From: a virus
DNA: 37,181 nucleotides
IMG/VR virus record: IMGVR_UViG_3300010413_001141
Location: 1 to 37,181 of that record
Strand: one strand, 5' to 3'
A program made the position numbers and the translations under genes. A model generated the notes under the pieces. That model was not told where the DNA came from. It searched no databases and was given only the letters and a program-made list of their open reading frames with translations. How positions within the stretch are numbered: the stretch's first letter is position 1; each line of letters begins with the position of its first letter. This document shows positions 1-37,181 of the stretch, one piece after another.

Positions 1-128
1 TGTATAGCCCCGCGCATGGCAGACGCATTTGCTACGGCCTCCCTGTCATTATACCCAAGTTTCCTTGTTAAGTATATATAGTCATGGAACCGAAACCACC
101 TGTGCCATTTACGCAATTGCTTTTTCAT
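1..128 (-). CDS. Small phage protein, partial (runs off left edge)
   Basis: The ATG at 126-128 follows a strong ribosome binding site (AAGGAGG) and the frame stays open to the window edge, giving about 42 residues that begin MKKQLRKWHRWFRFHDYIY. The N-terminus is very basic and aromatic. It overlaps the end of the preceding 42-aa ORF by 20 nt in another frame, a normal phage packing style. I do not recognise a family. The gene is certainly incomplete here. Confidence 0.6.
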   Translation of the reverse strand, partial: MKKQLRKWHRWFRFHDYIYLTRKLGYNDREAVANASAMRGAI

Positions 129-237
129 CGCCGCCTCCTTTTTGCAACGCCCGATAGGCCATGGCAGGATTCCCTACCACCCTGCTCCTTCCCGACCGGG
201 TAATAACGCTGGCAGTGCAGTTATAGTCCCGGTCCAT
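109..237 (-). CDS. 42-aa hypothetical protein
   Basis: A short frame begins with ATG at 235-237 behind AAGGAG at a workable distance and stops with TAA at 109-111. The product starts MDRDYNCTASVITRSGRSR and ends GGGDEKAIA. It lies downstream of tRNA-Trp in the same direction and its 3' end overlaps the next ORF, so the two are probably co-translated. No domain is visible. Ribosome binding site and overlap are the only evidence that it is real. Confidence 0.45.
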   Translation of the reverse strand: MDRDYNCTASVITRSGRSRVVGNPAMAYRALQKGGGDEKAIA

Positions 238-316
238 CTCGCATCTCCTTACCAGTGCTGCCACACTCACGGCCTATCTTCGTGCGTTCTCCCTATCAAG
301 CAGAGCTTGACGGATG

Positions 317-387
317 CAGGAGCGAGAGGATTCGAACCTCTGAACGTGGGTTTGGAGTCCACTGGTTTGCCACTAGCCTACGCCCCT
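317..387 (-). tRNA. tRNA-Trp (anticodon CCA)
   Basis: The minus strand folds as a 71-nt cloverleaf. The acceptor arm is AGGGGCG with CGCTCCT (one G-U pair), the anticodon loop is CTCCAAA and the T arm is AGAGG-TTCGAAT-CCTCT. The discriminator base is G, as in bacterial tRNA-Trp. The anticodon stem ends in an A-C mismatch next to the loop. The 3' CCA is not encoded (the next bases are CAT), so the tRNA needs a CCA-adding enzyme, and one is encoded just upstream. It has its own promoter at 399-427. Confidence 0.92.
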
Positions 388-398
388 GGATGCTACAT

Positions 399-427
399 AT
401 TATACTAGAAATGTGCCATTTTGTCAA
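399..427 (-). promoter_or_regulatory. Sigma70-type promoter for tRNA-Trp
   Basis: Minus strand TTGACA (422-427), 17-nt spacer, TATAAT (399-404). Transcription should begin around 392, a few bases before the tRNA. It belongs to the promoter family with a conserved spacer (AAATGGCACATTTCTAG here). Confidence 0.85.
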
Positions 428-437
428 CGCGCACTTT

Positions 438-1844
438 TTATGCAACTGCAACCATTTGATTCTCATACAGGCGAGCAGCAACGTCGAGCAACTTCTCTCT
501 GTCGTTTGCCAACTTGTCATCAGTAACAAGTTCCAGCAGGCTATTCAATACATTGCCTACGGCCCTGCCTTGGCCTATTCCAAGGCGATCCATTATGTCG
601 TATCCGTTTACTTTAAGGTCGCGCACGGTTATTGCAGACTCTTCCTCTATGGCGGCCTCAAGCAACTCGCGCTCCCTGATTATCCGATTTACCATAGAAA
701 TATTGTCGTCGCGCCCTAGTGCATCTGAAGACTTGAGACGCATTGCAAATTCTGCGCGCGCCGCGATGGTGTCAATGCTATTGTTTTCACCATTGTCCAT
801 CTTCCTCAAGAACTTGCGCGCCTGCTGTGGGCTGTCGATCCTAAACATATGGTTCCTGATTGCGAGCACGATTAGTTTCCTGTCTTCGTTTGTTATGCGC
901 AGCCTCTTGCAGATCACGTCAGCCAGCAGCGCGCTGGTTGTTTCGTGCCCGTAGAAAGAGTTTCCGTATGTTGCACTTTTGTATTCTGCAACGCCTGGCT
1001 TGCCAATATCGTGTAGCAAAGCGGCCAGGTTCTCAAGCGCGGTGCGCCCCATAAACGCGCCGACTCTCACCGTGCTCAGCAGGTGCTCCCAAACAGTGTC
1101 GAAGACATGAAACTTGTTTTGCTTTTGGGTAAACGCCTCCACTATTTCTGGCATGATAATTTGCAGTATGCCAGTATGCTTGAGTGCCATTAGATACCTG
1201 TCTGGATTCGGACAAGCTAACCCTTTTAGGAACTCCTTACTAATGGCCTCCCATGATTCTAGCACAATATACTTAGCGTTGGCTACAATCGCATTCGCGA
1301 GATTTGTGTCCATAGTCCAATTGTCGCCAAGGCATCGTGCCATTCTGATATACCTCATCATGCGAATTGGATGCGCCTTTATTCTGCGCGTTGGGTTGCC
1401 CACTGCAACCACCCGCTTATTCTTTATGTCATCCCTACCGCCGAATGGATCGATGATATTCCCATCTCGATCCATAGCCATAGCGTTTATAGTTGCATCC
1501 CTTCTCCCAAGGTCTTTGGTTATGTCCATGACAAAGGAAAAGTCTGTAGGTTTACCATGGCTATAGAGCCTATCGTCTTCCTCGCGCATCGTGCTGATTT
1601 CTACATGACCACCAACTTCTGACGACGGCACGATCACAGATACGGCGAACGTCGCATTGACGAACTTGCCACTTGGGAACACGGCAAGAATCTCGTCTGG
1701 CGTTGCGTCGGTTGTTAGGTCGTAGTCAGAAATCTCGCGATCTATGTACGCGTCGCGTACAGCGCCTCCGACTAGGTAAGCCTGGTATCCTTCAGCAACC
1801 AAGGCGTCCATTATATCCCTATAAGTTGGCAGTTTATCACTCAT
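438..1844 (-). CDS. cca: CCA-adding enzyme / tRNA nucleotidyltransferase with HD domain
   Basis: A 468-residue class II nucleotidyltransferase that adds or repairs the CCA end of tRNAs. Near the N-terminus it has YLVGGAVRDAYI followed by SDYDLTTDATP, the GG...VRD and DxD metal-binding motifs. RRDATINAMAMD and the Arg-rich IRMMRYIRMA helix follow, and an HD domain (LAALLHDIGKPG) lies in the second half, as in bacterial CCA enzymes. I chose the ATG at 1842-1844, not the upstream in-frame ATG at 1883, because TTGGAGG sits at the right distance and the start overlaps the stop of the upstream gene (ATGAGTGA). Two of the three phage tRNAs here lack an encoded CCA, which gives it an obvious job. It may also repair host tRNAs damaged by defence nucleases (inference). 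Confidence 0.9.
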   Translation of the reverse strand: MSDKLPTYRDIMDALVAEGYQAYLVGGAVRDAYIDREISDYDLTTDATPDEILAVFPSGKFVNATFAVSVIVPSSEVGGHVEISTMREEDDRLYSHGKPTDFSFVMDITKDLGRRDATINAMAMDRDGNIIDPFGGRDDIKNKRVVAVGNPTRRIKAHPIRMMRYIRMARCLGDNWTMDTNLANAIVANAKYIVLESWEAISKEFLKGLACPNPDRYLMALKHTGILQIIMPEIVEAFTQKQNKFHVFDTVWEHLLSTVRVGAFMGRTALENLAALLHDIGKPGVAEYKSATYGNSFYGHETTSALLADVICKRLRITNEDRKLIVLAIRNHMFRIDSPQQARKFLRKMDNGENNSIDTIAARAEFAMRLKSSDALGRDDNISMVNRIIRERELLEAAIEEESAITVRDLKVNGYDIMDRLGIGQGRAVGNVLNSLLELVTDDKLANDREKLLDVAARLYENQMVAVA

Positions 1845-2781
1845 CGTTGCAAACCTCCAATTGTAGGATTTGTCGTATATCATCGCTCGCAGCTAGAGAC
1901 TTTGCCGCAAATCGCACAAGAATGTCGTCTATTGCATCTGTATCTGGCGCAAGTGGTAGCGTGGAATCCATTTCCATTATCAGCTTGTCGTACTCCTCTG
2001 CGTACACTAACAATGTCTCATATGGCATATCACCACTCATTATTGGTCCTATGTACGCAGACATATCGAACTTGTCTATGACAGGATTATAGTCACCAGT
2101 CTTCAGTATGCGCACTCCCTGCAATAATAGCCTCATCAAGTGTGCTGCATGTTTAGTGTCATATCCATGCATTTCCTCAAGTGCCGCGCGTTCTGGATTC
2201 CTGTTTGCGCGCCACTCGTCATACTTTTTGCGTTCTGCTAGTGCTTTTTTGTACTCCGCAACAAGAGCACTCCTATCACCGCCACCCAACAGCGCATATC
2301 CTTGTCCGCCCTTCTCTGTAGACCGCAAGTATAGTCCAAAGTCCTCTGGTTCCGGCACTGGCGGCGGATCGTCTAGCCATCTCTTGTGGCCCTTTATTCT
2401 TTTTAGCTGGCTATATGCATAGCCACTGAATGTCCTGCGCACCTTTTGGCTAAGAAACAGATGGCGCTTTTCATATATCGACGCCCACCCTGGCGTCGCG
2501 TGAAGAACAAACTGTCGCGGCGCGAACAATATGTCAAGGATAGACGGGTTGCATTCTTTTGCAAGGCGCAAGAACTTTGCCACGCTATAGATCACAAGGT
2601 CGTCTTCGGCACAAACGCTTGTATATTGTTCGAACCTGTGTATGCCAAGTACAGACATTGGTGGCTCAAGGCATACGCCGCGCATATCTATGTCGCTGTT
2701 TTCATTCGCAGTGCCATACATGCGCGAGCCAACCATAACCATTGCTATGAGGTTTTCCGCAACCCACTTGCTATAGTCCAT
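1837..2781 (-). CDS. Predicted nucleotidyltransferase, COG3541 type
   Basis: A 314-residue protein of the DNA polymerase beta-like nucleotidyltransferase superfamily. The signature is VGSRMYGTANENSDIDMRGV near residues 17-36: Gly-Ser, then an Asp-x-Asp metal site. The rest matches my memory of the COG3541/YcgL type carried by many phages, with LAKECNPSILDILFAP and a helical C-terminal half containing HAAHLMRLLLQG. Substrate is unknown for most members; RNA end modification or repair has been proposed for the group. It overlaps the CCA-adding gene by 8 nt, so the pair probably forms an RNA-end module. A GGGGG ribosome binding site precedes its ATG. Confidence 0.75.
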   Translation of the reverse strand: MDYSKWVAENLIAMVMVGSRMYGTANENSDIDMRGVCLEPPMSVLGIHRFEQYTSVCAEDDLVIYSVAKFLRLAKECNPSILDILFAPRQFVLHATPGWASIYEKRHLFLSQKVRRTFSGYAYSQLKRIKGHKRWLDDPPPVPEPEDFGLYLRSTEKGGQGYALLGGGDRSALVAEYKKALAERKKYDEWRANRNPERAALEEMHGYDTKHAAHLMRLLLQGVRILKTGDYNPVIDKFDMSAYIGPIMSGDMPYETLLVYAEEYDKLIMEMDSTLPLAPDTDAIDDILVRFAAKSLAASDDIRQILQLEVCNDE

Positions 2782-2800
2782 GAGAACCCCCTAGAACGCA

Positions 2801-2824
2801 CAAGCGGGGCGCTTGCCCCGCTTG
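2801..2824 (-). other. 10-bp GC-rich hairpin in a leader/intergenic gap
   Basis: Perfect inverted repeat (arms 2801-2810 and 2815-2824, 4-nt loop) between the 73-aa gene and the nucleotidyltransferase gene. No T-tract follows in the minus direction, so it is more likely an RNA-stabilising or attenuating structure than a classic terminator. Confidence 0.55.
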
Positions 2825-2847
2825 CTTCACTCGTTTTTGAGTTTACC

Positions 2848-3069
2848 TTATTCTTTAACGGTATCCTCTGGTTCTTTTGCCTCTTTTGCCTTTGCCTTTG
2901 ATTTTGCTGGCGCTGGCTCTAGCACAAATTCTCCAGATACGAGTGCGTCAAGCAGGACGGCAGCCGCCTGATTGATACCAAGCGACTCGTCTTTATGGAA
3001 GCTGCGACCCAATTGTCGCAACTTATTTGCGCTGCTCATCGGCAACTCGATAACTATTCTGTGTGCCAT
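2848..3069 (-). CDS. 73-aa hypothetical protein with charged Lys/Glu tail
   Basis: A 73-residue protein beginning MAHRIVIELPMSSANKLRQL and ending in a low-complexity Ala/Lys/Glu/Pro tail. The N-terminal strand followed by two predicted helices resembles a small DNA-binding ribbon-helix-helix or CopG-like protein, but no diagnostic residue settles this. It has a strong ribosome binding site (GCAGGAGG) and its own promoter at 3109-3137, so it is expressed separately from the ThiF cassette. A regulatory role is possible but unproven. Confidence 0.6.
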   Translation of the reverse strand: MAHRIVIELPMSSANKLRQLGRSFHKDESLGINQAAAVLLDALVSGEFVLEPAPAKSKAKAKEAKEPEDTVKE

Positions 3070-3108
3070 TTTTTATTCCTCCTGCGATAAATCAGGGATA
3101 GCAGGCTG

Positions 3109-3137
3109 ATTATATCATACGCTTGTCCTGTTTGCAA
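3109..3137 (-). promoter_or_regulatory. Putative sigma70-type promoter for the 73-aa gene
   Basis: Minus strand TTGCAA (3132-3137), 17-nt spacer, TATAAT (3109-3114). The -35 is imperfect. It overlaps the 3' end of the 477-aa gene. Confidence 0.55.
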
Positions 3138-4548
3138 GTAACGGAGGCCAAATTGAACGCGTATCGTGCAACACGACAACTGGATCGCCCTTGCGAAGCT
3201 TCCGGTTCGCGGTTGTTGCAGCGAGTACACCGCTGTATCTGCCAACACTAGGCAGACGCTCGGTGGTCATTGCCATCATCTGTGAATTTATCGCAACCAA
3301 ATACAGCGGCGCGGACGTTTCTCTCGCTGGCACAAATACCTTGCTCACACTAACGCCCAATTTCTTTGCGAATTCGCCAACGGTTGTTTCGGCGCTGTTG
3401 GCTACATAAGTAGCAAAAGTCCTATTGTCTTTGCCTCTTTTCAGAATGAGGCCACTATATTTCGGTGCCTTATACTTGAATAACTCCGACGGTGCGACTA
3501 CGCCAGGCGAATCGGACGAGCCACGAAAAGTAAACGACTTGAACTTCGATGCATATGGATACAGCCTGCTATGCATGGTATCATATGCCAGGCTTGATGC
3601 ATAACCAGGAGAGCGGTACACATCAAATGCGATGGCGTACTTCTCGGCCAGCTTTATAATGCCATCGCAAAATTCCCGCAGGCCCTTAAAGTGTCTCGTT
3701 AGCGCAACCACTAGCCGTATGCGCCCATGCTCCTTGAGAACCTTCTCCACAAGAGGCAACGCATCTGCTATGTTCACATCACCATAGCTCACATTATTTA
3801 ACAGGTAGTTGTCTTTCAATGCGCTGCGGCGCGCCATGCGTGCGCCGTTTGCGCGAAGCCCGATAAAGTATGGATCAACACCATTCTGGCGTATGTCGCA
3901 ATACGTATACCAATAGTCGGGCTGGTACAGATATTTCGTATAGTGGTACATGCGTCCTTCCATATTATCTTCTAGGATAATGACGAACGTTTCGTCAACG
4001 GTGTCCTTCGTTGTAATGTCACGCACCGTCACGTATTTCTCCGCAGACGAATTCTCGTACAGTGTCAGTGGTCCGTTTTTCCTAAAAATCTTGTCACCGC
4101 CAGAGAGAGGATACGCCGCAAAATTGCCTACTGGCAGGCTTCCTACAAGCATACGCTGCCTGCTCACCTTATTCGTTGTGCCGCGCACGACGCGTTTGCC
4201 AGTGGCTACAATTGCACCATTCTCATTCTGGACAATGCCAGGATACAATTCGCTGCTTGTCTTCGCAAGCGCGAGTTGCCTCTCCATTTTCCCGATTACC
4301 ATATCGCGAAGCTGATTGGCGTATGACGGAGGCGCACCAGTTATCTCGGCTATACTCATATCAGTCTTGCCTTTGAGCACAGCAATACTTTCTGCCACAA
4401 GGTCATAATATACCCTTGCGTTGATTGGGAAAATCACGCCCTTGCGTCCTTCCTGCACAACGATCACACCTCCGCCAGCTTCGATAAAGAAACTGGCGAT
4501 ATTGATTCCCGGCATTGCGAATGCGCTTTCTACGGCATCGTTAGGCAT
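3115..4548 (-). CDS. 477-aa protein of unknown function, last gene of the ThiF cassette
   Basis: I do not recognise this protein. It begins MPNDAVESAFAMPGINIASF. A beta-rich N-terminal part (IVVQEGRKGVIFPINARVYY) is followed by a helical stretch and a middle region with GGDKIFRKNGPLTLY and YLYQPDYWYTYCDIRQNG. A region with an alternating strand/helix look (RIRLVVALTRHFKGLREF) comes next, then a beta-rich C-terminus ending LHDTRSIWPPLLANRTSV. It has almost no cysteine and no membrane segment, unlike its two zinc-ribbon neighbours. The start is the ATG at 4546-4548 behind AAAGGAG; a longer in-frame ATG at 4572 lacks this spacing. It overlaps the stop of the upstream gene by 8 nt, so it is probably translationally coupled to the E1-containing cassette. 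Candidate roles are target, ligase-like or effector subunit, all inference. Confidence 0.85.
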   Translation of the reverse strand: MPNDAVESAFAMPGINIASFFIEAGGGVIVVQEGRKGVIFPINARVYYDLVAESIAVLKGKTDMSIAEITGAPPSYANQLRDMVIGKMERQLALAKTSSELYPGIVQNENGAIVATGKRVVRGTTNKVSRQRMLVGSLPVGNFAAYPLSGGDKIFRKNGPLTLYENSSAEKYVTVRDITTKDTVDETFVIILEDNMEGRMYHYTKYLYQPDYWYTYCDIRQNGVDPYFIGLRANGARMARRSALKDNYLLNNVSYGDVNIADALPLVEKVLKEHGRIRLVVALTRHFKGLREFCDGIIKLAEKYAIAFDVYRSPGYASSLAYDTMHSRLYPYASKFKSFTFRGSSDSPGVVAPSELFKYKAPKYSGLILKRGKDNRTFATYVANSAETTVGEFAKKLGVSVSKVFVPARETSAPLYLVAINSQMMAMTTERLPSVGRYSGVLAATTANRKLRKGDPVVVLHDTRSIWPPLLANRTSV

Positions 4549-6046
4549 TTTGGTTCTCCTTTCCTGTGCCAAGTTCTTTTGGCGGCGTATATACCTGCAT
4601 TACCATTGTCTCATCATGAGACTGTCCTTCTTTATAGAAGTCGCCAAGTAACGTATTGTCTGCATACAGACATTCTGGACAGGCGTAGCAATACACGTTC
4701 CCCCCTTCTTTGATGTGTTCCTTGTCAAGCAATCTAAAGAAGAGCGGCACATTGTGTGCTTGGCAATAGAATGTCGTTGACTCTATCCAGTTAATAGCGT
4801 TATAGCCACATCCCTCTGTCTCGCATTTCATGTTTACGATATCGCCATAGCAAAACGGGCAAATGCCCTCAAGGAAATCAATGACCCAATTGCACATGAG
4901 GCAATATTCAAAGTTCTCGACAGTGGCCGTTGGGCCACCGCATTCTGGACACTGGTTCTTTGTGGCTTGCGGAATCGACAATTCGCTCTTGTGCGCACTG
5001 CCATTTATAGGTGGCCTTCCTGCCTCCGCTGGTACAAGTGCGGAAGTATAGCCAGTCGGCTGAATGGGTATTGCGCGCTCTCGTACCTCTTTTTGCCAAT
5101 CTGTTACAGATTTCCCCTGGATGAGTGACGACCAGATTGACAGGCGTGTTCTGCCATCCTTATTGATTGCAAGCTCTTCCTTGTCGAATGCAACTTTGAT
5201 ATTGGCGTATTTGTTAATGTCGATTGCATATTCTGGTTGCTTGCCAATTTCTATAGCAATCTGCCATTCGCCGTGCAGCGCGTCTCTAGGGCCAACAAAG
5301 TCGGCATGGCCCATTCCGTAGCTTGTCGTAGTCCACTTTCCGTTAACGTTCGCGCCGCCAGTTTTGGGCTTATCATCCTTACCCTTACCCTTGTTCCAAT
5401 TCCCCAACATGACGATGCACGGACGCAGCGGCGGTTCGGCAACGAACTCAAACCTGTATGTCTCGCGAATGAACTTGGCCTGCTCGCTGTCTGGTTCTAG
5501 TTCCAGCATATCTATGAAATCTTCGTTGCTGGTGTTATTGTCTGTCATGGCCTTTGGGTTCATGCCTAGCGCCTTGGCGAATTCCCTGTGCTGGTCGCCT
5601 AGAGTTGATAGCTTTGGTACATATACGCGTGTTATTCCAAGGCCCCAAGGTACAACAAGGCCGTGAACAACGCATAGTACGTTCGCACGATCAACGCCTT
5701 CGGTAGTCACCCTTGGATGGTCCTCAAAGAATTCCTTGTCGCCATCGGTCAGCGTGCCAATGCCTAGCGATTCCATATATGTCTTTGTCGCACGGAACAC
5801 ACAGTCATTATATGTCTGCGTGATGACATAATATCTCTCCCCGCCTTCGTCTATTTTCCACATTGGCAATTGAGTGCCATCTGTTTGCACGCGCATAGAG
5901 AGAGGCTCTACGCCAGCGTCGAGTAATGCATCTGCCGCAGTGCTAGTCATATCGTGAATAACCCCGTTGTTATCCACAAGGAATCCAACAACTTTTGGCG
6001 TTGTTACCACGTCCTTGCTTGCCGGATAATGAACAACTGGTGTCAT
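4541..6046 (-). CDS. 501-aa protein with C-terminal zinc-ribbon array (ThiF cassette)
   Basis: The N-terminal 330 or so residues (from MTPVVHYPASKDVVTTPKVV) match nothing I know. The C-terminal 150 carry paired cysteines typical of zinc ribbons or treble clefs: CPECGGP with CLMCNW, CPFCYGD with CETEGCG, a lone C-x2-H (CQAH) and CYACPEC. The start is the ATG at 6044-6046 because GGGGGG lies six bases upstream and it follows the E1 stop codon by one base. Being tightly packed behind the E1-like gene suggests a shared complex. Zinc ribbons beside E1 enzymes recall the RING or treble-clef partners of prokaryotic ubiquitin-like systems, but nothing here proves ligase activity. Confidence 0.85.
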   Translation of the reverse strand: MTPVVHYPASKDVVTTPKVVGFLVDNNGVIHDMTSTAADALLDAGVEPLSMRVQTDGTQLPMWKIDEGGERYYVITQTYNDCVFRATKTYMESLGIGTLTDGDKEFFEDHPRVTTEGVDRANVLCVVHGLVVPWGLGITRVYVPKLSTLGDQHREFAKALGMNPKAMTDNNTSNEDFIDMLELEPDSEQAKFIRETYRFEFVAEPPLRPCIVMLGNWNKGKGKDDKPKTGGANVNGKWTTTSYGMGHADFVGPRDALHGEWQIAIEIGKQPEYAIDINKYANIKVAFDKEELAINKDGRTRLSIWSSLIQGKSVTDWQKEVRERAIPIQPTGYTSALVPAEAGRPPINGSAHKSELSIPQATKNQCPECGGPTATVENFEYCLMCNWVIDFLEGICPFCYGDIVNMKCETEGCGYNAINWIESTTFYCQAHNVPLFFRLLDKEHIKEGGNVYCYACPECLYADNTLLGDFYKEGQSHDETMVMQVYTPPKELGTGKENQNA

Positions 6047-6047
6047 A

Positions 6048-6752
6048 CTATTCCCCCCTGTCGTTCCCCACATACTGCGCTATGGAGTTTATGCGATATC
6101 CGTCAACTAGAACAATCCAGTTTACCATATCGCCGCCTTTCGCCATGTTGCCAGTAAGCGAAGTTACAATACCAATAGGATCGTGCGCGCTCAGGTAGAC
6201 GAATAGCGAGATCGCCGCGCCCTCACATACCGCTGCGGAGAAGACCCTTGTGCCAATTAGTTCACACGCTGGCTTTTTTTCCTCATCCACCTTGTAGTTC
6301 TGCGCGTTTGCAAATGGCATCGTGCTTACTTCCCCGCTTGACCACGCTACCAAGCCTCCCGTAAACGAAAGACCAAGATCAAGATACGGGATATCGTTCT
6401 CCATCGCGTAGTTGTGTAGTAACAGCCGCGTCTCCACATTGTCAAGCGCGCCGACGATCACGGTGCTGCCTTTCAGCATCCACACACTCTTTTCTGTGAG
6501 GCGCATCGGGCGCTTCGTGACTGGAATGCCAGCGGATTCATATACACGCGCAACAACATCGACCTTTGCGTTACCAATCTCTTGAGGTACACCAAGGTCA
6601 CTTGGCGAGTTGCGCTTTTCTACAGTGTCGTGATCTATCAACACAACGTCTGTTTCGTAGGCAAGAGATACAATGTACGCAGAAAGAGCACGCGCAAGCA
6701 TCGAACCCAATAGGCCACACCCAACAATTGATATCCTAGAGTTTAATGACAT
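6048..6752 (-). CDS. ThiF/MoeB/E1-like adenylyltransferase
   Basis: A 234-residue E1-superfamily protein. Known members activate the C-terminus of a ubiquitin-like or other small protein by adenylation. Visible motifs are VGCGLLGSMLARAL (residues 10-23, Rossmann nucleotide loop), VLIDHDTVEKRN (37-48, acidic residues and Arg-Asn), GNAKVDVVA (60-68, catalytic-type Lys) and VGALDNVETR (100-109, the D-x-x-x-TR site). Cys163 (PACELIGTR) and Cys176 are candidates for a thioester cysteine; the usual C-x2-C zinc pairs are absent. It is short, an E1 core without the extra domains of eukaryotic E1. AGGAGG precedes the ATG. It sits between two zinc-ribbon genes and downstream of a gene for an abundant small protein, the usual company of a conjugation or sulfur-transfer cassette. 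Confidence 0.9.
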   Translation of the reverse strand: MSLNSRISIVGCGLLGSMLARALSAYIVSLAYETDVVLIDHDTVEKRNSPSDLGVPQEIGNAKVDVVARVYESAGIPVTKRPMRLTEKSVWMLKGSTVIVGALDNVETRLLLHNYAMENDIPYLDLGLSFTGGLVAWSSGEVSTMPFANAQNYKVDEEKKPACELIGTRVFSAAVCEGAAISLFVYLSAHDPIGIVTSLTGNMAKGGDMVNWIVLVDGYRINSIAQYVGNDRGE

Positions 6753-7887
6753 TGTACGCTACCTCCTGTTGTCCTTTCGAATAGAACATATTGTATTGCT
6801 TATTGTGTTCGTCGTGCGTTGGCTTGATCGCCACTGTGGCACCGCACTTGCAAAAACCAGGAGTGCTAGAGGCGCAAGCCTTGTCGCCGCAGCTATCACA
6901 TACGTATGCCAATGATTGCCCACAGTTCTTGCAATACGTGTGCCGTCTAGCTTCGTATGTCGAACAATCCCACCCGCACTTGCAAGTGCTGTATGGCTTG
7001 GGCAGCATGCTGCCACAGTGAGAGCAGTACATACCAATGAGGCCAAGACCAAGGCTGCTCGACATTGCCTTTACAAGATACTGGAATGCCTGATCGCCAG
7101 GGTCGCTTCCTGGTTTGAACGTCTCGCCATACTTTGCAAAGATATCCTTGCCACTCTGTCGTTCCATCCAGAATAGTCTCAATGATGTAAGTGCCCACGA
7201 GCCAACGGTTTGCCCCTGAGTCATAGACGCAAGATGAATATGCCCATCGCCATATGAATCATAACCGTCTCGCTGGCACCACTTTGACGCAACGAAACCA
7301 GTGGGCCAAGGGAACTCTTTCGGCACACCGCGCCTGCGTGTGTGGAATCCATCCCACATTGGCTTCGTTAGCCAATACACTACATTCCAGTCTGGACTAA
7401 GTGGATCAAGGCCCCCGATATCAAAGATGGTTGCAACAGCAACTCCATCGAAAATCAGCGGCGAGCCGAAACGCATACCAATGTTGTCGGGCGTGCTCTT
7501 CATATTCCCGTCGGATATGTAGTATATCTTGCGCAGGTGTGTGCCCCTGATCTCAACGTCGTTGCCAAAGTATTGCTCAAGGTCTTTCTGCACCATGCGC
7601 CTTTCTGCCGACGCGTCAACAAACTCATGCCTGGACACACGCGGCTTGATCCATCCATTCCGCTGATCGATATGCCCAACGCCTTTTCTCATTGCTGCCA
7701 TGATTGCATCTTGCACCTTGCGATCCCTTGTGACGAATTGCTCGGTGGCAAGCTGAGTAACCTTGTCATATACATGCATGCGCAAGCAGTGTTTCCTAAG
7801 ATACACCATTCCACCGCTGGCAATGCTCATGGTGTCGGTGTCGAACAACTCTGACTCTTTACCATCGCGCAGAGTGACAAGTGCCAT
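6736..7887 (-). CDS. 383-aa protein with C-terminal zinc-ribbon array (ThiF cassette)
   Basis: First gene after the terminator in the cassette. Residues 1-285 are of unknown fold. Residues 286-350 are dense in cysteine: C288/C291, C302/C304/C308, C319/C322, C330/C333/C338 and C346/C348, so several zinc ribbons. Within the N-terminal region, EFPWPTGF (191-198) followed about 15 residues later by YGDGHIHLASM (212-222) loosely recalls the proline-rich strand and the G-x-I-C-L active-site turn of E2/RWD-fold proteins, with His where E2 has Cys. That is a weak, eye-level resemblance only. AAGGAGG lies five bases before the ATG. It overlaps the E1 gene by 17 nt. Confidence 0.85.
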   Translation of the reverse strand: MALVTLRDGKESELFDTDTMSIASGGMVYLRKHCLRMHVYDKVTQLATEQFVTRDRKVQDAIMAAMRKGVGHIDQRNGWIKPRVSRHEFVDASAERRMVQKDLEQYFGNDVEIRGTHLRKIYYISDGNMKSTPDNIGMRFGSPLIFDGVAVATIFDIGGLDPLSPDWNVVYWLTKPMWDGFHTRRRGVPKEFPWPTGFVASKWCQRDGYDSYGDGHIHLASMTQGQTVGSWALTSLRLFWMERQSGKDIFAKYGETFKPGSDPGDQAFQYLVKAMSSSLGLGLIGMYCSHCGSMLPKPYSTCKCGWDCSTYEARRHTYCKNCGQSLAYVCDSCGDKACASSTPGFCKCGATVAIKPTHDEHNKQYNMFYSKGQQEVAYNVIKL

Positions 7888-7909
7888 ACTAACCTCCTTT
7901 TTGAGAGAA

Positions 7910-7942
7910 CAAAAGGGGATCGGCTTGGCCGACCCCCTTTTG
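7910..7942 (-). terminator. Strong hairpin terminator between the small abundant gene and the ThiF cassette
   Basis: A 15-bp stem (one G-U pair in the minus RNA) with a 3-nt loop, an A-tract before and TTTTG after in the minus direction. The single mismatch is a legal wobble only on the minus transcript. It should lower expression of the 383-aa/E1 genes relative to the 150-aa gene. Confidence 0.85.
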
Positions 7943-8001
7943 CTTGAGCCTTAGAGGCCAACGCCTCCTATGGTGTTGTCTGGACCATTCTCTGTTGTGT
8001 A

Positions 8002-8454
8002 CTAGGCAGCATGCCCGAACGGGGCGGCTGCGATAACGGTCCAGATGGTCCCGTCGTTCGGAACCTCAACTGCGGTCGGCATCAGGTTGGAGCGCGCGAT
8101 GTAGAACTTGTCAGTGCCGGGGTCAGTCTCGGCAATGACAAAATCCTTCTCGTCTTGCAGATAGACGCAGATAGCGTCCACGATCTGCTCGACGAGTGGC
8201 TTGGTGCCAGATTTCTCCACGCTCGCCGCCAGGGTAGCCAGCGCCTTCTTCAGTTCGTCGCCGGACAGTCCCTTGAGTTCGTTCCAGTCCTGGTCCTTCT
8301 GGTCCTCCGGCACGCCGTCGCCGTACTCGCTCATAAAAGCCTTCAGGTTGGCGTCCAGGTCAACCGCACGAGTCGTGCGCCCCTGCCCGGTGGAACTGTT
8401 CACTCCGCTGATGATAACATGCAGCCGATCAGAATCCTTCACTACGTTTGCCAT
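8002..8454 (-). CDS. 150-aa small, probably abundant protein; candidate partner/substrate of the ThiF cassette
   Basis: The product starts MANVVKDSDRLHVIISGVN and ends TVIAAAPFGHAA. An N-terminal beta segment (LHVIISGV...RTTRAVDLDA) is followed by an acidic helical middle (DWNELKGLSGDELKKALATL) and a beta-rich C-terminal part. I recognise no family. The gene is clearly more GC-rich than its neighbours and avoids the AGG/AGA and ATA codons they favour, like the capsid gene, so strong expression is likely. It has its own promoter (8512-8540), AGGAGG within a palindrome that could mask it, and a terminator after it. Being the first, amplified gene ahead of an E1-like enzyme suggests it could be the activated small protein, but it lacks the usual C-terminal Gly-Gly. 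That role is inference. Confidence 0.85.
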   Translation of the reverse strand: MANVVKDSDRLHVIISGVNSSTGQGRTTRAVDLDANLKAFMSEYGDGVPEDQKDQDWNELKGLSGDELKKALATLAASVEKSGTKPLVEQIVDAICVYLQDEKDFVIAETDPGTDKFYIARSNLMPTAVEVPNDGTIWTVIAAAPFGHAA

Positions 8455-8462
8455 GTTGTACC

Positions 8463-8474
8463 TCCTGTACAGGA
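8463..8474 (-). promoter_or_regulatory. 12-bp palindrome overlapping the ribosome binding site of the 150-aa gene
   Basis: TCCTGTACAGGA is a perfect palindrome whose 3' half (minus strand) runs into the AGGAGG of the downstream gene. It could be an operator or an RNA hairpin or dimerisation element that limits ribosome access. Confidence 0.45.
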
Positions 8475-8511
8475 TTTTTACGCACAGTCCTAGTACCGTG
8501 CGCTTGTATAT

Positions 8512-8540
8512 ATTATACCCGAATCAATGCGCTTTGTCAC
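8512..8540 (-). promoter_or_regulatory. Sigma70-type promoter for the 150-aa gene
   Basis: Minus strand GTGACA (8535-8540), 17-nt spacer AAGCGCATTGATTCGGG, TATAAT (8512-8517). Transcription should start near 8505. It is a member of the conserved-spacer promoter family and drives the small gene and, past the terminator, the ThiF cassette. Confidence 0.8.
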
Positions 8541-8547
8541 GGAATCC

Positions 8548-9072
8548 TCAAGGGTTTATTAGATAAAATATAGGATGTTCTTTGCCAACCGTCCATTTAT
8601 ATGTGCTTTTTACAGGGCCGTATTCCATAGCATACGAACCGTATTTACTGATTACATCTTTATATTTCAAGGACGTGTTGCTACTCATCATTACCTTGGC
8701 GCTTATCCAGGGCAATAAGTATGCCTCTGCACGCATCGTTTCTTCTATTGGGTTCCTGTCCCAATCCAGTTTCATTTTTGGCATGTCTAGAAACCCAACA
8801 GCGAGCCATGCAGAATACGGCGACATTCTTTCTACAATGTCGAGTGCCCTTATTTGGTGTGGCAACATTTGCGAATAAGGCAGCGTCCAGCCTGATGCCT
8901 TTTTTGCTTCGATTGCTATGAATCGTAATATCTTGGTACCGTTATCTTTAATTATCGGCACGCCAACAACATAGTCGAATGGCTTTAGCGAACGCCCAAC
9001 GTCCGGTATTTTATATGCAAATCCTAATTCTCTGAATCCTAGCTTTCTCTCGAACTTGCTTCTTACACTCAT
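8548..9072 (-). CDS. RecU-like Holliday junction resolvase / PD-(D/E)XK nuclease
   Basis: A 174-residue protein. The core FDYVVGVP...RFIAIEAKKASGW (residues 33-62) gives the Asp and the Glu-x-Lys of a PD-(D/E)XK nuclease. LPYSQMLPHQIRALD after it matches the conserved helix I associate with RecU and archaeal-type resolvases in phages. The family resolves branched recombination and replication intermediates. It is the last gene of the replication operon and overlaps the Dam-like gene by 4 nt (ATGA), consistent with a role beside RecA, SSB and the clamp. The exact subfamily is uncertain; a small restriction-like nuclease is the alternative. Confidence 0.7.
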   Translation of the reverse strand: MSVRSKFERKLGFRELGFAYKIPDVGRSLKPFDYVVGVPIIKDNGTKILRFIAIEAKKASGWTLPYSQMLPHQIRALDIVERMSPYSAWLAVGFLDMPKMKLDWDRNPIEETMRAEAYLLPWISAKVMMSSNTSLKYKDVISKYGSYAMEYGPVKSTYKWTVGKEHPIFYLINP

Positions 9073-9554
9073 AAATATCTGCCAAGTTTATCACATGAAT
9101 AGATGTGTGGCGGGAACATGCCAACGGCACCGTCGAAGACGACAATCATTGACGGGAATGGCGCGCCACTCTTTGCGCCAACAAACCTTAGACGCCCCTT
9201 TATGAATCTTATCTCTATTGCACCGTTAAGTATAAACTCGTGGAACCATGGCTGATCCGTGCGCGCTGGCAACAGCATGCAAACAAGGCAATGATGTTCT
9301 ACAGATTCCATATATGCCTTTTGTACCCATTGTCCAGTTATTCCCCTTCCGTATGGTGGATTTAGCCAAACATTTCCAACCCACGGCAGCGCAAGGCCAT
9401 TATCCTCTATCGTGTAGAATGTCTTGCATTTTGCATTCTCTGGCGTTGCCGCAGGGTCTAGTGTAAATTGGAATTCCTTATTAAGATTATCAAATAGGTC
9501 TTGTGGGGTTTCCCATTCAGACTTGTCTGACGAATACATAACTTTGTCTACCAT
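9069..9554 (-). CDS. Phage DNA N6-adenine methyltransferase (Dam-like, PF05869 type)
   Basis: A 161-residue protein beginning MVDKVMYSSDKSEWETPQDL. WETPQDLFD, LDPAATPENAKC and NVWLNPPYGRG (the NPPY catalytic motif, about residues 63-71) are hallmarks of the short phage-type N6-adenine methylases. It would methylate adenine in DNA, most likely protecting phage DNA from restriction. It starts two bases after the stop of the clamp gene and is coupled to the RecU-like gene. It is one of three unrelated methyltransferases in the window, none with an obvious partner restriction enzyme. Confidence 0.88.
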   Translation of the reverse strand: MVDKVMYSSDKSEWETPQDLFDNLNKEFQFTLDPAATPENAKCKTFYTIEDNGLALPWVGNVWLNPPYGRGITGQWVQKAYMESVEHHCLVCMLLPARTDQPWFHEFILNGAIEIRFIKGRLRFVGAKSGAPFPSMIVVFDGAVGMFPPHIYSCDKLGRYL

Positions 9555-9556
9555 TT

Positions 9557-10645
9557 TTATTCCCTGATAGCCATAGGCATGATGCCATACCTGTAATCTT
9601 CATCGCTGTAAAAAACAATGAGGCCGTTTGTCGAGTTTATGCCTATGCCAACGATGCCAGTTTCCATTTTTGACAACGCGTCTTTTACGTACTGATAAGC
9701 AACACCGAATCTCTTTGGTGGCCCGCTGGCACTGAGGCAATCTATTTCGCTTGTGTGCATTCCAGTATCTGCTGTTGCCTGTACGAGAAGTACAGAGTCT
9801 TGGATATCGAAAATTAACAAGCCATTTATTTCCTGTGCTTCTGATGCTGCAAGCCCAATTGTCGCACGTAACAGGTTCTTGTCAACGCGTATTACTGTTT
9901 CGTACTCCATTGGGATAAGCTTCTTATAGTCTGGAAAATCGTATTCTATTATTGTCGCAGTTGCTATGCCATAGCTCCAGGCAATTGCTATCTTATTGCC
10001 ACTTCTTACAATTGTTATGTCTCCAACTCCGTCAATTGCCTTTGCTATCTTTGCGAGTGACGCCGCGTATACTAATGTATCTTCGTCTAGCACTGGTATG
10101 TTATTAAACAGAGTGATTTTTGTGCCGTCTGCCGATACCATATCTCCGTTGCTAAAGTATACCCCTTCCAGGGCAGGGAATGGACTATCTTGGTCTGCTA
10201 CCGCAACGGTTTTCTTTAGCGCGTCTACAAATTCGTCAGACGGTATTGTGTGCCCGACAGAGAAATCAAAGTCTCTCTTTGTATACGGGAAGTCGTTTGG
10301 ATCATAAGTGCCCATACGAGAAACGTGTTTGCCAGCGGATATAACTACCATCTTCCCGATTGATAGAGTTACATCGTCAGAAAGGCGCGCGAGTATGCGC
10401 ATCTTTGGTAACACCTTGTCTGGCGGCACACACACATCAAACTCTATTGATTCGTCGCATATTGGCATATATAGCGATATGTCCGAAGACATGCCATCAG
10501 TGGCGCATATTTCTAGTTGCCCACCAGCGCAAGTGAGTCTGAATGTTGTTGTTGACGGGATAGGGCTTTTCCTATTAACCCATAACGAAGCACGCTCCAG
10601 ATTATTCAGTAGCGTCTTCGTCTTTACCGTTATCTTCTCTGCCAC
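9557..10645 (-). CDS. dnaN: DNA polymerase III beta subunit (sliding clamp)
   Basis: A 362-residue protein with the three-domain layout and length of the bacterial beta clamp. The N-terminus ITVKTKTLLNNLERASLWV is the typical first strand-helix, the sequence continues with repeated beta-clamp patterns, and the C-terminus IMPMAIRE is the family ending. The clamp tethers a replicative polymerase to DNA. Start is GTG (10643-10645) behind AAGGAG, inside the 3' end of recA: a 44-nt overlap in a different frame. No DNA polymerase is encoded in the window; it may lie beyond the edge or be the host's. Confidence 0.9.
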   Translation of the reverse strand: MAEKITVKTKTLLNNLERASLWVNRKSPIPSTTTFRLTCAGGQLEICATDGMSSDISLYMPICDESIEFDVCVPPDKVLPKMRILARLSDDVTLSIGKMVVISAGKHVSRMGTYDPNDFPYTKRDFDFSVGHTIPSDEFVDALKKTVAVADQDSPFPALEGVYFSNGDMVSADGTKITLFNNIPVLDEDTLVYAASLAKIAKAIDGVGDITIVRSGNKIAIAWSYGIATATIIEYDFPDYKKLIPMEYETVIRVDKNLLRATIGLAASEAQEINGLLIFDIQDSVLLVQATADTGMHTSEIDCLSASGPPKRFGVAYQYVKDALSKMETGIVGIGINSTNGLIVFYSDEDYRYGIMPMAIRE

Positions 10646-11633
10646 CGCCTAGAATCTCCTTGGCCCGTTCGTACATTGGTTCGAATACGCCAGGCTCACA
10701 TACATAATCGTACAATTTTGTACGACCGTGGAACTTCTCTTCGCCAATCTGGAACCAAGCACCAGCCTGCTCTATGAGGCCAATCGTGATACCAGCATCT
10801 ATCAAACTCTCTACACGGTCGAATCCTACACCGTGGCGTAGGGTTATGATTGCATTCCTGAACGGAGTGGCGAGCGAGTTCTTTTTGATAGCGACTTGCA
10901 CATTTTGCCCGACTGCACCAGTCTCTCCGCTTGGCAATACACCCTTAATAGTTTTTATTCTGCGCATATCCATTCTGATAGACGCGTTGTGTCTAAGTGC
11001 CCATCCTCCAGGCTGCGTTTGCTGTGGCCCCATAGCAAGACTCCCGTACCCGCCAATCTTTGCCCTGATTTGGTTTACAAAGATTACGGACGCTTCGTTC
11101 TTTTTCATATGGTGTACCATTTGCCTAAGTGACTGCGAGAGAAGCCTTGGTAACAGACCGACAAATTGATCGCCAGCTTCGCCCTCCCACTCTGCCTTTG
11201 GTACAAGCGATGGCACACTATCTATGATAACGAGAGACACCCCACCTTGGATAAGTGCAGAACATATGTTTAGCGCAGCCTCACCAAATGGAGGCTGTGT
11301 AAAATACATCTTTTCTAGATCGACGCCAAGCGTGGTTGCCCATGCTGGATCAATCCTGTGTTCCATATCTATATATGCGGTTTCAAGCCCCTGCCGCTGT
11401 GCCTGCGCAACAATTTGAAGGCATAGCGTTGTTTTGCCAACGCCCTCTGGAGAGAATATCTCAATGTAAAATCCCAACGGTATTCCGCCCACCCCTAGCG
11501 CAAGATCAAGTTGCAGTAGGCCAGTGGGAATGTAGGGCACCTGCATTATCTCTTCTTGCCTGCCAAGGTGCCCTACCAGAATGCCGTATCTCTTTTCAAG
11601 GTCTTTTGCTACGGCTTCTATTCCCTTTGCCAT
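10602..11633 (-). CDS. recA: RecA recombinase
   Basis: A 343-residue RecA protein. The Walker A motif SPEGVGKTT lies at residues 61-69, followed by AYIDMEHRIDPAWA, the Walker B-type VSLVIIDSVPSLVP, VIFVNQIRAKIG and QQTQPGGWALRHNASIR, all in the RecA order. It lacks the long C-terminal extension of some host RecAs and ends in an acidic tail (EDNGKDEDATE). It should form filaments on single-stranded DNA and promote recombination-dependent replication or repair with the adjacent SSB and RecU-like resolvase. The first conserved Glu of the AxxDxExxxDP motif is present (DMEHRIDP). Confidence 0.95.
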   Translation of the reverse strand: MAKGIEAVAKDLEKRYGILVGHLGRQEEIMQVPYIPTGLLQLDLALGVGGIPLGFYIEIFSPEGVGKTTLCLQIVAQAQRQGLETAYIDMEHRIDPAWATTLGVDLEKMYFTQPPFGEAALNICSALIQGGVSLVIIDSVPSLVPKAEWEGEAGDQFVGLLPRLLSQSLRQMVHHMKKNEASVIFVNQIRAKIGGYGSLAMGPQQTQPGGWALRHNASIRMDMRRIKTIKGVLPSGETGAVGQNVQVAIKKNSLATPFRNAIITLRHGVGFDRVESLIDAGITIGLIEQAGAWFQIGEEKFHGRTKLYDYVCEPGVFEPMYERAKEILGGGREDNGKDEDATE

Positions 11634-11644
11634 ATATGCCTATC

Positions 11645-12079
11645 CTACAGAGGGAAATCGTCGTCGCCAAAAGAGCCAAAGCCCTCTTCGCCAAGGCTGT
11701 CTACGTCTGCATCGGTGCCACCGTCGGGCAGTGGCTTTACATATGAGGATTCATTGCCGCTGCTGCTGCCACCTTCCTTCGGGTCAAGGAATTTAACATA
11801 GTTTGCCTTGATCACCTGCGAACTGCGACGCACACCGTCGTCTCCTTCCCATTCGTCAACATCAAGACTCCCCCAAACCGCTACGAATGATCCTTTATGC
11901 AGGTACTTGTTTACATTCTCTGCCTGATTGCCCCACACTGTAACATCAAACCACAGCGTTTTTTCTTTCGCAAGGCCAACGGCAAAGCGGAAATTTGCAA
12001 CCGCAGTTCCGCTCGGCGCGTATTGCATACGCGGATCGCGGCCTAGCCTTCCAGTAAATGCTACCAAATTCATATCCAT
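11645..12079 (-). CDS. ssb: Single-stranded DNA-binding protein
   Basis: A 144-residue protein with an OB-fold: NLVAFTGRLGRDPRMQYAPS at the N-terminus, FRFAVGLAKEKTLWFDVTVWG, then AVWGSLDVDEWEG. A flexible Ser/Gly/acidic linker leads to the acidic tip GDDDFPL, the SSB C-terminal peptide that docks partner proteins. It coats single-stranded DNA during replication. It lies 11 bp upstream of recA in the same operon. A second in-frame ATG two codons in could also serve as start. Confidence 0.95.
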   Translation of the reverse strand: MDMNLVAFTGRLGRDPRMQYAPSGTAVANFRFAVGLAKEKTLWFDVTVWGNQAENVNKYLHKGSFVAVWGSLDVDEWEGDDGVRRSSQVIKANYVKFLDPKEGGSSSGNESSYVKPLPDGGTDADVDSLGEEGFGSFGDDDFPL

Positions 12080-12095
12080 AGTTCGTATATATCTC

Positions 12096-12350
12096 CTATA
12101 CCTTTTGTATGTTTTGCAATCCTTTTACTTCTGTAAGCCTTGACTTTACTATCTCTGTCCCTGCTGGCGCATACATATATGGGTCTTCGTCTTCGCCCTT
12201 ACCAGCACGGCATGTTGCATAGAACTTGCAAACGTCTATATCTCTGTACTTTGTGCATGTAAGACAGGACTTTGCATCACGCGCCTCTCTTACAGTGTCG
12301 TATGCCAGAATTATTCTACCAGGCTGTCCCTGTACTCTTGCAGTAAACAC
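12096..12350 (-). CDS. 84-aa cysteine-containing hypothetical protein
   Basis: It starts with GTG (12348-12350) after GGGAG at good spacing and overlaps the HNH gene by 40 nt. The centre reads CLTCTKYRDIDVCKFYATC, a C-x2-C-x8-C-x5-C arrangement that may bind zinc or an iron-sulfur cluster. An acidic GEDEDPYMY stretch follows. I do not recognise a family. It is co-transcribed with ssb just downstream. Confidence 0.65.
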   Translation of the reverse strand: MFTARVQGQPGRIILAYDTVREARDAKSCLTCTKYRDIDVCKFYATCRAGKGEDEDPYMYAPAGTEIVKSRLTEVKGLQNIQKV

Positions 12351-12637
12351 AATGATTCTCCCGTATATTTATACGCATGCCTTGTTTGTAGTATGTGTAG
12401 CAATTCTCCACGGCCTTTTTTGTTATGCACCTCCTTGTGGCACTTTCTGCACAGGCAGCATCTATTCTCTATTGCAAAAAGACGTTTTTGCGTAAGGGGT
12501 CCGTGTGCCGAACGTGGTATTATTTCGTGTACGTCGTCGGCCAGCGCGTTACACCTTATGCATCTTGTGTAACCAAGCCTATCAGTGTCTCGTGCTATAG
12601 TCAAATAGTACGTTGCAGAATCTTCGTCACTCCTCAT
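12311..12637 (-). CDS. HNH endonuclease
   Basis: A 108-residue protein. CIRCNALADDVHEIIPRS (C-x2-C and the DVHEI active-site His) followed by NRCCLCRKCHKEVHN (Asn, C-x2-C and HxxxH) is a complete HNH nuclease with zinc-binding cysteines. It overlaps both neighbours in the replication operon. It could be a homing-type endonuclease, a packaging nicking enzyme or a defence nuclease; packaging use is less likely because it lies far from the terminase genes. The start is the ATG inside the end of the preceding gene. Confidence 0.85.
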   Translation of the reverse strand: MRSDEDSATYYLTIARDTDRLGYTRCIRCNALADDVHEIIPRSAHGPLTQKRLFAIENRCCLCRKCHKEVHNKKGRGELLHILQTRHAYKYTGESLCLLQEYRDSLVE

Positions 12638-12893
12638 AATAATCGCTTTCTATATTGAACCTCTTTATTATATCTCGTGCCCTTGCCGCTGGATGTAGCT
12701 CGGCAGAGCCATCAAAGAACTTATAGAGTTCAAGGCACTTGCCAAGATATTCACACTCGACACAAAACGTGCTGCCGATGACCTCTTTTGTTGCTATTCC
12801 TAACCAGCAGTTTATAAATCTTATGTTTCTTGCTGCAAAGATTTGCGCCGCTTGCTGGAACGCGATTGGCAATAATTGCTGAACGCTATCCAC
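12627..12893 (-). CDS. 88-aa cysteine-containing hypothetical protein
   Basis: The open frame extends upstream to 13010, but that part overlaps the RNR gene heavily. I prefer the GTG at 12891-12893, which overlaps the RNR stop codon. This gives 88 residues, with VDSVQQLLPIAFQQAAQIFA at the start and GSTFCVECEYLGKCLELYKFF in the middle (C-x2-C-x5-C). It shares the Cys-rich flavour of the 84-aa protein two genes on. The family is not recognised and the start is uncertain. Confidence 0.6.
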   Translation of the reverse strand: MDSVQQLLPIAFQQAAQIFAARNIRFINCWLGIATKEVIGSTFCVECEYLGKCLELYKFFDGSAELHPAARARDIIKRFNIESDYYEE

Positions 12894-14932
12894 ATCTACT
12901 AAATCCACACTCGTTACAAACAGCACACCCACCTTGGTATGCCATTTCACCGCCGCAATCTGGACAGTCACCAGCGGGAATCTCGGAGAATGCAGTAAGC
13001 GCCCTTGCAATAATTGCTGGTATGCTAGACACAGATTGCCCCTCTACCCTAAGTAATTGTTCAATTATCTTCTCCGGCGGCGCGCCATAGCGCAATGACA
13101 TACTCGTAAGTCTAGTTACTGCTGTAACAAGTTGTAATTGATCCATAGATTTTATATAGGGCGTGTTAACAAATACTTCCCAAGGACGCCCTTTATCACT
13201 ATTCACGGTAACGTACAAATTTGTACTCTCGCCATTCACAACGCCAGCATATTTATACGTCTTGCCATCAAGGGCAAGTGGACGCTTCGCGGATTGCACA
13301 GTTTGTACATTGTTGCTATCAGACAGAACTTGCATTTGCCTAGAGCCATCCCTGTATATCGTACAGCCGTTGCATCTCTTTTCCCACGCGTATACGATAG
13401 CCTCCTTAACATCTTCTACAGTTGCATCGTTTGGCATGTTTAGTGTGTATGATATACTTGTGTCAATCTCCTCAGAGAACACCGCTACGGTATCGACTAC
13501 GTTTTTCCAGTCAAGATCGTCAAGTGTAACAAATGCTTCCATTTGTGCTAGTGGATGTTCTATAATGTAGGAGCCAGTCTTATCATTACGAGACAGAGTT
13601 TTGCTAAATATAGGCTCTATACCAGACGAACAACCAGCAAGCAGGCTGATGGTTCCGGTTGGTGCAATTGATGTAACTGCATTGTTTCTGCGCCCATTAA
13701 AGTCACCAATTGTACCAGGCCCTTTTTCTTGACACAGCAACTCACTCTCTGCCTCTGCCACACTCCTAAGCGTAAGGGCAAACCATTCTGCAATTTCCAG
13801 CGCCGCACCACTGCCGTAATGATAGCCTAGCTTAACAAGCGCGTCTGCGTAACCCATGAGGCCAAGACCTATCGATCTGTTTGCAAGTGACCACTCGCGC
13901 GTTGCCTCCGTTGGAAATTCGTTAAGGGTAATCATGTTGTCAAGGAATCTGACCGCTGTGCCTATTGTCCTCATATACCCATAATCGTCAAACGTGCCAT
14001 CGTCGTTTACAAATGCCGAAAGATTAATGCTGCCAAGGCAACAGCTTCCGTTTGGCGGCAGAGGTTGTTCCCCACATGGATTCGTTGCACCCATGAGGTC
14101 TGGATCGTATTTTGTTCTACTCTTTATAGTGTCAATGAATAACACGCCAGGCTCGCCGTTCGACCACGCGCTCTTTGCTATCGCGTCAAACACATATGAG
14201 GCACTCACGCTGCCATAACTTTTACCGTCAAACGTCTGTTTATATATATTGCCGTTTATAACGTCTTGCATGAAGTCGTCAGATAACAAAACGCTAATGT
14301 TAAAATTCGAGAGATAAGTCTCCGCAGCGCGCGCTATCTCTGGAACCTCAAGTAGCCTCAACGCGGCGCTGGTGCTATCGTCTCCTTCATAAATCCTATC
14401 AAGGTTTAATAGCCCAATAACAGAATTTATTGGCGTCTTTGCAAAGATGAATTCCATTATATCTGGATGATCAACGCGCATCGTAGCCATACACGCGGCA
14501 TCTCGGAACCCGCCCTGAGTCATAGTCATCGCGTCTCTTGAGAATGTTTCCCAAAAGCCAATCGGGCCACCAGCAATTCCGTGGGTGGAGCCACTAACAG
14601 GTGAGCCAGCAGGACGCAGGCTCGAAAGCCCTATACCCCAACCACCACCAGCTTTCGTAATAGCCATTGCGTCTTCTTTCGCTTGAGATATGCTGTCAAG
14701 GCTATCTTCCATGCCGATGACGAAGCATGCAAATAGACCACCTCCATATCCAGCATTTACAAGACACGGACTATTGGGCAAGAATCTGCCATCGTTCATT
14801 ATTGTGTAGAACTCGTCTGCCCACGCCTCGCGCTCAAACTCCTCTACAGAAGCTATAAAATCTGCAACTCTTCTTAGGAGTTCCTGTAGTATCTCTTTTT
14901 GAGGATGTTCTTTGCTACGTCCGTTGCCGCGA
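12886..14932 (-). CDS. nrdJ: Class II (adenosylcobalamin-dependent) ribonucleotide reductase; N-terminus broken by a frame change
   Basis: Class II reductase converting ribonucleotides to deoxyribonucleotides with a B12 radical. From the in-frame ATG at 14799 there are 637 residues with PNSPCLVNAGY, LFACFVIG, AGGGWGIGLSSLRP, the NPCGEQPLPP active-site motif, APTGTISLLAGCSSG, GCTIYRDGSRQ and a C-terminal Cys cluster (CPDCGG...CNECGFSRC) as in NrdJ. The same frame clearly codes upstream (RRVADFIASVEEFE) to about 14932 but has no ATG, GTG or TTG start there. The likely real start is the ATG at 14940-14942 in another frame, whose product MAKFAATDVAKNILKKRYYR is typical NrdJ N-terminus before a stop at 14874. 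A minus-one shift at CAAAAAG (14895-14901) would join the frames. dUTPase lies directly upstream. Confidence 0.92.
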
Positions 14933-14942
14933 ATTTAGCCAT
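14874..14942 (-). CDS. Short ORF encoding the RNR N-terminus (frame 0 of a possible -1 frameshift)
   Basis: ATG at 14940-14942, overlapping the dUTPase stop codon, to TAA at 14874-14876: 22 residues beginning MAKFAATDVAKNILKKRYYR, which looks like the first helix of class II RNRs. The rest of the RNR is in the -1 frame. Either a programmed shift, a real disabling mutation or an assembly indel explains it. Confidence 0.6.
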   Translation of the reverse strand: MAKFAATDVAKNILKKRYYRNS

Positions 14943-15399
14943 TGATACCACCAGATTCGCCACGCGCTGTATCCGTTGATATGTCTGGCTCGAAAACAAG
15001 TGGAGTGTGCAGTGTAAGTGTTGGCACAAGCTGTGCCACATATTCACCCGGTCTAATACGTATCAATTGGTTTGTAGTGTTGTAGATTTTTACTTTCACA
15101 ATGCCGCGATAGCCAGTATCAACAACGCCAGCGAGTATATCGTAGTCTGATTTACTCTTGGGCCATATCACAGCGCCAACACCGGAAATGTCTACACCCA
15201 AAAAGAGTTTTATAAAAAACCTGTGTACCATGCTAAAGATTGGGAACTCAAAACGCAATCCCGTTTCTACGATTGTTATTTCGCCTGGCTTTATTGCGTA
15301 GTGATACTTGGAGGGTAAATCAATGCCAAGGTCTAGGTCGCTTTTCTGCGACGGATCATAAGGTGAATAGTCTACGTTAAATTTTAGTTTAGCCATCAT
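14935..15399 (-). CDS. dut: dUTPase (dUTP diphosphatase), trimeric type
   Basis: A 154-residue protein that hydrolyses dUTP to dUMP, keeping uracil out of DNA and feeding dTMP synthesis. The family motifs appear in order: SDLDLGIDLPS (motif 1), PKSKSDYDIL (motif 2 region), AGVVDTGYRGIVKVKIYN (motif 3), PGEYVAQLV (motif 4) and RGESGGING (the Gly-rich motif 5, ending shortened). It starts within the end of the DPBB-like gene (ATGATGGCTAA) and its stop overlaps the RNR start region, so the three are one translational unit for nucleotide supply. Confidence 0.92.
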   Translation of the reverse strand: MMAKLKFNVDYSPYDPSQKSDLDLGIDLPSKYHYAIKPGEITIVETGLRFEFPIFSMVHRFFIKLFLGVDISGVGAVIWPKSKSDYDILAGVVDTGYRGIVKVKIYNTTNQLIRIRPGEYVAQLVPTLTLHTPLVFEPDISTDTARGESGGING

Positions 15400-15931
15400 C
15401 CCTTCTGGAAAGTGCTAGGCACTTGCCATATTTATCTGTTGTAATTCCAGTAATCAATTCGTTGTCATCGCCGTAGGCCATACTTAGGAACCAACTGTTG
15501 TCATATATAATCGTGACTGCCATTGGTCCGGCCATTTCATGCTTCATTGCCGTTGCATAGTCAACGTCGATTACCCTATTCCGCACCATCCCTAGTCTGT
15601 AATGGTTCCTTGCTACAACATCTATCGCAAGATATGGCCCATCAATTGTACCATCAGGCCAAAGAATATGAACATCGCGCCCCTTGTCGCCAAGTCTGTA
15701 GACTGCGACAGCGCCAATATACCCATTCTCCTCAAGCCATGAATTGTAAGCCTTATTGCTCGTGATATAGTCAAGCGCAGTAGCGGTGGAAGGCATTACA
15801 CCCTTGGAGTAATATGCAGCACAGCCAGTGAGTGCTGGATATTCCGTGTATCCAGCCCATCCTATATTCGACGTTGACATTATTGGCACTGCCATGCTTA
15901 TGATAGCCATTATTATCGCTATAAAATACAT
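15389..15931 (-). CDS. Secreted or membrane-anchored DPBB-like protein
   Basis: A 180-residue protein with an N-terminal hydrophobic segment (MYFIAIIMAIISMAVPIM), a likely signal peptide or anchor. The mature part has GCAAYYSKGVM, VAVYRLGDKGRDVHI, DGTIDGPYLAIDVVARNH and VIDVDYATAMKHEMAGP, a pattern I associate with double-psi beta-barrel (RlpA-like) proteins of environmental phages and bacteria, where it may act on or bind the cell wall. It is an odd first gene for a nucleotide/replication operon. AAAGGA precedes the ATG. Function is inferred from fold impression only. Confidence 0.7.
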   Translation of the reverse strand: MYFIAIIMAIISMAVPIMSTSNIGWAGYTEYPALTGCAAYYSKGVMPSTATALDYITSNKAYNSWLEENGYIGAVAVYRLGDKGRDVHILWPDGTIDGPYLAIDVVARNHYRLGMVRNRVIDVDYATAMKHEMAGPMAVTIIYDNSWFLSMAYGDDNELITGITTDKYGKCLALSRRDDG

Positions 15932-15962
15932 TCACCAGTCCTTTCTTTGTCTACAGTGCGTC

Positions 15963-15994
15963 GGCGCACTGGCCTTGCATAGAGCCAGTGCGCC
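15963..15994 (-). promoter_or_regulatory. 11-bp perfect leader hairpin upstream of the DPBB-dut-RNR operon
   Basis: Inverted repeat with arms 15963-15973 and 15984-15994 and a 10-nt loop, inside the roughly 125-nt leader. No T-tract follows, so it is probably a regulatory RNA structure, not a terminator. Confidence 0.6.
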
Positions 15995-16013
15995 TCAACA
16001 CTGCCCAACAAAA

Positions 16014-16052
16014 CTATAAGGAGGTTGCCAATGCCAGTCTGCCCGCTGTCAT
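16014..16052 (-). CDS. Possible 12-aa leader peptide
   Basis: ATG at 16050-16052 begins about three bases after the predicted transcription start and encodes MTAGRLALATSL before TAG. Its 3' half covers ACCTCCTTA (16017-16025), identical to the anti-Shine-Dalgarno end of 16S rRNA. Translation of this peptide could keep that element from pairing with the AAAGGA ribosome site of the next gene. This is inference. Confidence 0.3.
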   Translation of the reverse strand: MTAGRLALATSL

Positions 16053-16061
16053 TGCTTGTAT

Positions 16062-16090
16062 ATTATACACGAAAGTATGCGTTTTGTCAA
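16062..16090 (-). promoter_or_regulatory. Sigma70-type promoter of the replication operon
   Basis: Minus strand TTGACA (16085-16090), 17-nt spacer AAACGCATACTTTCGTG, TATAAT (16062-16067). The -10 lies in the palindrome TGTATAATATACA. It should drive the DPBB-like gene through the RecU-like gene. Confidence 0.88.
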
Positions 16091-16097
16091 CTTGCAT

Positions 16098-17231
16098 TTA
16101 TAAGTCAAACGACAGTTGGTGAACGCCATCCTCTTTTGCTGCCTTGATTATTTTGGGCACATTGGGACCATATTTCTTGATCATTCCTTGCCACCATTGT
16201 ACCCTTGTAATGCCAGGAGTTGTATATTCCTCGTTTATCTCTACACTTACGATTTCTTCCCATCCTGCAAGCAACGCACCAATCGTTTCGCTCATTATGC
16301 CGCCAAATGGCACAAGAATTCTCCGTGGCTCGTATTCCTTTGGTGGCAACAATAACCTTGCGAGCCATTGGTTAACGCTCAACGGTTTCATTGTTGGATG
16401 GTTTACATTGGTTTCTATCCCTAGCTTTCGCTCTTGCCCCAACGCTTTTTTGTTGTATGCTACAAGTTCTGCGTCATTATACGACCAATCGAACGCCGGG
16501 AAGTATTCTGCCTTTTCGCCAAGAGATAGGACCACGCAATCTGGATGGCATGCACTTTCTGTACACAGTGGATGATGCACCATAAGAAAATTCGTGGGCC
16601 ATTTACCACCGTTGTATTTACCAGACTCTGTATACAGCGCACCAGCGCCATATTCCCTAATGGAATCGAGCGGCCTGCCATCATACGGTTTCTGGAAAAG
16701 TATTACAGGCTCGACTGCTGGCCGCAGTGCCTGAAGGCCATATCTATAATCATACCAGATCGCGGCCTCTTCACTCGCTGGCAAGGTGACATAGTGATCT
16801 TTTGCCCATCGTTCGCCAGATTTTTGATACCCATATGTTGCTGTACTCTTCTCTATTATTTCGCGGTCGTCATAAACACCATTCTCTCGGTCTATCCATG
16901 TGTCTATTCTTGCCGCCTTATGAAGTCCAGTTGCGTATATCCAACAAAATATAGACGGATGAATAATAAGCCCTGCGTCTTCTATTGCCGCTGCTATCCT
17001 ATGCCATGTACGAGCGCCACCATATGTCATACCAAATGCGCCAGGAAGCATATGGCGTGCCAGCGCGTACCATGTGTCCGCTGAGAAGCTAACACCCGTA
17101 GAATCCCAACTCTTGTCCATAAACCCATACTCGTATGGGCTATCTGTAAATAGTGCATGAAACTTTGGGCCATTATAAATCTTTGCCCAATCAAGTATGT
17201 TCCCTGTGTTTATAACTACTTTTTGATCCAC
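16098..17231 (-). CDS. Beta-class DNA methyltransferase (N4-cytosine or N6-adenine)
   Basis: A 377-residue methylase with motif IV first (ALFTDSPYEYGF, residues 27-37, a DSPY variant of DPPY/SPPY) and the SAM-binding motifs late: HPTMKPLSVNQW, then VPFGGIMSETIGALLAGWEE (motif I region) and VSVEINEEY. This order defines the beta class. A small Cys-rich insert (CTESACHPDC) is often seen in phage members. It starts with GTG (17229-17231), overlapping the upstream nuclease gene by 16 nt. The target base cannot be told from sequence. It probably protects phage DNA from restriction. Confidence 0.88.
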   Translation of the reverse strand: MDQKVVINTGNILDWAKIYNGPKFHALFTDSPYEYGFMDKSWDSTGVSFSADTWYALARHMLPGAFGMTYGGARTWHRIAAAIEDAGLIIHPSIFCWIYATGLHKAARIDTWIDRENGVYDDREIIEKSTATYGYQKSGERWAKDHYVTLPASEEAAIWYDYRYGLQALRPAVEPVILFQKPYDGRPLDSIREYGAGALYTESGKYNGGKWPTNFLMVHHPLCTESACHPDCVVLSLGEKAEYFPAFDWSYNDAELVAYNKKALGQERKLGIETNVNHPTMKPLSVNQWLARLLLPPKEYEPRRILVPFGGIMSETIGALLAGWEEIVSVEINEEYTTPGITRVQWWQGMIKKYGPNVPKIIKAAKEDGVHQLSFDL

Positions 17232-17986
17232 GATTCACTCTCTGGATGCCAGTTATTTTTCCAGCGCCATATTGCCAGGCACGCTCTGAATATAACAAAT
17301 AGCGTATCTATCTCGCTGGATTCTTGTATCTCGACTTCGTTGCCGTCCTTTGGTATTCTGATTATTGCTACCCTGTCTATATTGATGCCATCTTCTTCTT
17401 CCAGTGCCGTTGCATACGCCGCGCATTGTATATAGTATTCTGGATAGATGCCCTTGCTCGTTTTCAGGTCTGCTACAATTAGCTCGTTCCCTGCGCGCAT
17501 AATAATATCTACGGTACCAGAATAATAATATCGCCTAGAATATACACGCCTCTCGCTTGAGACATATTCCAGGCCGTCTATGCTTGATTCCCATTCTAAA
17601 TACGATTGTACGGCATTGAGCACTGGTGGATATTCTGGCAATGTTGGTGCTGGTATATTCAGTATCTTTGACTTAATATACCGCTCGATCCATTCGTGTG
17701 CGTCAGAGCCAATGTTTAGTGCCTTTTGTGAAACTCTAAACCTAGCCTCTTTTGCGTCTGACAAGATACCATTTATTTGTGCCTGCGTGTAAGGTTCGCC
17801 CTCTTGCCAAGAATCGCGTATATGTGCTATTGTCTCATTAACTGCCCAAGGTACAAGTGCTGGCTTATCCATAACGCCAACAATCTTCGTAACGCTTGGC
17901 ACAATTATTCCATTTGCGGTGTACATATGGGCGATGGGATCATACGCCATTTCCACATCGCCACTGTACAATTTTTGATTGATCAT
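17216..17986 (-). CDS. PD-(D/E)XK nuclease, RecB/Cas4-like
   Basis: A 256-residue protein. The nuclease core is YYYSGTVDIIMRAGNELIVADLKTSKGIYPEYYIQ... (about residues 151-190, shown here in pieces): GTVDII supplies the metal-binding Asp, IVADLKTSK the D-x-K, and YIQCAAYATAL the QxxxY helix of RecB/Cas4-like nucleases. The N-terminal part (VPSVTKIVGVMDKPALVPWA) is the usual lead-in of phage members. It likely acts as an exonuclease in recombination. No four-cysteine cluster is seen, so it is not a true Cas4. Start ATG overlaps the stop of the 67-aa gene (TAATG). Confidence 0.85.
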   Translation of the reverse strand: MINQKLYSGDVEMAYDPIAHMYTANGIIVPSVTKIVGVMDKPALVPWAVNETIAHIRDSWQEGEPYTQAQINGILSDAKEARFRVSQKALNIGSDAHEWIERYIKSKILNIPAPTLPEYPPVLNAVQSYLEWESSIDGLEYVSSERRVYSRRYYYSGTVDIIMRAGNELIVADLKTSKGIYPEYYIQCAAYATALEEEDGINIDRVAIIRIPKDGNEVEIQESSEIDTLFVIFRACLAIWRWKNNWHPESESWIKK

Positions 17987-18189
17987 TATGACAATTTGTT
18001 AATGAGTGCCTGTACTAGCGGCGACAGCGCGCTGACGATCTCTGTGATAGACATATCGTCATATTCTTTCTCTTGTTCGCCGCTTGTCTTTTTTGTCGAT
18101 CCGTATAGTTCCATCAACGGTGCCAGTTTGTCTTCTGGTCCTTCTACTGTGACACCATTGGGCAATACAAATCTAACGAATTTCTCCAC
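17986..18189 (-). CDS. 67-aa hypothetical protein
   Basis: GTG start (18187-18189) behind CGGAGG. The sequence EKFVRFVLPNGVTVEGPEDK looks like two beta strands, followed by an acidic helical part ending SALSPLVQALINKLS. It is tightly packed between the D12 methylase and the nuclease gene. No family is recognised. Confidence 0.65.
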   Translation of the reverse strand: MEKFVRFVLPNGVTVEGPEDKLAPLMELYGSTKKTSGEQEKEYDDMSITEIVSALSPLVQALINKLS

Positions 18190-18201
18190 TATATCCTCCG
18201 A

Positions 18202-18942
18202 TTACCACATTGTAAGTTGTTCTACCTTTCTTTTTACTGCTGTAAGAGCAAATACACGTTCTTGCCTTGTTACGTTGCCCTCCCCGGCAACGCGTAGCCC
18301 TGTAGTTGTACTCATTTCGAGTACGCTTGTAAAATCGCTAGGCGCGTCGTATTCTGACACGATTACAGTATGTCCATCGGCGTCTAAATATCGCACGCGC
18401 TCCCAAAATGAATCATGATCAAATGTTGGGCAATAGTCATACTTCGTTGTGTTGACATATGGAGGGTCACAGTATATCAGCATGTTCTCTCTAGGAGGGT
18501 CGGTTGTCATAAAGTCGGCAACGAAGAATTGCGTGCCAATAAGGCTATCTAAAATCTTCATTAGGCTTCTATACCCGCCGAGCGCATAGTTAAAACCGAT
18601 ATTGTCTCTAGCGTATCCGCCGAACCACTTGCCGCCCCATGACAGTGCAAACCCAACGAATGCAACAAGTTCTGGCGGGTAATTATCCTTGTCATCCTTT
18701 ATTGCATTGTACTCTTCTTCTGTGACTATTGTTGGGGGTGTCCATCCTTCTAGCAATGCATTCCACATTGATATAAGGTATGGGTTTATATCGCTTGCAA
18801 ATCTTTCGTGTGCCCTTACGCGGCTTAATATCCACGCCGCGCCAACAAACGGCTCCCAATATGATTGCCCATTAACCATTATAGAGTTTATGTATTCCGA
18901 TATGTCCTTTGCTACTCGATATTTACCACCGAGATATTTCAC
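18202..18942 (-). CDS. D12-class DNA adenine methyltransferase
   Basis: A 246-residue alpha-class N6-adenine methylase. KYLGGKYRVAKDI at the N-terminus is the F/Y-x-G-x-K SAM motif, YWEPFVGAAWILSRV is motif I, FASDINPYLISMWNAL follows, and the catalytic motif is IYCDPPYVNTTKY. It methylates adenine, probably in a short palindrome (GATC in many relatives; not provable here). Start is GTG behind AAGGG. It lies immediately downstream of the 55-aa ORF. Confidence 0.92.
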   Translation of the reverse strand: MKYLGGKYRVAKDISEYINSIMVNGQSYWEPFVGAAWILSRVRAHERFASDINPYLISMWNALLEGWTPPTIVTEEEYNAIKDDKDNYPPELVAFVGFALSWGGKWFGGYARDNIGFNYALGGYRSLMKILDSLIGTQFFVADFMTTDPPRENMLIYCDPPYVNTTKYDYCPTFDHDSFWERVRYLDADGHTVIVSEYDAPSDFTSVLEMSTTTGLRVAGEGNVTRQERVFALTAVKRKVEQLTMW

Positions 18943-18947
18943 AACCC

Positions 18948-19115
18948 TTAATCAACCCACTCATAGTCTAGGTCAAAGCCAGCAAGATCACACAGCCTCT
19001 TGGCGATATCATATGTTTCTACGGTGTGGTTTTGTATTACTAGCTCCCCGTTAATCCATATCTTAATCCAGTCGTCATATTCTCTTATCTTTATTTTTGT
19101 GTCTTTTTGTTCCAT
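18948..19115 (-). CDS. 55-aa hypothetical protein starting two bases after tRNA-Leu
   Basis: ATG at 19113-19115, TAA at 18948-18950. The product begins MEQKDTKIKIREYDDWIKIW and continues INGELVIQNHTVETYDIAKRL; it looks like a real small alpha/beta protein. There is no spaced Shine-Dalgarno: the only purine-rich stretch is the acceptor strand of the tRNA itself. tRNA 3' processing would leave an mRNA with a 2-nt leader. It is followed by the D12 methylase gene. Confidence 0.6.
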   Translation of the reverse strand: MEQKDTKIKIREYDDWIKIWINGELVIQNHTVETYDIAKRLCDLAGFDLDYEWVD

Positions 19116-19117
19116 AA

Positions 19118-19191
19118 TCCCCCTGGTAGGATTCGAACCTACACAGATACGATCTTAAATCGCACGCCTCTGCCAGTTGGGCCACAGGGGG
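19118..19191 (-). tRNA. tRNA-Leu (anticodon UAA) with a short variable loop
   Basis: The minus strand gives a 74-nt cloverleaf: acceptor CCCCCTG/CAGGGGG, anticodon stem TGCGA/TCGTA with loop TTTAAGA (anticodon TAA), T arm GTAGG-TTCGAAT-CCTAC, discriminator A. CCA is not encoded. The variable loop is only five bases (TCTGT), whereas bacterial tRNA-Leu normally has a long class II arm. It would read UUA codons. Confidence 0.88.
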
Positions 19192-19198
19192 AATTACA

Positions 19199-19405
19199 TT
19201 ACTTGATTAGGAATCCTTCCTCATCCATGAAGTCTTCTCTCTTTACGCTTGCTATAATATCGCTTACGCTGTTTGCTAGATAGTTTCCTAGCTTAGTATA
19301 CCATATACTTTCTTCCCACTCTTCGCAATCTTCACACGATAAATATGCTTCCGTGTCGTATGATAGTTCTATAGCTAATTTGCCACCGCATTTTGGACAC
19401 TTCAT
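19199..19405 (-). CDS. 68-aa zinc-ribbon protein
   Basis: The N-terminus MKCPKCGGKLAIEL and then YLSCEDCEEW give two C-x2-C knuckles, a classic single zinc ribbon. The acidic C-terminal half ends DFMDEEGFLIK. The ATG directly follows the stop of the 65-aa gene and GGAGG lies just upstream. Small zinc ribbons like this are common in phages; the role is unknown. Confidence 0.75.
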   Translation of the reverse strand: MKCPKCGGKLAIELSYDTEAYLSCEDCEEWEESIWYTKLGNYLANSVSDIIASVKREDFMDEEGFLIK

Positions 19406-19603
19406 TTAGCCCTCCGCGACAAATGTATTTAAGACTCTTTCTGATATATCCCAGGCGCTTCTGCCTGTTATTTTAGCCAAGTCACGACTAAACTCACGCA
19501 TTGTTCGATATGCCAAATCATTCAGGATTCCTTCGTTTTCTAGTGGTGATAGAATAATATCGTCTGCTGAGATTTCGAATGATAGCGTAACTATTTTGCT
19601 CAC
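19406..19603 (-). CDS. 65-aa hypothetical protein
   Basis: The open frame is longer, but its upstream part overlaps the DUF3310 gene, so I place the start at the GTG of AAGTGA (19601-19603), a 4-nt overlap with the DUF3310 stop. The product begins VSKIVTLSFEISADDIIL and has a helical C-terminal half (MREFSRDLAKITGRSAW). No family is recognised. Confidence 0.6.
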   Translation of the reverse strand: MSKIVTLSFEISADDIILSPLENEGILNDLAYRTMREFSRDLAKITGRSAWDISERVLNTFVAEG

Positions 19604-19827
19604 TTTGCCATTGCCTTTACGCGTTGGATTTCCCTCTCGATATACCAGATCGCTTTGCGTAAATCTTGTTCCATATCGACGCCGGGTTTCAATCCGGCGC
19701 GCCACAGGTGCTTCATAGCAGTCCCTATGTTCCACGTCATGTGCTCGATTATATCTATGCACTCAACGCCAGAGGGGTGACTGTTATAATGCGACGGATG
19801 ATTTATATACTCGTACTTTTCGTTCAT
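19600..19827 (-). CDS. DUF3310 protein
   Basis: A 75-residue protein with the signature of DUF3310, a small family widespread in phages: NHPSHYNSHPSGVECIDIIE, then GTAMKHLWRAGLKPGVD and LRKAIWYIEREIQRV. Function is unknown; it sits among nucleotide and replication genes in many phages. I use the ATG at 19825-19827, because the only upstream in-frame ATG lies inside tRNA-Ala. The A of this ATG is also the last base of the tRNA's encoded CCA. There is no Shine-Dalgarno between the two. Confidence 0.85.
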   Translation of the reverse strand: MNEKYEYINHPSHYNSHPSGVECIDIIEHMTWNIGTAMKHLWRAGLKPGVDMEQDLRKAIWYIEREIQRVKAMAK

Positions 19828-19903
19828 GGTGGAACCGGGGGGATTCGAACCCCCAACCATTACATTGCAAGTGTAACGCTCTCCCAATTAGAGCTACGGC
19901 CCC
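19827..19903 (-). tRNA. tRNA-Ala (anticodon UGC), CCA encoded
   Basis: The minus strand folds with acceptor GGGGCCG/CGGTTCC, which contains the G3-U70 pair that defines tRNA-Ala, D arm GCTC/GAGC, anticodon loop CTTGCAA (TGC), T arm GGGGG-TTCGAAT-CCCCC, discriminator A and an encoded CCA. The final A is the first base of the DUF3310 start codon. Confidence 0.95.
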
Positions 19904-20002
19904 AAGGGAAAAACTAATATGGCTACGCCATGCGTCGCGTAGCGACGCGTTAAATTCGTTTGCTATTAAGCGCAAGTCTTTCTATTGGCGCTAATACACA
20001 AA
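19904..20002 (-). other. Intergenic region with two compact hairpins
   Basis: No gene seen. In this gap ATGGC-GTA-GCCAT and GCGTCGC-TAC-GCGACGC (7 bp) lie side by side at about 19920-19950, between the end of the structured RNA and tRNA-Ala. They may be processing or stability elements. No clear promoter for the tRNA-Ala/DUF3310 unit is visible. Confidence 0.5.
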
Positions 20003-20029
20003 CCCCCCTTCTCGGAATGAAAAGGGAGG
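20003..20029 (-). terminator. Terminator hairpin of the structured RNA
   Basis: An 11-bp stem with a 5-nt loop followed on the minus strand by TTTGTGTATT. Two positions pair as G-U only in the minus transcript and would be C-A on the plus strand, which fixes its direction. Confidence 0.75.
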
Positions 20030-20329
20030 ATATTGCAAGACACCTAATTTAGAACTAGGGCGATCCAGGTCGTTACGCAGGTGGGTTATTCCTGCTAATT
20101 TACTCTATCTTGCAATCCCCGGCTGGAAGCCAACGGACGGGATGTGTGTGTATTTTACGAATACGGTCACTCTGGATTTTTAGAACCCTTCTGCATTGTC
20201 AACACTGAGCAGATCAGCGTCGATATATAGCTGGTTCAATCGACTCCCGCTAAACGGGCAACCACTACGCTTTCGCTGCCTGGGTCTTATGGCGTGAAAA
20301 ATATGTACAACATTCCAGCGTTTTGTTGG
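20003..20329 (-). ncRNA. Structured non-coding RNA of about 325 nt, family unknown
   Basis: A consensus promoter (20336-20364) points into a stretch with no credible ORF on the minus strand. The transcript ends at a strong hairpin. Visible helices include GGCA...TGCC enclosing the stable GCGAAAGC mini-hairpin, CCCG-TTTAG-CGGG, GTCGAT...ATCGAC, ATCCC...GGGAT enclosing GGC-TTCCA-GCC, and a 9-bp closing helix (20032-20040 with 20108-20116). That helix encloses GCAGG...CCTGC and CCTAG-TTCTAAA-TTAGG, the latter like a tRNA T arm. It is not tmRNA, RNase P RNA or 6S by the motifs I know, and is shorter than GOLLD or ROOL. Location beside tRNAs is typical of large phage RNAs. Confidence 0.7.
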
Positions 20330-20335
20330 TTACAT

Positions 20336-20364
20336 ATTATACTCGAAAAGTTGCGATTTGTCAA
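20336..20364 (-). promoter_or_regulatory. Sigma70-type promoter of the structured RNA
   Basis: Minus strand TTGACA (20359-20364), 17-nt spacer AATCGCAACTTTTCGAG, TATAAT (20336-20341). Predicted start near 20329. Conserved-spacer family. Confidence 0.88.
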
Positions 20365-20374
20365 CATGGACTTT

Positions 20375-20752
20375 TTATGGGAACCACACCTGTTTTTCTA
20401 ATCGTTTTGCTGCCATTACTACCGGATCGCCACGGTCAAACGCCATTACGGCGTCGGAGTATTCTACGATTTGTCTTATGTATTTGCTTTTTGGTGTGGA
20501 AGTTACAGTTATGCCGTTTACTGCGTCTATATGTTTACCTTGTACCATATCTATGTCAGGGATGAACATATTTACAGTGTAGCCATGTTCTGTCGCGATA
20601 TTTGCGATTTGAATTGATGGCGCTGTATATCCAACGATAACGAGCATCTCGTCGCCGTATTTTTTACGCGCCGCTTCAAACGCGCCATTTAGTATGCTGT
20701 TTCTTTCTGGCGACCATGCCGTTGCAGTTACTAATATTTTCCTGTCTGGCAT
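20375..20752 (-). CDS. SLOG / DUF2493-like Rossmann-type protein
   Basis: A 125-residue protein, first gene of the left arm. ILVTATAWSPERNSI, MLVIVGYTAPSIQIANIATEHGY and the C-terminal KYIRQIVEYSDAVMAFDRGD followed by MAAKRLEKQVWFP match the layout of DUF2493/YspA-type proteins of the SLOG nucleotide-binding superfamily. The Gly-rich loop is weak (VGYTAPS instead of GGA.G.D). Such proteins may sense or process nucleotide derivatives; in phages the role is unknown. It has its own promoter and a GGGGG ribosome site, and is transcribed divergently from the terminase genes. Confidence 0.7.
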   Translation of the reverse strand: MPDRKILVTATAWSPERNSILNGAFEAARKKYGDEMLVIVGYTAPSIQIANIATEHGYTVNMFIPDIDMVQGKHIDAVNGITVTSTPKSKYIRQIVEYSDAVMAFDRGDPVVMAAKRLEKQVWFP

Positions 20753-20788
20753 GTATACATATCCCCCTATGTTGTTGTGCTATTGTAT

Positions 20789-20817
20789 ATTATACAAGAA
20801 ATGTTGCTTTTTGTCAA
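20789..20817 (-). promoter_or_regulatory. Sigma70-type leftward promoter for the SLOG-like gene
   Basis: Minus strand TTGACA (20812-20817), 17-nt spacer AAAAGCAACATTTCTTG, TATAAT (20789-20794). The -10 is embedded in a perfect palindrome, TTGTATAATATACAA, a possible operator. It is back to back with the terminase promoter. Confidence 0.88.
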
Positions 20818-20834
20818 TCTGCATGTAGAGTTGG

Positions 20835-20863
20835 TTGACAACATCTATAAACTCTGATATAAT
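20835..20863 (+). promoter_or_regulatory. Sigma70-type rightward promoter of the terminase operon (leaderless)
   Basis: TTGACA (20835-20840), 17-nt spacer, TATAAT (20858-20863). Only 9 nt separate the -10 from the ATG of terS at 20873, so the transcript should begin at or within about three bases of the start codon. There is no Shine-Dalgarno. Confidence 0.85.
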
Positions 20864-20872
20864 GAGTTTACT

Positions 20873-21586
20873 ATGACAGATAGTTTAGCTTTAGTTCAGG
20901 TTGGCGACGAAGAGCGTTTGCCGTCTGAGTTGCTTATTGATTGGGAGTCTCTCACAAGGGATATACGTGAGGAATGGGCAGACTGGATGCCATTTTTGGC
21001 ATTCGGGGTGCCTAACACGCAGATTGCTAGGATATTTGGCATTGACAAGAGTACAATATCGCACGCGCTGAATGGCAATAAGGAGTTTGCTATGCGTGTT
21101 GCGCAGGCGCGGAAGATGATAAAGCGCCAATTGCATTATGTTTGGCTCGATCAAAAGGCTGTCAATGCGTGGAAAAACATAGACTACTATCTAAATATCG
21201 ATCCGTTTGAGACTGACGAAGAAGGTCAATATATTGTAAAGACAGAATCAATGCGCCGCGCGATGTTTCAGGAGAAGGCGAAGATGACGCGCTTTGTATT
21301 GCAGCAACTTGGTTTGCATGTACAAAGGTATGAGGTTACTCATAATACGCCGCAGCCGATGTTCCTTGGCGACGAGACTCTCGCGCAGTATGTTGTAGAT
21401 CGTGTCAAGAGTGTAATGTCTGGCGAAGAGGAGCGTGACGTAGAAACGATTGCTGCGCAATATAGATACATTATTGGTGACAACAGAGAGTATGATGAAG
21501 ACGCGGTTGACATAGAGCTATCTGAGGAAGAGGAGGCGTCAGAAGCGCCGTATGATAGGAAATCAGATACAAGCAAGTTCGCCTAG
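20873..21586 (+). CDS. terS: Terminase small subunit
   Basis: A 237-residue protein directly upstream of the large terminase. A helix-turn-helix (PNTQIARIFGIDKSTISHAL, residues 47-66) near the N-terminus is the DNA-recognition domain of small terminases, followed by a helical middle and a very acidic C-terminus (ELSEEEEASEA). It should recognise the packaging start site and present DNA to TerL. It overlaps terL by 35 nt. The start is set by the promoter: no ribosome site precedes the ATG, consistent with leaderless translation. Confidence 0.82.
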   Translation: MTDSLALVQVGDEERLPSELLIDWESLTRDIREEWADWMPFLAFGVPNTQIARIFGIDKSTISHALNGNKEFAMRVAQARKMIKRQLHYVWLDQKAVNAWKNIDYYLNIDPFETDEEGQYIVKTESMRRAMFQEKAKMTRFVLQQLGLHVQRYEVTHNTPQPMFLGDETLAQYVVDRVKSVMSGEEERDVETIAAQYRYIIGDNREYDEDAVDIELSEEEEASEAPYDRKSDTSKFA

Positions 21587-23291
21587 AAGGCGCGATCTCG
21601 CGTTCGATAGGAATATAGCAACTGTAGCAGAAAAATCTCCGTTTGTTTGGGCTGTTAGTTATATAGCTTTGCCAAAGGGTGTTACTTGGACATTCGAAGA
21701 CAGGAAGTGGCAGATAGATATTCTAGATGACCTGCACCCAAGGCAGGTTGGCAGGAAGCCAACGCAGATTGGATGGACTACACTTGCAACGTCGAAAGCA
21801 TTGTGGTTTGTCTCTATGTATAAGTCGCGTGCTATGTATACTCTGCCAAGGCGTGATGACGTTGTTGACTACGTTTCCACGACGCTTGATCCAATGATTG
21901 AGGCAAGTGAATACCTTGCAAGCCGTATGGGTGGCACGAACAACGCTAGGATGAAGAGAATTGGCGACTCGTTTTATCACGTCATGGAGGCTTCTGTTAC
22001 TCCGCGCATGTTGCCCGTAGACATATTGATTAATGATGAGGTTGATATGTCGGACCAGGGGAACATAGAGCAATTCATAGCCCGCCTTGATGCCTCTAAA
22101 TACAAATACTACTATCAATTTTCTACGCCAACCGTTGCTGGCTTTGGTATAGACGCCGCTTATGAAAGGTCTGACAAGAGAATATGGCTTGTTACTTGCA
22201 GTAGATGCAATACAGAACAGCAACTCGATTGGGATGATCAGTTGGTAGTGCCTGGCGGAGATGCCATGCCATATTTGGCGTGCCGTGGTTGTAGTGAACC
22301 TGTACGGGCAGAGGATATTGTAGATGGGCAATGGCTTATAACGAATCCAACGTCTGAGGTGCATGGGTATCATGTTTCTCACCTTATGCTTCCTTATACC
22401 AGGCCACTAGATTTGCTTGTAGAAGAATCAAAGGTTATGGACAGGAAAACATTCTATAACCTGCGATTGGGTAAGCCTTGGATGCCTATTGGTGGCTCTA
22501 TGCCAATGTCGTTGTTTAGAGATCACGCATTTAGGAATGGGCACTCGATGCAGTCGTATCGAGAGAAGGGATATAGGTACTACCTTGGTGCAGACCAGGG
22601 GAACGAGATACACGCGATAGTTGGGAGAGTGCCCGTTGGCGGGGAAAGGCTAGAGATTGTATATGCAGAACACATCAAGCCGCGTCATGGCGAAGATCAG
22701 TTTGAGAGGCTATCGTCAATTGCAAGAATGTTTGACATTGATTTCGGCGTAATTGACGCGAACCCAAATAGAAATAGTGCATATAATATGTGTAAAGAAC
22801 TGCATGGGAAAATTGGCGCTGCTGATATTGGGTCTTATACATACCCGTTTAGGTGGAGCGGGTTTACTGGTTCGTCTGCGTATAAAATCACATGCAACAG
22901 AACAGATATACTTGATGGCATTAGAGATGATATAGCGAACGAGAAAATCTCGTTTTGGGGGCATTGGGATAACAGGCCGCCGATCCTGCGTGACATTGTG
23001 ATGCAGTGTGGCAATTTGAAGCGAGACACGGCGACAAAAAAGTTACAGTCGGGCGGCGAGACGGTTGTTGGCGTTTGGCGGAAAACTGGCGCAGACCACT
23101 TCGCGTTTGCCCTCGCGCTTTTGCGGCTTGCTGCTGTAATCTCGCCCAATAGTACAAATTTTGACTTCGCGGTTGTTGGCGACAATGGTGACGATGATCG
23201 CGCGTTGCAAAAAAGTTCAGTGTGGGAGAATGTATATTACTATGTTGACGAAGATGGTAAGAAAGAGCCTGTTGGAACTCGTTTTGTCTAG
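21552..23291 (+). CDS. terL: Terminase large subunit, GpA type
   Basis: A 579-residue packaging motor and headful/cos nuclease. The ATPase part has a divergent Walker A (GRKPTQIGWTT, residues 67-77, as in lambda GpA-like proteins) and Walker B with catalytic Glu (VDILINDEVD, 156-165). A zinc knuckle (CSRC...CRGC) lies mid-protein. The nuclease part shows LGADQGNEIHAIVG and FGVIDANPN, and the C-terminus GADHFAFALALLRLA is typical. The ATG at 21552 follows GAGGAGG at a rather long distance, within terS. Confidence 0.93.
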   Translation: MIGNQIQASSPRRRDLAFDRNIATVAEKSPFVWAVSYIALPKGVTWTFEDRKWQIDILDDLHPRQVGRKPTQIGWTTLATSKALWFVSMYKSRAMYTLPRRDDVVDYVSTTLDPMIEASEYLASRMGGTNNARMKRIGDSFYHVMEASVTPRMLPVDILINDEVDMSDQGNIEQFIARLDASKYKYYYQFSTPTVAGFGIDAAYERSDKRIWLVTCSRCNTEQQLDWDDQLVVPGGDAMPYLACRGCSEPVRAEDIVDGQWLITNPTSEVHGYHVSHLMLPYTRPLDLLVEESKVMDRKTFYNLRLGKPWMPIGGSMPMSLFRDHAFRNGHSMQSYREKGYRYYLGADQGNEIHAIVGRVPVGGERLEIVYAEHIKPRHGEDQFERLSSIARMFDIDFGVIDANPNRNSAYNMCKELHGKIGAADIGSYTYPFRWSGFTGSSAYKITCNRTDILDGIRDDIANEKISFWGHWDNRPPILRDIVMQCGNLKRDTATKKLQSGGETVVGVWRKTGADHFAFALALLRLAAVISPNSTNFDFAVVGDNGDDDRALQKSSVWENVYYYVDEDGKKEPVGTRFV

Positions 23292-23598
23292 CGAGTTTCT
23301 AGAGCAGATTGCAGTGGGGCTAATTGGCACAGAGAAGTTTTATGGACTGGTCAGGGATGAGATTGAGAAGGTGCTTAGTAGCCAACGTGCCGAGAAGGTA
23401 ATTAAGGGTGTAATTGCCGATGCGGTTGCAGAGGCCATGCATAACATGGTTATTGGCGTCGGAGATAATGACATACTTATAGTGCCAAGTGACGGTTTTA
23501 CAGATATGGATTTCGAGAGGCTTACCAGATTGTTGCCGCGCAACAAGAATATTGGCGTTATAGCGGCAAACGATGTAAAGATATTGAGGCTTTCGTAA
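23242..23598 (+). CDS. 118-aa hypothetical protein after terL
   Basis: The frame opens earlier inside terL, but ATG at 23242 (MLTKMVRKSLLELVLSSEFL) or 23254 is the plausible start, overlapping the terL end by about 50 nt. A helical N-terminal half (FLEQIAVGLIGTEKFYGLV, EIEKVLSSQRAEKVI) is followed by an alternating beta/alpha segment (DNDILIVPSDGFTDMDFERL). Its stop overlaps the GT2 start. No family is recognised. Confidence 0.65.
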   Translation: MLTKMVRKSLLELVLSSEFLEQIAVGLIGTEKFYGLVRDEIEKVLSSQRAEKVIKGVIADAVAEAMHNMVIGVGDNDILIVPSDGFTDMDFERLTRLLPRNKNIGVIAANDVKILRLS

Positions 23599-24332
23599 TG
23601 GCAGACGTAAGTATCTGCATGATAACATTCAACAAGTTGCCGTTTTTGCAGAAGACGTTTGATGCTATTTGCGGCAGTCTTGATGATGATTTGTCTTATG
23701 AGTTTTTTGTGTGGAATAATGGCAGTGATGATGGGACTAGATTATATCTTGATCTTTTCAAGCATGCTTGCCCTGCAAATGTATTATACAAGGTTTGGCA
23801 CAATGAGGAGAATATTGGCCTTAATGCCTACGGCATGATTGTGCCGGAAGCAACTGGTAAAATCATTGTAACCGCAGACGACGACATATTCGAGATCATG
23901 CCACCTGGATGGGAGTATAGATTCGAGAAGGTATTATATAACAAATTCAGCGGTAGGAGATTCGGGTATTTGGGCACCGACACGATAAATGAAGACGGTG
24001 GGCGTGCGGTAGGTGGCGTGATTGGAATTGCCAACCTTGACGATCTCGTAATTGAGGTTGGCCCTGTTGGTGGCTGGTTCACCGCTACGACGAAGTATGC
24101 TATGGATGCTGCTGGTGGGTTCCATACGTCTAAGGAGCCGATGCATCTGGAGGATGCAGATATACAGAAAAGAATGTGGGAGAGCGGATATCTATGCGGC
24201 ACCCTTCTTAATACGAAGGTGTTGCATGCACGCGCGCCACACTATTATACAGAGCTAGGTCGCGAAAGTACCTATATTGAAAAGATGCGGTTGGCAAGGG
24301 AAGTTGGCATATCTTTGGAGCCAATTACTTGA
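23598..24332 (+). CDS. Family 2 glycosyltransferase
   Basis: A 244-residue GT-A fold enzyme. VSICMITFNKLPFLQKTF (residues 4-21) is the nucleotide-sugar binding start, WNNGSDDGT (39-47) and NIGLNAYGM follow, and VTADDDIFE (92-99) carries the D-x-D metal motif. The later LEDADIQKRMWESGY is the GT2 ED region. It transfers a sugar from a nucleotide sugar to an unknown acceptor. Position between terminase and portal is unusual and hints at glycosylation of a virion protein, or of DNA or cell surface. Its TGA stop lies inside the -35 of the portal promoter. Confidence 0.88.
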   Translation: MADVSICMITFNKLPFLQKTFDAICGSLDDDLSYEFFVWNNGSDDGTRLYLDLFKHACPANVLYKVWHNEENIGLNAYGMIVPEATGKIIVTADDDIFEIMPPGWEYRFEKVLYNKFSGRRFGYLGTDTINEDGGRAVGGVIGIANLDDLVIEVGPVGGWFTATTKYAMDAAGGFHTSKEPMHLEDADIQKRMWESGYLCGTLLNTKVLHARAPHYYTELGRESTYIEKMRLAREVGISLEPIT

Positions 24333-24357
24333 CAACATAATGTAAAGCTGGTAGAAT
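24329..24357 (+). promoter_or_regulatory. Promoter of the portal gene (leaderless)
   Basis: TTGACA (24329-24334), 17-nt spacer, TAGAAT (24352-24357). The portal ATG at 24364 is only 6 nt after the -10, so the mRNA should begin about at the ATG. It shares TTGACAACAT with the terS promoter. Confidence 0.78.
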
Positions 24358-24363
24358 GACAAC

Positions 24364-25920
24364 ATGAGTGTAAGAATTTTCATAAATAACGGAACAATCG
24401 AGCGGGCAGCCTTGACGCAGGTTGCTTCTAGGTTGCCGCGTGCAATTACTGGTAGAAGCTCAAGAGAAGAAGAAATTCTTGACTTAATGGATGCTGTTGC
24501 TGTTGTTCCATTCCTAAGCGCATCAGGGGCTGTTATCGGACGAAGCGTTGTTGGTCCTGGGTTTGATATCGTTGAGGCCGAGTTGGGCGCTGGTGGCTCG
24601 AAGAGGAAGAGGCAGAGGATTCTTGACTTTTTTAATTATGTAAGTCCCATGCAGCGGAGTGTGAAGGATATATATAGCCCGTTGGCTAAGATATACACTA
24701 CTGCATTTTCGTTTAGGATGTTTGGACATTCTGCCTGGGAGATTATACGCGACAAGTCTACAAATGTACCATTGGGATTCGACATTGTGCCTGGTGTAAT
24801 AAAGCCAAACATTGAGCCTGACGGTACATTTAAGAGGCCAGCGTACATACAATATCTTAGGGTTAATGGTGTAGATTCCAAGTTTGACTTTAATGATCCC
24901 GAAGATGTTGTGTTTTTTGCTGTGCCTGATTATTCTGGTGGTATCTATATGGCAGAATTACTCGCTTTGTCTGAGTACACGCTGCCAAGTGAGATATATG
25001 CTGCCGTTGCGTATCGTTCCCTGCACGAAAATAGGGATGCCCCGTATTCTGGATTCTGGTATACACCGTCCGATATTGACGATGATACGTTTAGTAGGTT
25101 CGTCGCTATGGTGAATGCCAGATATACAGGATCAGCGAATTATGGTCGTAATCCCATTATTATGAAGGGCGAAGGAGGATTTAAGTCTATCGCCCCTGCC
25201 AGGGATGATGCGCCGTATCTAGAGGGGCGACAGATAAATAGACAGGAAATATCTGCGACGACGGGTGTGTCTGGTGCGAAACACGGCATAGAAACATCGT
25301 CTGATATGCGCGAGCTAAGACGCGAGTTTTATGAATCCACGATGCGGCCAGTAATGGCCCTCATTGAGGAATCTATATATGTCAATGTTTGCATTAGGCT
25401 ATTTGGCGCGCCGGAGTGGAAATTTAAGTTTAGAAGGCCAGACTTTACAACAGCAGTAGAGGATGCTTCTATCGAACTGCGTAGGATACAATGGGGCCAA
25501 TGGTCGCCAAACGAAGCTCGTGCGTCTCGTGGTGAGGCACCGCGCGAAGGTGGCGATTATTACTTAGTGCCCGCGAATATGAATGTTGATGGTAAGCCTG
25601 GGCGTCCAGAGAATCAACCAGTTGATGATAACCAGGGCGATATGGAACCGTCAGAGGAAGACCCTGTGCCGCCGACACAGCCGCCAGAGCAGCCAGTGGT
25701 AGAAGAAAATGCTATTGTGGACGAGCTTAGAAAGTGGCGCAGATTTGCAATGCGTGTTGCTGGTGGCAAGAGATTCAGGCGTGACTTCGTACCTAGTGAA
25801 TATATGCCAGAGAGCCTGGCCGAGTTTGTGTTTGATGCCCTGGATGACATTGGCGACAATATTGACACCGTTGCCGAATTCTTTGACGACTTGATTGCGG
25901 AGTTTGGTTATGGGGATTGA
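24364..25920 (+). CDS. Portal protein
   Basis: A 518-residue phage portal protein of the DUF935/HK97-like kind, forming the dodecameric ring through which DNA enters the capsid. Seen: LDLMDAVAVVPFLSASGAVI near the start, AFSFRMFGHSAWEIIRD, VPLGFDIVPGVIKPNIEPDG, PYSGFWYTPSDIDDDTF and EGRQINRQEISATTGVSG, typical portal segments in order. The C-terminus has a Pro/Glu-rich linker (EEDPVPPTQPPEQPVVEE), then a helical tail of about 75 residues. No ribosome site is seen before the ATG. Confidence 0.88.
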   Translation: MSVRIFINNGTIERAALTQVASRLPRAITGRSSREEEILDLMDAVAVVPFLSASGAVIGRSVVGPGFDIVEAELGAGGSKRKRQRILDFFNYVSPMQRSVKDIYSPLAKIYTTAFSFRMFGHSAWEIIRDKSTNVPLGFDIVPGVIKPNIEPDGTFKRPAYIQYLRVNGVDSKFDFNDPEDVVFFAVPDYSGGIYMAELLALSEYTLPSEIYAAVAYRSLHENRDAPYSGFWYTPSDIDDDTFSRFVAMVNARYTGSANYGRNPIIMKGEGGFKSIAPARDDAPYLEGRQINRQEISATTGVSGAKHGIETSSDMRELRREFYESTMRPVMALIEESIYVNVCIRLFGAPEWKFKFRRPDFTTAVEDASIELRRIQWGQWSPNEARASRGEAPREGGDYYLVPANMNVDGKPGRPENQPVDDNQGDMEPSEEDPVPPTQPPEQPVVEENAIVDELRKWRRFAMRVAGGKRFRRDFVPSEYMPESLAEFVFDALDDIGDNIDTVAEFFDDLIAEFGYGD

Positions 25921-26266
25921 CACATACGACATAAGAGTCACGATGCAGTCTATAACCTTGTTGGTGATGGTTATTGTTGCAATTTCCATTATAGCCTATA
26001 GAATAAAATATGGTTACTTGTCGCGCTCTCTTTGGGGGGTATGCGCGCTTGTCATACACATTATTATATTTTATACTTGTGTTCTTCTTGCCGAGTTTGA
26101 TATATTTGATGCGATTGCATTTGTGCAACAGGCACTCCACTGCGATCTTATATCATATGGTACTTGGTCTTCCGCAATAAGATTACAGACGGCAATAGAG
26201 TTATTACTTATGACACTAACCGTTGCGTGGAGGCGTTCATGGATCAACTCGGTCTTGAAGTCATAA
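25910..26266 (+). CDS. 118-aa membrane protein
   Basis: ATG at 25910 lies within the portal's final codons and is preceded by GCGGAG at good spacing. Hydrophobic segments are MQSITLLVMVIVAISIIAY, LWGVCALVIHIIIFYTCVLL and a shorter third (IELLLMTLTVAW), so it is probably a three-helix membrane protein. It could be a holin component or a superinfection factor; position between portal and protease is unusual for a holin. No clear homology. Confidence 0.7.
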   Translation: MGIDTYDIRVTMQSITLLVMVIVAISIIAYRIKYGYLSRSLWGVCALVIHIIIFYTCVLLAEFDIFDAIAFVQQALHCDLISYGTWSSAIRLQTAIELLLMTLTVAWRRSWINSVLKS

Positions 26267-26670
26267 TCCCTATAATCATTGCCCTTGTTGGTTCAATCCC
26301 TGGCGTTTTAAGTTTTATAAGGATGCTAAGGAAAGACAAAGTGGAGGGTGTTGCTATAATCAGCAGCGCGGAGAAGGATGAGGCAGACGCCACGAATATT
26401 TATGTAACGGCGGCAACATCGCTCATCGATCCTCTTGTTGCAAAGATAGAGAAGATGGAGGTGCGCGAGCGCGAGCGCGAGCGCGTGCTTAGTGATGTTA
26501 CAAGGCGGCTTGCGCTTGTTGAGCGCAACAATCTCGTTCTCTGTGATGGTGTTAAGAGGTTGATATTGCAGATAAGGAGCATGGGCGCAACGCCTGTGTT
26601 TTCTGTTGACGAAGATTTGTGTGACGAGATATCAAAGAACAGTGAAGTTAATGCTGGTCATTTGACATAG
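26239..26670 (+). CDS. 143-aa membrane-anchored coiled-coil protein
   Basis: Start ATG at 26239 has GGAGG five bases upstream and overlaps the previous membrane gene. One hydrophobic segment (VIIPIIIALVGSIPGVLSFI) is followed by a charged, helical region with the repeat RERERER encoded by a GCGCGA microsatellite, then more coiled coil and a C-terminal acidic part. One-helix plus coiled coil resembles holin/antiholin or spanin-like accessories, but this is a guess. It ends at the -35 of the next promoter. Confidence 0.68.
   Translation: MDQLGLEVIIPIIIALVGSIPGVLSFIRMLRKDKVEGVAIISSAEKDEADATNIYVTAATSLIDPLVAKIEKMEVRERERERVLSDVTRRLALVERNNLVLCDGVKRLILQIRSMGATPVFSVDEDLCDEISKNSEVNAGHLT
26463..26486 (+). 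repeat. GCGCGA/GAGCGC tandem repeat
   Basis: Three to four hexamer copies within the coiled-coil gene encode alternating Arg-Glu. It keeps the frame because the unit is six bases. Confidence 0.7.
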
Positions 26671-26691
26671 CACGATATTGTATGGTATAAA
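26662..26691 (+). promoter_or_regulatory. Putative promoter before the 101-aa gene
   Basis: TTGACA (26662-26667), 18-nt spacer, TATAAA (26686-26691). A start near 26698 would cut into the AGGAGG site (26693-26698), so the exact use is uncertain. Confidence 0.5.
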
Positions 26692-26706
26692 TAGGAGGCG
26701 TAAGTA

Positions 26707-27012
26707 ATGTTTGATTGGGGAAGTGGAAGGACTGAATATAGGATAGGTCTTTTCCCTGACGATTCCTCCGCAATTGATTTTGTCCTAGAGGAGGGCGTAG
26801 TTAAGAAAATATACGCTGCCTGGGATGAATCTGTACACGGCGAATTAGTCGATTACGGCGGGGGAGTGCGCGCAATTACTGCGAAGATGCTTGTTGAGGC
26901 TGGCGAAGATTTTCTGGTCAGCATCAAGAACATTGGAGAGGTGCGTGCGGGACAGATACTATCTGAGGCCATGGCTGCATTGGGAGAGGTGCCTTATGGT
27001 AGTGGTTTATAG
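26707..27012 (+). CDS. 101-aa hypothetical protein
   Basis: ATG at 26707 behind AGGAGG. The product begins MFDWGSGRTEYRIGLFPDD. The C-terminal half, FLVSIKNIGEVRAGQILSEA, contains an IGEVRA pattern like a helix-hairpin-helix nucleic-acid-binding motif. The resemblance is by eye. It lies between membrane proteins and the protease gene. Confidence 0.65.
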   Translation: MFDWGSGRTEYRIGLFPDDSSAIDFVLEEGVVKKIYAAWDESVHGELVDYGGGVRAITAKMLVEAGEDFLVSIKNIGEVRAGQILSEAMAALGEVPYGSGL

Positions 27013-27190
27013 CAAAGACAATCTCCTTGAGCCTAGAAAGACTAGATGCTTATGTGTAGCATGTGGCGAAAGGCTGAGTGCCTCTGACGGCATATTTTTG
27101 TGTGGTGATTGCCTAAAGAGATATGCTGAGGCTACGGTGGAGGAAAGTGCCAGAAACTACGGAGAATTATCACAGGATACCAGTCAGTAG
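26996..27190 (+). CDS. 64-aa zinc-ribbon protein
   Basis: The start is the ATG at 26996, overlapping the previous gene by 17 nt and preceded by GGGAGAGG. CLCVACGERLSASDGIFLCG and then DCLKRY give two C-x2-C knuckles separated by 14 residues, a compact zinc ribbon. A helical acidic tail follows. Function is unknown. Confidence 0.68.
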   Translation: MVVVYSKDNLLEPRKTRCLCVACGERLSASDGIFLCGDCLKRYAEATVEESARNYGELSQDTSQ

Positions 27191-28580
27191 CGGGCATGGT
27201 TCCCATGCTATAAAGACTATAACAATAAGTGCAAAGGATGGTATAAAGGCACTCTATTGTACTGACTGCAAGAAAATTATCACTTACCTTTTTGACACCG
27301 ATAAATGGTCTATGTCAGAGGCTAAAGAGTGGGTAGAGTCTCACAAAGATGATATGTTGGGTGCTGAGAATATGAAAGATTTTATTGATATGCGCACAAA
27401 AGAGGCGATAAGTTCTAATGTGCGGTACAAGTCTTACGGGACATTTATACCGAAGGGCGCTGCCGAAGATGGCGACGAAATGCTGGTCCGTGGATTTTTC
27501 ACGAGCGACGAGATTGACGAGGTTGGTGACATAATCACTAAGGAAGCTACCGTTGCGGCTGTTGAGAAATGGCGCAAGTGGGGCAATATTAGGACTATGC
27601 ACTCTAATCCGTCAGGACGCGTTGACAAGATTGGTGAGAGTGATGGGCTTGCGTGGAACGAGCTTGTTACGGTGCCAGTAGATCAGCAAACGAAGGAGCT
27701 TATTAAGGGTGGCGTGCTAAAGGCATATTCTGTTGGCATAATTCCAAGGAGCTACGAGATTAATGAAGAAGCTATGAAGGACAACACCGATCCTTGGTTT
27801 ATGCCATTGATTATTCATGAATATGATATGGTAGAAATTTCTTATGTAGATCATCCTGCAAATTATGCTGCTGCTATTAGCGAAGTGAGTAGCAATAAGG
27901 AAATGTCCCACAGGGCTGTGCTGTTCAAACGTGGTGATCTAATGGGGGATATTATAGATATGGACGAAATGGAAAATGGCGCTGTAGAGGCCGAGCAGGA
28001 AGAAGATGTGCTTGAGTCTGAGAGCGTAGAAGAAAGTGTTGACGAACCCGAAAGCGTGCCAGTCGAAGAACCTGATGTTCTTGAGGCTGGCGCAGAGGAA
28101 CCGGAGTCAGAAGAGGAAGACGTTGTTGACAAGGATGAGCAATCGGAATTTGATGTTGCTTTGGCCGTGAGCGATATTAAGGGTGCCATTGCTGGCCTTG
28201 ACGAACGTGTTTCTAGTATTTCGGAAGCTCTGGAGTCGCTTGTAGACAGGGTTGTTGAGAGATTTATGGATGCAATGTCTGCCGAGCCTGAAGGAAATGA
28301 CAGTGACGCAGACGCAGAAGATTCTGAGCCTGAAGATGTATCGCCAAAGATGTTTGACGAAGACGCGTTTGTAACGCGCGTTGCAGAAAAGGTGCTTGAG
28401 GGACTGGCAGAGGTGCTAGTGCCGGAGGCAACACGCAAGGCGAGAGTTACTGTTGATGACGATGATGAGGCTGATGGCGATGAGGACGTAGACCAAACAA
28501 GAGTGTATCTTGGAATGCCTACCGATGATCGTCGGGCAAAGATGAAAGAAATAGTTAATGAACTTAGGAAATATAAATAA
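27123..28580 (+). CDS. Prohead protease (XkdF-like) fused to an acidic scaffold-like tail
   Basis: A 485-residue protein (start at ATG 27123; a GTG at 27147 behind GGAGG is the alternative). Near residue 46 is a CTDC motif. The protease core spans about 95-255: WGNIRTMHSNPSGRVDKIGE with catalytic-type His160, GGVLKAYSVGIIPRSYEI with Ser203, and VEISYVDHPANYAAAI, as in XkdF-type capsid maturation serine proteases. From about 280 the chain is extremely acidic (DVLESESVEESVDEPESVPV and similar) with a predicted coiled coil (IKGAIAGLDERVSSISEAL), typical of a scaffold fused to its protease. It directly precedes the capsid gene. The N-terminal CTDC segment is unusual. Confidence 0.85.
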   Translation: MLRLRWRKVPETTENYHRIPVSSGHGSHAIKTITISAKDGIKALYCTDCKKIITYLFDTDKWSMSEAKEWVESHKDDMLGAENMKDFIDMRTKEAISSNVRYKSYGTFIPKGAAEDGDEMLVRGFFTSDEIDEVGDIITKEATVAAVEKWRKWGNIRTMHSNPSGRVDKIGESDGLAWNELVTVPVDQQTKELIKGGVLKAYSVGIIPRSYEINEEAMKDNTDPWFMPLIIHEYDMVEISYVDHPANYAAAISEVSSNKEMSHRAVLFKRGDLMGDIIDMDEMENGAVEAEQEEDVLESESVEESVDEPESVPVEEPDVLEAGAEEPESEEEDVVDKDEQSEFDVALAVSDIKGAIAGLDERVSSISEALESLVDRVVERFMDAMSAEPEGNDSDADAEDSEPEDVSPKMFDEDAFVTRVAEKVLEGLAEVLVPEATRKARVTVDDDDEADGDEDVDQTRVYLGMPTDDRRAKMKEIVNELRKYK

Positions 28581-28594
28581 ACAGGTGGTGTAAA

Positions 28595-29935
28595 ATGAGT
28601 TCTTATAAGTCTGAACTGAAAAAGGCGCTTACCGCGAGTAGTTCAAGTGGTACTGCCCTGATCGCTGAAGACCTTGAGCCTATTATCCGCGCTAACCTGC
28701 TTGAGCTTTCACCTTTGACACGCATGATCCCTGTTGTGCGCGCTGACGGGAATATCCATAGGGTAGTTCGTCGCACTGCACACAACACTGGTGCGTGGTT
28801 CGAAGGCGAGATGACGGATGCAAGCTACAATCAAAGCACGTATGCCCGTAGGTCAGTGGAAGTAAAGATTCTGCGTACCCACGGACAAGCATCGGACTTT
28901 ATGGTATCTGCATCACGGTCATTCACTGATGTGATGGTAGACGAGATTGAGTCTGCCACAGAGGGCCTTGCAGATTTGTTCGAATACTCAACGGTTTGGG
29001 GTCAAGGCGACGACTTGAGCATGACTGGTGACGCCTATCAATATAGTGGCGTTTACGCATGGATTTTGGAAGACGCTGCTAGCGACAATGTAATTGACGC
29101 TAACGGCACTATCACTCTGACCGATCTTGACGATCTGTTGGATGTGACAATGAATAAGTATCGCAATGTACGCGATATGCAATGGTTGTTCTTGATGTCT
29201 CCGCAGATGAATAGCAAGGTTACTGGCCTGCAAACATTGATTCGCAGGGCTGTACAGTCTATTACGTTTGAGGGTGGCTTTGAGATGGAAACCTACCGTG
29301 GTGTTCCTATCTTGAAGAGTGGGTTTGTTCGTCCTGCTGGTACCACAACTTCGCCTGCCGTAACGGCAGCGGTTGCTGGCTCCGGTGGTGGGTTCGCGCT
29401 TGGCGATGGCCTGTACAGGTACAAGATCGCCAGCATTACCCTTTACGGTGAGCAGGTAGCGGGAACCGCAGATAGCGATACCGTTACAACTGCAACGCAC
29501 GACACTGTTGATCTTACTTGGACAGCAGATGCCACTGCGAAGCTGTATGCGGTTTATCGTACCCTTGCTGGCGAAGCCGATTCAGATGATAACTATGATC
29601 TGATCGATATTATCGCTGCAAAGACGTACAACTCTGATGGCTCGGTGAATACTAATGTTGCTGCTTACAGCGACACTGGATTGACCGGACTGTCAACGAT
29701 TCACCCGATGGCGAGCGGTGACGAGACTATCTTCCTTGTGGGTCTTGGTCAACGCCAAGGTGTGTCTCGCCCTGTGCTGACACCTACGATTGGCGAACCG
29801 ATGGATGCGCTTGTGAACTATGTGCCTCTGTCGGAAACGACTGACAGCCTGCAATTTAGATTGAAGTCATACCACACGTTGCAAGTACCTTGGGGCGAGC
29901 TTCAAGGTGCAATTCGTCGTGTGACTGTAACATAG
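28595..29935 (+). CDS. Major capsid protein, HK97 fold, with inserted domain
   Basis: A 446-residue capsid subunit. LLELSPLTRMIPVVRADGNI, then AWFEGEMTDASYNQSTY (the E-loop/N-arm region) and SFTDVMVDEIESATEGLAD are typical of HK97-fold proteins in this position, and the end NYVPLSETTDSLQFRLKSYH closes the A domain. Residues about 250-370 (ALGDGLYRYKIASITLYGEQ to YSDTGLTG) read like an added Ig/fibronectin-type beta-sandwich, probably displayed on the capsid. Codon use is biased toward CTG, CGT and AAC compared with neighbours, as expected for the most abundant protein. AGGTGG precedes the ATG, and a strong terminator follows. Confidence 0.88.
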   Translation: MSSYKSELKKALTASSSSGTALIAEDLEPIIRANLLELSPLTRMIPVVRADGNIHRVVRRTAHNTGAWFEGEMTDASYNQSTYARRSVEVKILRTHGQASDFMVSASRSFTDVMVDEIESATEGLADLFEYSTVWGQGDDLSMTGDAYQYSGVYAWILEDAASDNVIDANGTITLTDLDDLLDVTMNKYRNVRDMQWLFLMSPQMNSKVTGLQTLIRRAVQSITFEGGFEMETYRGVPILKSGFVRPAGTTTSPAVTAAVAGSGGGFALGDGLYRYKIASITLYGEQVAGTADSDTVTTATHDTVDLTWTADATAKLYAVYRTLAGEADSDDNYDLIDIIAAKTYNSDGSVNTNVAAYSDTGLTGLSTIHPMASGDETIFLVGLGQRQGVSRPVLTPTIGEPMDALVNYVPLSETTDSLQFRLKSYHTLQVPWGELQGAIRRVTVT

Positions 29936-29965
29936 TAGTTGCTTGTTGTGCCTCCTATCCTAGAG

Positions 29966-29998
29966 CGCCCACCCACCGCGAGTGGGTGGGCGTTTGGG
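29966..29998 (+). terminator. Strong terminator after the capsid gene
   Basis: Perfect 11-bp GC-rich stem (arms 29966-29976 and 29982-29992), 5-nt loop, then TTT. The T-tract is short but the stem is very stable. It should set capsid expression apart from the next gene. Confidence 0.8.
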
Positions 29999-30024
29999 TA
30001 GAGGGGGCAGGTGGATAGGGATAC

Positions 30025-32151
30025 ATGAGCAAGTTATCAGTACATTGTCAAGGCATACCGCCATTCGGCCCAAGGTTTGTTGCCGATTCTGGCGTTGAGT
30101 ACATAAAGTTAATAGACCCGCCTGAAAACAACCCGTTCCCTGGCGTAAAGATTATCGGCAGGACATATATGCCAGACGGGGAAGCTAATGCTATGATAGC
30201 AAAGGGTTCTATTGGCGGCGAAGAATGGTTTAATAAATGGTTGCCCATATATCAATCTCGGCCATATGTTTATGCGTGGGAATTCATAAATGAGCCGCAA
30301 CCGATGGGTGATCGCGCTTTTAGGCTTGCATATAACGATGCCCTAATTACCTGGAGTGGTCTTATGGGTGATTATGGGTTCAAGTCAGTTGGCGGCTGTT
30401 TCGGCGTTGGGTGGCCCGACGTTGGTACGGCAGCAGATGTTGGCCTTGGCCTAGAAATGTGCGATCTTTGGGAGGTGCATGAATATAGTGCGCCGACACT
30501 GTTAGACAGGGAAACGTGGCATTGTCTTCGATATAGACGTACCGTTGCGGAGTTACGTGCCGCTGGTTTTAAGATAAAGCCTCTGATTATAGGCGAATGC
30601 GGCATTGACGGTGGCGTCGAGCCAGTGTACAGGCCGAAGACTGGATGGAAAACTTTTGTCTCGGAAGACGAGTATCTTTCCGAATTAAAGTGGTACGATT
30701 CAGAACTTATGAAAGATGATTATGTTGAGGCAGCTACAATCTTTACCGCTGGCCCAAACGATGAATGGATGGACTTTGAGGTAACAGAGTCTCTGGCTAA
30801 TAAACTTGCTGCATATATAGCAAGTACGCCGAACCCCGCGCCGAAAGAGAAGGCAAGGGGCATAGACGTTAGTAAATATCAGGGAGACATTAATTGGGAA
30901 CTTGTTAAGGCAGATGGTTATGTATTTGTTATGATACGTGCCTCTGGCCCGAACGATGATCGAACTGCGGTTGTAACTGATCCGAGATTCGCCGCAAATT
31001 ATGATGGTGCGGGTAGCGTTGGAATGTTACGCATGGCCTATCATGGCATGCAGGATGTGTTTGAAGGCCAATCAAGGCTATTCGTTGACAGCGTTGGTGG
31101 ACGCCCGCTAGAACTTGGTTACGCAAGTGATTTGGAGATACTAAGTATAGCAGACGAAAAGTGCGACAGGCACTTGCTCAAGGTTGACGAATTGGTCGCG
31201 GAACTGTTGGGTGTGCCAGTTACGCGTAGTACAAAAGTGTACACGAACCCAAACTTTATGTCTGTTCATAGCACGTTTTGGGCAGTCGATAGGGAGTTGT
31301 GGCTCGCACACTGGACAGAGGAAAACAATATAATTGTACCTGCGCCGTGGACAACGTGGAAATTCTGGCAGCATGGCGTTGGTGATGCTGGTACTGTAAG
31401 TGGTATTAGCACGAGAATTGATCTTGATGTATATAATGGCACTGTACAAGAACTCTATGACGAATATGGCATAGACGACGATGACGACGATGATGGAGTT
31501 GGAGATATGATAGAGGTTGTAGATTTGAAGGGCAATCCAATCGAGAATGGTTGGGCAGATGCGGTTGCGCGTGGTGCGCGGTTGTTTGAGGCGACGCCAC
31601 CAGAAGGCGCTACGGTATGGCGTGTAAAGAGATTGGTATTAGACACTGGTGGCAGTATGGCGTTTCGCATGTATGCCAAGGACGAAAATGGTGCGCCTAT
31701 ACCTGGCGTTGTAATTTTCGAAGGGTGGAAAGACCCTAATGAGGCGTATAAGTTGCCGGACGATGCAGCACCAAGAATGTCGGAAGATCATTGGGGCCAA
31801 CCGGACGATCTTGATGGCACGCCGCTTCCAAACACTGTGTTTAAGCTAAACGATCAGTTCACAAACGCAGACGGGTTTGTTGAATGGCTTTGGGGGCCAG
31901 GCGAGTTTGTCAACGCTAATGAGATTGTGCATTGGGGTTGGGTAATGCCTGGTGACAACAAAGACTTTTCCGACGTGTTTGTAATCCCTGGTTGGTGGGC
32001 CGAACACATCAAGTATTGGGTAGAGTTTGAGAAATCAGTAGGCACAGATGATGGGGGTGGTGAGGAACCTGGCGATGGTGATTATAGTGAAGTGCTAGAT
32101 CGCATTGCTGTATCATTGGAATACATGGTTGCTCATTGGCCCTACAAATAA
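30025..32151 (+). CDS. Two-glycosidase protein: GH5/GH39-like barrel plus GH25 lysozyme
   Basis: A 708-residue protein with no signal peptide. Residues 1-265 form a TIM-barrel glycosidase: YAWEFINEPQP puts the acid/base Glu at E90, and PLIIGECGIDGG gives the nucleophile candidate E191, the GH clan A pattern. Residues 278-475 are a GH25 muramidase: RGIDVSKYQGDINWELVK with Asp281, ASDLEI with Asp369/Glu371, and TWKFWQHG and DLDVYNG near its end. An Asp-rich linker (IDDDDDDDG, about 483-491) leads to a C-terminal beta-rich region of about 210 residues. It could be the endolysin or a virion-associated wall/capsule hydrolase; placement among virion genes without signal peptide allows both. GGATAGGG precedes the ATG. 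Confidence 0.88.
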   Translation: MSKLSVHCQGIPPFGPRFVADSGVEYIKLIDPPENNPFPGVKIIGRTYMPDGEANAMIAKGSIGGEEWFNKWLPIYQSRPYVYAWEFINEPQPMGDRAFRLAYNDALITWSGLMGDYGFKSVGGCFGVGWPDVGTAADVGLGLEMCDLWEVHEYSAPTLLDRETWHCLRYRRTVAELRAAGFKIKPLIIGECGIDGGVEPVYRPKTGWKTFVSEDEYLSELKWYDSELMKDDYVEAATIFTAGPNDEWMDFEVTESLANKLAAYIASTPNPAPKEKARGIDVSKYQGDINWELVKADGYVFVMIRASGPNDDRTAVVTDPRFAANYDGAGSVGMLRMAYHGMQDVFEGQSRLFVDSVGGRPLELGYASDLEILSIADEKCDRHLLKVDELVAELLGVPVTRSTKVYTNPNFMSVHSTFWAVDRELWLAHWTEENNIIVPAPWTTWKFWQHGVGDAGTVSGISTRIDLDVYNGTVQELYDEYGIDDDDDDDGVGDMIEVVDLKGNPIENGWADAVARGARLFEATPPEGATVWRVKRLVLDTGGSMAFRMYAKDENGAPIPGVVIFEGWKDPNEAYKLPDDAAPRMSEDHWGQPDDLDGTPLPNTVFKLNDQFTNADGFVEWLWGPGEFVNANEIVHWGWVMPGDNKDFSDVFVIPGWWAEHIKYWVEFEKSVGTDDGGGEEPGDGDYSEVLDRIAVSLEYMVAHWPYK

Positions 32152-32255
32152 TGGATAGATTCCCGCTGTATGTTTGACACAGCGGAATAAATATGGTAAT
32201 ATATCTGCATAGAATTCGCCGCGTTGGGCGGTGTATGTAGTAACGGAGGAATTAA
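32152..32255 (+). promoter_or_regulatory. Promoter region before the 161-aa gene, with hairpin
   Basis: TTGACA (32174-32179), 17-nt spacer, TAATAT (32197-32202). Start near 32209 gives a leader of about 47 nt. The -35 lies in the loop of an imperfect hairpin, TTCCCGCTGT...ACAGCGGAA (32159-32188), which may end transcripts of the glycosidase gene. Confidence 0.65.
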
Positions 32256-32741
32256 ATGGCTGCAACGGTTACAATTAGAGTAAATACTGGTGCTAGTGCG
32301 GGAACGCAGTCTGGCGCAGTGAGCGGTATTGACTTTATAAGTGCTGATAACGCCACGAACTCTACCACAAATAGGCAAACATATCCGATTACTGCTGGTG
32401 GAAGGTCATACGAAAAGTGGCTGACTGCCAGAGTGGACGTAGCGCCTGATAACTATGTGAATAACTTTCAGTGGTGGGGTGATGGTGCAGTACAACAGTC
32501 AACCGCGTTGTATATAGGAAAGACAAGCAGTGGTGTAACGCCAACCAATTCTGACAGTGCTGTGGCAACGAATGCTTGGACGAATTACGTAACAGGTTCG
32601 CGCTTTGCATGGCACGCAACGAATCTGACTGGCGTTGGCAGTGTGACTGACTTTGCCGTGTTCCAGCTTGACGTTAACAGTGATGCTGCGGCAGGAAACT
32701 GGACACAAGAAACACTTAACTACTCTTTTGACGAAGCATAA
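32256..32741 (+). CDS. 161-aa beta-rich, probable virion protein
   Basis: The product starts MAATVTIRVNTGASAGTQSG and is rich in Thr, Ser, Asn and Ala with alternating strands (YVNNFQWWGDGAVQQSTALY, GVGSVTDFAVFQLDVN), typical of structural proteins such as decoration, tail-tube or fibre components. Cysteine is absent. Its own promoter and a perfect ACGGAGG ribosome site suggest strong late expression. The family is not recognised. Confidence 0.7.
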   Translation: MAATVTIRVNTGASAGTQSGAVSGIDFISADNATNSTTNRQTYPITAGGRSYEKWLTARVDVAPDNYVNNFQWWGDGAVQQSTALYIGKTSSGVTPTNSDSAVATNAWTNYVTGSRFAWHATNLTGVGSVTDFAVFQLDVNSDAAAGNWTQETLNYSFDEA

Positions 32742-32765
32742 AAATATCTAGGTAATGGAGGCACA

Positions 32766-34208
32766 ATGAGCAAGGTTGTTCTCGTTGCTGGCACCGGACG
32801 ATCAGGCACATCGGCGGTGGCAGGAGTGTTGCATAATCTTGGCGTTCATATGGGCGACAAGTTTGTTGACGCAACAACGGCGAATAAGTACGGCACGTTT
32901 GAGGAGTTTGAGTATTTTACATTTAATCGTTCGTTAACAGTGAATGACAATGTAGATGCATGGTTGGATGATTATATCGCACGGCGTTCTGATGGGCATG
33001 AATATTGGGGCATCAAAGACCCATTGCTCACAAAGACATTCCCGCAGGTTGTTGCGCATCTTGATGACGTTAAGGTTATCATTGCAAGAAGGGGAGAGGT
33101 TGCCTCTGTAAACTCTTATCTATATGCGTATCATAGCAAGGTGCATGCTGCTAGAGATTGGTACGCAATGTGGGAAAAGATTTTAGAGGAATCTCTTGCT
33201 AATTACCAAGGAGAAGTCCTATTTGTCGATTATGACGATCTGGTTGAGAATCCGTCGCGTGAAGTAGGCAGGATTGCAGAATATGTCTATGGCGCGAAGT
33301 TTGTAAGTGGCTATAACAATGCAGTCGCCCACGTCAGGACGGATGGAAGACATTTTGATCGTGATGGCAAATGGATTCGCCGCGTGTCAGAACAAAGGGG
33401 CGATTGGGGCAGAATTGCGGTTGGTGTAAGGGTCGCCAAATTTCCAGAGTATCACTTTTTTGCCAGTTGGACAAAGCTTCTGACTGGCGGCATGAGGAAT
33501 GGTGACACTGTACTTATGCCCGTAGGGTGGATGCCCGCTCATTGGGCAGGCAACGCGCTTGTGAGAGACTTTCTTAGGACTGACAGAGATAGCCTTTTAA
33601 TGATTGATGACGATATGGTTTTTGAACAAGACGCCCTTGAGTTGCTGCGATCAAATCCAGATACGATGGAGTATGATATTGTATTTGGATTTTGCACGCA
33701 TAGGAATTGGCCCCCAAGGCCAGTTGTAATGAGGGTGCAGGAGCAACAGCCTGGGTTGCCATTCAGCCTTATGGGACAGTCGTTTGATTATGCGCATGAA
33801 GAAATTGCCGACGGGGCGATTGTAGACGTTAGTGGAGTTGGGCTTGCGTTTACACTAATCAAGAGGCATGTTCTTGAGAGCATGACAGACGAGTATGGTC
33901 CCATGTTCACGTCATACTTTACTTATGGGCCTGGTATGGAATCAGACGACATACCATTCTCTAGGCGTGCGCGCGAGTTGGGCTATAGGATGGCAGTTGA
34001 TACAAATGTAAAGATAGGCCATATAGGCCAGACAGTATTCGGGTGGGCAGATTATGTGCAGTGGAAAAACTCGTTAAGGGCGGCGAATGTTGTCGAGTTT
34101 GATGCCACGGAACTAGCGCCGATCTTGCGGGAAGCAATGCCGCATTTGGAGAAAAACAAGGTAGCTGCACAAAATGTACTCAAGTGGATAGGTGAGAACG
34201 ATGGGTAA
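32766..34208 (+). CDS. Sulfotransferase-glycosyltransferase fusion
   Basis: A 480-residue two-domain enzyme. Residues 1-200 look like a PAPS-dependent sulfotransferase: KVVLVAGTGRSGTSAVAGVL (3-22, phosphosulfate loop), WGIKDPLLT, VKVIIARRGEVASVNSYLY (3'-phosphate-binding Arg/Ser region) and VDYDDLVENP (154-163). Residues about 215-460 look like a GT-A glycosyltransferase: WTKLLTGGMRNGD, SLLMIDDDMVFEQDA (DDD at 281-283) and VDVSGVGLAFTLIKRHV. It may add sugar and sulfate to a shared acceptor, perhaps a virion protein. The gene sits within the virion module. GGAGG precedes the ATG and its end overlaps the next gene. Confidence 0.82.
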   Translation: MSKVVLVAGTGRSGTSAVAGVLHNLGVHMGDKFVDATTANKYGTFEEFEYFTFNRSLTVNDNVDAWLDDYIARRSDGHEYWGIKDPLLTKTFPQVVAHLDDVKVIIARRGEVASVNSYLYAYHSKVHAARDWYAMWEKILEESLANYQGEVLFVDYDDLVENPSREVGRIAEYVYGAKFVSGYNNAVAHVRTDGRHFDRDGKWIRRVSEQRGDWGRIAVGVRVAKFPEYHFFASWTKLLTGGMRNGDTVLMPVGWMPAHWAGNALVRDFLRTDRDSLLMIDDDMVFEQDALELLRSNPDTMEYDIVFGFCTHRNWPPRPVVMRVQEQQPGLPFSLMGQSFDYAHEEIADGAIVDVSGVGLAFTLIKRHVLESMTDEYGPMFTSYFTYGPGMESDDIPFSRRARELGYRMAVDTNVKIGHIGQTVFGWADYVQWKNSLRAANVVEFDATELAPILREAMPHLEKNKVAAQNVLKWIGENDG

Positions 34209-34617
34209 TCTCACCAAGTTCCTATATGATGTTGTAATTATCAACAAGGACAATCCGCAAGGAATACGAATAGATTGGGGCAACCATCCTGGTTGGATTG
34301 ACGAATATGCAAACGAGCTTGATGCCGCTACTGTACTTTGGCTAGTGCCAAAAGATAAAGGCTCTTCGCTTAGGAACGTATCTGTAAAGCTCGGCGGTGG
34401 CAAGAAGTGGATTTTGTTTAGCAGGGTCTATGGAAGCACGTCTGGTGGGCTTGATAAACAAGTGCGCATATATGCAATAGGCTGGCACGAAACCATTAAT
34501 GGCGTTAACAGGAAAAGTATGGTGTGGGTGTATCCTAGTGGCGAGATGGAGATTAGCGAAGAACCGTCTTATGCTGGCGTATTCATTGATATGATGATGC
34601 GGGGGCAAGATGCATGA
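34201..34617 (+). CDS. 138-aa hypothetical protein
   Basis: ATG at 34201 within the end of the fusion gene, behind AGGTGAG; a GTG at 34192 is also in frame. The product begins MGNLTKFLYDVVIINKDNPQ and is beta-rich with many aromatic residues (WILFSRVYG, YAIGWHETINGVNRKSM, VWVYPSGEME). Small beta protein, possibly structural. It couples to the next gene by ATGA. No family is recognised. Confidence 0.65.
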   Translation: MGNLTKFLYDVVIINKDNPQGIRIDWGNHPGWIDEYANELDAATVLWLVPKDKGSSLRNVSVKLGGGKKWILFSRVYGSTSGGLDKQVRIYAIGWHETINGVNRKSMVWVYPSGEMEISEEPSYAGVFIDMMMRGQDA

Positions 34618-34901
34618 CGCTAGACATTTCGGGCTTGGTGAACGACTGGCTTTCACACTTTTTCTTGGGTACATTGGTATTCGTCTTAGTGTGGTGGTTG
34701 ACGTGGATCATATCTTGGCGATTGTATGGAATTGCGGGTGGCCGCTTACAATTCTCAAGCTCTTTGCTTGCCCGTCTGGCCGACCTCTCCATTTGCCTGC
34801 TATCGTCATCAGCGGCTGTGTTTTCTTGCTTTGTCTTGCATTATATACAGGACTACTATTTAGAACCGTTGTTTCATATAACGGTTAGGATTGCGTTTTA
34901 A
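34614..34901 (+). CDS. 95-aa membrane protein, holin-like
   Basis: ATG overlaps the previous stop (ATGA). There are two clear membrane helices, FFLGTLVFVLVWWLTWIISW and LSICLLSSSAAVFSCFVLHY, joined by a short loop with positive residues. Size and topology suit a class II holin. Together with the GH25-containing protein it could form the lysis set, though they are 2.5 kb apart. A competing frame at 34610-34888 lacks the overlap and looks like a shadow. Confidence 0.65.
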   Translation: MTLDISGLVNDWLSHFFLGTLVFVLVWWLTWIISWRLYGIAGGRLQFSSSLLARLADLSICLLSSSAAVFSCFVLHYIQDYYLEPLFHITVRIAF

Positions 34902-35028
34902 TTAAAAAGATTATACGGACCAGCAATTCAATGCTGGAACCACATCACTGCAATACAATGCGAAGTGGTGTGTGCATATATATATGCAGCCAGGATTGAT
35001 TCCTGGCTGTTTTATTTTAGGTAAAATA
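34902..35028 (+). other. Structured leader with four successive hairpins and a terminator
   Basis: No ORF is credible. In order: CCAGCA-ATTCAA-TGCTGG (34920-34937), a 9-bp stem CACATCACT...AGTGGTGTG (about 34940-34972), the palindrome TGCATATATATATGCA (34972-34987), and the terminator at 34987-35018. The start codon of the next gene lies ten bases after the terminator, so its expression probably depends on read-through or antitermination. Confidence 0.6.
34987..35018 (+). terminator. Rho-independent terminator before the surface-protein gene
   Basis: CAGCCAGGA-TTGAT-TCCTGGCTG, a perfect 9-bp stem, followed by TTTTATTTT (35010-35018): a textbook terminator. Confidence 0.9.
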
Positions 35029-36732
35029 ATGGGGAATCACGCAGAGATTATCAAAGAACAAAATAGTGGGCTTGCAGTTTCTCGCAAGGGCAGGAACTTT
35101 ATTGAGTTCGAGTTGCAAAACGGCAAGAAAAGATTTGTTTCGGCAATAGACCCACTGCACACACGCACGACGCAGGAGGAGATTGATACTACGTGGATTC
35201 CAGATACGGGTGCGTGGCAGTGGAAAATAGCACAGGCTGATTTCCAGGCCCACGCAAGAAGCATCTTTAATGTTGGCAATCTAATAGAGTGGCGTCACGA
35301 ATCTGGCGAATGGGTGATTGTTGATCCGCAGTCTATCAGTTGGATTAATCAAGATAATTCAAATCAGCAGATTGCCATCAAGCAAGCAGTTACTGGTATA
35401 GCAGACGATATGACTCTGACTTTCCTAAATGCTTATGGTAATGGCTTGCACTTTTCTTACACGGCACACCCGAAGAGGCTAATCAAACACTTCACAGTTG
35501 ATTCTCCGTTGCCCGATCCCGCAGCGTGGCTGACAGGGACAATATGGCTAGAAGTACAATGGTCTATCTCGAATAGCGACGGTGTGGAGTTGTGGCTCGA
35601 CGGTGTACGGTGGACAAGGGAAAACAACGTCAGGGTCCGAACGTCGAATAGCATTGAATTCCGAAGTGAGGCAACTGGCGAAGTGTTGTGGTATGCCGAT
35701 GCCCCGATGGCTATCGACGCAAATGGAGAGGCGGTCCAGGCGCAGTATGAGGTACATAATCAGAATAACAACTACTTTATTCGTGTGCGTGTTCCAAGGG
35801 AATGGCTAGAGACTGCTATCTACCCTGTTGTCGTAGACCCGACCTTCTCTGACCAGCCAGATGCTACCGCTGGCGTAGACACAAGACTTTCTCGTGACTT
35901 TGCCACAGTGAATTATGGGACTACGAATGAACTTCGATGGGAGCCTACCGCCGATGCTTATGCGTGGACTAGCGTGCTGAAATTTGACCTGTCGGAACTA
36001 GAAGGCGTGACCATTACAGATGGAACGCTGTCGTTCTGGAGTACAGCCTTATGGCAGTGGAATGATTTGCCAACGGTTATTCGCCGCATCCTACCAGCGA
36101 ACAGTACATGGACCGAGACTGGCGCTTGTTGGAATTACACAACTGGAACGACTCCGTGGGCAGGCGCGGGAACGCTCGGAGGTTGCTCCGTTGAAGGAAC
36201 TGACTATTCTGCCACCGCACTCGGCAGTTACAGCTTCCCAGCGAATTCTCCCGTTGGGACAGAGTGTCCAGTAGGACTTGACCCTGATGAATTAGAGGTT
36301 TTGGTTGGAGCGAATCATGGGTTTGTCGTGCTTGGGACTGCACATACAGACTATTACTTCGCCTCCTCCGACCATGCTACTGCTGGGTATCGCCCTCTCT
36401 TGGTAGTTGAGTACACGGACATAGCATGGGTATCTCCTGCCAGCGGCACAGATATTAGCAACACTCCAACCTTTGTACTTACGCCAGCCGCATTCACAGG
36501 AAGCGTCCATATACACATGCAGTTGGATACGGCTGATTCCTTTGATACTGGAAATTTGCGTGAGATTAAGACAAACGCAAGTACGACTGGTTGGGAATAT
36601 TGGGACGGTGATTCTTGGGAGCCATTCCCGTCTACTGGCTTGCCAGATACTTATTCTGGAAACGATGTGCGCTATACGGTACAAAGTGCGCTATCTGAAG
36701 GCACATGGTATCGGCGCGTGAGGCAGGGTTAA
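35029..36732 (+). CDS. Surface/adhesin-like protein with DNRLRE/CBM96-like domain
   Basis: A 567-residue protein. I chose ATG 35029 (MGNHAEIIKEQNSGLAVSRK) because AGGTAAAATA precedes it and the upstream in-frame ATG is inside the terminator leader. Residues about 290-480 show ATAGVDTRLSRDFATVNYGT, WTSVLKFDLSELEGVTITDG, SFWSTALWQW and GYRPLLVVEYT, the pattern of the DNRLRE domain (CBM96-type carbohydrate binding), common on surface proteins. An Ig-like part (WVSPASGTDISNTPTFVLTP) follows. The N-terminal 280 residues are beta-rich. It may be a fibre or capsid decoration binding polysaccharide. The chain ends shortly after EGTWYRRVRQG. Confidence 0.75.
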   Translation: MGNHAEIIKEQNSGLAVSRKGRNFIEFELQNGKKRFVSAIDPLHTRTTQEEIDTTWIPDTGAWQWKIAQADFQAHARSIFNVGNLIEWRHESGEWVIVDPQSISWINQDNSNQQIAIKQAVTGIADDMTLTFLNAYGNGLHFSYTAHPKRLIKHFTVDSPLPDPAAWLTGTIWLEVQWSISNSDGVELWLDGVRWTRENNVRVRTSNSIEFRSEATGEVLWYADAPMAIDANGEAVQAQYEVHNQNNNYFIRVRVPREWLETAIYPVVVDPTFSDQPDATAGVDTRLSRDFATVNYGTTNELRWEPTADAYAWTSVLKFDLSELEGVTITDGTLSFWSTALWQWNDLPTVIRRILPANSTWTETGACWNYTTGTTPWAGAGTLGGCSVEGTDYSATALGSYSFPANSPVGTECPVGLDPDELEVLVGANHGFVVLGTAHTDYYFASSDHATAGYRPLLVVEYTDIAWVSPASGTDISNTPTFVLTPAAFTGSVHIHMQLDTADSFDTGNLREIKTNASTTGWEYWDGDSWEPFPSTGLPDTYSGNDVRYTVQSALSEGTWYRRVRQG

Positions 36733-36734
36733 GT

Positions 36735-37100
36735 ATGGTTAGATGGAAGATTTGGTACTACGACGAGAACACTGACGAGATTAGTTCGTTTAGTAATGAG
36801 GACGGTGAACCTTGGGATGCACCTGCCTTTGGCGTCCAGATTATAACGCAAGAAGACGATCTGTCTGGTCGCTGGAACCAAGTTGGTGACAATTATTATG
36901 TGTGGCGAAAGGATAGGTGGTGGGGTGCCGACATAATTGGAATGTTTGATTACCTTGCAAACTGGAAAGGAAGATGTGTTGTCAGATTTGGTAGACACGC
37001 ATCTAATGATATGTTCCAACGCGTGTTAGTTGCCGCTGAAGAGGATAAGGATTTTCCAAAGAGGTCTGCTTGGCACAAGGGGGAAATACGGCCTAAATGA
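36735..37100 (+). CDS. 121-aa hypothetical protein
   Basis: ATG at 36735, two bases after the previous stop, behind CAGGG. The product begins MVRWKIWYYDENTDEISSFS, is unusually rich in Trp and Asp (WRKDRWWGADIIG) and has no cysteine pairs. It overlaps the next start (ATGA). No family is recognised; it may be a small virion or chaperone protein. Confidence 0.65.
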   Translation: MVRWKIWYYDENTDEISSFSNEDGEPWDAPAFGVQIITQEDDLSGRWNQVGDNYYVWRKDRWWGADIIGMFDYLANWKGRCVVRFGRHASNDMFQRVLVAAEEDKDFPKRSAWHKGEIRPK

Positions 37101-37181
37101 CCACGAAATATGTACGCCAGTATCACTTTGTAAAGATAGAAGACGACGGTGTTGAAAATGCCGCTACGATGGGAACAATCG
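37097..37181 (+). CDS. Partial CDS at right edge
   Basis: ATG at 37097 overlaps the previous stop as ATGA and the frame stays open to the edge: MTTKYVRQYHFVKIEDDGVE and on. Incomplete here; no family can be named. Confidence 0.55.
   Translation, partial: MTTKYVRQYHFVKIEDDGVENAATMGTI

Follow-up and report, generated by a model that had tools for sequence, protein, structure and literature searches.

The window, by which we mean the whole 37,181-nucleotide stretch that was analysed, a 37-kb piece of a virus record, encodes a structured RNA on its minus strand, running from 20329 to 20003. The RNA lies between two groups of genes. Early genes on the minus strand encode a CCA-adding enzyme, an RlaP-type nucleotidyltransferase, RecA, a beta clamp and SSB, together with ribonucleotide reductase, dUTPase, a Cas4-like exonuclease and DNA methyltransferases; the terminase and portal genes are on the plus strand. 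The initial annotation had proposed an RNA at 20003-20329 without stating its strand; the coordinates are correct and the strand is minus. Reading along that strand, the order is promoter (20364-20336), RNA (20329-20003) and tRNA-Ala (19903-19827), and the features of the locus are as follows.

20873 onward, plus strand: terminase and portal genes
20375-20752, minus strand: orf125, always the next gene upstream of the RNA, with its own promoter at 20817; SLOG-like Rossmann fold (predicted)
20336-20364, minus strand: promoter, -35 TTGACA (20364-20359), 17-nt spacer, -10 TATAAT (20341-20336), 12/12; start expected near 20329
20003-20329, minus strand: structured RNA, length about 325 nt, starting near 20329 and with an uncertain 3' end; supported by covariation and by homologues in the corresponding locus of L002 (= L006), L003, L004 and L005
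19827-19903, minus strand: tRNA-Ala(UGC) gene, about 100 nt downstream of the RNA, probably in the same transcription unit
427, 16090, 20364 and 20817, minus strand, and 20835, plus strand: five perfect promoters, the four on the minus strand carrying an extended motif

The promoter described earlier as near-consensus is in fact a 12/12 match (TTGACA-17-TATAAT), one of five in the window where 0.1 would be expected by chance. It shares the extended motif TTGACAAA..GCA..TTTC...TATAATAT with the three other minus-strand promoters, and its -10 and the GACAAA are kept at the same position in L005, L002 and L003. These four promoters, which likely constitute an early-promoter class, head the tRNA-Trp/CCA-enzyme/RlaP region, the dUTPase/reductase unit, orf125 and the structured RNA. 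From 20364 down to 16090 the promoter scan found no further minus-strand promoter of at least 10/12. Transcription from the promoter of the RNA, running through its terminal helix P11, therefore probably supplies the genes from tRNA-Ala to 16098, and this promoter probably drives a whole early unit of RNA, tRNA-Ala and later genes. An open reading frame had been reported to be absent, and none of note exists: the longest open stretch on the RNA strand is 49 codons. Upstream, orf125 has orthologues in 5/5 phages (29-51% identity), and its AlphaFold model (pLDDT 90; Foldseek matches at E about 2e-4) is a predicted Rossmann fold resembling DprA, LOG and Moco carrier proteins, SLOG-like, any partnership with the RNA being hypothetical. 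Elsewhere on the minus strand, a ThiF/E1-like protein (6048-6752) adjoins three large proteins of 485, 510 and 383 aa within 3115-7887, which have no Pfam or PHROG match and have counterparts in a related phage (G002), and a short zinc-ribbon protein (19199-19405) resembles the restriction-alleviation protein Lar at a score below threshold. The phage RecA is 38-44% identical to, and about equally distant from, those of a dozen bacterial genomes of different phyla, and the host was not identified.

Relatives were sought in IMG/VR with the terminase as bait, which yielded five contigs, two of which (L002 and L006) are one phage from two samples. The RNA is present in all four further distinct phages (L002, L003, L005 and the distant L004), in the same place and on the same strand, between orf125 and the early genes, and as a single copy in each record searched. 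Its core, from P2a to P8, is 59-84% identical overall; the window sequence is 73-80% identical to L002, L003 and L005 and 61% to L004. Within the interval from orf125 to the region preceding the tRNA, the RNA alone is alignable at the DNA level, with no BLAST match to either side. The RNA gene measures about 310 nt in the group and about 325 nt in the window, and the alignable unit across window and relatives is about 310-370 nt. A covariance model of the P7-P10 domain (R1), built from four sequences without L004, recovers the left-out L004 with 73 bits (E 2e-16). Comparison of the five phages establishes a conserved locus with a promoter and without a reading frame in one phage lineage. L004 is informative in another respect: it has no tRNA in its 14 kb and a different downstream order, so that the reported position beside a tRNA gene holds in 4/5 phages and fails in L004, where the RNA is retained with P2b and P11 rebuilt. 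Retention and elaboration of the RNA where there is no tRNA argues that it is not a mere tRNA leader and is independent of the neighbouring tRNA.

Beyond this lineage the searches were negative. Four additional scans of IMG/VR with DNA patterns, and a terminase scan guided by an alignment, returned the same contigs only, the remaining IMG/VR pattern matches being rejected as chance matches within genes or other sequence. BLAST searches of 50,697 phage and 72,556 plasmid records turned up no real match, the hits of a pattern scan in 84,980 genomes were about as many as expected by chance, and R1 found nothing significant in the 80 of those loci to which it was applied. R1 also found none in 593 genomes from the phyla of G006 (cyanobacterial) and G009 (Chloroflexota), a search for which there was no positive control. 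At a permissive Rfam setting (E<=10), the window, L004 and L005 have no match apart from chance scores; the sub-threshold Acido-Lenti-1 (E 2.5), c-di-GMP-I (E 2) and cow-rumen-3 (E 3.3) were rejected as such. No description of such an RNA was found in the limited part of the literature that was searched.

Is the fold real? The initial annotation inferred dense helices from a single sequence, which is no proof: in folding energy the window RNA outdoes chance by only a modest margin (minus strand z -2.4, plus strand +0.1), and the relatives range from z -2.0 to -3.8 on the minus strand with the plus strand sometimes equally good. Folding energy alone would therefore not settle the matter, but comparison does. 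Covariation was counted on a structure-blind MAFFT alignment (A4) under a model of 13 helices and 55 pairs, including four pseudoknots that were found by a systematic search for conserved complementarity and by hand inspection. Under this model 98.2% of cells are paired, 25 of the 55 pairs are doubly changed (shuffled mean 8.2; 0/500 shuffles as high), and the covariation score is 0.436 against 0.171 for shuffled alignments. In slid controls, with partners moved by 1-3 columns, only 32-43% of cells remain paired and 2-4 pairs doubly changed. The paired set contains 5 G-U and 0 A-C cells, a bias indicating that the folded molecule is the minus-strand transcript. Covariation so far above the shuffled and slid controls means that the RNA fold is real and selected. 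The evidence comes from just five distinct sequences; by the per-pair table, roughly half of the double changes fall on the L004 branch alone and about half are independent of it; and several helices were selected on the same alignment that was later used for counting. P1 and P11 were misaligned by MAFFT and fitted by hand, and are hence weaker evidence. The elements, all on the minus strand, are given below from 5' to 3'.

20308-20328: P1 hairpin, CAACA/UGUUG (UGACA/UGUCA and UGAUA/UAUCA in relatives); 5/5 pairs doubly changed, hand alignment
20278-20293: P2a hairpin, GCC-(AUAAGACCCA)-GGC (GCA/UGC in L004); one compensatory pair
20269-20276: P2b mini-hairpin GC(GAAA)GC, 4 bp in relatives, with a long insertion in L004; two shared pairs without covariation
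20246-20258: P3 hairpin, CCC..GGG; two compensatory pairs
20219-20244: P4 hairpin, GUCGAU/AUCGAC; four compensatory pairs
20204-20218: P5 hairpin; three compensatory pairs
20213-20209 with 20194-20190: PK3, P5 loop UCUGC with GCAGA; three compensatory pairs, the best-supported pseudoknot
20185-20188 with 20086-20083: PK1, GGGU with ACCC in the P9 loop (GGAU/AUCC in L004); one compensatory pair
20172-20176 with 20068-20064: PK2, UCCAG with CUGGA (CCCAG/CUGGG in L004); one compensatory pair
20150-20164: P6 hairpin, variable in sequence and length; differing yet paired in window, L003 and L004
20132-20135 with 20074-20071: PK4, CGUU with AACG (GGUU/AACC in L004); one compensatory pair
20121-20131: P7 hairpin, GGC/GCC, part of the 13-helix model
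20033-20115: P8-P10 domain; P8, UUGCAAGA (20115-20108) with UCUUGCAA (20040-20033), encloses P9 (20095-20077) and P10 (20059-20043)
20003-20029: P11 terminal helix; wholly different in sequence in L004 yet paired, 7/8 pairs doubly changed, hand-fitted

As far as comparison of sequences can establish it, about eleven helices and four pseudoknots make up a compact fold of the RNA that compensatory change has preserved, and the predicted 3' domain (P8 with P9 and P10), which is the most conserved domain and was the basis of R1, contacts three upstream single strands. PK3 occurs as UCUGG/UCAGA, UCUAA/UUAGA and UCCUG/CAGGA in the relatives; PK1, PK2 and PK4 are each supported by a single compensatory pair, which belongs to the L004 branch. 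Around the pseudoknots are long invariant stretches without pairing (GUAGAGUAAA, CCCGUC and AAAAA), as is typical of a tertiary core. Pairing of the P2a loop CCA with UGG was dropped in favour of UCCAG with CUGGA, which has a compensatory change, and an extension of P9 (UUA/UAA) was rejected because it competes with PK4 and lacks covariation.

Not every detail of the first description is shared by the family. The GCGAAAGC mini-hairpin, P2b, exists in the window and is not conserved, its loop being AUGUA or ACAU in L002 and L003, and the loop likened to a tRNA T-arm is present only in the window, L003 having a 4-nt loop in its place. The proposed terminator corresponds to a helix, P11, that is conserved in 5/5 phages; comparison with the relatives lends no support to a function in termination. 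In the window, P11 (20029-20003) is followed by the tail TTTGTGTATT and is terminator-like, and it is so only there: L003, L004 and L005 have no U-run directly after it, and a terminator scan of L002 found only a shifted stem, ending in ATCAATTTTG. Termination at P11 is therefore unproven. The central proposal, an undescribed and highly structured phage RNA, stands on the two checks that could be made: no Rfam match under permissive settings, and abundant compensatory changes in the homologues. There are no transcript data, and we are nevertheless close to certain that this is a real, structured and undescribed phage RNA.

The lineage is rich in tRNA biology. A relative of 60.7 kb (G001) carries some 25 tRNA genes, all on one strand and scattered among small ORFs, that serve 19 amino acids, together with an RNA ligase and homologues of the CCA-adding region of the window (tblastx). 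The tRNAs of G001/G002 (L118:1664-12224, L115:34-6715 and L002:6478-8254) cover 19/20 amino acids, with none found for Cys, and mostly stand alone between small ORFs. Together with the CCA-adding enzyme, the RlaP-type nucleotidyltransferase and the RNA ligase, they almost provide the phage with its own means of supplying and repairing tRNAs. An 86-nt tRNA-like gene on the minus strand of L118 (14429-14514) and L115 (2192-2277) has a long variable arm and no readable anticodon, a stem CUAGG closing GGAUAA, and is possibly an odd or non-canonical tRNA. Bacterial leucine tRNAs have a long variable arm; a 76-nt tRNA with a UAA anticodon on the minus strand of the window (19117-19192), called as Leu and conserved in L002, L003 and L005, is without one. 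Just upstream of tRNA-Ala are small GC-rich hairpins (window 19919-19943; L005 8330-8370; L002 about 8270-8300; L003 3520-3545), with GUA, GUAA or GCAA loops (GCGUAGC-like) and differing sequences in the four phages, which are perhaps processing or pausing sites.

What could such an RNA do during infection? One answer is that it acts in cis as a leader, either by antitermination on the nascent early transcript, like the HK022 put RNA, or by pacing or processing the tRNA-Ala/early-gene transcript. It is the first element after its promoter, with no other minus-strand promoter of at least 10/12 down to 16090, as would be required of a put- or EAR-type element; it is always on the early-gene strand; and hairpins lie between it and the tRNA. 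Put-type elements, however, are far smaller than this long four-pseudoknot fold, no RNA of this kind follows the other three early promoters, there being a single copy per genome, and L004 keeps the RNA with a different downstream order and without tRNA-Ala. We regard a cis-acting leader as unlikely, if still worth keeping in mind. The strong early promoter would also suit a decoy or regulator directed against the host, blocking or soaking up RNA polymerase, a defence nuclease or a ribosome factor, and viral stable RNAs often work in this way; but the single long hairpin of 6S RNA is missing, there is no Rfam match to 6S or CsrB-type RNAs, and the simple repeated sites usual for such RNAs are not seen, which makes this answer quite improbable.

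A near-complete, scattered set of tRNAs, accompanied by CCA-adding and repair enzymes, is a setting in which a processing RNA would make sense, and RNase P was weighed seriously given this tRNA load. An RNase P RNA that has diverged strongly, or a different ribozyme that matures the many single phage tRNAs, would fit in size, and AAANUCC is present in 5/5 sequences. CR-I and CR-V are universal RNase P RNA motifs that form P4, yet neither CR-I (GGAAANUCC) nor CR-V (ACAGAA/GGCUUA) is found in any of the five sequences; Rfam gives no match at E<=10, and the order of helices and pseudoknots is unlike P2/P4. RNase P was rejected on the absent motifs, and any such ribozyme, whose cleavage activity is purely hypothetical, is very unlikely. 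The RNA is also 550 bp from the terminase genes, which with orf125 adjoin it in 5/5 phages, raising the idea of a DNA or packaging element: a replication origin, a packaging site or a phi29-like pRNA. The terminase, though, is an ordinary large subunit (phrog_675) and not a phi29 ATPase, and the G-U bias and the RNA's own promoter point to an RNA made from one strand, so that this last idea is barely credible.

We slightly favour an undescribed family of structured non-coding RNA, carried by one phage lineage, that would be stable and trans-acting, its function being inferred. The host RNA polymerase would transcribe it early, as the first element of a unit extending into tRNA-Ala and DNA-metabolism genes; it would be cut out or stop near P11, its mature 3' end possibly arising by processing, and would remain stable and abundant, acting in trans as RNA or RNP, most likely in the translation or tRNA programme of the phage, a role also suspected for GOLLD and ROOL. 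In the absence of transcript data, a stable trans-acting RNA with that particular link may be given an even chance, and association alone is the basis for inferring action in trans and a connection with translation. That an elaborate fold has been kept through evolution means that the RNA very probably has its own job during infection. A bolder proposal, a new catalytic RNA or RNA machine with a four-pseudoknot core of about 300 nt that would process, guard or load tRNAs or seize ribosomes, is tentative and more doubtful than probable. RNAs so complex outside all described families are rare, and OLE, GOLLD and ROOL are reference problems for RNA structure and function. The present RNA is of a length amenable to synthesis, probing and cryo-EM, five natural variants already fix most of its fold, and the phages that host it carry their own tRNA, tRNA-end and RNA-repair genes, so that the question of whether ornate phage RNAs have a part in translation can be put to a definite system.

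How does it compare with known RNAs? The earlier statement that no tmRNA, RNase P RNA or 6S signature is seen proved sound. Like tmRNA, 6S RNA and SRP RNA, stable bacterial RNAs of 100-400 nt, it lies within that size range, but none of these matches in Rfam at E<=10; ARAGORN found no tmRNA in the window or relatives, the tRNA-like ends and tag frame of a tmRNA are lacking, and it is not one long hairpin with a central bubble like 6S RNA. It resembles bacterial RNase P RNA in size, tRNA-rich setting and a long-range pseudoknotted core, and differs in lacking both its motifs and an Rfam match. The HEARO or omega RNAs of IscB-type nucleases, found in mobile DNA, are likewise about 300 nt with several hairpins and pseudoknots, but there is no Rfam HEARO match, no guide-like variable end, and, in those proteins of the window that were scanned, nothing resembling IscB, TnpB or Cas12. 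The stable RNAs C and D of T4, made from the phage tRNA region and of unknown function, are much shorter and comparable only by analogy. Our best reading is that the RNA may be functionally akin to GOLLD and ROOL, while being unrelated to them and half the size, which accords with the earlier remark that both are clearly longer. ROOL (about 659 nt) lies near tRNA islands, has several pseudoknots and has no known protein partner (PMC12286853); the window RNA is likewise phage-borne, near tRNA islands and pseudoknotted, but it is about 310 nt, without an Rfam match or sequence resemblance to ROOL. GOLLD is mostly >800 nt, rises during lysis and is reported to bind ribosomes in pull-downs, and like ROOL it occurs near tRNA islands (PMC12286853), a setting comparable to the tRNA-rich lineage of the window. 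A homo-oligomeric nanocage is a further hallmark of GOLLD. Although the present RNA, at about 310 nt, has another helix order and no Rfam GOLLD match at the gathering score or E<=10, and its alignable unit does not reach the roughly 800 nt with a conserved 3' domain that GOLLD requires, it shares with GOLLD the character of a phage or prophage RNA without a reading frame, elaborately folded, often near tRNA genes and of unknown function.
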